This document shows, one piece after another, positions 1 through 64,000 of a stretch of 64,000 bases of DNA (its first letter is position 1; each line of letters opens with the position of its first letter). The stretch comes from Amycolatopsis thermoflava N1165 (lineage in GTDB: Bacteria; Actinomycetota; Actinomycetes; Mycobacteriales; Pseudonocardiaceae), in the NCBI RefSeq assembly GCF_000473265.1, contig NZ_KI421511.1, forward strand, positions 186,001 through 250,000, read 5' to 3'. Under the pieces are notes generated by a model. It worked only from the letters and a program-made list of their open reading frames with translations. It did no database searches and had not been told where the DNA came from. Position numbers and translations under genes: made by a program.

Positions 1-48
1 TTCTGCCGTGAGGGCGGGCCAGTCGAAGCCCGCGACGTCCGAGATCAC
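1..48 (-). CDS. Partial gene, N-terminus only, unknown function
   Basis: A minus-strand frame opens with GTG at base 48 and runs off the left edge. It encodes 16 residues (VISDVAGFDWPALTAE). Codons are G/C-rich at third positions, as expected of coding DNA here. It lies 43 bases downstream of the PPOX gene on the same strand, so it could be the next gene of that unit. No clear Shine-Dalgarno sequence precedes the GTG, and the frame stays open further upstream, so the start is uncertain. Too little is present to name a family. Confidence 0.35.
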   Translation of the reverse strand, partial: MISDVAGFDWPALTAE

Positions 49-91
49 CCCGCCCAGTCTGCGCGCCCGGACGGCCGCGGGCTGGCGGAAA

Positions 92-529
92 TCAGTCGGC
101 GAGACCGCCGTACGCGATCACCTTCGTGATGCGCGCCCGGACCAGCAGCTCGCCGGGCACGGCGTTGCGCTTGCCGAACTCGTCCGCCCGGTCCTCGCCC
201 ATGTAGCGCGCGCCGATGCGGGTCGACCAGTGCAGCATCTCGTCCAGGTCCTCGTGCAGCGTCGCCTCGGCGGTGAACTGGACGAACGCGAACGGCGGCT
301 CCTGGTCGTCCACGCACAGCGACAACCGCGGGTCCCGCCGCAGCGCCCGGCCCTTCACCGACTCCGCGCCGGTGTTGAAGATCAGCTCGTCGGCGCCGTC
401 GCCGGGGTTGACGACGAACCAGATGGGCGTCACGTGCGGGCTGCCGTCGGCGCGCGTGACGCCCAGCTTCCCGGTGCGCGTGCCCGCGGAAGCGAACTCC
501 AGCCACTCGTCCCTGCTCAGTTCGTGCAT
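92..529 (-). CDS. PPOX-class (F420/FMN-dependent) flavin-binding oxidoreductase
   Basis: A 145-residue protein of the pyridoxamine 5'-phosphate oxidase-like split-barrel fold. The N-terminal part has the typical pattern of a strand carrying G-V-T-R-A-D-G-S-P-H followed by TPIWF, which lines the cofactor pocket in this family. A later strand has the usual pattern for arginine- and aspartate-rich positions before a beta hairpin (DPRLSLCVDD). Family members bind F420, FMN or heme; the exact cofactor and substrate cannot be told from sequence. The gene is divergent from the MarR regulator, with about 25 bases between the starts, so MarR is its likely regulator. Confidence 0.75.
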   Translation of the reverse strand: MHELSRDEWLEFASAGTRTGKLGVTRADGSPHVTPIWFVVNPGDGADELIFNTGAESVKGRALRRDPRLSLCVDDQEPPFAFVQFTAEATLHEDLDEMLHWSTRIGARYMGEDRADEFGKRNAVPGELLVRARITKVIAYGGLAD

Positions 530-554
530 GGGGCGACCTTAGCGACGTGGGATC

Positions 555-1028
555 ATGACGGGCATGTCGAGCGACGCACCGACCGCCGACGAGGCCGTCC
601 GCACCATGCTGCTGCTCCTGCCGCGGCTGGTCGGCCGCGCCAAGAAGCTGCCGGTGCCGGAGCGGCTGCGCGACTTCAACCTCGCCCCGCGGCACCTGTC
701 GCTGCTGTCCTACCTGCTGTTCGACGGGCCGATGACGGTCAACGAGCTGGCCGCGCGGCTCGAGGTCGCGCCCACCACCGTCAGCCTGATGGTCGGCGAC
801 CTCAGCCGCCGCGGGATCCTCGACCGCACCGAGGACGAGAGCGACCGGCGCCGCACGATCGTCAGCATCGCCGCGACCTACCGCGCCGAGGTCGAGGGCT
901 GGCTCGCCGCCGGCGCCCGCGCCTGGCGCACCGCCCTCGATCCGCTCACCCCCGAGCAGCGGCGCCTGGTCATCGACACGCTGCGCACCTACGAGCGTGA
1001 AGTCGAGCGAGACAGGACGCCCAGGTAG
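555..1028 (+). CDS. MarR family transcriptional regulator
   Basis: A 157-residue protein with a central winged helix: MTVNELAARLEVAPTTVSLM is the helix-turn-helix and the following DRRRTIVSI is the wing. The N- and C-terminal helices would form the dimer interface. An alternative ATG nine bases downstream (564) is possible. It is divergent from the PPOX gene and lies only 11 bases upstream of the SMC-like operon on the same strand. It could therefore control both the PPOX gene and, through cotranscription, the condensin-like genes. The ligand is unknown. Confidence 0.8.
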   Translation: MTGMSSDAPTADEAVRTMLLLLPRLVGRAKKLPVPERLRDFNLAPRHLSLLSYLLFDGPMTVNELAARLEVAPTTVSLMVGDLSRRGILDRTEDESDRRRTIVSIAATYRAEVEGWLAAGARAWRTALDPLTPEQRRLVIDTLRTYEREVERDRTPR

Positions 1029-1039
1029 TCTGGCGCGCT

Positions 1040-2515
1040 GTGCGTGACTCGGACCTGATCAGCGGGGGGCTGGTGGACGAGGGCCTGGCCCGGCGGCTCA
1101 AGGCGCTCGCCTGCACCGCGCCCCTGCACGACCTGGACGCGCGCAAGTCCAAGCTCGACTGGGCCGACGCCACCGTCTACCAGATGGCCGAGATCGCGTT
1201 GCACACGATCGACCTGGTCACCATCGCGATGGACTTCGACACCGGCGCCAACCACGACGACGTCGTCCGGCGCCTGCAGCCGTTCATCGCCGCACAGGCC
1301 CCGCGCCGCCCGGCCGAGGAGCACCTGCGCGTCGCCCGCTGGGTGCTGGACAACCTGATCAACGTCGGCACCACCGACCGCGGATTCCGCCGCGTCTACG
1401 GCAGCCTCGACGCGAACGGCACCTACCGGCGCCGCGCGTTCGACTTCAAACTGCTCGTCGAGCTGGCCGCACCCGACGGCGAGGTGTACCTGCGCGCCAG
1501 CGACGAGGCGATCAACGTGCTGGTCGGCGCGCTGGACACCGACGTGGAGTCCGCGCAGATCGCGGCCGAGGTCAAGCTGGAGAACCTGATCAGCCGCGGC
1601 CGCCTCGCCGACGCCAAGCTCGCCGCCGAGCAGGCCCGCTACCGCACCGTCCAGTACGGCGAGACGCTGCGCGCCAAGCTGGACGCCACCCGCCGCGACG
1701 TGCGGGCGGTGGACTGGGACCGCGAGATGCCCGAGCTGCTGGACTCGGCGCTGACCCACATCGAGGCCCGCTTCCGCGCGGAGAACGCGATCCTGCGCAA
1801 CATCACCGCCGCCCGCGACGAGGCCGAGGACGTCGACCACAAGCGTCGCGCCGCCGAGCTGGTCGACATCGTCAGCGACTGCATCAGCCGCCACACCCAG
1901 CTGCAGGCCCGGCTGCAGGCGGCGGGCGCGGTGTTCCGCGCCGAGCAGGACCGCCAGCAGTTCTCCGGCCCGCCGCAGCGCGCCACCGTCGACCTGTTCG
2001 GCCAGATCCTGATGCCCGCCCTGGAGCTGCCCATCGCCGACGCCGTCGCGCCGCTGGAGTCCTGGTTCCACGCGTCGGCAGGCCTGGTGGTGCCGACCGT
2101 GCCCGCGCTGCCGTCGCTGGTCTCGCTGCTGCTTCGGCCCGCGCCCGAGCGGGACAAGGTGGTCGGCGAGGTGCCGGAGCCGGAGCTCGTCCCGCCGGAG
2201 AGCCTCGACCACTACAGTGACGAGCAGTGGCGGCGGGCCGACGAGCTGCTGGACCTGCCGGAGGTGCCGCGGCGGCTGTCCGGCGTGCTGGCCGAGGCCC
2301 GCGAGCTCGACCCGGAGCTGCCGCGTCTGGTGGCGCTGCGGGCGCTGCACTCCTACAGTCCCGAGGTGGGTGCCGCCGTCCGGCAGGGGGACGATCGGGC
2401 GCTGCTCGCCGTCGACGACGGCACGCTGCTGGAGGACCCCGAGTTCGGGGGAGCCGACCTGCTGCTCAGCACAGCGCGGCTCGAACGCGAGGAAGACGAA
2501 GAGGGGGCGGCATGA
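1040..2515 (+). CDS. Kleisin-like (MksF/JetA-type) subunit of an SMC-like complex, putative
   Basis: A 491-residue, mainly alpha-helical soluble protein with a GTG start and only a weak ribosome binding site, 11 bases after the MarR stop. The N-terminal third (DNLINVGTTDRGFRRVYGSL, then FDFKLL and a strand ending YLRASDEAINVL) reads like the winged-helix start of MksF/JetA-type kleisins. The middle (roughly residues 170-300) is rich in long amphipathic helices with many alanine, arginine and glutamate residues. The C-terminus is acidic. The role is inferred mainly from operon position before a small subunit and a giant coiled-coil ATPase, the order typical of mksF-mksE-mksB and jetA-jetB-jetC. 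I do not recognise a named Pfam family with certainty. Confidence 0.55.
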   Translation: MRDSDLISGGLVDEGLARRLKALACTAPLHDLDARKSKLDWADATVYQMAEIALHTIDLVTIAMDFDTGANHDDVVRRLQPFIAAQAPRRPAEEHLRVARWVLDNLINVGTTDRGFRRVYGSLDANGTYRRRAFDFKLLVELAAPDGEVYLRASDEAINVLVGALDTDVESAQIAAEVKLENLISRGRLADAKLAAEQARYRTVQYGETLRAKLDATRRDVRAVDWDREMPELLDSALTHIEARFRAENAILRNITAARDEAEDVDHKRRAAELVDIVSDCISRHTQLQARLQAAGAVFRAEQDRQQFSGPPQRATVDLFGQILMPALELPIADAVAPLESWFHASAGLVVPTVPALPSLVSLLLRPAPERDKVVGEVPEPELVPPESLDHYSDEQWRRADELLDLPEVPRRLSGVLAEARELDPELPRLVALRALHSYSPEVGAAVRQGDDRALLAVDDGTLLEDPEFGGADLLLSTARLEREEDEEGAA

Positions 2516-2601
2516 GGACTGCTTGCAGGTCCGAATCATTCAGCGCCATGCCTGCCGAGGCACTGCCGCGGCTTGCCGCGTCCGTTGAGGGGGCGGCATG
2601 A
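2501..2601 (+). repeat. 15-bp direct repeat bracketing a short insertion at a gene junction
   Basis: GAGGGGGCGGCATGA occurs at 2501-2515 and again at 2587-2601, exactly 86 bases apart. The first copy carries the stop of the kleisin-like gene and the second carries the ribosome binding site and start of the next gene. Removing one copy plus the 71 bases between them would restore an ATGA stop-start overlap, the usual junction in this genome. The 71-base spacer has no convincing gene. Confidence 0.85.
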
Positions 2602-3398
2602 CGCGTCCGGTCACGACCGGGGACGCCGAGAACGCGGCACGGCTGATCTCGTTCGGGATGCGGCCCAAGCACCTGCCCTCGCGCGACGTCGTCTACGCCG
2701 ATCTGGTCCGCCGCTACGGCGAGGACAGCGCGTTCAAGCAGCTGACCAACTCGGTCGCCGCGGGGCTGGGCCTGATGGTGCTCGACGTGAGCCACCAGGC
2801 GGGCGCGGTGCTGGCCGCCACCGACGAGTCGGTGTTCGAGGTCAAGATGGACAGCTACGCGCGGCAGAGCAAGATCCGCGAGCGCCGCGACACCGAGAAG
2901 GTGCTGCACGGCCTCGTGCACCTCGCCACCGCCGCGCTGGGCTACCCGCGCCCGGACGACCTGGCCAACGACACCTACATCGGCCGGGTCAGCGTCGACC
3001 AGGTGGACGGCGTGGTGCGTGAGGCGTGCCGGATCCTCGACGAGCGCGCCGCGAAGGCCGAGGCCAACAACGACCCGCTGTCCGACTCGCCGGAGCTGGA
3101 ACAGGCCTGGCGCGCCTACGCCCGCCGTCCCGAAGCGGCGGCCACCAAGGACGGCCGACTGGCCTCGGACACCACCCGCGGCATGGTGTCCCGCGCGCTG
3201 CGGTTCCTGGCCGACCAGGGGTTCCTGGTGCAGGTCAGCGGCGAGCAGGGCGGCACCTACCGGACCACGCCGCGCTACCAGGTGCAGGTGCGGGAACTGG
3301 CCGCGGACAGCGCGTTCGAGGAGCTGCTGGCCCTCGGCGTGGTCGCGGTCTCCGACGGCGAGGGCACGCTGCGCCCGTCCATTTCGGACACTCTGTAG
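2598..3398 (+). CDS. MksE/JetB-like small subunit of an SMC-like complex, putative
   Basis: A 266-residue protein starting at ATG 2598, preceded by GAGGGGGC. The opening (FGMRPKHLPSRDVVYADLVR) is followed by two globular, helix-rich segments. The second (TRGMVSRALRFLADQGFLVQ, then YRTTPRYQVQVREL) looks like a winged helix: recognition-type helix, then a beta wing. Tandem winged-helix proteins of this size are the MksE/JetB partners in condensin-like complexes. It ends 10 bases before the start of the SMC-like ATPase, so translation is probably coupled. Function is inferred from size, fold-like pattern and context. Confidence 0.55.
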   Translation: MTRPVTTGDAENAARLISFGMRPKHLPSRDVVYADLVRRYGEDSAFKQLTNSVAAGLGLMVLDVSHQAGAVLAATDESVFEVKMDSYARQSKIRERRDTEKVLHGLVHLATAALGYPRPDDLANDTYIGRVSVDQVDGVVREACRILDERAAKAEANNDPLSDSPELEQAWRAYARRPEAAATKDGRLASDTTRGMVSRALRFLADQGFLVQVSGEQGGTYRTTPRYQVQVRELAADSAFEELLALGVVAVSDGEGTLRPSISDTL

Positions 3399-3408
3399 GG
3401 GGAGATCG

Positions 3409-6400
3409 GTGTACGAGCTTTCGCGGGTGCGCCTGCACTCCGTCGGTCCGGCGGGCGCGCGCTACCAGAACGTGCTGCTGGACTTCAGCGGCGTCGGCCC
3501 GCTGGTCAAGGCGCCGGCGCAGGACGCGTTGTTCACCGCCGGGATCCACTCCGCCGACGGCAGCCTGCCGCGGCGGCCGTCCCCGGCGAGCGTGCTGTTC
3601 CTGGAGAACGGCGGCGGGAAGTCGGTGCTGATCAAGCTGATCTTCTCGGTCATGCTGCCCGGGCGGCGCCAGGTGGTGGGCACCACCAGCACGCGCGTGC
3701 TGGAGAAGTTCGTGATGGCCAAGGACGTCGCGCACGTCGTCCTGGAGTGGCAGCACACCGAGACCGGGCAGCGGGTGATCACCGGCAAGGTGTCGGAGTG
3801 GCGCGGGCACGTCGTGTCGAACGACCCGGCGAACCTGGTCGACTCGTGGTACTGCTTCCGGCCCACCGCCGCGCTCGGGCTGGAGTCGCTGCCGTTCACC
3901 GAGGACGGCCGCCTGCTGACCATGTCCGGGTTCGCCGAGCAGCTGGAGCGCGCGCACAAGGCCGAGCCGGAGCTGGAGCTGTTCACCACCCGCCGCCACC
4001 ACGAGTGGACCGAGCGGCTGGACACCCTGGGCCTGGACACCGAGCTGTTCCGTTACCAGCGCGCGATGAACGCCGGCGAGGGTGAGGCGGCCGACGCGTT
4101 CGCGTTCACCTCCGACGAGGCGTTCGTCGAGTTCCTGCTGCGTGCGGTGATCCCCGAGGACGACCCGAAGGACCTGGCCGAGGTCGTGCAGACCTACGCG
4201 CACAACCTCGGGCAGCGCGGCGAGCTGATGTCCGAACGCGACTTCGTAGCCGGGGCGCTGGACCTGCTCACGCCGCTCACCGAGGAGGAGTCGCTCGCCG
4301 CCGCGTCCCGCAAACTCGCCGCGGTCGCACGCGAGGAGGCCCGCGCGCTGGCCGGATCGGTGATCGCGCGGCACGAGCTGGAGGCGGAGCGCCTCGACGG
4401 GTTGAAGTCCTATGTGGACGAGACGCGGGACGCGGAGAAACTGGCCGAGGGCGACTGCCGGCGCCGCAACGCCGTCGTCACCGAACTGCGCCGCGTGGTC
4501 GGGGAGATGCGGCTGGCCGACGCGACCGCGGAGAAGGCGCGGATCGACGAGGAGCTGGCGAAGGCACGCGAGGCCGCGGCCGCGTGGCGCGAGACCGGCA
4601 CCGTGCTCGCGCACGTGAACGCCGCGCGGAAGGCGACGGACATCCGCAAGCTCGTGGGCGACCGCGAGCAGAGCGCGAAACCGGCCCTGGAAGCCAAGAA
4701 CGCGGCCGCCACCGCGCTCGCCCGCGGCCTGCTCGCGCTGGCGCGGGAGGCCGAGGAGCAGGCGCAGGCCGCCGAGGCCCGCGCGGAGACCGCCCGCACC
4801 GCCGCCGCGGCCGCGCAGGACCAGCGGGACGCGGCCACCGCCACCGCCGCCGGGCACCGCGCCGAACTGGGGCAGCTGACCCGCCGCATCGAGGAGGTGC
4901 GCGCGCAGGTGCAGCAGGCCGTCCGCGACGGGCTGCTCAGCGACGGCACCCAGGTCGCCGCCGCCGCGCAGGAGGCGCGCACGCGCGGCGAGAACGCGAG
5001 CACCGAGCTGGCGGCGCGGGAGAGCGAACTCGAAGGGGTCGCCGAGGACCACGCCCAGGCGCAGGCCGCCTTGCACGCCGCGCAACAGCGGGCCGCGACC
5101 GCGCGGTCCCGGGCGGCCCACGCTGCCGAGGAACTGGCGAAGGCGCACCGGCGCTCGGACAGCCTCGCCGCGCACCCACGGCTGCTGGAGCTGCTCGGCG
5201 GCGACAACGTCCAGCTGGAGACCGACACGCCCGCGCTGCTGACGCGGCTGCGCGAGGCGCGCGCCACCGCGGAACGCGAGCAGACTGCCCTGCGCATGGA
5301 GGAGTCGGTGGACGAACGGGCGCTGGCGGCGCTCGGCTCCGGTGGGCTGCTGCCCGCGCCGCCGGAGGTCCAGTCCGCTTTGGACGTTCTGGAGGCGGCC
5401 GGGATCACCGCGTGGTCGGGCTGGCGCTATCTGTCCACGATGGACGCCGCAGGCCGCGAGCGCGTGTTGCGGGACCTGCCGCACCTGCTCGGCGGGGTGC
5501 TCGTCAACGACCCGGCGCAGCTGGACCGCGCACGGCAGGTGCTCGCCGACGCCAAGCTCCTGCCGAGCGTGGTGCTGCCGGTCGGCACCACGCAGGCGGT
5601 GCGGGCGCCAGGTGCGGCGCCGGGCGTGGACTTCCTGGTCCCGCCCAACCCCGCGATGTACGACGAGGAGGCGGCCGACACCGAGCGCCAGGCCATCGCC
5701 GCCCGGCACGCCCGCCGCCAGAAGCAGCTCGAAGCGCTCACCGAAGCGATCGGCGACGACGCCGCGCTGGAGTGGAAGCTCACCACGTGGCGCGAGGACT
5801 ACCCGCCCGGCGCGCTGGCCACCCTCGCCGAGGAGGCCGAGGCCGCGGCCACCGAGCAGACCGAGGCCGAAGCCGCGGTGGTCGCCCAGGAGCGCGCGCT
5901 GGCCGATCTGGCCGCGCGCCGCACCCGGCTGCGGGAGGCGATCCCGGCCCTGCGTGCCGAGGCGCGTGACAGCGAGGTACGCGCCCGCAAGCTGGCCGAG
6001 CTGGCCGAGCGGGTCGCGCTGATTCCACAGTGGACTGAGACGGTCGAGCGCGCGCAGGAGATCGTCACGCGCGCCGAGGCCGAGGCTGAGCAGGCGGCGT
6101 CGCGCGCGGCCCGGCTGCGCGAGGAAGCGGCCGAAGAGCAGCGCACCGCCGACGGCCACCGCCGCACGGTCACCCATGCCCGCGCCGAGCTGGCCGAGGT
6201 GCCGGGCGGGGGATCGGTGTCCGAGGACGAGCCGGTGCCGAGCGAACCGGTCGACGCGCTGCGCCGGGCGTTCGCCGCGGCCAGCGACGCCTACGCCCGT
6301 GTCGAGGTCGGCAGCGACCTGCGGGCCGAGCTGGACCAGGCGGAGAGCGCCGAGTCCACGGCGCGGGCGGCCCTGGAGGCGCTGGACCCGGCGGTGCGGG

Positions 6401-7848
6401 AGCAGGCGGCGCGCCTGCTGGAGACCCCGGACGGGTCGGACGCCGCGACCCGCGCGGCCGCCCTGGCGCGGGCCGGGCGCACGGTGTCCGCGCTGGAGGC
6501 CGAGCACAGCGAGGCGATCGGCCTGGTCGCGACCTGCAAGGCCGAACTGGACCAGCTGCCGAAGCAGAACGCGTCGCTGGAGACCCGGCCGCGCGACGTC
6601 GAGCACGGCCGCGAGCTGATCGACGAGGCCGTCGAGGAGGCGTCGGCCGCGGCCCGCGCGCTGGAGGAGGCGCAGGCGCGGCGCGCGGAGGCCGAGCGCA
6701 CGCTGGAGGCGGCCACCGCATCGGCGGCCGGGTTCAAGATGCTCGCCGAGTCGATGGCGCACTTGGCCCCAGAGGGCGAGCCGGAGACCGTGTTCGACGG
6801 CGACGTGGAAGCCGCGCAGGCCCGCTACCGCAAGCTGAACACGACGCTGACCGACGCCGAGGCGGCCGTCGACGCCGCAGAGAAGCGGGTGCGGGCGGCG
6901 GCGGACGCGCTTGCCCAGTACGCCACGGACAAGCGGTTCGAGAAGCTGACCAGCCCGGTGCGGCAGCAGATCGTGTCGGTGCGCCGGGACAGCCTGCCCG
7001 CGCACGCGCGGGAGTGGTCGGCCGCGCTGAAGCCGCGGCTGCGCACCCTGACCGACGACCTGGCGCAGATCGACCGGCACCGGTCCGGGATCGTCGCGCG
7101 GCTGCAGGGCATGGTCGAGGGCGCGCTGCGGATGCTGCGGTCGGCGCAACGGCTGTCGCGGCTGCCGGAGGGGCTCGGCGGCTGGTCCGGGCAGGAGTTC
7201 CTGCGCATCCGGTTCGGCGATCCGGAGGAGCCGCAGCTGTCCGAGGCGCTCGGGCAGGTCGTCGACGAGGCGGCGGTCGGGAAGACCAGCGACGGCCGGG
7301 ACGTCAAGCGCGACGGGATGTCGCTGGTGCTGCGTGGCGTGCGGGCCGCGGTGCCCAAGGGGTTCCGGGTGGACATCCTCAAGCCGGACTCGGTGCTGCG
7401 CACGGAACGCCAGCGGGTGTCCGAGATCCGCGACGTGTTCTCCGGCGGGCAGCAGCTCACCGCGGCGATCATCCTGTACTGCACGCTGGCCGCGCTGCGG
7501 GCCAACAACCGCGGGCTGGTGCGCAACCGGCACTCCGGTGTGCTGTTCCTGGACAACCCGATCGGCCGCGCGTCCGCCGGGTACCTGCTGGAGCTGCAGC
7601 GGGTCGTCGCGGAGGCGCTCGGGGTGCAGCTGATCTACACGACGGGCCTGTTCGACGCCGGCGCGCTGTCCGAGTTCCCGCTGATCGTCCGGCTGCGCAA
7701 CGACGCGGACCTCCGGGCGGGCCGCAAGTACCTCTCGGTCGACGCGACGATCCGCAACCACCTCGACGACCTGGGCGAGCCGGACGGCACCGCCCGCATC
7801 TCCGCGACGCGGCTGTTCACCAAGCCGGGGGAGCAGGCCCCCGCCTGA
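3409..7848 (+). CDS. SMC/MksB/JetC-like coiled-coil ATPase
   Basis: A 1479-residue protein. The start is GTG 3409, chosen because GGGGGAG lies just upstream and the preceding gene stops at 3398. Residues 67-72 (NGGGKS) are the Walker A motif. Long alanine/glutamate/arginine heptads form two coiled-coil arms, about residues 290-585 and 760-1210, separated by a globular hinge-like region at about 590-755 (contains AAGITAWSGWRYL). The C-terminal head has the ABC signature SGGQ at 1345-1348 and Walker B VLFLDN, with Asp1382 followed by Asn1383 where SMC and Rad50 proteins have the catalytic Glu. The head-arm-hinge-arm-head plan is that of SMC/MukB/MksB ATPases that load on DNA. The expected partners precede it; no JetD/MksG-like nuclease follows. 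Confidence 0.8.
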   Translation: MYELSRVRLHSVGPAGARYQNVLLDFSGVGPLVKAPAQDALFTAGIHSADGSLPRRPSPASVLFLENGGGKSVLIKLIFSVMLPGRRQVVGTTSTRVLEKFVMAKDVAHVVLEWQHTETGQRVITGKVSEWRGHVVSNDPANLVDSWYCFRPTAALGLESLPFTEDGRLLTMSGFAEQLERAHKAEPELELFTTRRHHEWTERLDTLGLDTELFRYQRAMNAGEGEAADAFAFTSDEAFVEFLLRAVIPEDDPKDLAEVVQTYAHNLGQRGELMSERDFVAGALDLLTPLTEEESLAAASRKLAAVAREEARALAGSVIARHELEAERLDGLKSYVDETRDAEKLAEGDCRRRNAVVTELRRVVGEMRLADATAEKARIDEELAKAREAAAAWRETGTVLAHVNAARKATDIRKLVGDREQSAKPALEAKNAAATALARGLLALAREAEEQAQAAEARAETARTAAAAAQDQRDAATATAAGHRAELGQLTRRIEEVRAQVQQAVRDGLLSDGTQVAAAAQEARTRGENASTELAARESELEGVAEDHAQAQAALHAAQQRAATARSRAAHAAEELAKAHRRSDSLAAHPRLLELLGGDNVQLETDTPALLTRLREARATAEREQTALRMEESVDERALAALGSGGLLPAPPEVQSALDVLEAAGITAWSGWRYLSTMDAAGRERVLRDLPHLLGGVLVNDPAQLDRARQVLADAKLLPSVVLPVGTTQAVRAPGAAPGVDFLVPPNPAMYDEEAADTERQAIAARHARRQKQLEALTEAIGDDAALEWKLTTWREDYPPGALATLAEEAEAAATEQTEAEAAVVAQERALADLAARRTRLREAIPALRAEARDSEVRARKLAELAERVALIPQWTETVERAQEIVTRAEAEAEQAASRAARLREEAAEEQRTADGHRRTVTHARAELAEVPGGGSVSEDEPVPSEPVDALRRAFAAASDAYARVEVGSDLRAELDQAESAESTARAALEALDPAVREQAARLLETPDGSDAATRAAALARAGRTVSALEAEHSEAIGLVATCKAELDQLPKQNASLETRPRDVEHGRELIDEAVEEASAAARALEEAQARRAEAERTLEAATASAAGFKMLAESMAHLAPEGEPETVFDGDVEAAQARYRKLNTTLTDAEAAVDAAEKRVRAAADALAQYATDKRFEKLTSPVRQQIVSVRRDSLPAHAREWSAALKPRLRTLTDDLAQIDRHRSGIVARLQGMVEGALRMLRSAQRLSRLPEGLGGWSGQEFLRIRFGDPEEPQLSEALGQVVDEAAVGKTSDGRDVKRDGMSLVLRGVRAAVPKGFRVDILKPDSVLRTERQRVSEIRDVFSGGQQLTAAIILYCTLAALRANNRGLVRNRHSGVLFLDNPIGRASAGYLLELQRVVAEALGVQLIYTTGLFDAGALSEFPLIVRLRNDADLRAGRKYLSVDATIRNHLDDLGEPDGTARISATRLFTKPGEQAPA

Positions 7849-7913
7849 CGCGAGTTCCACGTTCCCGCGCGCGAGTTCCACGCTCCCGCGCCCGGGCTCC
7901 ACGTTCGGTGGGC
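7849..7913. repeat. Degenerate 21-bp-period GAGTTCC repeat, three units
   Basis: Units centred on GAGTTCC, GAGTTCC and GGGCTCC begin at 7852, 7873 and 7894, a strict 21-base period. Each is followed by a short ACGTTC or ACGCTC box and a GC-rich linker. The array fills the gap between the convergent SMC-like gene and the SnoaL-like gene. A related array lies at 33.3-33.4 kb. Confidence 0.75.
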
Positions 7914-7933
7914 GGCCGGTAGCTGAGGAGCGG

Positions 7934-8419
7934 TCAGCCCCGGATGGCCGCCTGGTAGGCAGCCAGCTCCGCCGCGTCGTCGATGCTGCCGTGGTGGTGG
8001 AACTGCGCCCAGCGGCCGTCCTCGTAGCGGAAGTAGCGGCTGGTGCGGATCCGCAGCGGCACTTCGCGGCCGTCGACGACGTAGGAGCCCGTCTCGCGCC
8101 CGGCGAACAACGCGTGCCCGTCGCCGGCGTACTCGACGACGTCGCCGAAGGTGACCGTCACGCGCGCCGGGCCGTGGAACACCTTGCCGTACAGCGCCGA
8201 GATGGCTTCGCCGCCGCGGAGGATGCCGCCCAGCGGGTTGTTCAGCTGGGCCAGCGCGTCCTGCGTCCAGACACGGGCGAAGACGTCGGAGTCCCGCTGG
8301 TTGAAGGCGAAGTAGAACGTTTCCAGTGCGGCGAGCGCGCCCTCGATCCCCGGTGCGGTGGCCGCGTCCAGCCGGTTGCGGGAGTCCGGGCCGAAGGTGG
8401 CCGCGAGGCGTCGGGTCAT
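7934..8419 (-). CDS. SnoaL-like / nuclear transport factor 2 family protein
   Basis: A 161-residue protein with the cone-shaped alpha+beta barrel pattern of the NTF2/SnoaL superfamily: an N-terminal helix (ALAALETFYFAFNQRDSDVF), then strands, ending in a strand with RTSRYFRYEDGRWAQFHHHG. Members include polyketide cyclases, isomerases and orphan ligand-binding proteins. The double histidine near the C-terminus could line a pocket. It is divergent from an ArsR-like regulator gene 42 bases away and is probably its target. Substrate unknown. Confidence 0.7.
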   Translation of the reverse strand: MTRRLAATFGPDSRNRLDAATAPGIEGALAALETFYFAFNQRDSDVFARVWTQDALAQLNNPLGGILRGGEAISALYGKVFHGPARVTVTFGDVVEYAGDGHALFAGRETGSYVVDGREVPLRIRTSRYFRYEDGRWAQFHHHGSIDDAAELAAYQAAIRG

Positions 8420-8439
8420 GTCCGCTCCTGGGGTCTAGA

Positions 8440-8487
8440 GTGTTCGATGGAGGTCGACCACATGAGTGTACGACAAGCATCGAACAC
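8440..8487. promoter_or_regulatory. Candidate operator: 10-bp inverted repeat over the regulator start
   Basis: GTGTTCGATG at 8440-8449 is exactly repeated inverted as CATCGAACAC at 8478-8487, with 28 bases between. It lies between the divergent SnoaL-like and ArsR-like genes and covers the regulator's ribosome binding site and first codons. The arms are 38 bases apart centre to centre. This placement suits autorepression, but no binding data exist here. Confidence 0.5.
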
Positions 8488-8809
8488 AGCGCGAGCGCGC
8501 GGCCTGACCCACGTCCACCCGAAGGACGTGCCGCTGCAGGACGCACTGACCGCCGTCGCCGATCCGGTGCGCCGCGCGATCCTGCGCGAGCTGGCGGAGC
8601 TGCCCGACTGGACCAAGGCGTGCGGCACGTTCGACCTGCCGGTCACGAAGGCCACCCGCAGCCACCACTTCGCCGTGCTGCGCGCGGCCGGCCTGATCGA
8701 ACAACGCGACGAGGGCCCGCGACGGCTGAACCGCCTGCGCCGCCCCGAGTTCGACGAGGCGTTCCCGGGCCTGCTCGACCTGGTGCTGTCTAGTCCTTCC
8801 GACCGTTGA
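8462..8809 (+). CDS. ArsR-like winged-helix transcriptional regulator
   Basis: A 115-residue protein. ATG 8462 is chosen because GGAGG lies eight bases upstream; an in-frame ATG at 8447 has no comparable site. The core (LTAVADPVRRAILRELAEL, then a helix with VTKATRSHHFAVLRAAGLIE and a wing GPRRLNRLRRPEFDEAFPG) is the ArsR-type HTH_20/HTH_5 winged helix. There is no cysteine cluster for metal sensing. It probably controls the divergent SnoaL-like gene. Its last 20 bases overlap the convergent LysE-type gene. Confidence 0.75.
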   Translation: MSVRQASNTARARGLTHVHPKDVPLQDALTAVADPVRRAILRELAELPDWTKACGTFDLPVTKATRSHHFAVLRAAGLIEQRDEGPRRLNRLRRPEFDEAFPGLLDLVLSSPSDR

Positions 8810-9434
8810 GCGCGAGCCCCGCGCCCAGCCCGATCATCACCAGCCCGCCGGTGCCGCCGACCAGTTCGAGCCGCTTGGGGGACCGGGCGAACCACGCGCG
8901 GGCCGTGCCGGCGACCAGGGCCCACGCGCTGTCCGACACGACCGCGATCACCGGCAGCGCGATGCCCAGCACCAGGATCTGCGCCACCACCCCGCCCGCC
9001 GCGTGGTCGACGAACTGCGGCAGCACCGCGGCCAGGAACACGATCGACTTCGGGTTGGCGAACCCGACGACGAACCCGTCGCGCAGAACGGTCAGGGTGC
9101 GGCCGCGCGTGGCGGGCGCCGCCGCCGCCAGCGCCTCGGACAGCTTCCGCCGGTGCCGCACCGCCTGCACGCCCAGGTAGACCAGGTACGCGGCCCCGGC
9201 CAGCTTGATGACCGTGAACACCGTGGCCGACGTCTGCACGATCGCGCCCAGCCCGAACGCGACCGCCACCACCTGCGTGTACACGCCGGCGGCGTTGCCG
9301 AGCACGGTGATCAGCGCGTCCCGCCGCCCCACGGTCAGCGCGCGGCTCACGGTGAACAGCACGCTCGGTCCGGGCACGACGACCATCAGGAACACCAGAG
9401 CGGCGAACGCCGCGAAATGGCTGGGCGAGACCAT
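8790..9434 (-). CDS. LysE/RhtB family amino-acid exporter
   Basis: A 214-residue integral membrane protein with about six hydrophobic segments. The start is set at the codon giving MVSPSHFAAFAALVFLMVVV, so that the first transmembrane helix begins near residue 8. The family hallmark VVPGPSVLFTVSRAL-GRRDALITVLGNA follows directly, and FANPKSIVFLAAVLPQFVD is the conserved second motif with the proline-rich helix. Members export lysine, homoserine, threonine or related solutes across the plasma membrane. The substrate is not predictable. The gene converges on and overlaps the ArsR-like gene by 20 bases. Confidence 0.85.
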   Translation of the reverse strand: MVSPSHFAAFAALVFLMVVVPGPSVLFTVSRALTVGRRDALITVLGNAAGVYTQVVAVAFGLGAIVQTSATVFTVIKLAGAAYLVYLGVQAVRHRRKLSEALAAAAPATRGRTLTVLRDGFVVGFANPKSIVFLAAVLPQFVDHAAGGVVAQILVLGIALPVIAVVSDSAWALVAGTARAWFARSPKRLELVGGTGGLVMIGLGAGLALNGRKD

Positions 9435-9507
9435 CGGCCGAGGGTATCGCCGCCGCCGCACGGGTGACCAATGTTTATCCGCCCGCCGGCCCGCCAACCC
9501 CCGGACA

Positions 9508-10011
9508 GTGACCGGATACCCGCCCAGTGACCCGACCGAGCCCGACTACGGCCGGCTGTGGGCCGGCGGGGTGGCGACCGCGGTCGTCGCCGCGCTGGTC
9601 GCCGTCGTCGGTCTGCTGATCGCCCGCGGCCTGTTCGGCGTCGCCGTACTGGCCCCGAAGGGCAACGGCATCTGGGGCAACGCCAACACCGTCACCTACG
9701 CGCTGTGCGCGGCGGCCGCGGCGCTGCTCGCGACCGGGCTGATGCACGTGCTCAGCCTCGGCACCTCGGCGCCCGCCCAGTTCTTCGGCTGGATCATGGT
9801 GCTGCTCACCGCGATCGCGATCGTGCTGCCGCTGACGCTGGCCGTGCAGGTGGACGCCAAGATCGCGACCGCCCTGATCAACCTCGCGATCGGCGCGGTG
9901 ATCGCGCTGCTGGTGAGCACGGTGGCGGGCACGGCCCGTCGCCGTCGTCGCGAGCGTGACGCGCCCACGGCCACCCTCAAGTGGGACCAGGGCCCGCACT
10001 ACTACTCCTGA
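9508..10011 (+). CDS. DUF6069-like four-helix membrane protein
   Basis: A 167-residue protein with a GTG start at 9508. It has four hydrophobic segments: about residues 18-40 (VATAVVAALVAVVGLLIARG), 65-85, 92-115 and 122-143. A basic cluster (ARRRRRERD) on the cytoplasmic side and a short polar tail follow. This size and layout match the actinobacterial DUF6069 family, whose function is unknown. It is divergent from the LysE-type gene and not obviously cotranscribed with the next gene. Confidence 0.6.
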   Translation: MTGYPPSDPTEPDYGRLWAGGVATAVVAALVAVVGLLIARGLFGVAVLAPKGNGIWGNANTVTYALCAAAAALLATGLMHVLSLGTSAPAQFFGWIMVLLTAIAIVLPLTLAVQVDAKIATALINLAIGAVIALLVSTVAGTARRRRRERDAPTATLKWDQGPHYYS

Positions 10012-10042
10012 AACTGTCGGTGCCCGGTGGTAGAACCGCCGG

Positions 10043-11209
10043 GTGAGCACGAAACTGGGGAACGACCAGCGCCGCGCCCGCCTGGTGACGCGGCACCACC
10101 TCCACGCGCCAGCCGAGGATCCCGTCGCGGTCGCGGAGAGCCTGGTCGCCCTGCACGCGACCGATCCGGCCACCGTCCACCTCTCGGTGCTGGCGCGGTC
10201 GCGAGCGGGCACGGAGGACGTCGAGCGCGCCCTCTACGACGACCGCACGCTGGTCCGGATGCTCGGCATGCGCCGCACGATGTTCGTCGTGCCCGCCGCG
10301 CTCGTGCCGGTCGTCCAGGCCGCCTGCGCCGACGACATCGCCGTCAAGCAGCGCAAGCTGCTCCTCCAGCACCTCGCCACCGCGGAGCTCGACGGCGACC
10401 TGAGTGCGTGGCTCGCCGAGGTCGAGGACGGCGCGCACGCCGCGTTGAAGGCCCGCGAGCCCGCCTTCGCCCAGCAGATCGCCGACGGCGAGCCGCGCCT
10501 GCGCACCGAGATCGTCGTGGCCGCGGGCAAGCCGTACGAGTCGCGCGGCTACATCACCAACCGCGTGCTGTTCCTGCTCGCCGCGTCCGGCCGGATCGTC
10601 CGCGGCCGCCCCCGCGGCACCTGGCTGTCCACCCAGTACGCCTGGTCGACCACGGAGACCTGGCTGCCCGGGCTCGAACCGGTGGACGCCGACACCGCCC
10701 GCGTCGAGCTCGCCCGCCGCTGGCTGCGCGCCTTCGGTCCGGCCCCGGTCGCCGACCTGAAGTGGTGGACCGGCTGGACCGCGGGCCAGGTGAAGAAGGC
10801 GCTCACCGCGGTCGGCCCGGCGGAGGTGGACCTCGACGGCGGCCCCGGCATCGCGCTGCCCGGCGACGACGAGCCGGTCCCGGAGCCGGAGCCGGTCGCC
10901 GCGCTGCTCCCGGCGCTGGACCCGACCCCGATGGGCTGGCAGGAGCGCGGCTGGTTCCTCGGGGAGCACCAGCCGCTGCTGTTCGACCGCACCGGCAACA
11001 TCGGCCCGACCGTGTGGTGGGAGGGCCGGGTCGTCGGCGGGTGGGGGCAGCGCCCGGACGGCGAGATCGCGATCCGTCTGCTGGAGGACATCGGGGCCGA
11101 CGGAACGGCGGCCGTGGAGGCCGCGGCCGAACGGTTGCACGGTCGTCTCGGCGGGGTCGCCGTCATACCGAAATTCCGCACTCCCGTCGAGCGAGATCTG
11201 TCATCTTGA
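10043..11209 (+). CDS. Winged-helix DNA-binding domain protein (HTH_42 / AlkZ-like family)
   Basis: A 388-residue protein with a GTG start. The N-terminus (RRARLVTRHHL and then ESLVALHATDPATVHLSVLAR) and the RMLGMRRTMFVVPAALVPVV stretch are typical of the HTH_42 (formerly DUF1006) family. That family contains the AlkZ/AlkX DNA glycosylases that unhook interstrand crosslinks. The catalytic QxQ/QxD motif of true AlkZ proteins is not evident: the corresponding stretch here reads ALHATDP. Glycosylase activity should therefore not be assumed. The last codons lie inside a 12-base tandem duplication. Confidence 0.7.
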   Translation: MSTKLGNDQRRARLVTRHHLHAPAEDPVAVAESLVALHATDPATVHLSVLARSRAGTEDVERALYDDRTLVRMLGMRRTMFVVPAALVPVVQAACADDIAVKQRKLLLQHLATAELDGDLSAWLAEVEDGAHAALKAREPAFAQQIADGEPRLRTEIVVAAGKPYESRGYITNRVLFLLAASGRIVRGRPRGTWLSTQYAWSTTETWLPGLEPVDADTARVELARRWLRAFGPAPVADLKWWTGWTAGQVKKALTAVGPAEVDLDGGPGIALPGDDEPVPEPEPVAALLPALDPTPMGWQERGWFLGEHQPLLFDRTGNIGPTVWWEGRVVGGWGQRPDGEIAIRLLEDIGADGTAAVEAAAERLHGRLGGVAVIPKFRTPVERDLSS

Positions 11210-11224
11210 TCGTCATCTTGATCG
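11201..11224 (+). repeat. 12-bp perfect tandem repeat containing the stop codon
   Basis: TCATCTTGATCG occurs twice in tandem (11201-11212 and 11213-11224). The first copy contains the TGA stop of the HTH_42 gene. The second copy repeats the stop out of coding need, suggesting a small slip duplication just downstream of the gene. Confidence 0.85.
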
Positions 11225-11266
11225 ATTCCCCACGGTGGTGCACATCTCGTTAGGGTGTGCGAGTAG

Positions 11267-12361
<1,095 letters not shown>

Positions 12362-12365
12362 GGCC

Positions 12366-13574
12366 ATGGCAGTCAAGACTCTCGAAGACCTGCTGTCCGA
12401 GGGTGTCTCCGGGCGGCGCGTTCTGGTCCGGTCGGACCTGAACGTGCCGCTCGACGGCTCGGTCATCACCGACGACGGCCGGGTGCGCGCCGCGCTGCCC
12501 ACGATCCGGCGGCTGGCCGAGGCCGGCGCGAAGGTGATCGTGGCGGCCCACCTCGGCCGCCCGAAGGGCACCCCCGAGGCCAAGTACTCGCTGCGCCCGG
12601 TCGCCGACCGGCTCGGCGAGCTGCTCGGCAAGGAGGTCCGCCTGGCCGGTGACGTGGTCGGCGAGCAGGCCCGCGCGGTCGTCGCCGGCCTGGCCGACGG
12701 CGACGTCGCCCTGCTGGAGAACGTGCGGTTCGACCCGCGCGAGACCAGCAAGGTGGCGGACGAGCGGGCCGAGCTGGCCCGCGACCTCGCGGCGCTGACC
12801 GGAGAAGGCGGCGCCTTCGTCTCCGACGGCTTCGGCGTGGTGCACCGCAAGCAGGCCTCGGTCTACGACGTGGCCCGCGCGCTGCCCGCCTACGCCGGCG
12901 GCCTGGTGCTCGCCGAGCTGGAGGTGCTGAGCAAGCTGACCGGCGACCCGCAGCGGCCCTACGTGGTCGTGCTCGGCGGGTCGAAGGTGTCGGACAAGCT
13001 CGCCGTGATCGAGGCGCTGCTGCCGAAGGTCGACCGGCTGCTCATCGGCGGCGGCATGGCCTTCACGTTCCTGTCCGCCCAGGGCCACAGCGTGGGCTCC
13101 TCCCTGCTGGAGCAGGACTACGTGGAGACCGCGCGCAAACTGCTGGCCGAGCACGCCGACAAGATCGTCGTGCCCTCCGACGTGGTGGTGGCGGACAAGT
13201 TCGCCGCCGACGCGGCCACCGACACCGTCGCGGCGGAGAAGATCCCGGACGGCTGGATGGGCCTGGACATCGGCCCGCGGACCACCGAGCACTTCGCGGC
13301 CGAGGTCGCCGCGGCGAAGACGGTGTTCTGGAACGGCCCGGCGGGCGTGTTCGAGATGGCCCCGTTCGCGGCGGGCACCAAGGGCGTCGCGCAGGCGATC
13401 GCGGACTCGGACGCGTTCAGCGTGGTCGGCGGCGGCGACTCGGCGGCCGCGGTGCGCGTGCTGGGCCTGCCGGAGGAGAAGTTCTCGCACATCTCGACCG
13501 GTGGTGGCGCTTCCCTGGAGTACCTCGAGGGCAAGGAGCTGCCGGGCGTCGCGGTGCTGGAAGGTGATGCCTGA
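12366..13574 (+). CDS. pgk: Phosphoglycerate kinase
   Basis: A 402-residue monomeric enzyme that transfers the phosphate of 1,3-bisphosphoglycerate to ADP. The N-terminal substrate domain shows [14 protein letters not shown] and the helix [12 protein letters not shown]. The central part has [14 protein letters not shown], and the nucleotide-binding domain has [12 protein letters not shown] and [10 protein letters not shown] near the C-terminus. Length is normal. It follows gap by five bases, and its TGA stop shares its A with the tpiA ATG, so the three are translated as one operon. Confidence 0.97.
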
Positions 13575-14359
13575 TGGCGCGCAAGCCGTTCATCGCCGGC
13601 AACTGGAAGATGAACCTCAACCACCTCGAGGCCATCGCCCTGGTGCAGAAGATCGCCTTCTCGCTGCCGGAGAAGTACTACGCGAAGGTGGACGTCGCGG
13701 TGCTCCCGCCGTTCACCGACATCCGCAGCATCCAGACCCTGGTCGACGGGGACAAGCTGCTGCTGACCTACGGCGCGCAGGACCTCTCGCCGCACGACTC
13801 CGGGGCCTACACCGGTGACGTGTCCGGTCCGATGCTCGCCAAGCTCGGGTGCTCCTACGTGACGGTCGGGCACTCCGAGCGGCGCGAGTACCACCACGAG
13901 GACGACGAGCTGGTCGGCAAGAAGGTGCGGGCGGCGCTCAAGCACGGCATCAAGCCGATCCTGTGCGTGGGGGAGAAGCTGGAGGTGCGGGAGGCCGGCG
14001 GCCACGTCGACCACTGCCACCAGCAGCTGCTCGCCGCGCTCAAGGGGCTCAAGGCCGAGCAGGTCAAGGACGTCGTGGTGGCGTACGAGCCGGTGTGGGC
14101 GATCGGCACCGGCAAGGTCGCGACGGCGACCGACGCCGAGGAGGTGTGCAAGGCGCTGCGCGGCGCACTGGCCGACAAGTACGGCGCCGAGGTGGCCGAC
14201 GAGGTCCGCGTGCTGTACGGCGGGTCGGTCAAATCGGGCAACATCGCCGAACTCGTCGCGTGCGACAACATCGACGGCGCGCTGGTCGGCGGGGCGAGCC
14301 TGCAGGCCGACGAGTTCACCAAGCTCTGTGCGCTGGCTGCCGGTGGGCCGCTGCCGTAA
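13574..14359 (+). CDS. tpiA: Triosephosphate isomerase
   Basis: A 261-residue (beta/alpha)8 barrel that interconverts dihydroxyacetone phosphate and glyceraldehyde-3-phosphate. The catalytic lysine is in GNWKMN at the N-terminus, the catalytic histidine in VTVGHSERR, and the catalytic glutamate in the signature [13 protein letters not shown], followed by the flexible loop. The phosphate-gripping YGGSVKSGN is near the C-terminus. The start overlaps the pgk stop by one base. Confidence 0.97.
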
Positions 14360-14434
14360 CCAGGGGGTCGGCGAGTAGTCTGGCAACCTCAGACCGTCAC
14401 ACGATCAGGCAACTGCCGAACACCAGAGGATGAG

Positions 14435-14665
14435 ATGAAGCTGTTCCTGCAAATCCTGCTGATCGCGTCCAGCGTGCTGCTCGTGATCGCCGTGCTGCTG
14501 CACCGCGGGCGCGGTGGCGGGTTGTCCTCGCTGTTCGGCGGTGGCATGCAGTCGAGCCTCGCGGGGTCGAGCGTGGCCGAGAAGAACCTCGACCGCATCA
14601 CCCTGCTGCTGGGTGCCATCTGGCTGATCAGCATCGTGGGCCTGGGCCTGCTGCTGAAGGTGTGA
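14435..14665 (+). CDS. secG: Preprotein translocase subunit SecG
   Basis: A 76-residue membrane protein of the SecYEG channel. Two hydrophobic helices (residues about 3-21 and 55-74) flank a glycine-rich loop with GGGLSSLFGGGMQSSLAGSS, the SecG hallmark. It starts at ATG 14435 with AGAGGATG just upstream. It lies 75 bases after tpiA, the position it holds in mycobacteria too, and before rbpA on the same strand. Confidence 0.93.
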   Translation: MKLFLQILLIASSVLLVIAVLLHRGRGGGLSSLFGGGMQSSLAGSSVAEKNLDRITLLLGAIWLISIVGLGLLLKV

Positions 14666-14728
14666 CGGACACTGAACGCACGGGCGTGCCTATGGGGGGT
14701 GCGCCGCCTATCCACACTGTGAGGATTC

Positions 14729-15070
14729 ATGGTTGGCGGTAACGCAATCAGAGGCACCAGGGTCGGTGCCGGTCCGTCCGGCGAGTCGGAGCGCGGCGAG
14801 GCCGCTCCCCGCCGCCGGGTGTCGTACTGGTGTGCCAACGGGCACGAGTCCAAGCCGTCGTTCGCCATGGACGCGGAGGTGCCGGACGAGTGGGACTGCC
14901 CGCGTTGCGGGCTGCCTGCCGGCCAGGACGAGAAGAACCCGCCGGCCGCGCCGCGGACCGAGCCCTACAAGACCCACCTGGCGTACGTGAAGGAGCGACG
15001 CAGCGACGCCGACGGTGAGGCCATCCTCGCCGAGGCGCTCGAGCGCCTGCGTCAGCGCCGTCAAATCTGA
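14729..15070 (+). CDS. rbpA: RNA polymerase-binding protein RbpA
   Basis: A 113-residue actinobacterial transcription factor that binds group 1 and some group 2 sigma factors and stabilises the RNA polymerase open complex. The N-terminal tail (GNAIRGTRVG) is followed by the core domain with Cys35, His39, Cys57 and Cys60 (YWCANGHE and CPRCG), matching the zinc-site spacing of mycobacterial RbpA. The C-terminal basic linker and sigma-interaction helix (DGEAILAEALERLRQRR) end the protein. It has its own 63-base upstream region and is followed by a terminator-like hairpin. Confidence 0.95.
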   Translation: MVGGNAIRGTRVGAGPSGESERGEAAPRRRVSYWCANGHESKPSFAMDAEVPDEWDCPRCGLPAGQDEKNPPAAPRTEPYKTHLAYVKERRSDADGEAILAEALERLRQRRQI

Positions 15071-15085
15071 GGAAGCGCTTTCTCC

Positions 15086-15133
15086 GAACGGACCCCGCCT
15101 CGCCGGCCTTGCCCCGGCGGGCAGGGTCCGTTC
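15086..15133 (+). terminator. Hairpin terminator downstream of rbpA
   Basis: GAACGGACCC (15086-15095) pairs perfectly with GGGTCCGTTC (15124-15133). The loop contains a further GCC/GGC-rich inner stem. It begins 16 bases after the rbpA stop. There is no long T run, which is common in this GC range. Confidence 0.7.
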
Positions 15134-15190
15134 GTGCTTGAACACGCCGCAGACCACTACAAACAGGCAGCCGGCCACAAAAGCCGCCAC

Positions 15191-15323
15191 CCTCCCGAAC
15201 CACCCCTCTCCCCAACCCGATCCCCAGCCTTCTTTGGCGGTCGACCAGGCGTGTCAAGGCACGCTTTCCCGCCTTGACACGCCTGCTCGACCGCTAAAAC
15301 ACTGAAAGATCGGGTTCGGGAGG
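15191..15323. repeat. Nested long palindrome between convergent genes (possible MITE-like element or bidirectional terminator)
   Basis: The core is a 28-base-pair stem: 15233-15260 pairs with 15271-15298 with one mismatch and one G-T pair, around a 10-base loop (ACGCTTTCCC). It includes a perfect arm with GGCGTGTCAAGGC. Outside it, GATCGGGTTCGGGAGG (15308-15323) is the inverse of CCTCCCGAAC (15191-15200) plus CCCGATC (15216-15222), interrupted by 15 bases on the left. The whole lies between rbpA and the oppositely oriented histidine kinase. Such length and symmetry exceed a normal terminator. Confidence 0.8.
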
Positions 15324-15378
15324 CCGCAATCCGGGCGTAGCGAAGCGAAGCCCGGCGCCCTAACCACCCGCGTAGCGG

Positions 15379-16572
15379 CTACACAGCCAAGGGATAACGA
15401 GCACGAACCCGAAACCCCCCATCCTCGGTGGAGCAGGTCTCCAAACTCCCGCCGAGCAACCGGGCCCGCTCCGCCAGCCCAGTCAACCCGTACCCGCCGG
15501 AAGGCAACTCAGCCACCGCCTCACAAGGTGGCCGCTCGTTGCACACCTCCACGCTCAACGCCCCGTCCTCGCCACGGACGAGCACCGTCGCGGTAGCCCC
15601 GGGCGCGTGTTTGCGGACGTTGGTCAGCGCCTCCTGCACCGTCCGGTACGCCGCGGCCGACACCTTCGGCGGCACCTCTTCCGGCACCTCGTCCATGGTC
15701 AGCCGCACGGCGACCGCGCTGTTGTGCACGAGCCGCCCCAGCTCGGCGATGCCTGGTTGCGGGCCTTCGTCGACCAGCCCGGACCGCAGCACGCCCACCA
15801 GCGACCGCAGTTCCTCCAGCGTGCGGGTGGACAGCTGCCGGATCACCTCGGCGGTCTGCCGGGCCGAGGGCGACTCCTGGGCGGTGAGCACCCCCGCCTG
15901 CATCGCGATAAGGGTGATGTCGTGGGAGACCACGTCGTGCATCTCGCGCGCGAGCCGGGCCCGTTCCTCGGCGCGTACGGCGTCCGCGGTGAGCTTGCGT
16001 TCCCGGTCGCGGCTGGCGGCCAGCTCACCCAGCTTCTGCGACAGCTGCGCGCGGGCCCCGATCAGCAGCCCGATCGCGATCGGCATCCCGGCCACCAGGA
16101 CACCGTAAATGCCGTCCAGCACGTGCTCGCGCCAGCTCAGCTGCGCGAAGTCGCTCAACGGCCACTGCACGAACCGGCACATCCACACCAGCGCCGCGCC
16201 GACCCACACCTGCCAGTGGGTCTGCTTGCGGGTGGCGAGCATGCCCAGCGCGATCATCGCGGCCAGCTGCGACCAGCCGGTGAGGAACCCGGGCACGGTC
16301 AGCAGCACCACGCCGAACGGCATCCAGCGGCGCCCGGCCAGCGCCAGGCAGGCGAGCCCGGACAGGTAGATCGAGTACGGCGGCGCCTTCTCGGGGATGA
16401 CGAGCCAGACGTCGAGCACGGCGATGAGGATCGCGGTGGCGTCGATCGCCAGCGGCGCCCACACCACGCGGCGAGCCAGAGCCGCCCGGCGCGAGCCGCG
16501 GTGCGCCCGGTCGGCGGCCCCCGCGCCTGGGCCGCCGACCGAAATCCCGATGGAGAGTCCCTCGGTGCTCAT
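15379..16572 (-). CDS. NarL/DesK-type sensor histidine kinase (orphan)
   Basis: A 397-residue membrane sensor kinase. The N-terminal half holds about five hydrophobic segments (residues about 35-180), with no large extracellular domain. A short coiled linker leads to the HisKA_3 dimerisation helix with the phosphoacceptor His212 in EMHDVVSHD. The HATPase domain follows, with VQEALTNVRKHA (N box) and GGYGLTGLAERARLLGG (G box). Such kinases normally have a LuxR-type response regulator next door; none is present on either side here. It ends next to the long palindrome. Confidence 0.85.
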   Translation of the reverse strand: MSTEGLSIGISVGGPGAGAADRAHRGSRRAALARRVVWAPLAIDATAILIAVLDVWLVIPEKAPPYSIYLSGLACLALAGRRWMPFGVVLLTVPGFLTGWSQLAAMIALGMLATRKQTHWQVWVGAALVWMCRFVQWPLSDFAQLSWREHVLDGIYGVLVAGMPIAIGLLIGARAQLSQKLGELAASRDRERKLTADAVRAEERARLAREMHDVVSHDITLIAMQAGVLTAQESPSARQTAEVIRQLSTRTLEELRSLVGVLRSGLVDEGPQPGIAELGRLVHNSAVAVRLTMDEVPEEVPPKVSAAAYRTVQEALTNVRKHAPGATATVLVRGEDGALSVEVCNERPPCEAVAELPSGGYGLTGLAERARLLGGSLETCSTEDGGFRVRARYPLAV

Positions 16573-16704
16573 GGTTTGGACCTCACTCGTCTTGTGGACT
16601 GCCTATGAGAGTCCGAGATCACCCGATCGGGACGCGAGTGGGCGCAACAATGTGCGGATGCTAACGGGGACGTGTGGGGTGGCGGTGAACTCCGCGCCCG
16701 ACGC

Positions 16705-17952
16705 TCAGAAGTAGGACGGGAACTGATCGCCCGACGGCCAGCTCGTCACCGCGCGGTAGGCGGTCCACAGCGCGGCGTCGATGTCGCTGTAGGACAGGCC
16801 CGACGCGTCGTCCCGCTGGTTGAACAGCACCGCCCAGCTCGCCCCCTGGTAGTTGCGCACCATCAGGGTGTAGGTGCCGGGCAGCGAGCCGTCGTGCCAC
16901 GTGTTGCGCCCGGTGCCGCCGCTGACCGGGCGCACCAGCCAGCCCAGCCCGTAGTACGAGCCGCCGCTGCCGATCCCGGTCTCCGGTTGCGCGAACACCT
17001 GGCCCAGCGAAGCGCTGTTCAGCACCGCGGACGGCTGGTCGAACACGCGCGCCCAGCGGACCAGGTCGACCGCCGACGCGATCCAGCCGCCGTTGGCGCC
17101 GTGGACGCGCATGCTGAACGTGCCGTACGGGCTGGGCACGGTCGCCCCGGAGGCGTCGAGCACCGTCACACCGCTGTACTGGGACCGGTACGGCACCTCG
17201 CCGGTGTGCCGGGCGATGCTCCAGCCCTGCGCCATCCGCGTGATCCCGAGCGGGGCGAGCAGCTTCTGCCGCACGTAGTCCGCGTAGGCCAGGCCGCTGA
17301 CCTCCTCGATGACCCGCCCGGCGAGCAGGTACCCGAAGTTGGAGTAGGCGTACGTGGTGCCGGGCGTGTGGTCCAGCGGCCGCCCGGCCATGTAGCGGAT
17401 GACGTCGTCCGGGTACAGCTCCAGCGGCACGCCGAGCGCACGCGAGATCGTGCGGTCGGCGAAGTTCGGGTCGCCGGAGATCGCGCGGTCCCAGCCGCCC
17501 AGGTGCTGCAGCAGCCGTCGCACGGTGATCTGCGGCCAGCGGGCGTCGGCGGTGGCAGGCAGGTCCAGGATCGAGGTGACCGGCGTGTCCAGTGCCAGCT
17601 GCCCGTCCTGGGCGAGCCGCAGCACGGCGGCGGCGGTGATCGGCTTGGACAGGCTGGCGATCCGGAACAGCGACGTCGGCTGCACCGTCAGCGTGCTGTC
17701 GGTGCTGTAGCCGCGGGCGAGGACGAGCCGGCCGCCGTAGGTGACGGCGAGCTGCCCGGCCGGGATGCCCCGCGCCTGCATGAACGTCTTCATCTGGGTG
17801 TCGAAGGCGCTCAACGCCGCCACCGCGGTGCCGGTGGCCCGCCACGTCGCCGCGTGCGCCGTCCCGGTGAGCGCGCCACCGGCGAGGAGCCCGGCGCCGG
17901 CGGCGCCGGTGAGCCTGCCGAAGGTCCGCCGGGACAGGGGAGTGCGGTGCAT
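16705..17952 (-). CDS. Tat-exported serine hydrolase (class C beta-lactamase / D-Ala-D-Ala carboxypeptidase family)
   Basis: A 415-residue secreted enzyme. The N-terminus SRRTFGRLTGAAGAG with a following hydrophobic stretch and ALTGTAHAA is a twin-arginine signal peptide. The catalytic motifs of the family are present: SLSKP (nucleophile serine and lysine), YSNFG (tyrosine) and HDGSLPG near the C-terminus, the KTG equivalent. Substrates may be peptidoglycan peptides, beta-lactams or small esters. The ATG at 17952 places the twin arginine near residue 7; a GTG at 17967 would add five residues. Confidence 0.85.
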   Translation of the reverse strand: MHRTPLSRRTFGRLTGAAGAGLLAGGALTGTAHAATWRATGTAVAALSAFDTQMKTFMQARGIPAGQLAVTYGGRLVLARGYSTDSTLTVQPTSLFRIASLSKPITAAAVLRLAQDGQLALDTPVTSILDLPATADARWPQITVRRLLQHLGGWDRAISGDPNFADRTISRALGVPLELYPDDVIRYMAGRPLDHTPGTTYAYSNFGYLLAGRVIEEVSGLAYADYVRQKLLAPLGITRMAQGWSIARHTGEVPYRSQYSGVTVLDASGATVPSPYGTFSMRVHGANGGWIASAVDLVRWARVFDQPSAVLNSASLGQVFAQPETGIGSGGSYYGLGWLVRPVSGGTGRNTWHDGSLPGTYTLMVRNYQGASWAVLFNQRDDASGLSYSDIDAALWTAYRAVTSWPSGDQFPSYF

Positions 17953-17982
17953 GTGATCAGTCAACACGGGCCGCGCAAGCGA

Positions 17983-18012
17983 AAGGCCCGCCGGCGAGCG
18001 CCGGCGGGCCTT
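17983..18012 (-). terminator. Strong hairpin terminator of the pentose phosphate operon
   Basis: AAGGCCCGCCGGCG (17983-17996) is the exact inverse of CGCCGGCGGGCCTT (17999-18012), a 14-base-pair stem with a two-base spacer. It lies 14 bases after the pgl stop, the end of the minus-strand tkt-to-pgl unit, and is followed on that strand by CTTTCG. Confidence 0.85.
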
Positions 18013-18026
18013 CGTCCTGACTCAGA

Positions 18027-18809
18027 TCACGCCGTCGGCGGCTGGTACACGTTCGACAGCTTGCTCGCCGCCGTGCGGTCCAGCAGCCACAGCGTCCGCC
18101 GCTGGCCGCGGGCGCCCGCCACGGGCACCTGCACCTCGCCCGCGCCGGACAGGGCCAGCGCGACGGCGTCGGCCTTCGCCTCACCCGTCGTCATCAGCCA
18201 GACGTCGTGCGAGCGCCGGATCGCGGGCAGCGTCAGCGACACGCGCGTCGGCGGCGGCTTCGGGCAGTTGCGCACCGCCACCACCGACCGCTCCGTCTCG
18301 TACACCGCGGGCGACTCGGGGAACACCGACGCGGTGTGGCCCTCACCGCCGAGACCGAGCAGGCAGATGTCGAACTGCGGCACGTCGCCGTGGTCCTCCG
18401 GCCGCGCGTTGTCCGCCAGCACCTGCGCGTACGCCGCCGCGGCCGCGTCCACGTCGTCGCCGAACTCACCGTCCGAGGCCGCCATCGCGTGCACCCGCTT
18501 CGGGTCGACGGGCACGTGGTTCAGCAGCGCCTCGCGGGCCTGCTTCTCGTTGCGCTCGTCGTCGTCCGCGGGCACGAACCGCTCGTCGCCCCAGTAGAGG
18601 TCCAGCCGCGACCAGTCCACCGCGTCCCGGGCGGGGGAGCGGCGCAGCTGCTCCAGCACCGCGATCCCGGTGCCGCCGCCGGTCAGCACCAGCGACGCCG
18701 AACCCTTCGCGGCCTGCAGGTCCACCAGCCGCGTCACCAGCCGGGCCGCCGCGGCAGCCGCCAGCAGCTCACCGTTGGCGTAGACCACTACTTCGGAAGA
18801 GGCCATCAC
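18027..18809 (-). CDS. pgl: 6-phosphogluconolactonase
   Basis: A 260-residue enzyme that hydrolyses 6-phosphogluconolactone, the product of Zwf, to 6-phosphogluconate. It has the NagB/DevB fold: SLVLTGGGTGIAVLEQL near the N-terminus (phosphate-binding loop), DLYWGDERFVPADDDERN (catalytic region), and LGLGGEGHTASVFP. The GTG at 18809 overlaps the opcA stop by four bases; the adjacent ATG at 18806 is equally possible. It is the last gene of the pentose phosphate operon and is followed by a strong terminator. Confidence 0.95.
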   Translation of the reverse strand: MMASSEVVVYANGELLAAAAAARLVTRLVDLQAAKGSASLVLTGGGTGIAVLEQLRRSPARDAVDWSRLDLYWGDERFVPADDDERNEKQAREALLNHVPVDPKRVHAMAASDGEFGDDVDAAAAAYAQVLADNARPEDHGDVPQFDICLLGLGGEGHTASVFPESPAVYETERSVVAVRNCPKPPPTRVSLTLPAIRRSHDVWLMTTGEAKADAVALALSGAGEVQVPVAGARGQRRTLWLLDRTAASKLSNVYQPPTA

Positions 18810-19792
18810 GCGCTCGCCTTCGCCGACTTCGCCGGCTTCTTCGTGGGCGCCTTCTTCTTGGCGGCGCCCACCGAACCCGAGGCCAGCTTGTCCAGGCCCT
18901 GCAGCGACGCCTCGAACACCTCGTCCGGGTCGAGCCGCCGCAGCTCCTCGATCAGGCAGTCCTTGGTGTTGCGCCGGTGCAGCGCGATCCGCCGCGTCGG
19001 CTGGCCCGGCTGCATGAGCGTGCCCACCTTGCCGTCCGGCCGGTGCAGCGCGATCGCGCCCGAGCGGCGCTCCAGCTCCACCGACACGATGCCCTGCGCG
19101 GTGGTCGTCTTGACCCGGCGCACCGGCACCTTCAGGTACTCGGCGAGCCAGCCCGCGAGCAGCTCCGTCGACGGCGAGTCGGCCTCACCGGTCACCGTGG
19201 CGCCGGTGACCTTCTCGTACGGCGGCAGGTCCAGCGCCGCGACCAGCTGGGCGCGCCAGTTGGTCAGCCGCGTCCACGCCAGGTCCGTGTCGCCCGGCAC
19301 GTACGCCTTCCGGCGCGCCGCCAGAGCCCTTATCGGGTTGCGCTCCGCCGCCGAGTCGGTGATCCGGCGCTGCGCCAGCTCCCCGATCGGGTCCTGCGCC
19401 GGCACCTTCGGGCCGGAGCTGGGCCACCACGCCACGATCGGCGCGTCGGGCAGCAGCAGCGGGATCACCGCGCTCTGGCCCTGCGACGCCAGCGGCCCGT
19501 ACAGCCGCAGGATGATGACCTCGCTCGCACCGGCGTCGCCGCCGACGCGGATCTGCGCGTCGATGCGGGCCGCGGCCGTGCGCGACCCGCGGGCCAGCAC
19601 GATCACCCGGCACGGGTGCTCGCGGCTGGCCTCGTTGGCCGCGTCGATGTGCTCCTCCAGGTGCTCGCCGTCGTCGTCGACGATCACCAGCGTCAGCACC
19701 CGGCCCAGCGCCACCGCGCCACCGCGCTCACGCAGTTCGACCATCTTGCGGTTGACCTGCGAGGTCGTGGTCGAAGGCAGGTCGATGATCAC
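18806..19792 (-). CDS. opcA: Glucose-6-phosphate dehydrogenase assembly protein OpcA
   Basis: A 328-residue protein required for full glucose-6-phosphate dehydrogenase activity in cyanobacteria and actinobacteria. GTG 19792 is used because it gives the canonical start (VIIDLPSTTTSQVNRKMVEL) and a four-base overlap with zwf. Family marks are CRVIVLARG, PLLLPDAPIVAWWP and the C-terminal domain with TEYLKVPVRR-like sequence. The last 30 residues are a lysine/alanine-rich tail (AAKKKAPTKKPAKSAKASA), longer than usual. Confidence 0.93.
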   Translation of the reverse strand: MIIDLPSTTTSQVNRKMVELRERGGAVALGRVLTLVIVDDDGEHLEEHIDAANEASREHPCRVIVLARGSRTAAARIDAQIRVGGDAGASEVIILRLYGPLASQGQSAVIPLLLPDAPIVAWWPSSGPKVPAQDPIGELAQRRITDSAAERNPIRALAARRKAYVPGDTDLAWTRLTNWRAQLVAALDLPPYEKVTGATVTGEADSPSTELLAGWLAEYLKVPVRRVKTTTAQGIVSVELERRSGAIALHRPDGKVGTLMQPGQPTRRIALHRRNTKDCLIEELRRLDPDEVFEASLQGLDKLASGSVGAAKKKAPTKKPAKSAKASA

Positions 19793-21321
19793 GGGCGCCT
19801 CCAGTTCCGGCCGCTGCGCTCCAGGACCTCGTCCGCCGACGGCGGACCCCAGGTGCCCGGGGGATAGGGCTCGGGCGTGCCGTTCTTCGCCCAGAACTCC
19901 AGGATCGGGTCGAGGATCTCCCAGGACAGCTCGACCTCTTCGTTGACCGGGAACAGCGACGGCTCGCCGAGCAGCACGTCCAGGATCAGCCGCTCGTAGG
20001 CCTCCGGCGACGACTCGGTGAACGCGTGCCCGTAGCCGAAGTCCATCGTGACGTCGCGGACCTCCATCGTGGTGCCCGGCACCTTCGAGCCGAACCGCAG
20101 CGTCACGCCCTCGTCCGGCTGCACCCGGATCACCAGGGCGTTCTGCCCCAGCTCCTCCGTCGAGGTGTAGTCGAACGGCAGGTGCGGCGCCCGCTTGAAC
20201 ACGACGGCGATCTCGGTGACCCGGCGGCCCAGCCGCTTGCCGGTGCGCAGGTAGAACGGCACCCCCGCCCAGCGGCGGTTCTGCACCTCCAGCGACACCG
20301 CGGCGTAGGTCTCGGTGGTCGAGTCCTTCGCGAACCCGGCCTCCTGCAGCAGGCCCGGCACCTTCTTGCCGCCCTGCCAGCCGCCGGTGTACTGGCCGCG
20401 CGCCGTGGTCTCGGCGAACGGCTGCATCGGCTTGGTGGCCCGCAAAACCTTGATCTTCTCCGCCCGCAGCGCCCGCGGCTCGAACGACAGCGGCTCCTCC
20501 ATCGCGGTGAACGCGAGCAGCTGGAGGAGGTGGTTCTGGATCACGTCGCGCGCGGCGCCGATGCCGTCGTAGTACCCGGCGCGACCGCCGAGGCCGATGT
20601 CCTCGGCCATGGTGATCTGCACGTGGTCGACGTAGTTGGCGTTCCAGATCGGCTCGAACAGCTGGTTCGCGAAGCGCAGCGCGAGGATGTTCTGGACGGT
20701 CTCCTTGCCGAGGTAGTGGTCGATGCGGAACACCGACTCCTCGGGGAAGACGTCGTTGACGATCGCGTTGAGCTCCTTGGCGCTGGCCAGGTCGTGGCCG
20801 AACGGCTTCTCGATCACCACGCGGCGCCACGACTCGTCGTCGGACTGCGCCAGGCCCGAACGGGCCAGCTGCTTGGTCACCACCGGGAACGCGCTGGGCG
20901 GGATCGACAGGTAGAACGCGGTGTTGCCACCGGTGCCGCGCTCGGCGTCCAGCTCGCGCACGGTCTGCGCGAGCCGGTCGAACGCGTCGTCGTCGTCGAA
21001 CGTGCCCTGTACGAACCGGATGCCCTCGGCGAGCCGGTTCCACACCGACTCGCGGAACGGGGTCCGGGCGTGCTCGGCGACCGCGTCGTGCACGAGCTGC
21101 CCGAAGTCCTCGTTCTCCCAGTCCCGCCGCGCGAAGCCGACCAGCGAGAACCCCGCGGGCAGCAGCCCGCGGTTGGCCAGGTCGTAGATCGCCGGCATCA
21201 GCTTCTTGCGGGAGAGGTCACCGGTGACGCCGAAGATCACCAGGCTGGACGGCCCGGCGATCCTCGGCAGCCGCTTGTCGCGAGGATCCCTGAGTGGGTT
21301 GCTCCACCCCTTATTGCTCAC
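19789..21321 (-). CDS. zwf: Glucose-6-phosphate 1-dehydrogenase
   Basis: A 510-residue enzyme that oxidises glucose-6-phosphate with NADP+, the entry step of the oxidative pentose phosphate pathway. The N-terminal dinucleotide-binding fold starts SSLVIFGVTGDLSRKKLMPA. The substrate and catalytic motif FRIDHYLGKETVQN is intact. The C-terminal beta+alpha domain is complete. It shares ATGA with the end of pgi upstream and GTGA with opcA downstream, so flux enzymes and the assembly factor OpcA are made together. Confidence 0.97.
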   Translation of the reverse strand: MSNKGWSNPLRDPRDKRLPRIAGPSSLVIFGVTGDLSRKKLMPAIYDLANRGLLPAGFSLVGFARRDWENEDFGQLVHDAVAEHARTPFRESVWNRLAEGIRFVQGTFDDDDAFDRLAQTVRELDAERGTGGNTAFYLSIPPSAFPVVTKQLARSGLAQSDDESWRRVVIEKPFGHDLASAKELNAIVNDVFPEESVFRIDHYLGKETVQNILALRFANQLFEPIWNANYVDHVQITMAEDIGLGGRAGYYDGIGAARDVIQNHLLQLLAFTAMEEPLSFEPRALRAEKIKVLRATKPMQPFAETTARGQYTGGWQGGKKVPGLLQEAGFAKDSTTETYAAVSLEVQNRRWAGVPFYLRTGKRLGRRVTEIAVVFKRAPHLPFDYTSTEELGQNALVIRVQPDEGVTLRFGSKVPGTTMEVRDVTMDFGYGHAFTESSPEAYERLILDVLLGEPSLFPVNEEVELSWEILDPILEFWAKNGTPEPYPPGTWGPPSADEVLERSGRNWRRP

Positions 21322-22934
21322 TCGGCCTCCTGTACCGCGCGCATGAGCTCAGCCAGGCCCGCGGCCCGGTCGGTCAGGTGCAGCCGCAGCACCGGACGGC
21401 CGCGCTCGGTCAGCACCTGGCCGTCGCCGAGCGCCTGCGCGTGCTGCAGCTGGCCCAGGGTGTAGGGCCGGTCCGGCACGTCGAGGTCGTCCTCGTTCGC
21501 GCCGGTGATCTGCAGGAAGATGCCGTTCTGGTGACCGCCCTTGTGGTACTGGCCGGTCGAGTGCAGGAACCGCGGCCCCCACCCGAAGGTGGTCTGCAGC
21601 CCGGTCCGCTTCGCCAGCTCGGGACGCAGCAGCGCCGCCGAGGCGTCGTCGAGCCGGTCCAGGTAGGCCTGCACCGCGAGGTAGCCACCCTCCGGCGCGG
21701 TCGCCAGGAACTCCCGCAGCACGTCGGACAGCGAGCCGTCGCCCGAGACGCCGGCCGGGGCGAAGATCTCCACCGCGTCGTCCACCGTGGTCGGCGTCTC
21801 GCCGCCGGTCAGCTTCGACGGGTCGTCCAGCAGCGAACGGGCGGCCTTCTTCGCGGCCTCCACGTCCGGCTGGTCGAACGGGTTGATCTTCAGCAGCCGC
21901 CCGGCGATCGCGGTGGCGAACTCCCACAGCAGGAACTGCGCGCCGAGCGAGCCGGTGGTGGCCACCTTGGCGGCACCGGTGACCGGGCCGATCGCGACCG
22001 GGGTCGCGTCGGCGCCCGCGTCGGCGAAGCCGGGCGCGGCCGGGCCGTCCACGGCGACCGGCAGCAGGCCGGTGCCGAGCTTGCCGGTGGACTCGGCGAT
22101 CAGCTGCTCCGCCCAGTCGGCGAACCCGGTGATGCCGGAGCCGGTGTCGGCCAGCACGACCTTCTCCGCGCCGGCGTTGTGCGCGGCGGCCCACGCGGCG
22201 GCCAGCTTGACCGCCGGGTTGTCGGCGCTGTCGGCGCCGAGGACCTGCGCGGCGGCCGCGGCCTGGTCGAGCAGCCGGGCGATGTCCGCACCGGCCAGCC
22301 CGGCGGGCACCAGCCCGAACGCGGTGAGCGCCGAGTAGCGCCCGCCCACGTGCGGGTCGGCGAGGAACACCTTGCGGTACCCCTCCTTCTCGGCCAGCTC
22401 GGACAGCGGCGAACCGGGGTCGGTGACCACGACGATCCGCCGCGCCGCGTCGATCCCGTTGTCCGCGAACGCCTTCGCGAAGATCCGGCGGTGGCTGTCG
22501 GTCTCCACCGTGCCGCCGGACTTCGACGACACCACCAGCACCGTGCGCTGGAGGTCGCCGGCCAGCGCGTCGGCGACCTGGCCCGGGTCGGTGGTGTCCA
22601 GCACGGTCAGCGCGACGTTCTCGGTCGCCGCGATGACCTCCGGCGCGAGCGACGAGCCACCCATGCCGGCCAGGACGATCCGGTCGACGCCCTCGCCGCG
22701 CAGCGCCTCGCGCAGCGCCTCGATCTCGCCGATCAGCGGGCGCGACGACTTGTGCAGCGTGGTCCAGGACAGCCGGATCGAGGCCTCGGACTCGGCGTCG
22801 GGGCCCCACAGGGTGGGGTCCTGCGCCGCGACCTTGGACGCGACCTGGTCGGCGACGAGCTCGTCGACCAGCGGGGCCGCTTGCGCGGCCAGCTCCTCGT
22901 CGCTGATCGTGACGGTCAGCTCTTCCCCCACCAC
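21318..22934 (-). CDS. pgi: Glucose-6-phosphate isomerase
   Basis: A 538-residue enzyme that interconverts glucose-6-phosphate and fructose-6-phosphate. Sugar-phosphate isomerase (SIS) domains carry GMGGSSLAPEV and the phosphate-binding VSSKSGGTVET. The C-terminal region has STGQYHKGGHQNGIFLQI. This is the shorter type of actinobacterial Pgi found inside pentose phosphate operons. It returns fructose-6-phosphate made by transaldolase and transketolase to Zwf, allowing cycling. Two adjacent GTG codons (22934, 22931) can serve as start. It follows tal by four bases. Confidence 0.93.
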   Translation of the reverse strand: MVGEELTVTISDEELAAQAAPLVDELVADQVASKVAAQDPTLWGPDAESEASIRLSWTTLHKSSRPLIGEIEALREALRGEGVDRIVLAGMGGSSLAPEVIAATENVALTVLDTTDPGQVADALAGDLQRTVLVVSSKSGGTVETDSHRRIFAKAFADNGIDAARRIVVVTDPGSPLSELAEKEGYRKVFLADPHVGGRYSALTAFGLVPAGLAGADIARLLDQAAAAAQVLGADSADNPAVKLAAAWAAAHNAGAEKVVLADTGSGITGFADWAEQLIAESTGKLGTGLLPVAVDGPAAPGFADAGADATPVAIGPVTGAAKVATTGSLGAQFLLWEFATAIAGRLLKINPFDQPDVEAAKKAARSLLDDPSKLTGGETPTTVDDAVEIFAPAGVSGDGSLSDVLREFLATAPEGGYLAVQAYLDRLDDASAALLRPELAKRTGLQTTFGWGPRFLHSTGQYHKGGHQNGIFLQITGANEDDLDVPDRPYTLGQLQHAQALGDGQVLTERGRPVLRLHLTDRAAGLAELMRAVQEAE

Positions 22935-22938
22935 GGCG

Positions 22939-24048
22939 TCAGCCCTTCGCCTTCTCGAGCTGCCCGGTGACGGTCTCCAGCAGCTCGGCCCAGGACTTGT
23001 CGAACTTCTCCACGCCCTCGTCCTCCAGCGTGCGGAAGACGTCCGGGATGTCGATGCCCACCGCGGCGAGCTTGTCGAACACCTCCTGCGCCTGCGCGCC
23101 GGTGCCGGTGACCTTGTCGCCCTCGACCTTGGCGTGGTCGGCGGCGGCGAGCAGCGTCTTCTCCGGCATGGTGTTGACCGTGCCGGCCACGACGAGCTGG
23201 TCCACGTAGCGGGTGTCCGAGTAGGACGGGTCCTTCACGCCGGTGGAGGCCCACAGCGGGCGCTGCGGCCGGGCGCCCGCGGCGGCCAGCGCCTGCCAGC
23301 GGTCGGTGGCGAACAGCTCCTCGTAGGCGGCGTAGGCCAGGCGGGCGTTGGCGATGGCGGCCTCGCCGCGCAGCGCCTTGGCCTCGTCGGTGCCGATCGC
23401 GTCCAGCCGCTTGTCGATCTCGGTGTCCACACGGGACACGAAGAACGAGGCGACCGATTCGATCGTGGCGAGGTCGTGGCCGTTGGCCTTGGCCTGCTCC
23501 AGCCCGGCGAAGTAGGCCTCGATCACCGCGCGGTAGCGCTCGACCGAGAAGATCAGCGTGACGTTGACGCTGATGCCCTCGGCCAGGGTCTTGGTGATCG
23601 CGGGCAGGCCCTCCTCGGTGGCCGGGATCTTGACGAGGATGTTCGGCCGGTCGACGGTCTTCCACAGGTCCTGCGCCTCGGCGGCCGTCTTGTCGGCGTC
23701 GCGGGCCAGGCGCGGGTCGACCTCGATCGACACGCGGCCGTCCACCCCGTTCGTGCGGGTGTAGATGTCGCGGAACAGGTCCGCGGCGTTGCGCACGTCG
23801 GTGGTGGTCAGCTCGCGGACGGCGGCGTGCACGTCCGCGCCGCGGGCGGCCAGCTCGCGGACCTGGGCGTCGTAGGACTCGCCGTCGGCCAGCGCGTTGG
23901 CGAAGATCGTCGGGTTGGTGGTCACGCCGGTCACGTGACGGTCGCGGATGAGCTCGGCCAGGTTGCCGGAGTTCAGCCGTTCGCGCGACAGGTCGTCGAG
24001 CCAGATGGACACGCCGGCCTGAGACAGCTGAGCAAGGTTGTCGCTCAT
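22939..24048 (-). CDS. tal: Transaldolase
   Basis: A 369-residue enzyme that moves dihydroxyacetone units between sedoheptulose-7-phosphate and glyceraldehyde-3-phosphate through a Schiff base. The N-terminus has [14 protein letters not shown] and [15 protein letters not shown]. The Schiff-base lysine lies in [16 protein letters not shown]. The long form of about 370 residues is typical of actinobacteria. ATG 24048 follows tkt by 23 bases with GGGGATGAAG upstream. Confidence 0.96.
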
Positions 24049-24071
24049 GACTTCATCCCCTTTGCGGTGAT

Positions 24072-26177
24072 TCAGGAGTTCTTGGTCTTGGCGAGCGAGC
24101 GGCGCGCGGCGTCGACCACGGCGTCGGCGGTGAACCCGAACTCGCGGAACAGGGTCTGGTAGTCGGCCGAGGCCCCGAAGTGCTCGATCGAGACGATCTC
24201 ACCGGCGTCGCCGACCCAGCGGTACCACGGCTGCGCGATGCCGGCCTCGACCGACACGCGGGCCTTCACCCCGCTGGGCAGGACCGACTCGCGGTACGCC
24301 TCGTCCTGCGCCTCGAACCACTCGACGCACGGCACCGACACGACCCGGGTGGGCACGCCGTCGGCCTCCAGCGTCTTGCGCGCCTCGACGGCCAGCTGGA
24401 CCTCCGAACCGGTCGCCATCAGCACGACCTCCGGGGTGCCGGAGGAGGCCTCGGCGAGCACGTAGGCGCCCTTGGCGACCTTGTCCGCCGCGGTGCCCTC
24501 GAGCACCGGGACGTTCTGGCGGGTCAGCGCCAGGCCCGACGGGTGGCGCTTGTCCTCCAGCGCGGCCTTCCACGCGCCCGCGGTCTCGTTGGCGTCGGCG
24601 GGACGGACCACGTTCAGGCCCGGGATGGCGCGCAGCGAGGCCAGGTGCTCGATCGGCTGGTGCGTCGGGCCGTCCTCGCCGAGGCCGATCGAGTCGTGCG
24701 TCCACACGTAGATGACCGGCGCGTGCATCAGCGCGGCCAGCCGCACCGGCGGGCGCATGTAGTCGCTGAACACCAGGAAGGTGGCGCCGTAGGGCCGGGT
24801 GCCGCCGTGCAGCGCGATGCCGTTGAGGATCGAGCCCATGGCGTGCTCGCGGACACCGAAGTGCAGCGTGCGGCCGTAGGGGTTGGCCTTCCACATGCCG
24901 GTGGAGGCCTTCTCCGGGCCGAACGAGTCGGCGCCCTTCATGGTGGTGTTGTTGCTCTCGGCCAGGTCGGCCGAACCGCCCCACAGCTCCGGCAGCACGT
25001 CGGCCAGCGCGTTGAGGACCTCGCCGGAGGCCTTGCGGGTCGCGATGCCCTTGGCGTCGGGCTCCCAGCTCGGCAGCTTCTCGGCCCAGCCCTCGGGCAG
25101 GTCGCGGGTGGCCAGCCGGTCGGCGAGCTTCTTGCGCTCCGGGTTGGCGGCGGCCCACGCGTCGAAGCGCTCCTGCCACGCGGCGCGCTCCTGCTTGCCG
25201 CGCTCCAGCGCCTTGCGCGTGTGCTCGATCACCTCGTCCTCGACCTGGAAGCTGCGCTCCGGGTCGAAGCCGAGGATCTTCTTGACCGCGGCGACCTCCT
25301 CGGCGCCCAGCGCGGCGCCGTGCGCCTTGCCGGTGTTCATCTTGTTCGGCGCCGGGTAGCCGATCACGGTGCGCAGCAGGATGAACGACGGGCGGGTGGT
25401 CTCCGCCTTGGCGGCCGCGATGGCCTCCTCGATCGCGACGACGTCCTCGCCGCCCTCGACGACCTGGACGTGCCAGCCGTAGGCCTCGTACCGCTTCGCG
25501 GTGTCCTCGGACAGCGCGATGTTGGTGTCGTCCTCGATCGAGATCTTGTTGTCGTCGTAGATGACGACCAGGTTGCCCAGCTCCTGGCGGCCCGCGATGG
25601 ACGACGCCTCGGAGGTGACGCCCTCCTCGATGTCGCCGTCGGAGGCGATCACGAAGATGTGGTGGTCGAAGATGCTCTCGCCGGGCGCGGCGTCCGGGTC
25701 GAGCAGGCCGCGCTCGCGGCGGGCGGCCATCGCCATGCCGACCGCGTTGGCCAGGCCCTGGCCGAGCGGGCCGGTGGTGGTCTCCACGCCCTTGGTGTGC
25801 TGGTACTCCGGGTGGCCCGGGGTCTGCGAGCCCCACTTGCGCAGCTGCTTGAGGTCCTCCAGCTCGAGGCCGTAGCCGGCGAGGTACAGCTGGATGTAGA
25901 GCGTCAGGCTGGAGTGCCCGGCGGACAGGACGAACCGGTCACGCGCCGGCCACTCCGGGTCGCTCGGGTCGTGGCGCATGATCCGCTGGAAGAGCGAGTA
26001 CGCCACCGGCGCCAGGCTCATCGCGGTGCCGGGGTGACCGCTGCCGCAGTTCTCGACCGCGTCGGCGGCCAGCACCCGGACGGTGTCGACCGCGCGGGTG
26101 TCGAGGTCGGTCCAGTCGGCGGGCAGGTTCCGCCGCAGCAGTGGGTTGTTCTCGCTGATGGAGGCGATATCGGACAC
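24072..26177 (-). CDS. tkt: Transketolase
   Basis: A 701-residue thiamine diphosphate enzyme that moves two-carbon units between pentose, tetrose and triose phosphates. It has the N-terminal binding motif [14 protein letters not shown], the thiamine diphosphate/metal motif [14 protein letters not shown] ending near the [11 protein letters not shown] region, and the pyrimidine domain with [21 protein letters not shown] 26177 gives [16 protein letters not shown]. It is the first gene of the minus-strand pentose phosphate operon and is divergent from ctaB across 295 bases. Confidence 0.97.
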
Positions 26178-26374
26178 TGAACTCGAACTCCCCGTCCTTG
26201 TCTGTGACTTCTTCTGTCGTGGGGGTCTTCGCGCGCGCAGGCTCCACTCATCTCAATCGATCCCGAAGAGACGATATTCCTGCTAGCGGGCGTGCGCACG
26301 ACCACAAGCGCAAACCCCGGCGCCAGCCTAGTAGGTCGGGTACCCGGCGGCTCCGGGGCCGACACACGCGGCTC

Positions 26375-26390
26375 GCGCACCCCGGTGCGC
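26375..26390. promoter_or_regulatory. Inverted repeat in the tkt-ctaB divergent intergenic region
   Basis: GCGCACC (26375-26381) and GGTGCGC (26384-26390) form a perfect seven-base inverted repeat with a two-base centre. An overlapping alternative pairs GCTCGC with GCGAGC about 25 bases away (26371-26376 with 26397-26402). It lies 82-98 bases before the ctaB start. It may be an operator or a leader structure. The rest of this 295-base region shows no gene; it must hold the two divergent promoters. Confidence 0.35.
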
Positions 26391-26472
26391 GCAGGGTGCG
26401 AGCACGGCGATTACGATCGGTTGCGGTGCCGGGCTGCCCCGGTGCCACCCGAATCTGACTCAGGGAGCGGAA

Positions 26473-27450
26473 TTGTCGTTGGTGAACGCTGCGCACGGGC
26501 GCAGTGACAGCACCAGCGCTGTCGACCCCGGAGGCGAGCGCCCGCGTGGTCTGCGGCGCGTGAGCCGGATCGTCGGCGCCTACGTCGCCCTGACCAAGCC
26601 TCAGGTCATCGAGCTGCTGCTGGTCACCACCATCCCGGCGATGTTCCTCGCCGCGCGCACGATCCCGTCGCCGTGGCTGATCCTGGCGACGCTGGTCGGC
26701 GGCACCATGGCCGCGGGCAGCGCGAACGCGCTGAACTGCGTGATCGACGCCGACATCGACAAGGTGATGAACCGGACCAAGCGGCGCCCGCTGGTCCGCG
26801 ACTCGGTGCCGCGGCGCAACGCGCTGGTGTTCGCGCTGGCGCTGGGCGCCGGCTCGTTCGCGATGCTGTACTTCACGGTGAACCTGCTGGCCGCCGTGCT
26901 GGCGATCGCGACGATCCTGTTCTACATCTTCGTCTACACGCTGGTGCTCAAGCGGCGCACGGCGCAGAACGTGGTGTGGGGCGGCGCGGCGGGCTGCATG
27001 CCGGTGGTGATCGGCTGGGCCGCGGTCACCGGCACGGTGCAGTGGCCCGCGTTCGTGATGTTCGCCGTCATCTTCTTCTGGACGCCGCCGCACACCTGGG
27101 CGCTGGCCATGAAGTACCGCGACGACTACGAGCGCGCCGGCGTGCCGATGCTGCCGGTGGTCGCCACGCCGGAGCACGTGGCCCGCCAGATCCTCATCTA
27201 CTCGTGGGTGATGGTCGGCTGGACGCTGCTCCTGCTGCCCGCGACGAGCTGGCTGTACGCGAGCTTCGCGGTGCTGGCCGGGTCCTGGTTCCTCTTCTAC
27301 GCGCACCGCCTCTACTCGGGCGTCCGGCGCGGCGTGGAGACCAAGCCGATGGCCCTGTTCCACCGGTCGAACACGTACCTGATGATCCTGTTCTGCGCGC
27401 TCGCGGTCGACTCGGCGATCGGTCTGCCCACGCTCGGCCTGCCGTTCTGA
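26473..27450 (+). CDS. ctaB: Protoheme IX farnesyltransferase (heme O synthase)
   Basis: A 325-residue UbiA-type prenyltransferase that joins farnesyl diphosphate to heme b to make heme O, the first step toward heme a for cytochrome aa3 oxidase. TTG 26473 is taken as start because AGGGAG lies five bases upstream; GTG 26482 is an alternative. After about 30 polar residues come several membrane helices. The diphosphate-binding motif [20 protein letters not shown] (first Asp-rich loop) and the second loop with [17 protein letters not shown] are intact. The partner ctaA lies 26 kb to the right. Confidence 0.95.
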
Positions 27451-27533
27451 CGCGCTCGGCCGGGAATCTTCCGGCGCTCGCCTTCGTTGGGTTCCAGGCC
27501 GACTTGTCACCCGATGCCGAAAGCAGGTTGCTC

Positions 27534-29828
27534 TTGTCCGTGGCTGAGGACCGGGAACCCGAGAACACGACCGACCTTCAGCACGAGCAGGACTACGTGT
27601 CCATGCTCTACCGCAGGCTCGACGCCGAACGCACCACCGCCGAACGGCGCCTGGAGCGGGCGTTGCGCTCGCACGGGGAGACCCCGCAGGAGAGCGCCGA
27701 GCGGGACGCCGCCAGCAGCCTTCACCACGAGCGGCTCGCGCAGCTCGGCTCCGTCGAGCAGGGCCTGTGCTTCGGCAGGCTCGACTTCCACGGCGAACAG
27801 GCGCCCGCCTACATCGGGCGGCTCGGCCTGTTCGACGAGGACGGCGACTACGAGCCGCTGCTGCTGGACTGGCGCGCGCCCGCCGCGCGGCCGTTCTACC
27901 TGGCCACCGCCGCCTCGCCGGAGGGCGTGCGGCGCCGCAGGCACATCCGCACGCTGAGCCGCAAGGTCGTCGGCCTCGACGACGAAATCCTCGACCTGCG
28001 CGCCGTCGACGGGCAGCAGGCCGACCTGGGCCTGGCCGGCGAGGCCGCCCTGCTCGCCGCCCTGGAGCGCAAGCGCACGGGTGAGATGAGCGACATCGTC
28101 GCCACCATCCAGGCCGAGCAGGACGACATCATCCGCGACGACCTCAGCGGCGTCGTCGTGGTCCAGGGCGGGCCGGGCACCGGCAAGACCGCCGTGGCCC
28201 TGCACCGGGCCGCCTACCTCCTCTACACCTACCGCCAGCAGCTCGCCTCCCGCGGCGTGCTCGTGGTCGGGCCGAACAGCACGTTCCTGCACTACATCGG
28301 CCAAGTCCTGCCGTCGCTGGGCGAGACCGGGGTGCTGCTGTCCACGATCGGGCAGCTGTTCCCCGGCATCCGGGCGCGCGGCGCGGACAGCCGCGCGGCG
28401 GCCGAGGTCAAGGGCAGGCTGGCCATGGTCGACGTGCTCACCAGGGCCGTCGCCGACCGCCAGCAGGTGCCGGAGGAGCGGTTCGAGGTCGCCTTCGACG
28501 ACGACGTACTGGTGCTCGACCGCGCCGTCGTCGAGCGGGCGCGCGACAAGGCCCGGCGCACCCGCCGCCCGCACAACCTGGCGCGCCGCGTGTTCGTCGA
28601 CGCGATGCTGGACGCGCTGACCGAGCGGGCCGCCGTGCGCATGGAGGTCGACCTCTTCGAGGGGGTCCCCGACATCCCGCTCGCGGAGGGCGAAGACGCC
28701 GACGCGCCCGTGCTGGACGCGGGGGACCGAGTGGAGATCCGCAAGGAACTCGCCGAATCCGAGACCGTCGCCGCGGCGATCGACGAGCTGTGGCCGAAGA
28801 TCACCCCGCAGCGGCTGCTGCGCGACCTGTTCGCCGAGCCGGACCGCCTGCTGTCCGCGTCCGGGGGGCTGCTCTCCGACGACGACCGCGCGGCGCTGAA
28901 GCGCCCTGCCCGCTCGCCCTGGACGCCGGGCGACGTGCCGCTGCTCGACGAGCTGGCCGAGCTGCTCGGCGAGGACGACGAGGCCGAGCGCGCCGCGCGC
29001 GAACGGCGCGAGCGCGAGGAGCGCGCCTACGCCGAAGGTGTGCTCGACATCATGGACCAGGACGAGGAGCTCCTGGACGAGGACCAGATCAACATCGCCG
29101 ACATCCTGGACGCCGAGCTGTTCGCCGAGCGGCAGGAACGCAGCAGCCACCTGACGGCGGCGCAGCGCGCGGCCCGCGACCGCACCTGGACGTTCGGGCA
29201 CGTCATCGTCGACGAGGCGCAGGAGCTGTCCGCGATGGACTGGCGGCTGCTGATGCGCCGCTGCCCGAGCCGGTCGATGACCGTCGTCGGCGACGTCGCC
29301 CAGACCGGCGCGCCGGGCGGCGCGTCGTCGTGGCGGGACATGCTCGGCCACTACGTCGGGGACCGCTGGCGGCTGCGTGAGCTGACCGTCAACTACCGGA
29401 CCCCGGTGGAGATCATGAACCGCGCCGCCGAGGCGCTGCGCGAGGTGGACCCGGACCTGCGGGTGCCGACGTCGGTGCGGGAAACCGGCGTCGAGCCGTG
29501 GCGCGCGCCGCTCGGCGAGCGCCCGCTGGCGTCCATCGTGGACGAAGAGGTGGCCGCCGCGGACGGCGGCACCGTCGCGGTGCTGGTCCCGGCGGCCAGG
29601 CTGGGCGCGGTCCGGTCCGAACTGGACGGTCACGGCGACGCGGTGTCGGTGCTCACCGTCGCCGAGGCCAAGGGGCTCGAGTTCGACGGCGTCGTGGTGC
29701 TCGCGCCGGAGGAAATCGTGGCGGAGTCGCCGCGCGGCTGGAACGACCTCTACGTCGCCTATACCCGTGCCACGCAACGGCTCGGCATCTTGTACTCCGC
29801 CGGACGGCCGACGTCAACGCCCGGTTAA
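27534..29828 (+). CDS. helD: HelD-family RNA polymerase-associated ATPase
   Basis: A protein of about 764 residues with a split superfamily 1 (UvrD/Rep-like) helicase core. TTG 27534, after AGCAGG, or GTG 27540 may be the start. The N-terminal arm (EQDYVSMLYRRLDAERTTAE) is a coiled coil that in HelD enters the secondary channel. Walker A is GGPGTGKTAVALHRAAYLLY, Walker B is VIVDEAQELSAMDW, and the C-terminal motif is YVAYTRATQRLGI. A large acidic insertion lies between the motor halves, about residues 395-530. HelD proteins recycle stalled RNA polymerase, and the HelR class gives rifampicin resistance. No rifamycin-associated element was seen upstream. Confidence 0.85.
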   Translation: MSVAEDREPENTTDLQHEQDYVSMLYRRLDAERTTAERRLERALRSHGETPQESAERDAASSLHHERLAQLGSVEQGLCFGRLDFHGEQAPAYIGRLGLFDEDGDYEPLLLDWRAPAARPFYLATAASPEGVRRRRHIRTLSRKVVGLDDEILDLRAVDGQQADLGLAGEAALLAALERKRTGEMSDIVATIQAEQDDIIRDDLSGVVVVQGGPGTGKTAVALHRAAYLLYTYRQQLASRGVLVVGPNSTFLHYIGQVLPSLGETGVLLSTIGQLFPGIRARGADSRAAAEVKGRLAMVDVLTRAVADRQQVPEERFEVAFDDDVLVLDRAVVERARDKARRTRRPHNLARRVFVDAMLDALTERAAVRMEVDLFEGVPDIPLAEGEDADAPVLDAGDRVEIRKELAESETVAAAIDELWPKITPQRLLRDLFAEPDRLLSASGGLLSDDDRAALKRPARSPWTPGDVPLLDELAELLGEDDEAERAARERREREERAYAEGVLDIMDQDEELLDEDQINIADILDAELFAERQERSSHLTAAQRAARDRTWTFGHVIVDEAQELSAMDWRLLMRRCPSRSMTVVGDVAQTGAPGGASSWRDMLGHYVGDRWRLRELTVNYRTPVEIMNRAAEALREVDPDLRVPTSVRETGVEPWRAPLGERPLASIVDEEVAAADGGTVAVLVPAARLGAVRSELDGHGDAVSVLTVAEAKGLEFDGVVVLAPEEIVAESPRGWNDLYVAYTRATQRLGILYSAGRPTSTPG

Positions 29829-29837
29829 GGTGTCGCC

Positions 29838-30425
29838 ATGCGTAACGCTGGCAAGATCGTGCTCGCGGCGGCAGCCGCCCTCGCTCTCGGGGCCTGCGCG
29901 CCCGACCAGGACCCGTCTTCCTTCCCGCCCGGTGGCGGCCCGACCTACCCGGCGCCCGAGCCGGCGGCGGCGTCCGCGAGCGCCTCGGCGGGGCACGACA
30001 CGGGCAGCGCCGCGCACGAGTGCACCGCGGACGACATCACCGTGACCGGTGACTTCGGCGCCAAGCCGACGATCACGATCCCGGACACCTGCAGCGCGCC
30101 GACCAAGCTGCTGACGAAGGACCTGAAGCCGGGCACCGGCGCCACCGCCCACGCCGGCAGCACGCTGCAGATGGACTACGACCTGGTGACCTGGTCGGAC
30201 AAGGTCGACCAGCAGAACTCGTTCGGCTCGGCGCCGTTCTCGTTCGCGCTGGGCGAGGGCACCGCGATCCCGGGCTGGGACCAGGGCCTGGAGGGCATCA
30301 AGCAGGGCGGCCGCCGCCTGCTGGTCATCCCGCCGGACCTGGGCTACGGCGCCCGCGGCAACGGCCCGATCAAGCCGAACGAGACGCTCGTCTTCGTCGT
30401 CGACGCCGTCCAGGTCGCCGGCTGA
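29838..30425 (+). CDS. FKBP-type peptidyl-prolyl isomerase, lipoprotein
   Basis: A 195-residue exported lipoprotein. The signal peptide ends in LALGAC with the lipidated cysteine at residue 20, followed by a low-complexity Pro/Ala/Ser linker to about residue 60. The FKBP domain fills the C-terminal half: GSTLQMDYDLVTWSDKV, FALGEGTAIPGWDQGLEGIK, RRLLVIPPDLGYGARG and LVFVVDAVQV, with the conserved tryptophan and tyrosine of the pocket. It would fold proteins on the outer face of the plasma membrane. It starts 10 bases after the HelD gene, so the two may share a transcript. Confidence 0.9.
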   Translation: MRNAGKIVLAAAAALALGACAPDQDPSSFPPGGGPTYPAPEPAAASASASAGHDTGSAAHECTADDITVTGDFGAKPTITIPDTCSAPTKLLTKDLKPGTGATAHAGSTLQMDYDLVTWSDKVDQQNSFGSAPFSFALGEGTAIPGWDQGLEGIKQGGRRLLVIPPDLGYGARGNGPIKPNETLVFVVDAVQVAG

Positions 30426-30718
30426 CGCTCGGTGACAGCCGCGTGGGAGCCGGGCCGGCGGCAGCCGGGCTCGTCCCTCGCGGCCCTGGGCTCGGCGGGC
30501 GGTCGTGGGGCGGGTTCCGCCGCCACGACGGTGGCAGGGTCCGCTGGCGGATGAGTGACCCCAGGGGCTCTGCCTGTGGCAGTCGGTGTCGTCCGGGTGA
30601 TGGCCGGGCTGTCGGGCCACGGGCCGGGTAGCGGGCCCTGCCCCGCCGCGGACGGTGGCCGCGAGCGCGGCTGAAGAGTGGGCGGCGCCCGGGCGCCGGC
30701 CGGATCGGAGTCTGACGG

Positions 30719-31513
30719 ATGGACGTCCGCGGAGCGGTCGCGGTGGTCACCGGCGCCTCGTCGGGCATCGGGGCGGCCACCGCGCTCCGGCTGCACGAGG
30801 CCGGTGCTCGCCTCGTGCTGCACGGCCGGGACGGCGACCGGCTGGACGCGCTCGCGGAGCGCACCGGCGGGATCACCGTCCGCGCCGACTTCGCCGAGCC
30901 CGGCGCGGTGGAGGCCGCTGCGGAGGAGATCGCCGCGCGGGCGGGCCGCGTGGACGTGCTCGTCAACAACGCCGGGATGGGCTACGCCGGGCCGGTGTCC
31001 GGGATGTCCGCTGCCGACGTGCGGCGGTTGCTTTCCGTGAACCTGGCCGCGCCGGTCGAACTGACCCGCGCCCTGCTGCCCGCGCTCCTCGACCGCCCCC
31101 GGTCGGTGGTGGTCTTCGTCACGTCCATCGCCGGCCGGGCCGGGGTGGCGGGGGAGTCGGTGTACTCGGCGACCAAGGCGGGGGTGGACGTTTTCGCCGA
31201 GAGCCTGCGGCTGGAACTGGCCGGTACCGGCGTGCGGGTCGGGGTGGTCGTGCCCGGGGTGGTGGACACCGAGTTCTTCGCCCGCCGCGGCCGTCCCTAC
31301 CAGCGGCGCAGCCCCCGGCCGGTGCCCGCGGACAAGGTCGCCGCGGCGGTGCTGGCGGCGATCACGGCGGAACGGGCCGAGCAGTACGTCCCGCGATGGC
31401 TGAGGTTGCCAATTGCGGTGCGGGGGACCGTGCCCGCGGTGTACCGTGCACTATCTGCCCGGTTCGGGGGTTCGGCTGAGTTCCCGGAATCTTTCCGCCA
31501 CTGGAAGCGCTGA
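30719..31513 (+). CDS. Short-chain dehydrogenase/reductase
   Basis: A 264-residue classical SDR. The cofactor motif TGASSGIGAA is at residues 12-21, NNAG follows the fourth strand, and the catalytic Ser and YSATK (Tyr and Lys) are in the usual positions. The C-terminal extension (about residues 215-264, with YVPRWLRLPIAVRGTVPAVYRAL) is of the membrane-associated type seen in fatty acid-related SDRs. Substrate unknown. The 293 bases upstream hold no clear gene. It ends eight bases before the DMT transporter gene, suggesting cotranscription. Confidence 0.85.
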   Translation: MDVRGAVAVVTGASSGIGAATALRLHEAGARLVLHGRDGDRLDALAERTGGITVRADFAEPGAVEAAAEEIAARAGRVDVLVNNAGMGYAGPVSGMSAADVRRLLSVNLAAPVELTRALLPALLDRPRSVVVFVTSIAGRAGVAGESVYSATKAGVDVFAESLRLELAGTGVRVGVVVPGVVDTEFFARRGRPYQRRSPRPVPADKVAAAVLAAITAERAEQYVPRWLRLPIAVRGTVPAVYRALSARFGGSAEFPESFRHWKR

Positions 31514-31521
31514 CAAGTGAC

Positions 31522-32499
31522 GTGTTAGTCCCGGTATTCCTCGGATTCGCCGCGGCGTTCCTGTTCGCGGCGTCAGCCGCGCTTCAGCGACGCGCGGTGA
31601 TCGAGGTTGCCGACAGTGACGTCGACGGGCGCGCCGCGCGGCATCGCGTCCCCGTACTGTGGCTGATCCGCAAGCTCTTGCGCAAGAGGGTGTGGCTCGC
31701 GGGATGGGCCACGAACCTGTTGGGCTTTTTCAGCCAAGCCGCCGCGCTGCACTTCGGGTCGATCGCGCTCGTGCAGCCGCTGCTGGTCACCGAACTGCTC
31801 TTCGCGCTGCCGATGGCCTCCGCCGCGATCCGCCGCTGGCCGCCGCTGCGGGACTGGCTGGCCGGGCTCGCCATCACCGGCGGCGTGGTGGTGTTCCTCG
31901 CGGTCGAGGGCACCGCGCCGCTGGGCGGGTCGCCTGACCAGGGCCGTCTGCTGATCGCGGTGCTGATCGCCGCGGCCACCGTTGTCACCCTCGTGCAGGT
32001 GGCCCAGAAGCGGGGGCCGCTGATGCACAGCGCGCTCATCGCCACGGCGGCCGGCATCTGCTACGCGATCAGCGCGGCCATGATGAAGGTGACCACCGAC
32101 CTGCTGTTGAACGAGGGTGTCGCTCACACGGCGCTCACCTGGCCGGGGTACGTGCTGGCGCTGTCGACCTTCTCCGGGCTGCTGCTCGGGCAGCAGGCTT
32201 ACGGGTCGGGTTCGCTGTCCGCGGCGATCGCCGTGATGTCCATCGTGAACCCCGCCGCCAGCTATTTCCTGGGGCTACTGGCGTTCAACGCGACGCTGAT
32301 GACCTCGCCGGGCCCGCTCGCGGCGACCGCAGGCGCGGCCCTCCTGCTGATCCTCGGCGTGTTCGGGCTCGCGCACTCGCCGAGCGTGCAGGCGGAGACG
32401 ACCCGGTCGGCCCAACACGGGGTTTATCCGGGAAGTGGTAAATTCTCGGGAACCGTTCCATCTCGGTCCCGTTCTTCGGACTCCTTCGCTCAGGATTAA
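31522..32499 (+). CDS. DMT (EamA-like) family transporter
   Basis: A 325-residue membrane protein with nine or ten hydrophobic segments. It begins VFLGFAAAFLFAASAALQRR, a typical first helix of actinobacterial DMT-family proteins, and shows internal pseudo-symmetry with two half domains. The C-terminal 45 residues (after LGVFGLAHSPSV) are polar and Ser/Arg-rich, ending SRSRSSDSFAQD, and are not part of the transporter fold. The substrate is unknown. The GTG start lacks a strong ribosome binding site but lies eight bases after the SDR stop. Confidence 0.75.
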   Translation: MLVPVFLGFAAAFLFAASAALQRRAVIEVADSDVDGRAARHRVPVLWLIRKLLRKRVWLAGWATNLLGFFSQAAALHFGSIALVQPLLVTELLFALPMASAAIRRWPPLRDWLAGLAITGGVVVFLAVEGTAPLGGSPDQGRLLIAVLIAAATVVTLVQVAQKRGPLMHSALIATAAGICYAISAAMMKVTTDLLLNEGVAHTALTWPGYVLALSTFSGLLLGQQAYGSGSLSAAIAVMSIVNPAASYFLGLLAFNATLMTSPGPLAATAGAALLLILGVFGLAHSPSVQAETTRSAQHGVYPGSGKFSGTVPSRSRSSDSFAQD

Positions 32500-32609
32500 T
32501 TCAGGTAGCCGGCGTAGGTTTCGGGACCGGCGGGCGGTGGAACCTACAGAGCCTGTCGAGAGTGCGCTGCCCCCGCGCACCCCAGGCAGACCCTTGGAGG
32601 CTGGAACCC

Positions 32610-33296
32610 GTGCACCACCGAGCGTCGTCCGGCGACCGCCATTTGGTGATCGAAATTCCGCACCTGCGGAAAACGATCAAGGATGCGGCGATTCTGTTGC
32701 TGGAAACGGTCGTCATCCCGTCGGTTCTGCTGGCGTTGTTGTTGCATTTCGTCGGCCTGGTTCCCGCGTTGTGCGCGGTTCTCGGCTGGGCGGCGTTCGT
32801 CATCGGCGCGCGGCGCCTGATGAAGCGCGACATGCCCCGCACGTTGCTGCTCTGCACGGCGATGCTGGTCGGACGGGCGGCGTTCGCGCTGGTCACGTCC
32901 AGTGCGGTGGTGTACGTGCTGCAACCGGCCGTCGGCTCGGTGCTGATGTTCCTGATCTTCGTCGGCAGCGCGATGATCGGGCGCCCCATCACGGCGCGCC
33001 TGGCCAAGGACTTCGTGCGGCTGCCCGCGGAGCTGTTCAAACACCGCACGGTGAACCGCGTGTTCATCGAGGTGGCGCTGCTCTGGGGCGGCTCGCGGCT
33101 GATCGACGCCGCGATGACCATCGGGTTCCTGCACTGGGGCGTCGAGGCGGGCCTGATGTCGCGCGGCATCCTCAGCGGGCTGCTCACCGCGCTGACCGTC
33201 GCGGCCTGTGTGGGCCACGGGTGGCGCAAGCTCCGCCGCGACGGCGTGACGCTCCGGCTGGCCGGCCGCCACAGCCCCGCACCAGCCGCCGCCTGA
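32610..33296 (+). CDS. VC0807-like integral membrane protein
   Basis: A 228-residue protein. GTG 32610 is the start because GGAGG lies nine bases before it. It has about five or six membrane segments. Features seen are the paired helix AAILLLETVVIPSVLLALLL, a short FVGSAMIGRPITARLAKDF motif and a final basic tail (WRKLRRDGVTLRLAGRHS). This fits the uncharacterised VC0807 family of intracellular septation-like membrane proteins. It lies 110 bases after the DMT gene on the same strand. Function unknown. Confidence 0.6.
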   Translation: MHHRASSGDRHLVIEIPHLRKTIKDAAILLLETVVIPSVLLALLLHFVGLVPALCAVLGWAAFVIGARRLMKRDMPRTLLLCTAMLVGRAAFALVTSSAVVYVLQPAVGSVLMFLIFVGSAMIGRPITARLAKDFVRLPAELFKHRTVNRVFIEVALLWGGSRLIDAAMTIGFLHWGVEAGLMSRGILSGLLTALTVAACVGHGWRKLRRDGVTLRLAGRHSPAPAAA

Positions 33297-33303
33297 CCCC
33301 TCC

Positions 33304-33441
33304 TACCCGCGAGTCCCAGGCTGGAGCGCGCGAGTCCCGCACTCCCGGCCGCGAGTTCCGCGTTCGCGCTCGCGAGGTTTCCGTTCGGGGTGCGCCGTCA
33401 GCGTGAGCCCCGAGCGTGCGTGAGTTCCGCGCTCACTGGGG
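33304..33441. repeat. Degenerate 21-bp-period GAGTTCC repeat array
   Basis: GAGTCCC, GAGTCCC, GAGTTCC and GAGGTTT begin at 33311, 33332, 33353 and 33374, each exactly 21 bases apart. Two further irregular copies (GAGCCCC at 33405, GAGTTCC at 33422) follow. The array fills the space between the convergent VC0807-like gene and the HxlR gene. It is the same element type as at 7.85-7.91 kb. Confidence 0.75.
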
Positions 33442-33456
33442 GAGCGGCCCGGTGGC

Positions 33457-33909
33457 TCAGGCAGCCGCGCCGGGGCCGGGCAGCAGGTCGACATCCCCGG
33501 CGTGCATCGCCTCGCCGCAGTGGTCGCAGCGCAGCCCGGCGCCGCTGACCTCGCCGCACGCCCGATGCCGGTACACCACCGGCGGCCCGGCCTCGCCCGC
33601 CAGCCACCGGTCGCCCCAGTGCGCCATCGCCATCAGCACCTCGACGAGCTCCGCGCCCCGCTCCGTCAGCACGTACTCGTAGCGCGGCCGCCGGTCATAG
33701 GGCCGTCGCTCCAGCACCCCACGCTCCACCAGGTGGTTCAGCCGCTCGGTCAGCACCTTCCGCGAGATGCCCAGATCGGCCTGGATCTGGTCGAACCGGG
33801 TCATCCCCGCCCACACGTCCCGCAGCACCAGCGGTGACCACGGTTCCCCGATGACGTCGAGCGTGCGCGCGATCGAGCACGCCATCCCGCCGAAGTTCGT
33901 CCGCTGCAC
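33457..33909 (-). CDS. HxlR family transcriptional regulator
   Basis: A 150-residue winged-helix regulator with a GTG start. It has the HxlR pattern CSIARTLDVIGEPWSPLVLRD at the N-terminus (conserved cysteine and WxPLVLRD), the recognition helix region GISRKVLTERLNHLVERGVL and the wing RRPYDRRPRYEYVLTERG. The C-terminal tail has CGEVSGAGLRCDHCGEAM, a CX9CX2C-type cluster that may bind zinc. It is divergent from the RibD-like reductase gene, and twin repeats lie in the gap. HxlR proteins often sense aldehydes or oxidants through the N-terminal cysteine. Confidence 0.87.
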   Translation of the reverse strand: MQRTNFGGMACSIARTLDVIGEPWSPLVLRDVWAGMTRFDQIQADLGISRKVLTERLNHLVERGVLERRPYDRRPRYEYVLTERGAELVEVLMAMAHWGDRWLAGEAGPPVVYRHRACGEVSGAGLRCDHCGEAMHAGDVDLLPGPGAAA

Positions 33910-33937
33910 GGCCCCGAGTCTACCAATCTGGGTTCCC

Positions 33938-33982
33938 TGAAGGAACTCATACTGCTATCGTCGGAGTCTCTTGAAGGAACTC
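33938..33982. promoter_or_regulatory. Twin direct repeats, candidate HxlR operator
   Basis: TGAAGGAACTC occurs at 33938-33948 and again at 33972-33982, 34 bases apart, about three helical turns. Both lie in the 89-base gap between the divergent HxlR and reductase genes. The first copy is also part of a small inverted repeat with GGTTCC just upstream. Confidence 0.55.
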
Positions 33983-33998
33983 TGAGAGGAACACCGAG

Positions 33999-34592
33999 AT
34001 GAGCAAGGTCATCGCCGCGCACGCGGTCTCCGTCGACGGCTTCATCACCGGCCGCGACCCCCGCCCCGGGCACGGCCTCGGCGACGGCGGGATGCTGTTC
34101 GACTGGTACTTCGACGGCGACACCCCGAGCGGCGTGTTCGACGGCTTCCGCCTGAGCGAGCCCAGCGCCCGGGTGTTCGACGCCCTCGCCGGCCGCGTGG
34201 GCGCGATCGTCGCCGGGCGCAACACCTACGAGGACTCCGACCGCTTCGGCGGCGGCAGCCCGCACCCGAAAGCGCGGCTGGTCGTCCTCACCCACCGGGA
34301 GGCCCCGGAGATCACCGAGCGGCAGACCCTCGTCACCACCGGCGTCGAGGACGCGATCGCCAGAGCCCGCGAGGCCGCAGGCGGCCGGGACGTCGGCCTC
34401 ATGGGCGGCGGCGTGGTGACCTCGGCGCTCGCCGCCGGCCTCGTCGACGAGATCGTCCTCCACCAGGTCCCTGTCCTGCTCGGCGCGGGCAGGCGGTTCT
34501 TCGGCGAGCTGCCCGCGCACGTGCGGCTCCGCCTGGTCGAGGCCGTCCCGGCGCCGGGGGTCACGCACCTGCACTACGCGGTCGAGCGGTGA
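33999..34592 (+). CDS. Dihydrofolate reductase / RibD C-terminal family reductase
   Basis: A 197-residue soluble protein of the RibD_C fold. The N-terminal strand and loop SVDGFITGRDP replaces the folate-binding region. VGAIVAGRNTYED and LMGGGVVTSALAAGLVDEIVLHQVPVLLGAGRRFF are the conserved motifs that bind NADPH in this family. Such stand-alone proteins are found beside HxlR or TetR regulators, and their substrates are mostly unknown. The start has AGAGGAAC upstream. It is divergent from the HxlR gene and probably its regulated target. Confidence 0.85.
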   Translation: MSKVIAAHAVSVDGFITGRDPRPGHGLGDGGMLFDWYFDGDTPSGVFDGFRLSEPSARVFDALAGRVGAIVAGRNTYEDSDRFGGGSPHPKARLVVLTHREAPEITERQTLVTTGVEDAIARAREAAGGRDVGLMGGGVVTSALAAGLVDEIVLHQVPVLLGAGRRFFGELPAHVRLRLVEAVPAPGVTHLHYAVER

Positions 34593-34619
34593 TTAGCGCG
34601 AGCGCCGCGGCCACGAAGC

Positions 34620-36629
34620 GTGGTATATGACGGTGTGCTCACCGTCGGTTCCACCTCACGGTCCCCGGTGGTCCTGGACGCCCGCGCGGCGGCCGTCCAG
34701 CGTCCGGGCTGGTGGGGTGAACTGCTGCTCGGGATCGGCCTGTTCGGGATCTACCTGCTGGTCGAGGCGTTCCCGCTGCCGGGCCGCGAACCGCGGGCGC
34801 ACGCCAACGGCGAGGCGCTGCTGGCGTTCGAACGCTGGATGCACCTGGACTTCGAACTGCCGGTCAACCTGTGGCTCGCCGACCAGGGCTGGATCCGCGT
34901 GTTCGCCAACTACGAGTACGCGATCACCTACATCGCGAGCGCGATCATCCTGCTGATCTGGGTGCACGCCCGCCACCCGGTGCACTACCGCTCGGTGCGC
35001 AACAGCTTCGTCTGGCTCAACCTGTTCGCGCTCGCCTGTTTCTGGCTCTACCCGGTCGCGCCGCCGCGGATGCTCGAGGGTGCTGGGTTCGTCGACACCG
35101 TGCGGCTCGGGCACACGTTCCTGTCCTGGGGCTCGCCGGCGTTGCAGGGCGCCAACCAGCTGGCCGCGATGCCGTCCCTGCACGTCGGGTGGGCGCTGTG
35201 GGTCTCGGTGGTCCTGGCGCGCATCCGCGGCGGCTGGGCCGTGCAGATCGTCAGCGCGGTGCACGTCGCCATCACGTTCGCGGTCATCATCGCCACCGGC
35301 AACCACTACTGGATCGACGCAGCCGCCGCCGTGGTGTTCATCGCCGCGGCCACCTGGATCGCGCAGGTCGCCCGGCCGGTCGACCGGGTGCCCGCCTCCG
35401 ACACGTTCTTCCTGCACGTCGAGACCCCGGCCTACCCGCAGCACGTCGGCGGGCTCATCATGCTCGACACCACCGCCAACCCCGCCGGGCCGACCCGGGA
35501 GTGGGTGCAGCAGGCCATCCGCGACAAGCTGCCCGAGATGCCCCGCTACGCGCAGCGCCTGTCGGACTACTCGCCCTGGCGCCGCCAGCACTGGGTGCCG
35601 CACCCGGACATCGACTGGGACTGGCACGTCCCCGACTACGACCTGACTCGCCCGGACGGCACGCCCGGCGGCATGGGGGAGCTGCACAAGCTCGTCGCGC
35701 GGTTCCAGAGCGAGCCGCTGCCGCGGGACCGGCCGCTGTGGCGGTTCGCCGTCGTGCGCGGCGTCGAGGAGAACACCGCCGCGGTGATCTCGCTGGTGCA
35801 CCACGCCGTCGCGGACGGCATCGGCACGATCAGCCTGATGCTGGAGCTGTTCGACTCGCCGAGCCTGCTCGACGGCCTCAACGAGACCCGGCGGCCGAAC
35901 GCGCTGCAGAAGGCCGCCGCGGGCGCCGTCGGGCTGGCGCAGCTGGCCACCGACGGGCGGCCCAGGACGCGGCTGCCCGCGGGGGACCCGCCGGACCGCC
36001 GCTACGCCACCCTGCAGATCCCGCTCGACGACGTGCGCGAGCTGGCGCGCAAGCACGGCGTGCGGGTCACTGACCTGCTGCTGGGCGGGGTCGCCGGCGC
36101 GCTGCGGCGCGTCGCGGTGGCGCCGCTGCCCGAGTCGATGCTGACCTCGGTCACGTTGATGGCCGCCGAGCCGCGGCCCGGCGCCGAGGGCAACGTCACC
36201 GCCGCGGTCATGGTGGACATCCCGCTGGGGGACATGCCCGAAGCCGAGCGGCTGAAGCGGATCGCCAGGGCCACCAAGCGGTTGCGCACCGGCACCCGGG
36301 TCGTCGCGTCCCGGTTCGTGCAGCACACGCTGGCCGGGCTGATGCCGGCGTTCTTCCACCGCTGGTTCGCGCGGACCGTCTACAACGAACGGTTCTTCAA
36401 CGGCACCGTGTCCAACATGCCCGGTGCCGCGTGGCAGGTGGACTTCCGCGACTTCCCGCTGCGCACGGCGTTCGCCATCATCCCGCTCGCGCCGGGCACC
36501 CCGTTCACCATCGGCGTGCTCGGGTGGTACGGCTCGTTCTCGATGAGCGCCACGGTGGACGCGACGCTGGTGGACAGCGTGGACGGCTTCCTCACCGAAT
36601 TCCGCGCGGTGCTCGCGGAACTGGCCTGA
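34620..36629 (+). CDS. PAP2-type phosphatase fused to a WS/DGAT acyltransferase
   Basis: A 669-residue two-domain protein. Residues about 33-260 form a six-helix membrane domain of the PAP2/inositol phosphorylceramide synthase type, with MPSLHVGWA (His188) and GNHYWID (His229, Asp233) as the two phosphatase-like motifs. From about residue 265 it is a wax ester synthase/diacylglycerol acyltransferase, with the catalytic HHAVADG at 394-400 and a complete C-terminal half. A phosphatase that could yield diacylglycerol joined to an acyltransferase that would use it suggests one-step triacylglycerol or wax synthesis. The activity of each half is inferred. The GTG start is uncertain; GTG 34635 is an alternative. 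Confidence 0.8.
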   Translation: MVYDGVLTVGSTSRSPVVLDARAAAVQRPGWWGELLLGIGLFGIYLLVEAFPLPGREPRAHANGEALLAFERWMHLDFELPVNLWLADQGWIRVFANYEYAITYIASAIILLIWVHARHPVHYRSVRNSFVWLNLFALACFWLYPVAPPRMLEGAGFVDTVRLGHTFLSWGSPALQGANQLAAMPSLHVGWALWVSVVLARIRGGWAVQIVSAVHVAITFAVIIATGNHYWIDAAAAVVFIAAATWIAQVARPVDRVPASDTFFLHVETPAYPQHVGGLIMLDTTANPAGPTREWVQQAIRDKLPEMPRYAQRLSDYSPWRRQHWVPHPDIDWDWHVPDYDLTRPDGTPGGMGELHKLVARFQSEPLPRDRPLWRFAVVRGVEENTAAVISLVHHAVADGIGTISLMLELFDSPSLLDGLNETRRPNALQKAAAGAVGLAQLATDGRPRTRLPAGDPPDRRYATLQIPLDDVRELARKHGVRVTDLLLGGVAGALRRVAVAPLPESMLTSVTLMAAEPRPGAEGNVTAAVMVDIPLGDMPEAERLKRIARATKRLRTGTRVVASRFVQHTLAGLMPAFFHRWFARTVYNERFFNGTVSNMPGAAWQVDFRDFPLRTAFAIIPLAPGTPFTIGVLGWYGSFSMSATVDATLVDSVDGFLTEFRAVLAELA

Positions 36630-36630
36630 A

Positions 36631-37848
36631 CTACACTTCGCCGGGGTCCGAGGTGCCCCAGGCGAGGGCGAGCGTGAGGCGGCGGCGGTTGTCCGGATCG
36701 TCCAGGCTCTCGCCGAACAGCTCACGCAGCTGGGTCATCCGGTAGCGCACCGTCTGCGGGTGGATGTGCAGTTCCTCCGCCATCGCGCGGCGGTCGCCGA
36801 GGTGCCGCAGCCAGCAGGCGAGCGTCTCGCACAACCGCTTGCGCGTCACCGGCCCGAGATGCGCCAGCGGGGCGAGGCACTGGTGCCGCATCGCGTCGAA
36901 CAGCTTCGCGTCGCGGTGCACGATGATCGAGTCCAGGTGCTCGTCCACGAACACCGGGTCGTCCTCCAGCACGTGCGTGCGGCGCAGCTGCGCGGCCAGC
37001 TCGGCGACGTGCATGCTGGCGGGCAGGCGTTCCAGCGGCACCGCGTGCCCGACCACCGCGCCCGCGCCCCGCAGCGCCGACGCCAGCCGCTCCCGCCGCT
37101 GCGGCCCGTCCGGATCGGGCACGATGGCGCAGACCAGCCGCTGCCGCCGGACGTGCAGCGACGAGTTCCCGAGCCGCCCCAGCAGTGCGCTGCCGACCGG
37201 GTTGTCCGGCTCCACCAGGACGACCGCCGCCTGCCGCGGCAGCGGCCAGTCCACCCGGGCCGCGGCGTCGCGGATCGCGGCGGAATCGGAACGGTCGGAC
37301 AGCAGCATGTCCGCGAGCTCGTCGCGCAACCGCTCCCGCATCGCCGCGGATTCGGACTGCTCCAGCACGTAACCGCGCGCCGACGCCGAGGACAGCTGGT
37401 CCACGAAGATGAACACCGCCTCGGCCAGCGAGGCGAACATGTCGGAGGGGACACCGACCTCGAGCGCGACCTCGGCGACGTGGTGCCACGCCACCCGCGC
37501 GCCGATCTGGTACGCCGACAACAGGCTCGTCAGGTCGCGGCCCTGCTGCCACTGCGCCCGCCCGATCTCCTCGAACAGCGGCTGCTCGCCGAACCGGTCC
37601 GCGCCCTGGTCCGCGATGCCGGACAATTCCGCGATGTCCCATTTGGCCATCCGCAGCAGCCGCTGCAGGAACATGTTGGCGGAGACCAGGACCTCGTCCC
37701 GTTCGGTGACGATGAACTCCGCGTAGTCCGGCCAGTGCTCGTTGAGCAGCCGCGCCACGTCGTCCAGCATGCGCGGCAGCCGTTCCGAGGTCGCCTTCGC
37801 CAGATCGGCCAGCGTGCCGTCGCTGGTCTCCGTGCGTCTGCCCGTCAT
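36631..37848 (-). CDS. PucR/CdaR family transcriptional regulator
   Basis: A 405-residue protein. It has an N-terminal helical sensory domain (about residues 12-150), a middle GGDEF-like fold (about 165-290) and a C-terminal PucR HTH_30 domain with RAMAEELHIHPQTVRYRMTQ as the helix-turn-helix. ATG 37848 (MTGRRTETSD) is preferred because GGGGG lies upstream; in-frame codons to 37932 would add 28 residues. It is divergent from hpnC across the gap that holds an inverted repeat. It is therefore the likely regulator of the hopanoid operon. Confidence 0.85.
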   Translation of the reverse strand: MTGRRTETSDGTLADLAKATSERLPRMLDDVARLLNEHWPDYAEFIVTERDEVLVSANMFLQRLLRMAKWDIAELSGIADQGADRFGEQPLFEEIGRAQWQQGRDLTSLLSAYQIGARVAWHHVAEVALEVGVPSDMFASLAEAVFIFVDQLSSASARGYVLEQSESAAMRERLRDELADMLLSDRSDSAAIRDAAARVDWPLPRQAAVVLVEPDNPVGSALLGRLGNSSLHVRRQRLVCAIVPDPDGPQRRERLASALRGAGAVVGHAVPLERLPASMHVAELAAQLRRTHVLEDDPVFVDEHLDSIIVHRDAKLFDAMRHQCLAPLAHLGPVTRKRLCETLACWLRHLGDRRAMAEELHIHPQTVRYRMTQLRELFGESLDDPDNRRRLTLALAWGTSDPGEV

Positions 37849-37901
37849 CTCGTGGACCCCCACTCGCCTGCCCGCGTGCCGTCCATCGTCCGGGTCAATA
37901 C

Positions 37902-37916
37902 TGTCAGCTCGTGACA
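37902..37916. promoter_or_regulatory. Inverted repeat in the PucR-hpnC gap, candidate operator
   Basis: TGTCA (37902-37906) and TGACA (37912-37916) form a perfect inverted repeat around GCTCG. It sits in the 136-base region between the PucR start and the hpnC start. This region also holds an unusually T-rich tract (CCATTTTTGTTTCC, 37929-37942). Confidence 0.4.
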
Positions 37917-37984
37917 ACCGTGGCTTCTCCATTTTTGTTTCCGGAGCGAAGAATTGACCGCGGCCGCGGAGTGATTATGAGGCG

Positions 37985-38881
37985 ATGGCTCCCGCACCCC
38001 CTGGTCCCGGCACGGTCGGCGACCGCGTGCTGCGTGAAAAGGAACGGGCCGAGAACTTTCCGGTAGCACTGCGGATACTTCCCCGTGACCTGCGCGCGGA
38101 CCTGGTGGCGGTGTACGACGTCGCGCGTGTCATCGACGATCTGGGTGACGAGTCAGCAGTCGAGGACCGCACGCCCGGGTTATTGCGATTCCAGCGCGAT
38201 CTGGAACGCGCCTTTCAGGGGGACCAACCACACGAACGGGTATTGCGTGATCTTCTTCCCGCGATTCACCGGCGCGATCTGGAACTCGACCCGTTCAATC
38301 GCCTGGTGCGGGCGAACCTCCAGGACCAGCGCGTCGCGTCCTACGCCACGCAGGCCGAACTGGAGGACTACTGCGTGCTCTCCGCCGATCCGGTGGGCCG
38401 GATCGTGCTGCGTGTCTTCGGTGTGCGCGACCCCGTCGCCGAGCGCCTGTCCGACCGGGTGTGCACCGCGCTGCAGCTGATCGAGCACTGCCAGGACGTG
38501 GCCGAGGACCGCCGCAACGGGCGGGTGTACCTGCCGAAGGCCGGCCTGGCCGCGTTCGGCGCGACCGAGGCCGACCTGGACGCCACCACGACGAGCCGGC
38601 CGGTGCGGCTGGCCGTCGCCGCCCAGACCGCCCGCGCGCTCGACCTGCTCACCGAGGGCGCGGCGCTGCTGGACCGGCTGCACGGCTGGGCGCGGCTCGC
38701 GGTGGCCGGCTACGTCGCCGGGGGACTGGCCACCCTCGACGCGCTGCGCCGCGCCCGCTGGGACGTCCTGGCCCGCACCCCGCGCCCGCGCAAGACCGAC
38801 GTCCTGGCGCACCTGATCGCCCTGCTGGTGCGCCCGTCCGCCCATGTCCGACGGATCCGGGAAGGTGGTCGGCTCAGATGA
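37985..38881 (+). CDS. hpnC: Presqualene diphosphate synthase-type squalene synthase HpnC
   Basis: A 298-residue trans-isoprenyl synthase. In the HpnCDE route, HpnD makes presqualene diphosphate, HpnC converts it to hydroxysqualene and HpnE makes squalene. The first Asp-rich motif is [13 protein letters not shown] and the second is [16 protein letters not shown]. It starts at ATG 37985 as the first gene of the hopanoid operon. Its TGA overlaps the hpnD ATG (ATGA). Confidence 0.92.
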
Positions 38882-39732
38882 CCACGATCGAACAGGCCTA
38901 CGCCACCTGCGAGGACATCACCAGGACGGAGGCCCGCAACTTCTACTGGGGCATCCGGCTGCTCACCCGTCAACGCCGCTCGGCGCTGTGCGCGGTGTAC
39001 GCGCTGGCGCGGCGCGTCGACGACATCGGCGACGGCGACCTGCCGGTCGAGGAGAAGGCCGCGCAGCTGGAGATCGTGCGCAAGGAGCTGGCCGCGCTGG
39101 ACCGCAGCACCGACCCGGTGATGGTCGCGGTCGCCGACGCCGCCCACCGCTACCCGGTGCCGCTGGAGGCGTTCGAGGAGCTGCTCGACGGCGTCTGGAT
39201 GGACATCGAGGGCCGCCGCTACGGCACCTTCGACGAGCTGACCGAGTACTGCCGGTGCGTTGCCGGGTCGATCGGACGGTTGTGCCTGGGCGTGTTCGGG
39301 CACAAACCGCACCCGCAGGCCGCCCGCTACGCCGACGCGCTCGGCATCGCCCTGCAGCAGACGAACATCCTCCGCGACATCCGCGAAGACCTCCTGAACG
39401 GCCGGATCTACCTGCCGACGGAGGACCTCGACGCGTTCGGCGTCGAGCTGCGGATCACCGACGGCGCGCTGGCCGATCCGGACGGCGGCCTGGCGAACCT
39501 CATCCGGCACAGCGCCGCCCGCGCCCGCGAGTGGTACGCCGACGGCATGCGGCTGGGCCCGCTGCTGGACCGCCGCAGCGGCGCGTGCTGCCTGGCGATG
39601 GCCGGCATCTACCGGCAGCTGCTCGAACGGATCGCCGACGACCCCGCCGCGGTGTACGACAAGCGGCTTTCGTTGTCCGGGCGGGAAAAGCTGGGCGTCG
39701 CGGTCCGCGCGCTGGGCGGGCGGGCGGCATGA
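38878..39732 (+). CDS. hpnD: Presqualene diphosphate synthase HpnD
   Basis: A 284-residue phytoene/squalene synthase-family enzyme that joins two farnesyl diphosphates to presqualene diphosphate. It has [11 protein letters not shown], the first Asp-rich motif [14 protein letters not shown] and the second [18 protein letters not shown], plus the family signature [19 protein letters not shown]. It shares ATGA with hpnC upstream and with hpnE downstream. Confidence 0.93.
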
Positions 39733-41084
39733 GGCAGCGGGTCGCGGTCGTCGGTGGCGGGCTCGCCGGGATCACCGCGGCCCTGCGCTGCGCCGACGCC
39801 GGGCACGAGGTGACGCTGCTGGAGTCCCGCGGCCTGCTGGGCGGCCTGACGCACTCGTTCACCCGCGACGGCCTGCACGTCGACAACGGGCAGCACGTGT
39901 TCCTCCGCTGCTGCACCTCGTACCTGGACTTCCTGCGGCGGCTCGGGGTGATGGACCGCGTGCACCTCCAGCCGCGCCTGGAGATCCCGGTGCGCTCGCC
40001 GCGGCTGCGCCGCCCGGTGTGGCTGCGCCGCAACCCGCTGCCCGCGCCGCTGCACCTCGCGGACTCGGTGCTGCGCTACACCCCGCTCGGTCTCGGCGAC
40101 CGGATGCGCTTCGCCGGCGCCGCGCTCGCGCTGAAGTCGGTCGACCCGGCCGCGCCCAGCTCCGACCGGCGCACGTTCGGCGAATGGCTGTCCGCGCACG
40201 GGCAGAGCCGGGACGCGATCACGAAACTCTGGGACCTGGTGGGCATCGCGACGCTGAACGCCCCCGCGGAGCGGGCGTCGCTCGGCCTGGCCGCGACCGT
40301 CTTCCAGGTGGGCCTGCTGACCGACGCCGACGCGGCGGACATCGGCTGGGCGACCGTCCCGCTGCGGCGGCTGCACGGCGAGCCCGCGCTGGCCCGGCTG
40401 ACCGAGGCGGGCGCCACCGTCCGGCTCAACGCCAAGGTGACCGGGCTGTCCCGCGCGGACGGCTGCTGGCGGATCGGGACCGACGAGCCGGTCGAGGCCG
40501 ACCAGGTCGTGCTCGCCGTGCCGCCCCCGGTCGCGGCGAAACTGCTGCCCGAGGGCGCGGTCCGGCTGCCCCCGGACTTCGCCGGTGAGCTGGGCAGCTC
40601 GCCGATCGTCAACGCGCACGTCGTCCTCGACCGCCCGGTCACGGACGAGCCGTTCTTCGCCGTCGTCGACTCGCCGCTGCAGTGGGTGTTCGACCGCACC
40701 GCCTCGGCCGGTCTCGACCGCGGCCAGTACCTGGCGATCTCGCTGTCCGCGGCCGAGGAGGAGATCGACCTGCCGGTGCGGGCGCTGCGGGAACGCCTGC
40801 TGCCCGCGCTGCGCGAGGTGTTGCCCGCCGCCCGCGGCGCGGAGGTGCTCGACTTCTTCGTGACACGTGAACGGCACGCCACGTTCCGTCCCGCGCCGGG
40901 CAGCGCGGGACTGCGCCCGCAGGCCCGCACCCGCGCCCCGGGGCTGGTCCTGGCAGGCGCGTGGACCGCCACCGGGTGGCCGGCGACCATGGAGGGCGCC
41001 GTGCGCAGCGGTGAGGCGGCCGCCCAAGCCGTGCTCGGGGTCTCCACAGGGGCGCCGGGCCGATCGGAAGGGATACCCGCATGA
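39729..41084 (+). CDS. hpnE: Hydroxysqualene dehydroxylase HpnE
   Basis: A 451-residue FAD-dependent amine oxidase/phytoene desaturase-type enzyme that reduces hydroxysqualene to squalene. The N-terminal FAD motif is [21 protein letters not shown], followed by [17 protein letters not shown] and [15 protein letters not shown]. The C-terminal FAD site is [21 protein letters not shown]. Full length. ATGA overlaps join it to hpnD and to the prenyltransferase gene. Confidence 0.92.
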
Positions 41085-42091
41085 CCGCTGTACTCGATTC
41101 CCTGCAGCAGGGCAGGCAGGCCGTCCTGCCCGCGATGCGGGCCGCCGTCGACCGGCTCGACCCGGCCAGCCGCGCCATCGCCTACTACCACCTCGGCTGG
41201 ACCGACCTGGACGGCAACCCGACCTCCGGCGGCGGCAAGGCCGTGCGTCCCGCGCTGGCGCTGCTGTCCGCCGAGGCCGCGGGCGCGCCCCCGGCCACCG
41301 GGCTGCCCGGCGCGGTCGCGGTGGAACTGGTGCACAACTTCTCGCTGCTGCACGACGACCTGATGGACGGCGACACCGAGCGGCGGCACCGGCCGACCGT
41401 GTGGGCGGTGCGCGGCGCGGCCAGCGCCATCCTCACCGGCGACGCGATGCTCGCCCTGGCCAACGAGGTCCTGCTGGACGCCGAGGGACCGGGCGCGGTC
41501 GCCGCGGCGCGCCTGCTGTCCGAGGCGGTCGGCGAGCTGATCCGCGGCCAGGTCCTCGACGTCGCCTTCGAGCAGCGCGACGACGTGAGCCTCGACGAGT
41601 GCCTGGACATGGCGGGCGGCAAGACCGGCGCGCTGCTGTCCGCCAGCTCCGCGATCGGCGCCGTGCTCGCCTGCGCGCCCGCCCGCACGGTCAGCGCGCT
41701 CGCCGAGTTCGGCGCCGACCTCGGCCTGGCGTTCCAGCTCGTCGACGACGTGCTCGGCATCTGGGGCGAGCCGTCGGTCACCGGCAAACCGGTGCACTCC
41801 GACCTGCGGGCCCGCAAGAAGAGCCTGCCGGTCACCTACGCCGTCACCCACGGCGGCGCGCCCGGCCGGGAGCTCGCCGCGTGGCTGACCGACGGCGACG
41901 TCGCCGACGACGCGGCCGTGCGCCGCGCCGCCGACCTGGTCGACCTGGCAGGCGGCCGCGCGTGGGCGCTGGAGGAAGCCCACCGCCGGATGGCGGCGGG
42001 ACGGCAGAAGCTCGAGGACGCCGAGGTCCCGGGACGGGTGCGCGAGGAACTGCTGGCCCTCGCGCGGTTCATCGTGACCAGGGAGGCCTGA
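41081..42091 (+). CDS. Trans-isoprenyl diphosphate synthase (polyprenyl synthetase)
   Basis: A 336-residue enzyme that builds short-chain prenyl diphosphates, here most simply farnesyl diphosphate for HpnD. The first Asp-rich motif is LLHDDLMDGD and the second is QLVDDVLGIWG, where the usual second DDxxD reads DDVLG. The neighbouring KPVHSDLRARKKSLPV lysine-rich loop is normal. The residues before the first motif (VHNFSLL) are compatible with a C15 or C20 product; the product length cannot be fixed by eye. It sits between hpnE (four-base overlap) and shc (adjacent). Confidence 0.88.
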   Translation: MTAVLDSLQQGRQAVLPAMRAAVDRLDPASRAIAYYHLGWTDLDGNPTSGGGKAVRPALALLSAEAAGAPPATGLPGAVAVELVHNFSLLHDDLMDGDTERRHRPTVWAVRGAASAILTGDAMLALANEVLLDAEGPGAVAAARLLSEAVGELIRGQVLDVAFEQRDDVSLDECLDMAGGKTGALLSASSAIGAVLACAPARTVSALAEFGADLGLAFQLVDDVLGIWGEPSVTGKPVHSDLRARKKSLPVTYAVTHGGAPGRELAAWLTDGDVADDAAVRRAADLVDLAGGRAWALEEAHRRMAAGRQKLEDAEVPGRVREELLALARFIVTREA

Positions 42092-43993
42092 ATGACGCAG
42101 ACCGCTGACCCGGCGGCGAGATCCGCCGCCGGCGCCGCCGAGACGCTGGACCGCGCTGTCGCCCACCTCAAGGGGCTGCAACGCGACGGCGGCTGGTGGA
42201 AGGGCGAGCTGCAGACCAACGTGACCATGGACGCCGAGGACCTGCTGATGCGGGAGTTCCTCGGCATCCGCACCGCGCGCGAGACCGAGGAGGCCGCGCG
42301 CTGGATCCGCTCGCAGCAGCGCGCGGACGGCACCTGGGCCACCTTCCACGGCGGCCCCGGCGACCTGTCGACCACGCTGGAGGCGTGGGTCGCGCTGCGG
42401 CTGGCCGGTGACTCGCCGGACGAGCCGCACATGCGGCGGGCCGCGGAGTTCGTCCGCGCAGGCGGCGGGGTCGAGGCCAGCCGCGTGTTCACCCGGATCT
42501 GGCTGGCGCTGTTCGGGCTGTGGTCCTGGGACGACCTGCCTAACATGCCGCCCGAGCTGGTGCTGCTGCCGTCCTGGGTGCCGCTCAACGTCTACGACTG
42601 GGGCTGCTGGGCGCGGCAGACCGTGGTGCCGCTGACCGTGGTCAGCACCCTGCGGCCGGTCCGCCCGCTGTCGTTCGGCATCGACGAGCTGCGCACCGGG
42701 GTCAAGCGCGGCGGCGGGCTCGTCGCGCCGTGGACCTGGTCCGGCGCCTTCCACTACCTCGACAAGGCGCTGCACCTCTACGCCAAGGTCGCGGTCAAGC
42801 CGGTGCGGGAGTTCGCGATGCGGCAGGCCGCGGAGTGGATCCTGGCCCGGCAGGAGGCCGACGGCGGGTGGGGCGGCATCCAGCCGCCGTGGGTGTACTC
42901 CCTGCTCGCGCTGCACCTGCTCGGCTACTCGCTGGACCACCCGGCGATGCGCGCGGGCCTGCAGGGCCTGGAGGGGTTCCTGATCCGCGAGGAGACGTCC
43001 GAGGGCACCGTGCGGCGGCTGGAGGCCTGCCAGTCGCCGGTGTGGGACACCGCGTTGGCGATCACCGCGCTGCTGGACGCGGGCGCGCCTGCCGACGACC
43101 CGCACGTGCTCAAGGCCGTCGACTGGATGCTCGGCGAGGAGATCACCGTGCGCGGCGACTGGGCCGTGCGGCGGCCCGATCTGGACCCGGGCGGCTGGGC
43201 GTTCGAGTTCGCCAACGACCTCTACCCGGACACCGACGACACCGCGGAAGTCGTGCTCGGCCTGCGCCGCGTCGCGCACCCGGACCGGGAGCGGCTGTCC
43301 GGAGCGCTGGACCGCGCCGTGGCGTGGGTGACCGGCATGCAGTCCCGCGACGGCGGCTGGGGCGCGTTCGACGCCGACAACACCCAGGAGCTGACCACCA
43401 AGCTGCCGTTCTGCGACTTCGGCGCGGTGATCGACCCGCCGTCCGCGGACGTCACCGCGCACGTGGTCGAGATGCTGGCCAAGGAAGGCAAGACCGGCAG
43501 CCGGGAATGCCGCCGCGGCGTGAAATGGCTGCTGGACCACCAGGAGCCCGACGGGTCGTGGTTCGGCCGGTGGGGCGCCAACTACGTGTACGGCACCGGT
43601 GCCGTCGTGCCCGCGCTCGTCGAGGCCGGGGTCCCGGCGTCGGCCACCGCGATCCGGCGTGCCGTGCGGTGGCTGGCCGAGCACCAGAACGCCGACGGCG
43701 GCTGGGGTGAGGACCTGCGCTCCTACCGCGACCCGTCCTGGGCCGGGCGCGGTGAGTCGACCGCGTCGCAGACCGCGTGGGCGCTGCTGGCGCTGCTCGC
43801 CGCGGGGGAGCGGGACTCCGAGGTGACCGCGCGCGGCGTCCGGTGGCTGGCCGAGACCCAGCGCCCCGACGGCACGTGGGACGAGCCCCAGTTCACCGGC
43901 ACCGGCTTCCCCGGCGACTTCTACATCAACTACCACCTGTACCGGCTGGTGTTCCCGGTGACCGCGCTCGGCCGGTACCTGGAACGGTCATGA
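42092..43993 (+). CDS. shc: Squalene-hopene cyclase
   Basis: A 633-residue membrane-associated class II triterpene cyclase that folds squalene into hopene. The acid motif DTDD is at residues 380-383, matching the DXDD that protonates the substrate. Several QW repeats are visible (for example QEADGGWGG, QSRDGGWGA, QNADGGWGE, QRPDGTWDE). Length is standard. ATG 42092 directly abuts the upstream stop, and its TGA is overlapped by the next gene. Confidence 0.97.
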   Translation: MTQTADPAARSAAGAAETLDRAVAHLKGLQRDGGWWKGELQTNVTMDAEDLLMREFLGIRTARETEEAARWIRSQQRADGTWATFHGGPGDLSTTLEAWVALRLAGDSPDEPHMRRAAEFVRAGGGVEASRVFTRIWLALFGLWSWDDLPNMPPELVLLPSWVPLNVYDWGCWARQTVVPLTVVSTLRPVRPLSFGIDELRTGVKRGGGLVAPWTWSGAFHYLDKALHLYAKVAVKPVREFAMRQAAEWILARQEADGGWGGIQPPWVYSLLALHLLGYSLDHPAMRAGLQGLEGFLIREETSEGTVRRLEACQSPVWDTALAITALLDAGAPADDPHVLKAVDWMLGEEITVRGDWAVRRPDLDPGGWAFEFANDLYPDTDDTAEVVLGLRRVAHPDRERLSGALDRAVAWVTGMQSRDGGWGAFDADNTQELTTKLPFCDFGAVIDPPSADVTAHVVEMLAKEGKTGSRECRRGVKWLLDHQEPDGSWFGRWGANYVYGTGAVVPALVEAGVPASATAIRRAVRWLAEHQNADGGWGEDLRSYRDPSWAGRGESTASQTAWALLALLAAGERDSEVTARGVRWLAETQRPDGTWDEPQFTGTGFPGDFYINYHLYRLVFPVTALGRYLERS

Positions 43994-45462
43994 GCGGCGT
44001 CGTGGTCGCGCCGATGCGCGTCGAGGCCTCCGCGCTGCGGACGCCGGGCCTGGTCGTGCTGCGCGGCGGGATGGGTCCGCGCCGCGCGGCGGAATCGGCG
44101 CAGCGGCTGGCCGCGGCCGGGCGGCCGGTCCTGGTCGCCGGGGTCGGCGGGGCGCTGGTGCCGGAGGTGCGGCCGGGCGACCTGGTGGTGGCGACCGAGA
44201 TCGACGGCCCGGACGGGCGGGTGCCGCTGCACTCGGCACCGGTGCTCGCCGCGGCGTTGCGGCGGCTCGGGTTGACCGTCCACCTCGGACCGATCGCGTC
44301 CGCGCCCTCCGTCGTGGACGGTGCGGAACGGGCCAGGTATGCGCGGAACGGCGCGCTGGCTGTCGACATGGAGTCCGCGGAGTTCGCGTCGCTGCCTGGC
44401 CCGGTCGCGGTCGTGCGGGCCATTGTGGACACCCCGGACCAGCCGCTGTGGCGGCCGGGCACTGTGTTGCGGGGCCTGACCGGCCTGCGGTCGCTGCGGG
44501 CCGCGGTCCCGGCGCTGCGCGAGTGGTGCGAGGCGGCGGGGGAGGGCGAACTGCGGCTCGCCAGCCCGCGCTCGTTCTGCGCCGGCGTCGAGCGCGCCAT
44601 CGAGATCGTCGAGCGGGCGCTGGAGCGCTACGGTGCGCCGGTCTACGTGCGCCGCCAGGTGGTGCACAACGCGCACGTGGTGCGGCGGCTGGAGGCGCTG
44701 GGCGCGGTGTTCGTGCAGGAGGTCGAGGAGGTGCCGCGCGGCGCGACGACGGTGCTGGCCGCGCACGGCGTCGCCCCGGCCGTGCGCGCCGCGGCGCAGG
44801 CGCGGGACCTGCGGGTGATCGACGCGACCTGCCCGCTGGTGATGAAGGTGCACACCGAGGTCAAGCGCTACACCGGCCGCGGTGACACGGTGTTCCTCAT
44901 CGGGCACGCCGACCACGAGGAGGTCGAGGGCACGGTCGGGGAGGCGCCGGAGCGGATCGTCGTGGTCGAGGATGCCGAGGCGGCCGCGCACGTGCGGGCG
45001 CCCGACGGCGGCGTGGCCTACGCGATGCAGACCACGCTGGCCGTGGACGAGGCGGAGGAGATCGCCTCGGTGCTGCGCTCGCGGTTCCCCGGCATCGAGG
45101 GCCCGCGGCGCGACGACATCTGTTACGCCACCACCAACCGCCAGCGCGCGGTGACGGCGGTGGCCGAGGAGGCGGACCTCGTCCTCGTGGTCGGCTCGGC
45201 GAACTCGTCCAACTCGTTGCGCCTGGTGGAAGTGGCGCGGCGGCGGGGAACCCGGGCCAGGCTCGTCGACGACGTGTCCGAAGTGGACCTGCGCTGGCTG
45301 GCCGGGGCGAAGCGGATCGGGATCACCGCGGGCGCCTCGGCCCCACCGGACCTGGTGGCGGAGCTGGTGCGGTGCCTTCGCGGGCTGGGCCGGTCGACGG
45401 TGACCGAGAGCGCGGAGGCCGTTGAGGACGTGGTTTTCACACTACCCCGGGAGGTGAGCTAG
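43990..45462 (+). CDS. ispH: Fusion of hopanoid-associated phosphorylase (HpnG-like) and IspH
   Basis: A 490-residue two-domain protein. Residues about 1-180 are a purine nucleoside phosphorylase/MTAN-type domain like HpnG, which removes adenine from adenosylhopane; AVDMESAEFASL is its substrate-binding motif. Residues about 188-490 are a complete 4-hydroxy-3-methylbut-2-enyl diphosphate reductase, with iron-sulfur cysteines Cys197 (FCAGVERAI), Cys281 (DATCPLV) and Cys378 (DICYATTN). It also has the His motifs of IspH (AAHGV and GHADHEEVEG). It couples the last step of isoprenoid precursor supply with hopanoid side-chain processing. It overlaps shc by four bases and precedes hpnH by three. 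Confidence 0.92.
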   Translation: MSGVVVAPMRVEASALRTPGLVVLRGGMGPRRAAESAQRLAAAGRPVLVAGVGGALVPEVRPGDLVVATEIDGPDGRVPLHSAPVLAAALRRLGLTVHLGPIASAPSVVDGAERARYARNGALAVDMESAEFASLPGPVAVVRAIVDTPDQPLWRPGTVLRGLTGLRSLRAAVPALREWCEAAGEGELRLASPRSFCAGVERAIEIVERALERYGAPVYVRRQVVHNAHVVRRLEALGAVFVQEVEEVPRGATTVLAAHGVAPAVRAAAQARDLRVIDATCPLVMKVHTEVKRYTGRGDTVFLIGHADHEEVEGTVGEAPERIVVVEDAEAAAHVRAPDGGVAYAMQTTLAVDEAEEIASVLRSRFPGIEGPRRDDICYATTNRQRAVTAVAEEADLVLVVGSANSSNSLRLVEVARRRGTRARLVDDVSEVDLRWLAGAKRIGITAGASAPPDLVAELVRCLRGLGRSTVTESAEAVEDVVFTLPREVS

Positions 45463-45465
45463 ACC

Positions 45466-46470
45466 ATGGGCATGCCATTACGCCAGTCGATCCGGCTGGG
45501 TGCGTTCCTGGCCAAGCAGAAGCTGCTGCGCAAGGAGAAGTTTGCGATCCTGGTCGAGCTGGAACCGTTGTTCGCGTGCAACCTCAAGTGCGGTGGCTGC
45601 GGGAAGATCCAGCAGCCGGCGCACCTGCTGAAGCAGCGGATGCCGGTGCAGCAGGCCGTGGGCGCCGTGGAGGAGAGCGGCGCGCCGATGGTGTCCATCG
45701 CCGGTGGTGAACCGCTGATGCACCCGCAGATCCACGAGATCACGCGGATCCTGCTGGAGCGCAACAAGATCGTGTTCCTGTGCACGAACGCGCTGCTGCT
45801 GCCCAAGCACATCCACAAGTTCAAGCCGCACCGCAACTTCACCTGGATGGTCCACATCGACGGGCTCGAGGAGAAGCACGACGCGTCGGTGCGCAAGGAG
45901 GGCGGTTTCCAGGCCGCGGTCGAGGCGATCCAGCTCGCGAAGTCCAAGGGCTTCAAGGTGATGACGAACACGACGTTCTTCAACACCGACACCCCGCAGG
46001 ACGTCATCGACGTGCTGGACTACCTCAACGACGTGGTCAAGGTCGACAACATGCAGCTCTCGCCGGGGTACGCCTACGAGAAGGCCCCGGACCAGGAGCA
46101 CTTCCTCGGGGTGCAGCAGACGCGGGAGCTGTTCTCCAAGGCCTTCGCCGACGGGCGCCGCAAGAAGTGGCGGCTCAACCACTCGCCCGTGTTCCTCGAC
46201 TTCATCGAGGGCAAGCGGGACCTGGAGTGCACGCCGTGGGGGATCCCGTCGTACTCGCTGCTGGGCTGGCAGCGGCCGTGCTACCTGCTCGACGACGGCT
46301 ACGCCAAGACCTGGCGGGAGCTGATCGAGGAGACGGAGTGGGACAAGTTCGGCCGCGGCAAGGACCCGAGGTGCGCCAACTGCATGGCGCACTGCGGCTA
46401 CGAACCGACGGCCGTGATCGCGACGACGAGCAGCCTGAAGGAGACGATCCGCGCCGCCGTGAGCGTGTAG
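45466..46470 (+). CDS. hpnH: Adenosyl-hopene transferase HpnH (radical SAM)
   Basis: A 334-residue radical SAM enzyme that adds 5'-deoxyadenosine to hopene to begin C35 hopanoid side chains. The cluster motif CX3CX2C is Cys38, Cys42 and Cys45 (ACNLKCGGCGK). SIAGGEPLMHPQIHEI and the C-terminal domain with ELIEETEWDKFGRGKDPRC-type sequence and further cysteines follow. Last gene of the hopanoid operon, followed by a hairpin. Confidence 0.95.
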   Translation: MGMPLRQSIRLGAFLAKQKLLRKEKFAILVELEPLFACNLKCGGCGKIQQPAHLLKQRMPVQQAVGAVEESGAPMVSIAGGEPLMHPQIHEITRILLERNKIVFLCTNALLLPKHIHKFKPHRNFTWMVHIDGLEEKHDASVRKEGGFQAAVEAIQLAKSKGFKVMTNTTFFNTDTPQDVIDVLDYLNDVVKVDNMQLSPGYAYEKAPDQEHFLGVQQTRELFSKAFADGRRKKWRLNHSPVFLDFIEGKRDLECTPWGIPSYSLLGWQRPCYLLDDGYAKTWRELIEETEWDKFGRGKDPRCANCMAHCGYEPTAVIATTSSLKETIRAAVSV

Positions 46471-46479
46471 GTGTTCCGG

Positions 46480-46505
46480 CCCCGCCTCCTCGTCGGGGGG
46501 CGGGG
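46480..46505. terminator. Hairpin between convergent hpnH and NTF2-like genes
   Basis: CCCCGCC (46480-46486) pairs with GGCGGGG (46499-46505); flanking bases extend it by a G-T and a G-C pair. It lies 10 bases after the hpnH stop and abuts the stop of the convergent gene, so it may serve both directions. Confidence 0.6.
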
Positions 46506-46907
46506 TCAGCTCTCGAAGAACTGGTGGTCCACGGCGATGCGCCCGTCCGCGGCGAGGGTCAGGATCTCCAGCCCGGTGCTGCGCGGCTGCCCGGTGCCGT
46601 CGACGAGCTCCCAGTTGAACTTGACGGTGTCGCCGAGCTGGTCGGTGTTCCCGCGGGCGGCGAGCGTGACGCCGGCGGGCGCCAGGAAGTCCTCGTGGCC
46701 GCGGCTTACGCGCTGTTCGATGGCGGCGTGACCGCGGGCCGCCAGGACCGCTCGGTCAAATCCGAGGGCCGTTGCCCGGTCGCGCATCTCCCGGGGCGGT
46801 TGCAGCAGGTGCACGCCGTCCTCGGACCACAGCAGCTCGATCAGCTTCCGGCGCGCGCTCGCGTCGGTTTCGTTCCACAGCGCGACATAGCGTTCGACGA
46901 GATCCAT
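46506..46907 (-). CDS. NTF2/SnoaL-like protein
   Basis: A 133-residue single-domain protein of the NTF2-like superfamily: N-terminal helix VERYVALWNETDASARRKLIEL, then WSEDGVHLLQPPREM, then the curved sheet with TVKFNWELVDGTGQP and a C-terminal strand ending VDHQFFES. No signal peptide. It is convergent with hpnH and lies about 50 bases from the ArsR-rhodanese gene on the same strand, so it could be its downstream partner. Function unknown. Confidence 0.7.
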   Translation of the reverse strand: MDLVERYVALWNETDASARRKLIELLWSEDGVHLLQPPREMRDRATALGFDRAVLAARGHAAIEQRVSRGHEDFLAPAGVTLAARGNTDQLGDTVKFNWELVDGTGQPRSTGLEILTLAADGRIAVDHQFFES

Positions 46908-46956
46908 GGTGGCAGCTTCGCCGCAGCCGGGACCGCGGACAATTCCCGCGCGGGTA

Positions 46957-47604
46957 TCAGGGGCGCGCCGCGGCCCACTCCGGGTAGCCGTCCTCCAGTC
47001 GGGCCGCCTGGCGCCCGGCCGCGGTCAGCAGCCGGACCGCTTCGTCCGCGTAGACGCAGTACGGGCCGCGGCAGTAGGCGACCACCTGGGCGCCGTCCGG
47101 GACCTCCGTCAGCCGCGTCCGCAGTTCGCCGATCGGGATCGACACCGCGCCCGGGATGTGGCCCGCCGCGAACTCCGGGGCCGGGCGCACGTCGAGCACC
47201 ACCACATCGCCGTCGCGGAGCCGCCGGTCCAGTTCGTCACGCGTGATGGTCTCCAGGCCGGAGCGGTCGCCGACGTACTCCTCGGCGAGCCGGGCCAGGC
47301 CCTCGACGTGCTGCTCGGCCGCCGCGCGCATCGCCAGCCACAGCTGCGCCACCGCGGCGCCGGCCAGCGAGTAGAACACCCGCGTGCCCTCCCGGCGGGT
47401 CCGCACCAGGCCGGACCGCAGCAGCCGCTGCAGGTGCTGGGAGGTGTTGGCCACCGACTGGCCGATCTCGGCGGCGAGCTCGTCGACCGGCCGCTCACCC
47501 TGCGCGAGCACGTCCACCAGCTCCGCGCGCCGCCCGCTGGCCAGCGCCTTCGCGGTCTCGGCCAGCGCGTCGTACAACTCGGTCTTCGCGGCTCGATCAC
47601 CCAC
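46957..47604 (-). CDS. ArsR-type regulator fused to a rhodanese domain
   Basis: A 215-residue two-domain protein. GTG 47604 is the start. Residues about 10-95 are an ArsR winged helix (ELAAEIGQSVANTSQHLQRL as the HTH), with no metal-binding cysteines there. Residues about 120-215 are a rhodanese domain with active-site loop CRGPYC (Cys178 and Cys183). A rhodanese cysteine can carry a persulfide, so the fusion likely reads sulfur or thiol-reactive species rather than metals directly. Two TTCAAG-N6-CTTGA operators lie upstream, in the gap shared with the divergent operon. Confidence 0.85.
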   Translation of the reverse strand: MGDRAAKTELYDALAETAKALASGRRAELVDVLAQGERPVDELAAEIGQSVANTSQHLQRLLRSGLVRTRREGTRVFYSLAGAAVAQLWLAMRAAAEQHVEGLARLAEEYVGDRSGLETITRDELDRRLRDGDVVVLDVRPAPEFAAGHIPGAVSIPIGELRTRLTEVPDGAQVVAYCRGPYCVYADEAVRLLTAAGRQAARLEDGYPEWAAARP

Positions 47605-47616
47605 GGGACCAGCATA

Positions 47617-47634
47617 TTCAAGCGAACTCTTGAC
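47617..47634. promoter_or_regulatory. ArsR-type operator, copy 1
   Basis: TTCAAG (47617-47622), a six-base spacer and CTTGAC (47629-47634) form an inverted repeat with one mismatch. The TTCAAG half sites are typical of ArsR-family operators in actinobacteria. It lies 13 bases upstream of the ArsR-rhodanese start. Confidence 0.65.
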
Positions 47635-47658
47635 AAGCAACACAGCCCGGGTCTCTTA

Positions 47659-47676
47659 TTCAAGAAGACACTTGAA
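47659..47676. promoter_or_regulatory. ArsR-type operator, copy 2
   Basis: TTCAAG (47659-47664), a six-base spacer and CTTGAA (47671-47676) form a perfect inverted repeat. It is 42 bases, about four helical turns, from copy 1. It ends six bases before the GCGGAGG ribosome binding site of the divergent operon, so binding would block that operon. Confidence 0.7.
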
Positions 47677-47694
47677 CAAGCGCGGAGGTGCGCG

Positions 47695-47913
47695 ATGGCC
47701 ACCGGCGTGGACACCCGGGCCCTGGAGACCCGGGTCAAGCGGATGTACGAACTGGTCACGATGGAGCCGCTGCTGCCGGAATCCGCGGTGTGCAACGCCG
47801 ACCTGTGGGCGTCCTGCATCGGCGGCGCCACTCCACGGGACCACTACCGCGACGCCTGCGCGAGCTACGGCGTGCGCAGCGTTTCCGTGCTGGCAAGCAA
47901 ACCCCGGCGGTGA
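47695..47913 (+). pseudogene. Internally deleted ArsM-like methyltransferase remnant, or small related protein
   Basis: A 72-residue frame starting at ATG 47695 with GCGGAGG seven bases upstream. Residues about 10-24 (LETRVKRMYELVTME) resemble the start of arsenite methyltransferases, and residues about 36-60 (ADLWASCIGGATPRDHYRDA) resemble their C-terminal CxGGA segment. The roughly 200-residue SAM-binding core between these is missing. The frame is intact and well translated in context, so a functional small protein is possible. It is the first gene after the twin ArsR operators and lies seven bases before the MBL-rhodanese gene. Confidence 0.5.
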
Positions 47914-47919
47914 CCGATC

Positions 47920-49275
47920 ATGTCCACTGTAGACGTCCTGCCGCTCGTGGACGAAGGGCTCGGCAACTCCGCCTACCTGGCCGACCTCGGTGACGGCCGG
48001 GCGCTGGTCGTCGACGTGAGCCTGGACCTGCGGGCCGCCCGGCGCGCGGCCGCGCGGCGCGGTCTGCGGCTCGCCTTCGCCGCCGACACCCACCTGCACG
48101 CCGACTTCGTCTCCGGCGCCCGGCAGCTCGCGGCCACCGACGGCGCCCGCGTGCTCGCCTCGGCCGCGGGGCGCCGCGAGTACCGCCACGACGGCCTGCG
48201 CGACGGGGACGAAACCGACGTCGGCGGGCTCCGCCTGCGCGCCCTGTTCACCCCGGGCCACACCCACGAGCACCTGTCGTTCCTCCTGCTCGACGGCGCC
48301 GCCCCCGTCGGCGTGTTCACCGGCGGCTCGCTGATCGTCGGGGCCGCCGCCCGCACCGACCTGGTCCACCCGGCCCTGACCGACGAGCTGGCCCGCCGCC
48401 AGTACGCCTCCCTGCGGCGGCTGGCGAGCCTGCCGGACGAGGTCGCGGTGTGGCCCACCCACGGCGCCGGCTCGTTCTGCTCCGCGCCGCCGGGCGCACG
48501 CCGCACCAGCACCATCGGCGCCGAGAAGGCGACGAACTCGTTGCTGCACGCGGAAAACGAGGACGCCTTCGTCGCCGCGCTGCTGGGGTCGCTCGGCAGC
48601 TTCCCGTCCTACTTCCGCGAACTGGCCGACACCAACCGTCGCGGCTTGGTCCTGCCGGGCGATCCGGTCCTGCCCGGCCTCGACGTGGACCGGGTGCGCG
48701 CGCTGGCCGCCGACGGTGCGGTGGTCGTCGACGCCCGCCCCGCCGCCGACTTCGCCGCCGGTCACGTGCCCGGTGCGCTGTCGATCCCGCTGCGCCCGGC
48801 GTTCGCGTCCTGGCTCGGCTGGCTCGTGCCCGCTGATCGCCCGATCGTGGTCGTGCGCGGCGGCGACCAGGACCCGGCCGAAATCGCCTGGCAGGCAGTC
48901 AAGATCGGCCGCACCGGCCTGGCCGGCGAGCTCGACGGCGGGCTCGCCGCGTGGACCGCGGCCGGGCAGCCGGTGCGGCGCACACCGGTCGTCACGGCCG
49001 ACGGGATCGGCGGGCGGCCGGTGCTCGACGTGCGCCAGGACGGGGAGTTCGCCGCAGGCCACCTGCCCGGCGCCCGGCACCGCGAGCTGGGCCGCCTCGA
49101 CGGGCACGAGCTGCCGCGGGAACCGCTGGTGGTGATGTGCGGCCACGGTGAACGGGCGATGAGCGCCGCCAGCCTCCTCGAACAGGCCGGCCACCGGGAC
49201 GTCACGGTGGTGCTGGCGGGCGGCCCCGCGGACTGGGCCCGCGCGACCGGGAACGCGCTGGTGACCGGCGCGTGA
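47920..49275 (+). CDS. MBL-fold hydrolase with tandem rhodanese domains (persulfide dioxygenase-like)
   Basis: A 451-residue protein. Residues about 1-200 are a metallo-beta-lactamase fold with THLHADF (HxHxD) and TPGHTHEHL. The aspartate that bridges metal in ETHE1-type persulfide dioxygenases is replaced: FTGG here, against FTGD there. Residues about 255-345 are a first rhodanese domain with no active-site cysteine (VVVRGGDQD). Residues about 360-451 are a second, with Cys in VVMCGHGERA. Such proteins oxidise or relay sulfane sulfur. It overlaps the MFS gene by four bases. Confidence 0.82.
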   Translation: MSTVDVLPLVDEGLGNSAYLADLGDGRALVVDVSLDLRAARRAAARRGLRLAFAADTHLHADFVSGARQLAATDGARVLASAAGRREYRHDGLRDGDETDVGGLRLRALFTPGHTHEHLSFLLLDGAAPVGVFTGGSLIVGAAARTDLVHPALTDELARRQYASLRRLASLPDEVAVWPTHGAGSFCSAPPGARRTSTIGAEKATNSLLHAENEDAFVAALLGSLGSFPSYFRELADTNRRGLVLPGDPVLPGLDVDRVRALAADGAVVVDARPAADFAAGHVPGALSIPLRPAFASWLGWLVPADRPIVVVRGGDQDPAEIAWQAVKIGRTGLAGELDGGLAAWTAAGQPVRRTPVVTADGIGGRPVLDVRQDGEFAAGHLPGARHRELGRLDGHELPREPLVVMCGHGERAMSAASLLEQAGHRDVTVVLAGGPADWARATGNALVTGA

Positions 49276-50489
49276 CGGTCCGGCTGGGCCTGCGGGCCAA
49301 CCTCGCCCAGTTCAGCCTCCTGGTCGCGGTCAACGCCCTCGTCGGCGGGGTGCTGGGCCAGGAACGGACCGTCCTGCCGCTGCTGGCGGGCCCGGTGTTC
49401 GGCCTGACCGGCTACACCGTCCTGCTCACCTACGTGCTCGCGTTCGGCCTCACCAAGGCCGCCGCCAACTACCTGGCCGGCACCCTGTCCGACCGGTACG
49501 GGCGCAAACCCGTGCTGCTGGCCGGGTGGCTGATCGCCGTGCCGGCGCCGGCGCTGCTCGCCCTCGCCCCGGACTGGGGCTGGATCGTGGCCGCCAACGT
49601 CCTGCTCGGCCTCAGCCAGGGGCTGACCTGGTCGACCACCGTCATCATGAAGATCGACCTCGCCGGCCCGCGGCGGCGCGGCCTCGCGATGGGACTCAAC
49701 GAGGCCGCCGGGTACGGCGCGCTGGCGATCACCGCAGCCGCCACCGGCTACCTCGCCGCGCGCCACGGCCTGCGCCCCGCCCCGTTCCTCCTCGGCGCGG
49801 CCTACGTCGCGCTGGGCCTCGGCCTGACCGCGGTGTTCGTGCGGGAGACGCGCGACCACGCCCGCTTCGAGTCCCGCGGCCACGCCACCGGGGGAGAACT
49901 GAGCGGCTGGGCCGTGTTCGCCCGCACCAGCGTGCGTGACCGCGCGTTGTCCGCGGCCAGCCAGGCCGGGATGGTCAACAACCTCAACGACGGCCTCGCG
50001 ATGGGCCTGTTCCCGATCCTGTTCGTCACCGCGGGCCTGTCCGTGGCCGGCGCCGGCGTGCTCGCCGCGCTCTACCCCGCGGTCTGGGGCGCCGGGCAGC
50101 TCGTCACCGGCCCGATGTCGGACCGCTGGGGCCGCAAGCACCTGATCACCGCGGGCATGCTGGTGCAGGCCGCCGCGCTCGGGCTGACCGCGGCCGCCTC
50201 CGGCTTCGCGACCTGGGCGGTGGCGATGGTGCTGCTCGGCGCGGGCACCGCCATGGTCTACCCGACGCTGCTCGCGGTGGTCGGCGACGTCGCCCATCCG
50301 GCGTGGCGGGCCCGTGCCGTCGGCGTCTACCGGCTCTGGCGCGACAGTGGATTCGCGGTGGGGGCGGTGGTGTCCGGGCTCGCCGCCGACCTGTGGGGCG
50401 TGCGGGCGGCGGTGGCGGTCGTCGCCGCGCTCACCGCCGCCTCCGGCATCGCGGTCGCGATCCGCATGCCCGAAACCCACCCCGCCTGA
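49272..50489 (+). CDS. MFS transporter
   Basis: A 405-residue protein with about 12 membrane segments. Motif A-type loops occur after helix 2 (GTLSDRYGRKPVLLAG) and in the second half (GPMSDRWGRKHLITAG). The first helix is preceded by only a few residues, and GTG 49272 overlaps the MBL-rhodanese stop. It is the last gene of the operon behind the twin ArsR operators, so its substrate is likely linked to sulfur or arsenic stress, but this is only inferred. Confidence 0.85.
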   Translation: MTVRLGLRANLAQFSLLVAVNALVGGVLGQERTVLPLLAGPVFGLTGYTVLLTYVLAFGLTKAAANYLAGTLSDRYGRKPVLLAGWLIAVPAPALLALAPDWGWIVAANVLLGLSQGLTWSTTVIMKIDLAGPRRRGLAMGLNEAAGYGALAITAAATGYLAARHGLRPAPFLLGAAYVALGLGLTAVFVRETRDHARFESRGHATGGELSGWAVFARTSVRDRALSAASQAGMVNNLNDGLAMGLFPILFVTAGLSVAGAGVLAALYPAVWGAGQLVTGPMSDRWGRKHLITAGMLVQAAALGLTAAASGFATWAVAMVLLGAGTAMVYPTLLAVVGDVAHPAWRARAVGVYRLWRDSGFAVGAVVSGLAADLWGVRAAVAVVAALTAASGIAVAIRMPETHPA

Positions 50490-50490
50490 C

Positions 50491-51462
50491 CTACGGGATC
50501 AGCAGCACCTTGCCCGTGGTGCGGCGGCCCTGCAGGTCCTCGTGCGCCTTCGCGGCGTCCGACAGCGCGTACTTGGCGCCCACGCGGACCTTGAGCGCGC
50601 CCGAGGTGACCGCCTCGAAGAGCTCGTTCGTGCGCCACTCCAGCTCGTCGCGCGTGCGCACGTAGTGGGCCGACGTCGGGCGCGTCAGGTAAACCGAGCC
50701 CGCCGCGTTCAGCCGCTGCGGGTCGACCGGCGGGACCGGCCCGCTCGCCGCCCCGAACAGCACCAGGAACCCGCGCACCCGCAGGCTCGCCAGGCTTCCG
50801 TCGAAAGTGGACTTGCCGACCCCGTCGTACACCGCGGCCACACCCTCGCCGCCGGTCAGTTTCCGGACCTCCTCGGCGAAATCGACCTGGTCGTAGCGGA
50901 TCACCTCGTCCACACCGGCCTCCCTGGCCAGCGCGGCCTTCTCCGCGGTCGACACCGTGCCGATCACCCGCGCGCCACGCGCCTTCGCCAGCTGCGTCAG
51001 CAGCAGCCCGACGCCGCCCGCGGCCGCGTGCAGCAGGATCGTGTCGCCCTCCTGCACCTCGTACGTCGACCGCACCAGGTAGTGCGCGGTGACGCCCTGC
51101 AGCATCGTCGCCGCGGCGGTCTCCAGCGACACGCCCTCGGGCACCGCGACCGCGGCGCTCGCCGGGATCCGGGCCTGCTGCGCGTACCCGCCGAGCACGC
51201 CCTGCCACGCCACCCGGTCACCGGCCGCGAAGCCCGTCACGCCCTCGCCGGCCGCGACGACCGTTCCGGCGCCCTCCATGCCCAGCGTCACGGGCAGGTC
51301 GATCTTGTAGATCCCGCTGCGCTGGTAGGTGTCGATGTAGTTCACGCCCGCGGCGGCGACGTCGACCAGCAGCTCACCCGGCCCGGGATCGCCGACCTCG
51401 ACCTCACCGGCCTCCAGCACCTCGGGTCCGCCGGTCCGCCGAATCTGCACTGCCGTGGGCAT
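50491..51462 (-). CDS. Quinone oxidoreductase (zeta-crystallin-like MDR)
   Basis: A 323-residue medium-chain reductase without catalytic zinc. The N-terminal GroES-like domain has AAGVNYIDTYQRSGIYK and LGMEGAGTVVAAG. The NADPH-binding motif is AAAGGVGLLLTQLAKARGA. No zinc-ligand cysteines are present, as in quinone reductases. ATG 51462 gives the canonical MPTAVQIRRTGGPEVLE start. It is convergent with the MFS gene, one base apart at the stops, and divergent from a small hypothetical gene. Confidence 0.9.
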   Translation of the reverse strand: MPTAVQIRRTGGPEVLEAGEVEVGDPGPGELLVDVAAAGVNYIDTYQRSGIYKIDLPVTLGMEGAGTVVAAGEGVTGFAAGDRVAWQGVLGGYAQQARIPASAAVAVPEGVSLETAAATMLQGVTAHYLVRSTYEVQEGDTILLHAAAGGVGLLLTQLAKARGARVIGTVSTAEKAALAREAGVDEVIRYDQVDFAEEVRKLTGGEGVAAVYDGVGKSTFDGSLASLRVRGFLVLFGAASGPVPPVDPQRLNAAGSVYLTRPTSAHYVRTRDELEWRTNELFEAVTSGALKVRVGAKYALSDAAKAHEDLQGRRTTGKVLLIP

Positions 51463-51540
51463 CGCCTGTGTCCTCCTGACGTGGTCGGGTTCACCTCGCA
51501 CAACCGGGTGGGTCGCGCGGATCTTCCCTAAGATGCCGAC

Positions 51541-51846
51541 ATGGCTGAAGAGACCGAGGCACCGGCGCCCACCGCCAAGCAGCTTACGACCGCCCGCCGC
51601 TTCGTCGCCGAGCACGGCAAGCCGGCGAAGGCCGTCGTGGAGAACATCGGCCGCGCCGGGGCGCGCGTGGTGCTCGTCGGCCACGACGGCGCGATGGGCG
51701 ACGTCGTCGTCCCGTCCGTGGCGACCGGGCAGAAGCTCGTCGAGGCCGTGGCGGACCTGGAACCGGCCGAGTGGGACGCCGAGACCGTCAACTCCACGCA
51801 GATCGGGCCCGGCCACCGTCGCCGGATGGCCGGGCACGCCCTGTAG
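51541..51846 (+). CDS. Conserved hypothetical protein (101 residues)
   Basis: A 101-residue soluble protein with no signal peptide or membrane helix. It has a charged N-terminal helix (TAKQLTTARRFVAEHGKPAK), a small alpha/beta core (RAGARVVLVGHDGAMGDVVV) and a C-terminal acidic stretch. No family is recognised. The gene has an ATG start with divergent promoter space of 78 bases. It ends three bases before the convergent desaturase gene. Confidence 0.6.
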   Translation: MAEETEAPAPTAKQLTTARRFVAEHGKPAKAVVENIGRAGARVVLVGHDGAMGDVVVPSVATGQKLVEAVADLEPAEWDAETVNSTQIGPGHRRRMAGHAL

Positions 51847-51849
51847 GAA

Positions 51850-52764
51850 CTAGGAAGCGGGTTCGAGCCGCTTCGCGGCGAGGCGCTCGGCGCGCGGCCA
51901 CCGCACGTCGCGCGCCCAGCCCAGCTTCTCGAAGATCCAGATCAACCGCGCGGACACGTCCACCTGCCCGCGCAGCACGCCGTGCCGGGCGCACGTCGGG
52001 TCCGCGTGGTGGGAGTTGTGCCACGACTCGCCCATCGACAGGATCGCCAGCGGCCAGAAGTTCGCCGCCTTGTCCCGGCTGGCGAACGGCCGGTCGCCGA
52101 TCATGTGGCAGATCGAGTTCACCGACCACGTCACGTGGTGCAGGAACGCGATCCGCACCAGCCCGGCCCAGAAGAACGCGGTCACCGCGCCCCACCACGA
52201 CCAGCTCAGCAGCCCGCCGAGCAGCGTCGGCAGGCCCAGGCTCAGCACGATCCACAGCCAGAACAGCCGGTTCACCACGCGCAGGTCGTCGTCGGCCAGC
52301 AGGTCCGGCGCGAACCGCTCGTAGTTGGTCACCTCGCGCTGGAACATCCACCCCATGTGCGCGTGCCAGAAGCCGCGCAGCAGCGCCGCCGGGCTGGTGC
52401 CGAACAGCCAGGGGGAGTGCGGGTCGCCCTCGCGGTCGGCGAACGCGTGGTGGCGGCGGTGGCTGGCCACCCAGAAGATGACCGACCCCTGCACGGCCAT
52501 GCTGCCCGCGATCGCCATCGCGACCCGCAGCGGACGACCGGTCTTGAACGCGCCGTGCGTGAAGTACCGGTGGTAGCCCACCGTCACCCCGAGGGTCGCG
52601 ACGACGTAGAAGAACACCGCCAGGCCCAGGTCGAGCCAGGTCAGGCCCCAGCCCCACGCCAGCGGAACGGCGGTGATCAGGGCGAGGAACGGGATCAGCA
52701 GGAACGCTTTGAGCACGATCATCTGACCGGAGGACCGGCGATGCGAGATCAGCGGTTTCGTCAT
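51850..52764 (-). CDS. Acyl-CoA/acyl-lipid desaturase (membrane fatty acid desaturase)
   Basis: A 304-residue membrane enzyme that introduces a double bond into fatty acyl chains with a di-iron centre. All three His boxes are present: HRYFTH, HRRHHA and ESWHNSHH. Four hydrophobic segments flank them, and YHRYFTHGAFKTGR is typical of the delta-9 type. It may need a ferredoxin partner; none is adjacent. A start codon at 52764 with RBS-like AGAGAGGTTA upstream is used. Confidence 0.9.
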   Translation of the reverse strand: MTKPLISHRRSSGQMIVLKAFLLIPFLALITAVPLAWGWGLTWLDLGLAVFFYVVATLGVTVGYHRYFTHGAFKTGRPLRVAMAIAGSMAVQGSVIFWVASHRRHHAFADREGDPHSPWLFGTSPAALLRGFWHAHMGWMFQREVTNYERFAPDLLADDDLRVVNRLFWLWIVLSLGLPTLLGGLLSWSWWGAVTAFFWAGLVRIAFLHHVTWSVNSICHMIGDRPFASRDKAANFWPLAILSMGESWHNSHHADPTCARHGVLRGQVDVSARLIWIFEKLGWARDVRWPRAERLAAKRLEPAS

Positions 52765-52875
52765 GGGCGGCAGTAACCTCTCTTTCCGGCCCCACCGTAC
52801 GGAGCCGTCTTGGCGAATACCCCCCTCGGGCGTTACTACCGCATGACGGGCGGCGGAACCCCGCCCCAGCCGCGG

Positions 52876-53853
52876 TCAGCTGCGGGTCGCGGTCAGCTCC
52901 GGTTCGCGCGGCGCCGGGCCTGCCGAGGTGACCGGCCCGCGATCGCGGGAGCCGCACCACAGGGCGGCCGTCGCCACGATCACCAGCGCCGACCCGAGGA
53001 CGTGCAGCGACACCAGCGCCTCCGGGATGCCGAGGGCATATTGCACCGAACCCAGCACGCCCTGCGCCAGCGCGACCACCCACACGATCGCGTAGCGCCG
53101 CCACAGCGCGGCCGGGGTGCCGCCGCGCATCAGGACCAGGCCGAAGACCGCGAGCACCAGCAGGTAGCAGACCAGCAGCCCGCCGTGGACCTGCGCGAGG
53201 ACCTCGATCGGCGCGTCCAGCCGGTGGGTCTCCGGGTCGCCGCCGTGCGGGCCGGCGCCGGTGACCGTGGTGCCGGCGATCAGGATCGCCCACAGCGCCA
53301 CGACGAGCGTGACCAGCAGCTTCTTCGCCGGCGGCGGGATGAGCCAGCGGGCGGGCTCGTCGCCCTCGTTGAACGCGCGCAGCAGCAGGACCGCGAGCCA
53401 CACGAGCGGGGTGGAAGCGAGGAAGTGGATCGCGACCGTCCACCACTCGAGCTTCGCGAGCACCGTGATGCCGCCGACCACGGCCTGCAGCACGACACCG
53501 CCGGGCATCGTCCAGGCGAGTTTCACCAGGCGCTTGCGCTCGGGGTGGGCGATCTGCACGCGCCACGCGGCGAGCACCGCCAGCGCGGAGACCAGCACCA
53601 CCACGACGGTGAGCAGCCGGTTGCCGAACTCGATCCACTGGTTGAGCGTGTCGAACTCGGGGTGCGCGACCGGCACCATGCTGCCCGGGAAGCACTGCGG
53701 CCAGGTGGGGCAGCCCAGGCCCGAACCGGTGACCCGGACGACCGAGCCGGTGACCCCGATGCCGGCCTGGGCCACGATCGCGGCGACGGCGATCGCGCGC
53801 TGCACCGGGCGCGACGGGTAGGGCAGGCGGGCGATCAGGGAGCTCAGGGCCAC
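52876..53853 (-). CDS. ctaA: Heme A synthase (CtaA/COX15 family)
   Basis: A 325-residue membrane protein with about eight helices that oxidises the methyl group of heme O to heme A. GTG 53853 is the start. Cys48 and Cys54 (GCPTWPQC) form the extracellular cysteine pair. Histidines are seen in VAIHFLA, AQVHGGL and VSLHVLG, three of the usual four heme ligands. The fourth position reads IEFGNRLLT, with Asn78 where many CtaA proteins have His. It works with ctaB 26 kb away. It is in the same direction and order as ABC permease-ATPase-mptB, as in mycobacteria. Confidence 0.92.
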   Translation of the reverse strand: MALSSLIARLPYPSRPVQRAIAVAAIVAQAGIGVTGSVVRVTGSGLGCPTWPQCFPGSMVPVAHPEFDTLNQWIEFGNRLLTVVVVLVSALAVLAAWRVQIAHPERKRLVKLAWTMPGGVVLQAVVGGITVLAKLEWWTVAIHFLASTPLVWLAVLLLRAFNEGDEPARWLIPPPAKKLLVTLVVALWAILIAGTTVTGAGPHGGDPETHRLDAPIEVLAQVHGGLLVCYLLVLAVFGLVLMRGGTPAALWRRYAIVWVVALAQGVLGSVQYALGIPEALVSLHVLGSALVIVATAALWCGSRDRGPVTSAGPAPREPELTATRS

Positions 53854-53868
53854 AGCAACATCCTAGAG

Positions 53869-54663
53869 TTATGTCAGTTTTGTCGTTTTCGCGGCCACCG
53901 CTGCCGCCAGCACGCCCCACACGGCGAGCACGAGGACCGGGCCGACGGCGAATTGCCCGTCGACCAGCGCCGCCCGCAGACCTTCGGCCAGCGCGCCGGA
54001 GGGCAGCAGTTGGATGACGGTCGCGGCCGCCGACGGCAGCGTGGACGGCGCGAGCAGGATGCCCCCCGCGAGCAGCAGCACGAACCACACGATGTTGGCC
54101 AGCGCCAGCACCGCCTCCGCGCGCAGCGACCCGCCGAGCAGCACCCCCAGCGCGCCGAAGCTCAGCGTGCCGAGCACCAGCAGCACCACCGCCTCGGCGA
54201 TGCCCGCCGGCGACGGGCTCCAGCCGAGGAACGCGGCGACCACGCCGAGCACCACGACCTGCAGCAGCACCACGACCAGGGCCGCGACGATCCGGCCCGC
54301 GACCAGCAGCCAGCGCGGGATGGCGGTGGCCGACAACCGCTTCAGCACGCCGTAGCGGCGGTCGAAGCCGAGCGCGATCGCCTGCCCGGTGAACGCCGAC
54401 GACATGACCGCGAGCGCGAAGATCCGCGGCGTCACCCAGTCCGCTTTGGACACCCCGTCCAGGTCGCCCGCGGGCAGGATGTCCAGCAGCGTCAGGCCGA
54501 TCAGCAGGGCCAGCGGGATGAGCAGGGTGAGCAGGATCTGCTCGCCGTGCCGCAGCGTGAGGCTGGTCTCCAGCTTCGCGTGGGTGAACAGCATGCGCGC
54601 GCGGCTGCCCGCGCCCGGCGCGGGGGTGAAGGTGCCGGCGGGGAACCGGGCCGGTGCGGTCAC
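53869..54663 (-). CDS. ABC-2 type exporter permease
   Basis: A 264-residue membrane protein with six hydrophobic segments, typical of ABC-2/DrrB permeases. GTG 54663 is the start, overlapping the ATPase stop by four bases. It has a short N-terminal cytoplasmic arm (ARFPAGTFTPAPGAGSRARM), then HAKLETSLTLRHGEQILLTL before the first helix. With the ATPase it would export an unknown hydrophobic compound. The pair lies between ctaA and mptB, the position of Rv1457c/Rv1458c. Confidence 0.85.
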   Translation of the reverse strand: MTAPARFPAGTFTPAPGAGSRARMLFTHAKLETSLTLRHGEQILLTLLIPLALLIGLTLLDILPAGDLDGVSKADWVTPRIFALAVMSSAFTGQAIALGFDRRYGVLKRLSATAIPRWLLVAGRIVAALVVVLLQVVVLGVVAAFLGWSPSPAGIAEAVVLLVLGTLSFGALGVLLGGSLRAEAVLALANIVWFVLLLAGGILLAPSTLPSAAATVIQLLPSGALAEGLRAALVDGQFAVGPVLVLAVWGVLAAAVAAKTTKLT

Positions 54664-55586
54664 GAGCGCAGCTCCCGTCCGGTCAGCTCGAGGAAGACCT
54701 CTTCCAGGTCGCGCTTGCCGACGTGCAGCTCCTCGGCCAGCACGCCCTGCTGCGCGCACCACGCCGTCACCGTGGACACCACCTGCGGGTTCACCTTCCC
54801 GGAGACCTGGTAGCTGCCCGGCGCGGTCTCCTTGACGTGGTAGCCCTCGGGCAGCGCGGCGGACAGCAGGTCGGTGTCCAGCCCGGCGCGGGCCTTGAAC
54901 CGCAGCTGCGCGGTGTCGGCGTCGTCGGCGGTCAGCGCGCTCGGCGTGCCCTCCGCGATGACGCGGCCGTTGTCGACGATCACCACGTCGTCGGCCAGCG
55001 CCTCGGCTTCTTCCATCAGGTGCGTGGTGAGCAGCACGCTGACGCCGTCGGCCCGCAGCGCGCCCAGCAGTTCCCACACCAGGCGGCGGGCCTGCGGGTC
55101 CATACCCGCGGTCGGCTCGTCGAGGAACACCAGCTCCGGCCGCCCGACCAGGGCACAGGCCAGCGACAGGCGCTGCTGCTGGCCGCCGGAGAGGCGCTTG
55201 AACGGGGTGCGGCGCGCGGGGGCGAGGCCGAGGACGTCGAGCAGCCACGCGGGGTCGAGCGGGTTGGCGGCGCACGCGGCGACCAGGCCCAGCATCTCGC
55301 CGGCGCGGACGCCGGGGTAGGCGCCGCCGCCCTGCGGCATCACGCCGATGCGGGGGCGCAGCGCGGCGCCGTCGCGGACCGGGTCCAGGCCCAGCACCCG
55401 CACCGAGCCGGAGTCGGCGCGGCGGAAGCCCTCGCAGATCTCGACGGTGGTGGTCTTGCCGGCGCCGTTGGGACCGAGCAGCGCGAGCAGGCGCCCGCGG
55501 TCCATCTTGAGGTCCAGGCCGTCGACCGCGGTCTTCGAGCCGTACCGCTTCACCAGCCCGGTGATCTCGACGGCAGGTGTGCTCAC
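54660..55586 (-). CDS. ABC transporter ATP-binding protein
   Basis: A 308-residue ATPase. Walker A is LGPNGAGKTTT, the signature is LSGGQQQRLSLACAL, and Walker B is LVFLDEPTAGMDP, followed by THLMEEAEALADDV. A C-terminal extension of about 90 residues is typical of DrrA-like exporters. GTG 55586 (VSTPAVEITGLVKRYG) is preferred over TTG 55595. It drives the adjacent permease. Confidence 0.92.
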   Translation of the reverse strand: MSTPAVEITGLVKRYGSKTAVDGLDLKMDRGRLLALLGPNGAGKTTTVEICEGFRRADSGSVRVLGLDPVRDGAALRPRIGVMPQGGGAYPGVRAGEMLGLVAACAANPLDPAWLLDVLGLAPARRTPFKRLSGGQQQRLSLACALVGRPELVFLDEPTAGMDPQARRLVWELLGALRADGVSVLLTTHLMEEAEALADDVVIVDNGRVIAEGTPSALTADDADTAQLRFKARAGLDTDLLSAALPEGYHVKETAPGSYQVSGKVNPQVVSTVTAWCAQQGVLAEELHVGKRDLEEVFLELTGRELRS

Positions 55587-55610
55587 GACTGTCAAGCGTA
55601 CGACCTCGGC

Positions 55611-57227
55611 TCAGGCCACCGGCTGCGGATCCCTCTTCAGCAGAAGAGGTGCCCTGCGCCACACGACGACCATCGCGACGGCGACGACGAGAGCCGCGGC
55701 CAGGTAGGCCTGCGGCACGACGAACGAGCGGCCGTCGAACGTGCTGCCCGGCGGTGCGGCGAGGAAGGCCAGCGCGACGCTGGCGACGCTGGCGGCGACC
55801 CGGAACCGGGAGGTGCCCGCCGCGGCGGCGAGCGGGATGACCGCCCACAGCAGCCACCACGGCTGCATCGCGACGTGCAGCATCATGAACGCGCCCAGCG
55901 ACACGCCGAGGCCGATGATGGGCCGGTAGCGCCAGCGGAAGCTGTCCCAGAGGAACTTGGCCGTGATGAGCCCGGCCAGCGCGGTGCCGGCCAGTTGCAG
56001 GATCGACACCAGCGCGTTGGTGTGGTTGCCCAGGCCGAGCGCGATGCCCAGGACGCCGCCGAGGTTGGCCAGCTCGGCGGTGGGGGAGATCCAGCTGCGC
56101 ACCAGGCCGGGCGTGCCGAGGGCGCCGACCCAGCCGAAGCCGAGCCCGGTGCCCAGGCACACGGCGACCATGACCGCGGCGAACACGCCGGTGACCAGCG
56201 CCGCGGCACGCAGCAGGTCGGTGATGCGGCCGTGCCAGCGGCGGGCGATCATCACGCCGAAGAAGCCGAGCGCGATGATCGCGTTGATCTTCACCGCAGC
56301 GCCGAGCGTGATGACGGCCGCGCCGAGCACGATGAACAGGACCTCGCCGCGCGCCAGCGGCGGCGCCGTGTCGCCGGTGACCCGCACCGGGAGGCGGCGG
56401 ATGCCCAGCTCCAGGCCGGCGACCATGAGGCCGATGCCGAGTGCCTCGTTGTGCGCGCCGGCGACCAGGTGGAACAACACGAGCGGGTTGGCCGCGCCGA
56501 GCCACAGCGCGGTCGCCGGTTCGACGCCGAAGCGCTGCGCCAGCCGCGGCAGGGCCCAGATGATCAGGGCGACGCCGGCCAGCGCGAGCGCGCGCTGCAG
56601 AAGCACCCCGGCGACGATGTTGTCGCCGACGACCGCGGAGATCCAGCTGCCCAGCTTGAGGAACAGCGGGCCGTAGGGGGCCGGGGTCTCCCGCCACATG
56701 TTGGACACGCCGCTGGTGAGCGGGTCGGCGACGCCGAGGGCCTGCGCCGGGCCCAGCGAGTAGGGGTCCATGCCGCGGTGCACGATCTCGCTCTGCGCGA
56801 GGTAGCTGTAGACGTCGCGGGAGAACAGCGGCGGGATGAACATCAGCGGCGTCAGCCACATGACGAGGGTGCGGGTGAGCTCCGCTCGGGTGGCGAGGCG
56901 GGCGCGCCCCGGCCGCGCGAACCGGCCGAGCAGCAGCCAGCCCACGACGAGCATGCCCATGCCGGCGAAGCAGATGGCCAGCGAGACGGTCGGGATGCGG
57001 GCGAACAGGCGCAGGACGGGGATGTCCTGGACCGGGTTCAGCACCGGAGCCGCCCCCGCGCCCAGCGAGCCGAGCGCGAGCAGCAGGGCGCCGATCGTGC
57101 CGAGGCGGCGGACGATGTCGAGCGCGCGCAGTTCCCGCTGCTCCAGCGGCCCGGCCTCGGGGGGCCGCACCGGGGACAGCGGTACCGCCACCGCACCGCC
57201 ACCGGTGCTCTGCTCGCCCAATGCCAC
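55611..57227 (-). CDS. mptB: Polyprenyl-phosphomannose alpha-1,6-mannosyltransferase, MptB-like
   Basis: A 538-residue glycosyltransferase of the GT-C type with about 12 to 14 membrane segments. It uses polyprenyl-phosphomannose to extend the alpha-1,6-mannan core of lipomannan-type glycolipids. The GT-C catalytic loop is FSRDVYSYLAQSEIVHRGMDPY. LGAANPLVLFHLVAGAHNEALGIGLM and AVKINAIIALGFFGVMIAR are typical of the MptA/MptB group. It lies upstream of, and divergent from, the suf operon, as does Rv1459c (mptB) in M. tuberculosis. GTG 57227 is the start; no clear ribosome binding site precedes it. Confidence 0.9.
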   Translation of the reverse strand: MALGEQSTGGGAVAVPLSPVRPPEAGPLEQRELRALDIVRRLGTIGALLLALGSLGAGAAPVLNPVQDIPVLRLFARIPTVSLAICFAGMGMLVVGWLLLGRFARPGRARLATRAELTRTLVMWLTPLMFIPPLFSRDVYSYLAQSEIVHRGMDPYSLGPAQALGVADPLTSGVSNMWRETPAPYGPLFLKLGSWISAVVGDNIVAGVLLQRALALAGVALIIWALPRLAQRFGVEPATALWLGAANPLVLFHLVAGAHNEALGIGLMVAGLELGIRRLPVRVTGDTAPPLARGEVLFIVLGAAVITLGAAVKINAIIALGFFGVMIARRWHGRITDLLRAAALVTGVFAAVMVAVCLGTGLGFGWVGALGTPGLVRSWISPTAELANLGGVLGIALGLGNHTNALVSILQLAGTALAGLITAKFLWDSFRWRYRPIIGLGVSLGAFMMLHVAMQPWWLLWAVIPLAAAAGTSRFRVAASVASVALAFLAAPPGSTFDGRSFVVPQAYLAAALVVAVAMVVVWRRAPLLLKRDPQPVA

Positions 57228-57246
57228 ACACAGAGGGTATCGACGC

Positions 57247-57270
57247 CGTGAAGGGCGCTCGTGAAGGGCG
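57247..57270. repeat. Tandem CGTGAAGGGCG repeat upstream of mptB
   Basis: CGTGAAGGGCG occurs at 57247-57257 and 57260-57270, a 13-base period. It lies 20-43 bases upstream of the mptB start in the 217-base gap shared with sufR. It could be a binding site or a slip duplication. Confidence 0.6.
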
Positions 57271-57432
57271 GTGGCCCGGGTTGATCATGACCGCGGCCCG
57301 GAACCCCGGGTCCACCGCCGCCACCCACCCGAGCGACCCGCCGTCATCCGCGAATCCGCCGTCGACCAGCGCGGTCACGTGACTCCGGTCACCGGCAGTC
57401 GACCTGTCTTTGCCTCTCGCCCCGAAATACGA

Positions 57433-57447
57433 CACACTTATGTTGTG
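57433..57447. promoter_or_regulatory. Candidate SufR operator overlapping the sufR start
   Basis: CACA (57433-57436) and TGTG (57444-57447) are inverted around seven bases (CTTATGT). The TGTG includes the GTG start codon of sufR, which lacks a ribosome binding site, so the transcript may be leaderless. SufR of actinobacteria is known to bind its own promoter and repress the suf operon when its cluster is loaded. Confidence 0.5.
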
Positions 57448-58208
57448 AAAAACAGCGGGCCCACCCAGCACCAGGACGGCGCGAGCCGTCCCGCTGCCGT
57501 GGTGCCCGCACAGGCCACCCCGGAAGGGCGGACTCGCCACGAGGTCGCCCGCCTCCTGCTGGAGGACGGCCCCATGACGGCGGGTGTCGTCGCCGAGCGG
57601 CTGGGCATCAGCCCGACCGCCGTGCGCCGCCACCTGGACGCCCTGGTCGCCGACGGGGAGGCCGAGACGCGGGACGCGCCCCGGCGCGGACCGCGTGGCC
57701 GGGGCCGCCCGGCCAAGCTCTTCCTGCTCACCGAGACGGGACGGGCGCGGTTCGGGCACGCCTACGACGACCTCGCGGTCGCCGCCATCCGGTTCCTCGC
57801 CGAGCACGCGGGCGAGGACGCGGTGCGGGCGTTCGCGGAGCGCCGGGTGGCCGCGCTGGTCGAGCCGCACCGGGCCGCGGTCAACGCGGCCGACGGCCCC
57901 GCGCACCGGGCGGAGGCCCTGGCCGCCGCCCTGACCAGGGAAGGCTACGCTGCGTCCACCCGCCAGGTGGGTGCATCGGCCACCGGTGCCGGCGCGCAAC
58001 TGTGCCAGCACCACTGCCCGGTCGCCCACGTCGCCGCTGAGTTCCCGCAGCTGTGCGAGGCGGAGACCGAGGCGTTCGCCAAGCTGCTGGGCACCCACGT
58101 CCAGCGGCTGGCGACCATCGCACGCGGTGACGCCGCGTGCACGACACACGTCCCTGCGGAAAATCCGCCGGGTCTGCAAGCGAAAGCTCCGGACGGAGGG
58201 GAACGCGA

Positions 58209-58212
<4 letters not shown>
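57445..58212 (+). CDS. sufR: SufR, iron-sulfur cluster-sensing repressor of the suf operon
   Basis: A 255-residue regulator with an N-terminal winged helix ([18 protein letters not shown] as HTH, then [19 protein letters not shown] as wing). Its C-terminal half carries four cysteines: Cys187, Cys191, Cys204 and Cys232. Their spacing CX3CX12CX27C agrees, as I recall, with that of the 4Fe-4S ligands of mycobacterial SufR. GTG 57445 is used: the open frame extends upstream to 57271, but that stretch is intergenic in character. The TGA overlaps the sufB ATG (ATGA), so sensor and machinery are cotranslated. Confidence 0.93.
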
Positions 58213-59657
<1,445 letters not shown>

Positions 59658-59658
59658 C

Positions 59659-60825
59659 ATGACGGTGGCTGCTGAAAACACCGCCGCTGCTGCGGAGGCC
59701 GTCGTCCCGGCGGCCTCCCGCGCGGAGCGCTTCACCGGGTACGACGTCCAGGCTTTCGAGGTCCCCGGCGGCCGCGAGGAGAACTGGCGCTTCACCCCGA
59801 TGAAGCGGCTGCGCGGGCTGCACGACGGCACCGCCACGGCCTCCGGCGAGGTCAAGGTCGACGTCGACGCCGCCCCCGAGGTGCGCGTCGAGACCGTCGG
59901 CCGCGAGGACGAGCGCCTCGGCCAGGCCGGCGTCCCGAGCGACCGGATCGCCGCGCAGGCGTACAGCTCGTTCGCCGCGGCGACCCTGGTGACCCTGCCC
60001 AAGGAGACCAAGGCGTCGAAGCCGACCGTGCTGCGGCTGACCGGCCCCGGCGAGGGCAACACCGCCTACGGCCACGTGCAGGTGCGCGCCGAGGCCTACG
60101 CCGAGGGCGTGGTCGTGCTCGACCACCTCGGCTCGGGCACCTACGCCGACAACGTCGAGTTCGTCGTCGGCGAGGGCGCCAAGCTCACCGTGGTCAGCGT
60201 CCAGGACTGGGCCGACGACGCGGTGCACGTCTCCGAGCAGCACCTCCGGCTCGGCAAGGACGCCACGGTCAAGCACATCGTGGTCACCCTGGGCGGCGAC
60301 CTGGTGCGCGTCTCGCCGACCGCGACGTTCGCCGACCGCGGCGGCGACGTGGAGATGCTGGGCCTGTACTTCGCCGACGCCGGGCAGCACCAGGAGCACC
60401 GCCTCTTCGTCGACCACGCGGTCCCGAACTGCAAGTCGAACGTGATGTACAAGGGCGCGCTGCAGGGCGACGACGCGCACGCGGTGTGGATCGGCGACGT
60501 GCTGATCCGGGCCGCGGCCGAGGGCACCGAGACCTACGAGCTCAACCGCAACCTCGTGCTCACCACGGGCGCGCGCGCCGACTCGGTGCCGAACCTGGAG
60601 ATCGAGACCGGTGAGATCGCCGGCGCCGGGCACGCGAGCGCCACGGGAAGGTTCGACGACGAGCAGTTGTTCTACCTGCAGTCGCGCGGGATCGAGGAGG
60701 AGCAGGCGCGGCGTCTGGTCGTCCGCGGGTTCTTCCACGAGATCCTGATGAAGATCGACGTTCCCGAGGTCCGCGAGCGCCTGGCCGAGGCGATCGAGGC
60801 CGAACTCGAAGCCGTCGGCAGCTGA
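59659..60825 (+). CDS. sufD: SufD, subunit of the SufBCD complex
   Basis: A 388-residue SufB paralog. It has an N-terminal alpha-helical part ([16 protein letters not shown]), then the beta helix. [19 protein letters not shown] and the C-terminal [35 protein letters not shown] are typical. ATG 59659 follows the sufB stop by one base. Confidence 0.95.
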
Positions 60826-60866
60826 GCCACTCCTTCCACCACGAGAGACAGAGACGAAAAAGGGCC

Positions 60867-61637
60867 ATGGCCACACTGGAAATCAAGGACCTGCACGCGA
60901 GCGTCAACACCGACGAGGGCGCCAAGGAGATCCTGAAGGGCGTCAACCTGACGATCCGCTCGGGTGAGACGCACGCGATCATGGGCCCGAACGGCTCGGG
61001 CAAGTCGACCCTGTCCTACGCCATCGCCGGCCACCCCAAGTACGAGGTGACCTCCGGCGAGGTGCTGCTGGACGGCGAGAACGTGCTCGACATGTCGGTT
61101 GACGAACGCAGTCGAGCGGGCATCTTCCTGGCGATGCAGTACCCGGTCGAGGTGCCGGGCGTGTCGATGTCGAACTTCCTCCGCACCGCGGCCACCGCCG
61201 TGCGCGGCGAGGCGCCGAAGCTGCGCCACTGGGTCAAGGAAGTCAAGGACGAGATGGCCAAGCTGGAGATCTCGCCCGAGTTCGCCGAGCGCAGCGTCAA
61301 CGAGGGCTTCTCCGGCGGTGAGAAGAAGCGCCACGAGATTCTGCAGCTGGCGCTGCTCAAGCCGAAGATCGCGATCCTGGACGAGACCGACTCCGGCCTG
61401 GACGTCGACGCGCTGCGGATCGTCTCCGAGGGCGTCAACGAGTACAAGGCGAACAACGAGGTCGGCGTCATGCTGATCACGCACTACACGCGGATCCTGC
61501 GCCACATCACCCCCGACTTCGTGCACGTCTTCGCCGACGGCAAGGTCGTCGAGTCCGGCGGCAAGGAGCTGGCGGACGAGCTGGAGGAGAACGGCTACGT
61601 CAAGTACACCGGCAAGAAGGAAGCCGCGGCGGTCTGA
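60867..61637 (+). CDS. sufC: SufC, ATPase of the SUF complex
   Basis: A 256-residue ABC-type ATPase that powers SufBC2D. Walker A is [16 protein letters not shown], the signature is [16 protein letters not shown], Walker B is [16 protein letters not shown], and [16 protein letters not shown] is the switch region. The 41-base gap after sufD holds its ribosome binding site. Confidence 0.97.
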
Positions 61638-62972
<1,335 letters not shown>

Positions 62973-63416
62973 GTGAACCTGGAGAGCATGTACCAGGAGA
63001 TCATCCTGGACCACTACAAGAACCCGCACGGCCACGGCCTGCGGGAGCCCTTCGACGCGGAGTCGTTCCAGGTGAACCCCACCTGCGGCGACGAGATCAC
63101 CCTGCGGCTGAAGGTCGAGGGCGACAAGGTCGCCGACGTCTCCTACGAGGGGCAGGGTTGCTCGATCAGCCAGGCGTCCGCGTCGGTGCTGACCGATCTG
63201 GTGACCGGTCACACCGTGTCGGAGGCGCTGTCCACGATGGACACCTTCGTGGAGATGATGCAGAGCCGCGGCCAGATCGAGCCGGACGAGGATGTGCTGG
63301 AGGACGCGGTCGCCTTCGCCGGGGTGTCGAAGTACCCGGCGCGGGTGAAGTGCGCCCTGCTGGGCTGGATGGCGTTCAAGGATGCGCTGACCCGCACGAA
63401 CGGAGCCGAGAAGTGA
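62973..63416 (+). CDS. sufU: SufU, zinc-dependent sulfur-transfer scaffold
   Basis: A 147-residue IscU-like protein. GTG 62973 directly follows the sufS stop. Three cysteines are in the expected places: NPTCGDEITL, GQGCSISQAS and VKCALLGW. SufU accepts the persulfide from SufS and delivers it to SufBCD. It overlaps sufT by four bases. Confidence 0.95.
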   Translation: MNLESMYQEIILDHYKNPHGHGLREPFDAESFQVNPTCGDEITLRLKVEGDKVADVSYEGQGCSISQASASVLTDLVTGHTVSEALSTMDTFVEMMQSRGQIEPDEDVLEDAVAFAGVSKYPARVKCALLGWMAFKDALTRTNGAEK

Positions 63417-63805
63417 CCGAGGAGCAGACGCGCGAAGGCCGCACCGCGGAGGACCTGCCCGAGCAGGCGCAGCCGCCTGCCGCGGACGTGGCCAAGATCG
63501 AGGACATCGAGGAGGCCATGCGGGACGTCGTCGACCCCGAGCTCGGCATCAACGTGGTCGACCTCGGGCTGGTCTACGACATCCGCGTGGAGCAGGACAA
63601 CACCGCCACGATCGACATGACGCTGACCTCGGCGGCCTGCCCGCTGACCGACGTGATCGAGGACCAGACGGCCTCGGTGCTGGTCGGCCAGGCCGGCGTG
63701 GTGAAGGACTTCCGGATCAACTGGGTCTGGATGCCGCCGTGGGGCCCGGAAAAGATCACCGACGACGGCCGGGAGCAGCTCCGGGCGCTGGGCTTCACCG
63801 TCTAG
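63413..63805 (+). CDS. sufT: SufT, MIP18/DUF59 family Fe-S assembly factor
   Basis: A 130-residue protein. A variable acidic N-terminal tail (about 25 residues) is followed by the DUF59 domain: IEEAMRDVVDPELGINVVDL, DMTLTSAACPLTDVI with the conserved cysteine, and WMPPWGPEKITDDGREQL. It helps mature Fe-S proteins. GTG 63413 overlaps the sufU stop. Confidence 0.93.
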   Translation: MTEEQTREGRTAEDLPEQAQPPAADVAKIEDIEEAMRDVVDPELGINVVDLGLVYDIRVEQDNTATIDMTLTSAACPLTDVIEDQTASVLVGQAGVVKDFRINWVWMPPWGPEKITDDGREQLRALGFTV

Positions 63806-63827
63806 ATCTGGATTTTCACCCGCGGAG

Positions 63828-63880
63828 CACCGCCGCCGCACTCGGGACACCCTCCGGGGAACTCGAGCTGCGCGGCGGTG
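63828..63880 (+). terminator. Candidate terminator after the suf operon
   Basis: CACCGCCGC (63828-63836) is the exact inverse of GCGGCGGTG (63872-63880), a nine-base-pair stem closing a 35-base loop, 23 bases after sufT. The loop is long, so efficiency is uncertain. Confidence 0.45.
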
Positions 63881-63907
63881 TTCTGCGTTGTGGGGCTGTC
63901 GCACCAG

Positions 63908-64000
63908 CTAGTCGTGATGTTCAGGGAGGTTGGTCAGCCGGGTGAGGGTGGCTTGCCGCCGGTTGAGCTGGACATCAACATGGATCAGTGAGCCGGGGTG
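63908..64000 (-). CDS. Partial ORF running off the right edge, C-terminus only
   Basis: The minus strand has an open frame from the window edge to a TAG at 63908-63910, encoding 30 residues that end LTRLTNLPEHHD. Third-position G+C is clearly lower than in neighbouring genes (cat, gtt, gat, caa, gaa, cct codons), as in mobile-element genes of such genomes. A transposase end is possible but not shown; I do not recognise the family. Confidence 0.35.
   Translation of the reverse strand, partial: HPGSLIHVDVQLNRRQATLTRLTNLPEHHD

Follow-up and report, generated by a model that had tools for sequence, protein, structure and literature searches.

Smc-ScpAB complexes are built from an SMC ATPase, a kleisin and a KITE protein. 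Kleisin, KITE and SMC subunits, with no nuclease, make up the MksBEF condensin of Pseudomonas aeruginosa, and the type III Wadjet system (JetABCD) includes the nuclease JetD. The corynebacterial MksBEFG complex, a Wadjet system, is an actinobacterial SMC complex of like kind, which possesses the nuclease MksG and has a reported anti-plasmid activity (PMC10123090). Mycobacterial MksB, an Mks condensin homologue from an actinobacterium that we liken to the present locus by description rather than by sequence comparison, forms clusters closely associated with replisomes according to the accessible text of a 2026 Streptomyces SMC paper, a text that leaves Wadjet unmentioned (PMC13121528). A survey of actinobacterial defence places Wadjet in 42% of Actinobacteria, mostly towards Streptomyces chromosome ends, and in its accessible part does not separate JetD-bearing from JetD-less systems (PMC10482375); excerpts of further related literature are PMC12647877 and PMC10512200. 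A published account of a JetD-less actinobacterial type III set was not found in our literature search, the scope of which left most subscription papers and preprints outside.

We analyzed a stretch of 64,000 nucleotides from Amycolatopsis thermoflava N1165, referred to as the window, which contains a locus with the following features:

555..1028, + strand: marR regulator, a lineage-specific neighbour (Pfam MarR_2, E 3e-11)
1040..2515, + strand: jetA of type III Wadjet, named a kleisin subunit after its family (491 aa; PADLOC PDLC00567, JetA3)
2512..2601, + strand: 29-codon bridging ORF at the jetA-jetB junction, with an ATGA overlap at each end
2598..3398, + strand: jetB, putative KITE subunit (266 aa; predicted fold KITE-like)
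3409..7848, + strand: jetC, an SMC-like ATPase of type III Wadjet (1479 aa; PADLOC PDLC00588, JetC3)

An earlier note on this DNA had given the span of the operon, protein sizes and an 11-base gap between marR and jetA, all of which hold; the gap between jetB and jetC is 10 bases. It also had the three genes following one another, and the order stands, with the small correction that the 29-codon ORF lies between jetA and jetB. To the left of the operon, an oxygenase gene (PF09859), a glycosyltransferase gene and a response regulator gene are nearest, with whiA and a CofD-family gene, which we take to be yvcK, beyond them; gap, pgk and tpi lie to the right. The oxygenase gene, at L001:19350-19919, is left of the window and stands before a PPOX gene that adjoins the operon, and its family is described as acting on damaged DNA.

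Profile comparisons place JetA and JetC in type III Wadjet families. JetA matched the PADLOC JetA3 model with an E value of 1.5e-209 and 695 bits, and JetC matched the JetC3 model, which PADLOC describes as DUF3584, over residues 1-1476 with an E value of 0 and 1959 bits. JetB matched the JetB3 model weakly (E 0.021); when its predicted fold was compared with PDB chains, the nearest ones belonged to entries for Wadjet JetABC and MukEF/MukBEF, which points to a KITE protein. In searches of PDB sequences, JetA (E<=1) and JetC (E<=0.01) had no relative and JetB had two chance-level matches (E 0.38 and 0.83), and a search of PHROGs returned nothing. The locus is distinct from Smc-ScpAB: JetC scored 23.9 bits on the SMC_prok_B model, against a cut-off of 567.35, and the genome carries a separate Smc that reaches 983 bits on the SMC model. 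Thus, the SMC operon of the Mks/Wadjet kind perceived in the earlier note is substantiated, and the structure prediction it proposed as a check agrees for JetB; the note had missed that the set is of Wadjet type III. The kleisin-KITE-SMC gene order without a nuclease, with JetA a kleisin by family, is also that of Pseudomonas MksBEF, which comes from another lineage and is likened here by architecture rather than by direct sequence comparison. By analogy, we propose that it may serve as a precedent for a nuclease-free condensin.

The JetC of the window carries NGGGKS, FSGGQ and LDNP motifs. NGGGKS is present in 75 of 79 further JetC frames that we fetched, and the four that lack it (L140, L141, L160 and L161) all belong to JetD-bearing loci. 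LDNP forms the Walker B motif in 77 of 80 JetC sequences, window included, in JetD-bearing and JetD-less loci alike; among the three exceptions, L127 and L154 carry LDNP in another frame and L159 runs off its contig. SMC ATPases have a catalytic glutamate at the position where this motif has asparagine, and the asparagine raises the question of ATP hydrolysis by type III Wadjet. The jetC genes of L127 (G073) and L154 (G529) shift frame internally, possibly through sequencing error. A frame of 1831 residues in L127 joins the first part of JetC to JetD, and we rejected it as a fusion, the JetC head motifs being in a different frame from this long ORF.

The bridging ORF varies among congeners. 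It has no counterpart in L047, L049, L052 and L063, where jetA and jetB overlap directly, it occurs at equal length in L048, L050 and L051, and different short inserts occupy the junction in L053, L054, L058, L060 and L064. A second copy (77%), encoding a peptide with a similar ending, lies at G000:C1:6340096-6340179, also at an ATGA gene junction, and a third, partial match lies at C1:6425028-6425070. One possibility is that the ORF is a small element whose insertion into stop-start overlaps preserves the coupling.

The type III Wadjet system includes JetD, in the operon or elsewhere in the genome, and we found it in neither place. The Pfam profile PF09983 detected no JetD in the whole genome at E<=1; as a control, it matched Corynebacterium glutamicum and Bacillus subtilis, one of them over the cut-off. 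The type III JetD model, PDLC00594, likewise detected none in the whole genome at E<=0.001, a model that matches 0 of 14 control genomes. With a profile that we built from 27 JetD proteins, neither the window nor the adjoining 20 kb on the left gave a match at E<=10; the profile scores L126 at E 1.6e-122 and L192 at E 3.7e-126, matches that are not independent controls because both loci are among the 27 sequences. The earlier note had seen no JetD beside the operon and had called for a genome-wide search, and on both counts no JetD was found. A JetD just beyond the left edge of the window, which the note had named as counting against it, does not occur, since none was found in the 20 kb leftward.

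We asked how the nuclease-free locus is distributed within its genus. JetA is present in 19 of 19 genomes, the window's included, at 86-100% identity, and jetABC precedes gap in the window, as it does in 18/18 fetched congeners, with the gap match starting 8.3 to 12.9 kb from the start of jetA. Across 31 of 34 given loci, one of which (L126) has JetD, distances between Jet proteins followed those of gap+pgk, with Mantel r of 0.894 for JetA, 0.761 for JetB and 0.897 for JetC and no permutation as high in 2000 for any of them; r between gap and pgk was 0.687. Mean distances were 0.159, 0.118 and 0.252 for JetA, JetB and JetC, and 0.153 for gap+pgk.

Pairwise dN/dS, computed for 8 of the 18 congeners, ranged over 0.012-0.232 for JetA, 0-0.156 for JetB and 0.055-0.207 for JetC. 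The glycolytic genes gave 0.026-0.178 (gap), 0-0.170 (tpi) and 0.092-0.239 (pgk), with pgk and tpi not found in one congener, and the neighbours gave 0.174-0.388 (LysE) and 0.161-0.408 (MarR, six comparisons, the gene not being found in two congeners). For the two farthest congeners, JetA (0.203 and 0.232) exceeded gap (0.166 and 0.141). The jetABC genes are therefore under purifying selection, with a constraint similar to that on glycolytic genes, and they are a vertically inherited core locus of the genus, neither broken nor a stray copy, a point that the earlier note had missed. The marR gene is another matter. The earlier note placed it in the unit and read it as a sign of induction by a small molecule; gene and position hold, but 11 of 19 genus genomes have MarR, the window's among them, as do 2 of the 80 named relatives, and it is under looser constraint than jetABC. 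We therefore rejected it as a constant part and regard it as a neighbour, so that small-molecule induction does not characterise the system.

These data bear on whether the locus is the remnant of a Wadjet operon that has lost JetD and is disappearing. The nuclease gene is gone, and outside the genus jetC is split between frames in L154 and JetC is short in L158 (1187 aa, motifs kept). In the genus, however, JetC of all 19 loci has a length of 1475-1488 aa and keeps the three ATPase motifs, and the low dN/dS opposes decay. Nor was any JetD remnant accepted 3' of jetC in JetD-less loci. Among the candidates, matches to L192 (residues 1-35 to 1-55), to L130 on L167 and to L129 on L200 were read as the 3' end of jetC in another frame because their start precedes the likely start of JetD; the L127 matches proved to be the end of that locus's own JetD, and a marginal match of the L137 query on L061 (E 0.006) was not counted. 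For the genus we reject decay, and we regard it as scarcely credible overall.

JetD occurs among relatives in a pattern that depends on JetA identity. With JetA as the sole query, 101 of 297 genomes in a family sample had a match, and 66 of the 297 had JetD3, 38 of them strongly. Counting JetD3 as adjacent when within 9 kb of the JetA position, we used 109 JetA rows, having dropped two fragments (one a further piece in G175, the other a match of 40 residues in G150), and 38 JetD rows with E values of 2.9e-38 or better. Adjacent JetD3 was present at 1/69 loci with JetA identity of at least 70%, at 11/14 with 60-69%, at 2/2 with 40-59% and at 21/24 below 40%, so that 34 of 40 loci below 70% have it. 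The 80 named relatives divide into 9 with JetD after jetC, 63 without JetD and 8 that could not be judged. The accessory operons of two congeners (L065 and L066) have jetA, jetB, jetC and jetD consecutively, and in A. rifamycinica (L192), deep within the JetD-less clade, JetD directly follows jetC.

The locus could instead recruit another nuclease, or borrow the JetD of a second system where one is present. Ten of the 68 loci with at least 70% identity and no adjacent JetD3 are in genomes with a strong JetD3 elsewhere, and weak JetD3 matches, left out of the adjacency count, occur in the core-clade genomes G011, G154, G249, G261 and G267. At E<=0.1, PF09983 matched in 7 of 19 genus genomes, five over the cut-off (G015, G011, G004, G007 and G001). 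Other Wadjet types may be present in G015 and G004, because type III JetD was not detected there at E<=0.001. Conserved surfaces are also kept: JetD-bearing-conserved columns lost in both JetD-less lineages numbered 0/486, 0/263 and 0/1391 (19 JetD-bearing, 32 Streptomyces and 77 Pseudonocardiaceae rows), which gives no visible sign that a possible JetD-binding surface has been released. Against such a nuclease in trans, the window's genome is without JetD by two models, 12 of 19 genus genomes have no PF09983 match, no strong JetD3 occurs in the genomes of 58 of the 68 loci, and of the 10 strong JetD3 proteins elsewhere, 9 adjoin another jetA. A common replacement partner is not seen beside the loci either, since at E<=1e-12 the 18 Pseudonocardiaceae loci and the 16 Streptomyces loci compared had no non-jet family in common; in a comparison with 5 loci of family f20, three genes of the Pseudonocardiaceae loci matched, one of them in 3/5. 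On balance, we hold this explanation to be quite improbable.

The distribution extends to Streptomyces. In a class sample, 60 of 394 genomes had a JetA match, and in genus g71, sampled at one genome per species and again queried with JetA alone, 147 of 150 had one, a single match being only distant. We take g71 for Streptomyces, since the JetA tree places its loci among those of named Streptomyces. PDLC00594 (E<=1e-10), the sole JetD search there and one that leaves room for other JetD types, found JetD3 in 11 of the 150 genomes: in all ten with at least two JetA matches and in 1 of the remaining 137 with JetA. Among 27 named Streptomyces and Actinacidiphila loci, 21 are JetD-less and 6 could not be judged. 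A JetA without JetD3 is thus present in nearly all sampled Streptomyces genomes, which the earlier note had missed. A gene that we take to be LamB/YcsF-like lies upstream in 33 of 38 fetched loci, query locus included, and is missing at L143, L148, L149, L153 and L222; a carboxyltransferase gene (PF02626) is beside it in most loci, and a GntR gene occurs in 26 of 38.

Phylogenies of JetA and JetD suggest how this distribution arose. A first JetA tree of 81 rows required 8 changes of JetD state, 4 of them forced. A tree of 145 rows, made by a quick method with several long branches, identical JetA rows entered once and 11 rows stateless for JetD (jetC split, cut, missing or at a contig end), required at least 9 changes, 6 of them forced by starred branches; such counts cannot tell gain from loss. 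All seven outgroup rows have JetD. For 25 JetD-bearing loci, we compared JetA and JetD trees: a single starred clade in each tree unites L126 (Tamaricihabitans), L192 (A. rifamycinica) and L130/L152/L216, and no starred conflict between the two was seen. JetD was therefore mostly co-inherited with jetABC, given that the trees share well-supported clades, and repeated loss of JetD is the likeliest history. In A. rifamycinica, JetD may have been regained late: it is divergent (44% identity at best to others) and stands beside a JetA that is almost that of JetD-less sisters.

We favor the reading that an anti-plasmid loop extruder, having lost JetD in an ancestor, has been domesticated into a second, nuclease-free condensin that is inherited as part of the core genome, to which we assign a probability of about 0.58. 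An ancestral type III Wadjet would have lost JetD, the jetABC motor being retained by vertical inheritance. JetC dimers, with the kleisin JetA and the KITE protein JetB, would load onto chromosomal DNA and extrude loops under ATP, by homology without cutting, thereby adding a second, non-cutting condensin activity beside that of the ordinary Smc. A chromosome-organising rather than an immune role would fit best, because the motor is constant, constrained, vertically inherited and present beside Smc. The earlier note had left three options, and the evidence favors its chromosome-acting condensin over a nuclease-free defence or a nuclease in trans. Points against the condensin reading are the JetD of A. 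rifamycinica, the PF09983 genes of seven congeners, the JetA dN/dS above that of gap for the two farthest congeners, and the conserved columns, which are not released.

The main rival is immunity without a nuclease, in which JetABC would still recognise small circular DNA through extrusion and would stop plasmids or phages by compacting, silencing or missegregating them rather than by cleavage. Close JetD-bearing relatives are Wadjet systems, some genomes hold a second, complete JetABCD in the manner of stacked defences, and no conserved column distinguishes the JetD-less lineages jointly; vertical inheritance, moreover, is compatible with a fixed immune function. Defence genes are usually patchy, however, and this locus occurs in all 19 genomes of the genus and in almost all Streptomyces genomes sampled. 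JetA matched 5 of 72,556 plasmid records, none at 60% identity or above, and no phage record; the best plasmid match, at 55.5%, is on a Rhodococcus plasmid where an annotated JetD is the fourth gene of a row starting with jetA. We consider this rival unlikely. The locus shares with type III Wadjet its near full-length JetA3 and JetC3 matches, gene order and KITE-like predicted JetB fold, and differs from it in the lack of JetD, in being a core locus of the genus and in the plasmid record.

Defence-annotation tools would probably label the operon an incomplete Wadjet, because its proteins match PADLOC models. More broadly, and tentatively enough that we regard it as somewhat doubtful, filamentous actinomycetes including Streptomyces may have a second condensin that has gone unrecognised, namely a type III Wadjet motor fixed in the core genome after several independent losses of the nuclease, which would organise or segregate the chromosomes of multi-genome hyphae or spores. 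If true, a major model group would have an overlooked SMC complex, the nuclease-free core motor of nearly all Streptomyces species. JetD-bearing and JetD-less orthologs exist side by side, even within Amycolatopsis, and the change from an immune system to a chromosome organiser would then be open to study within one clade.
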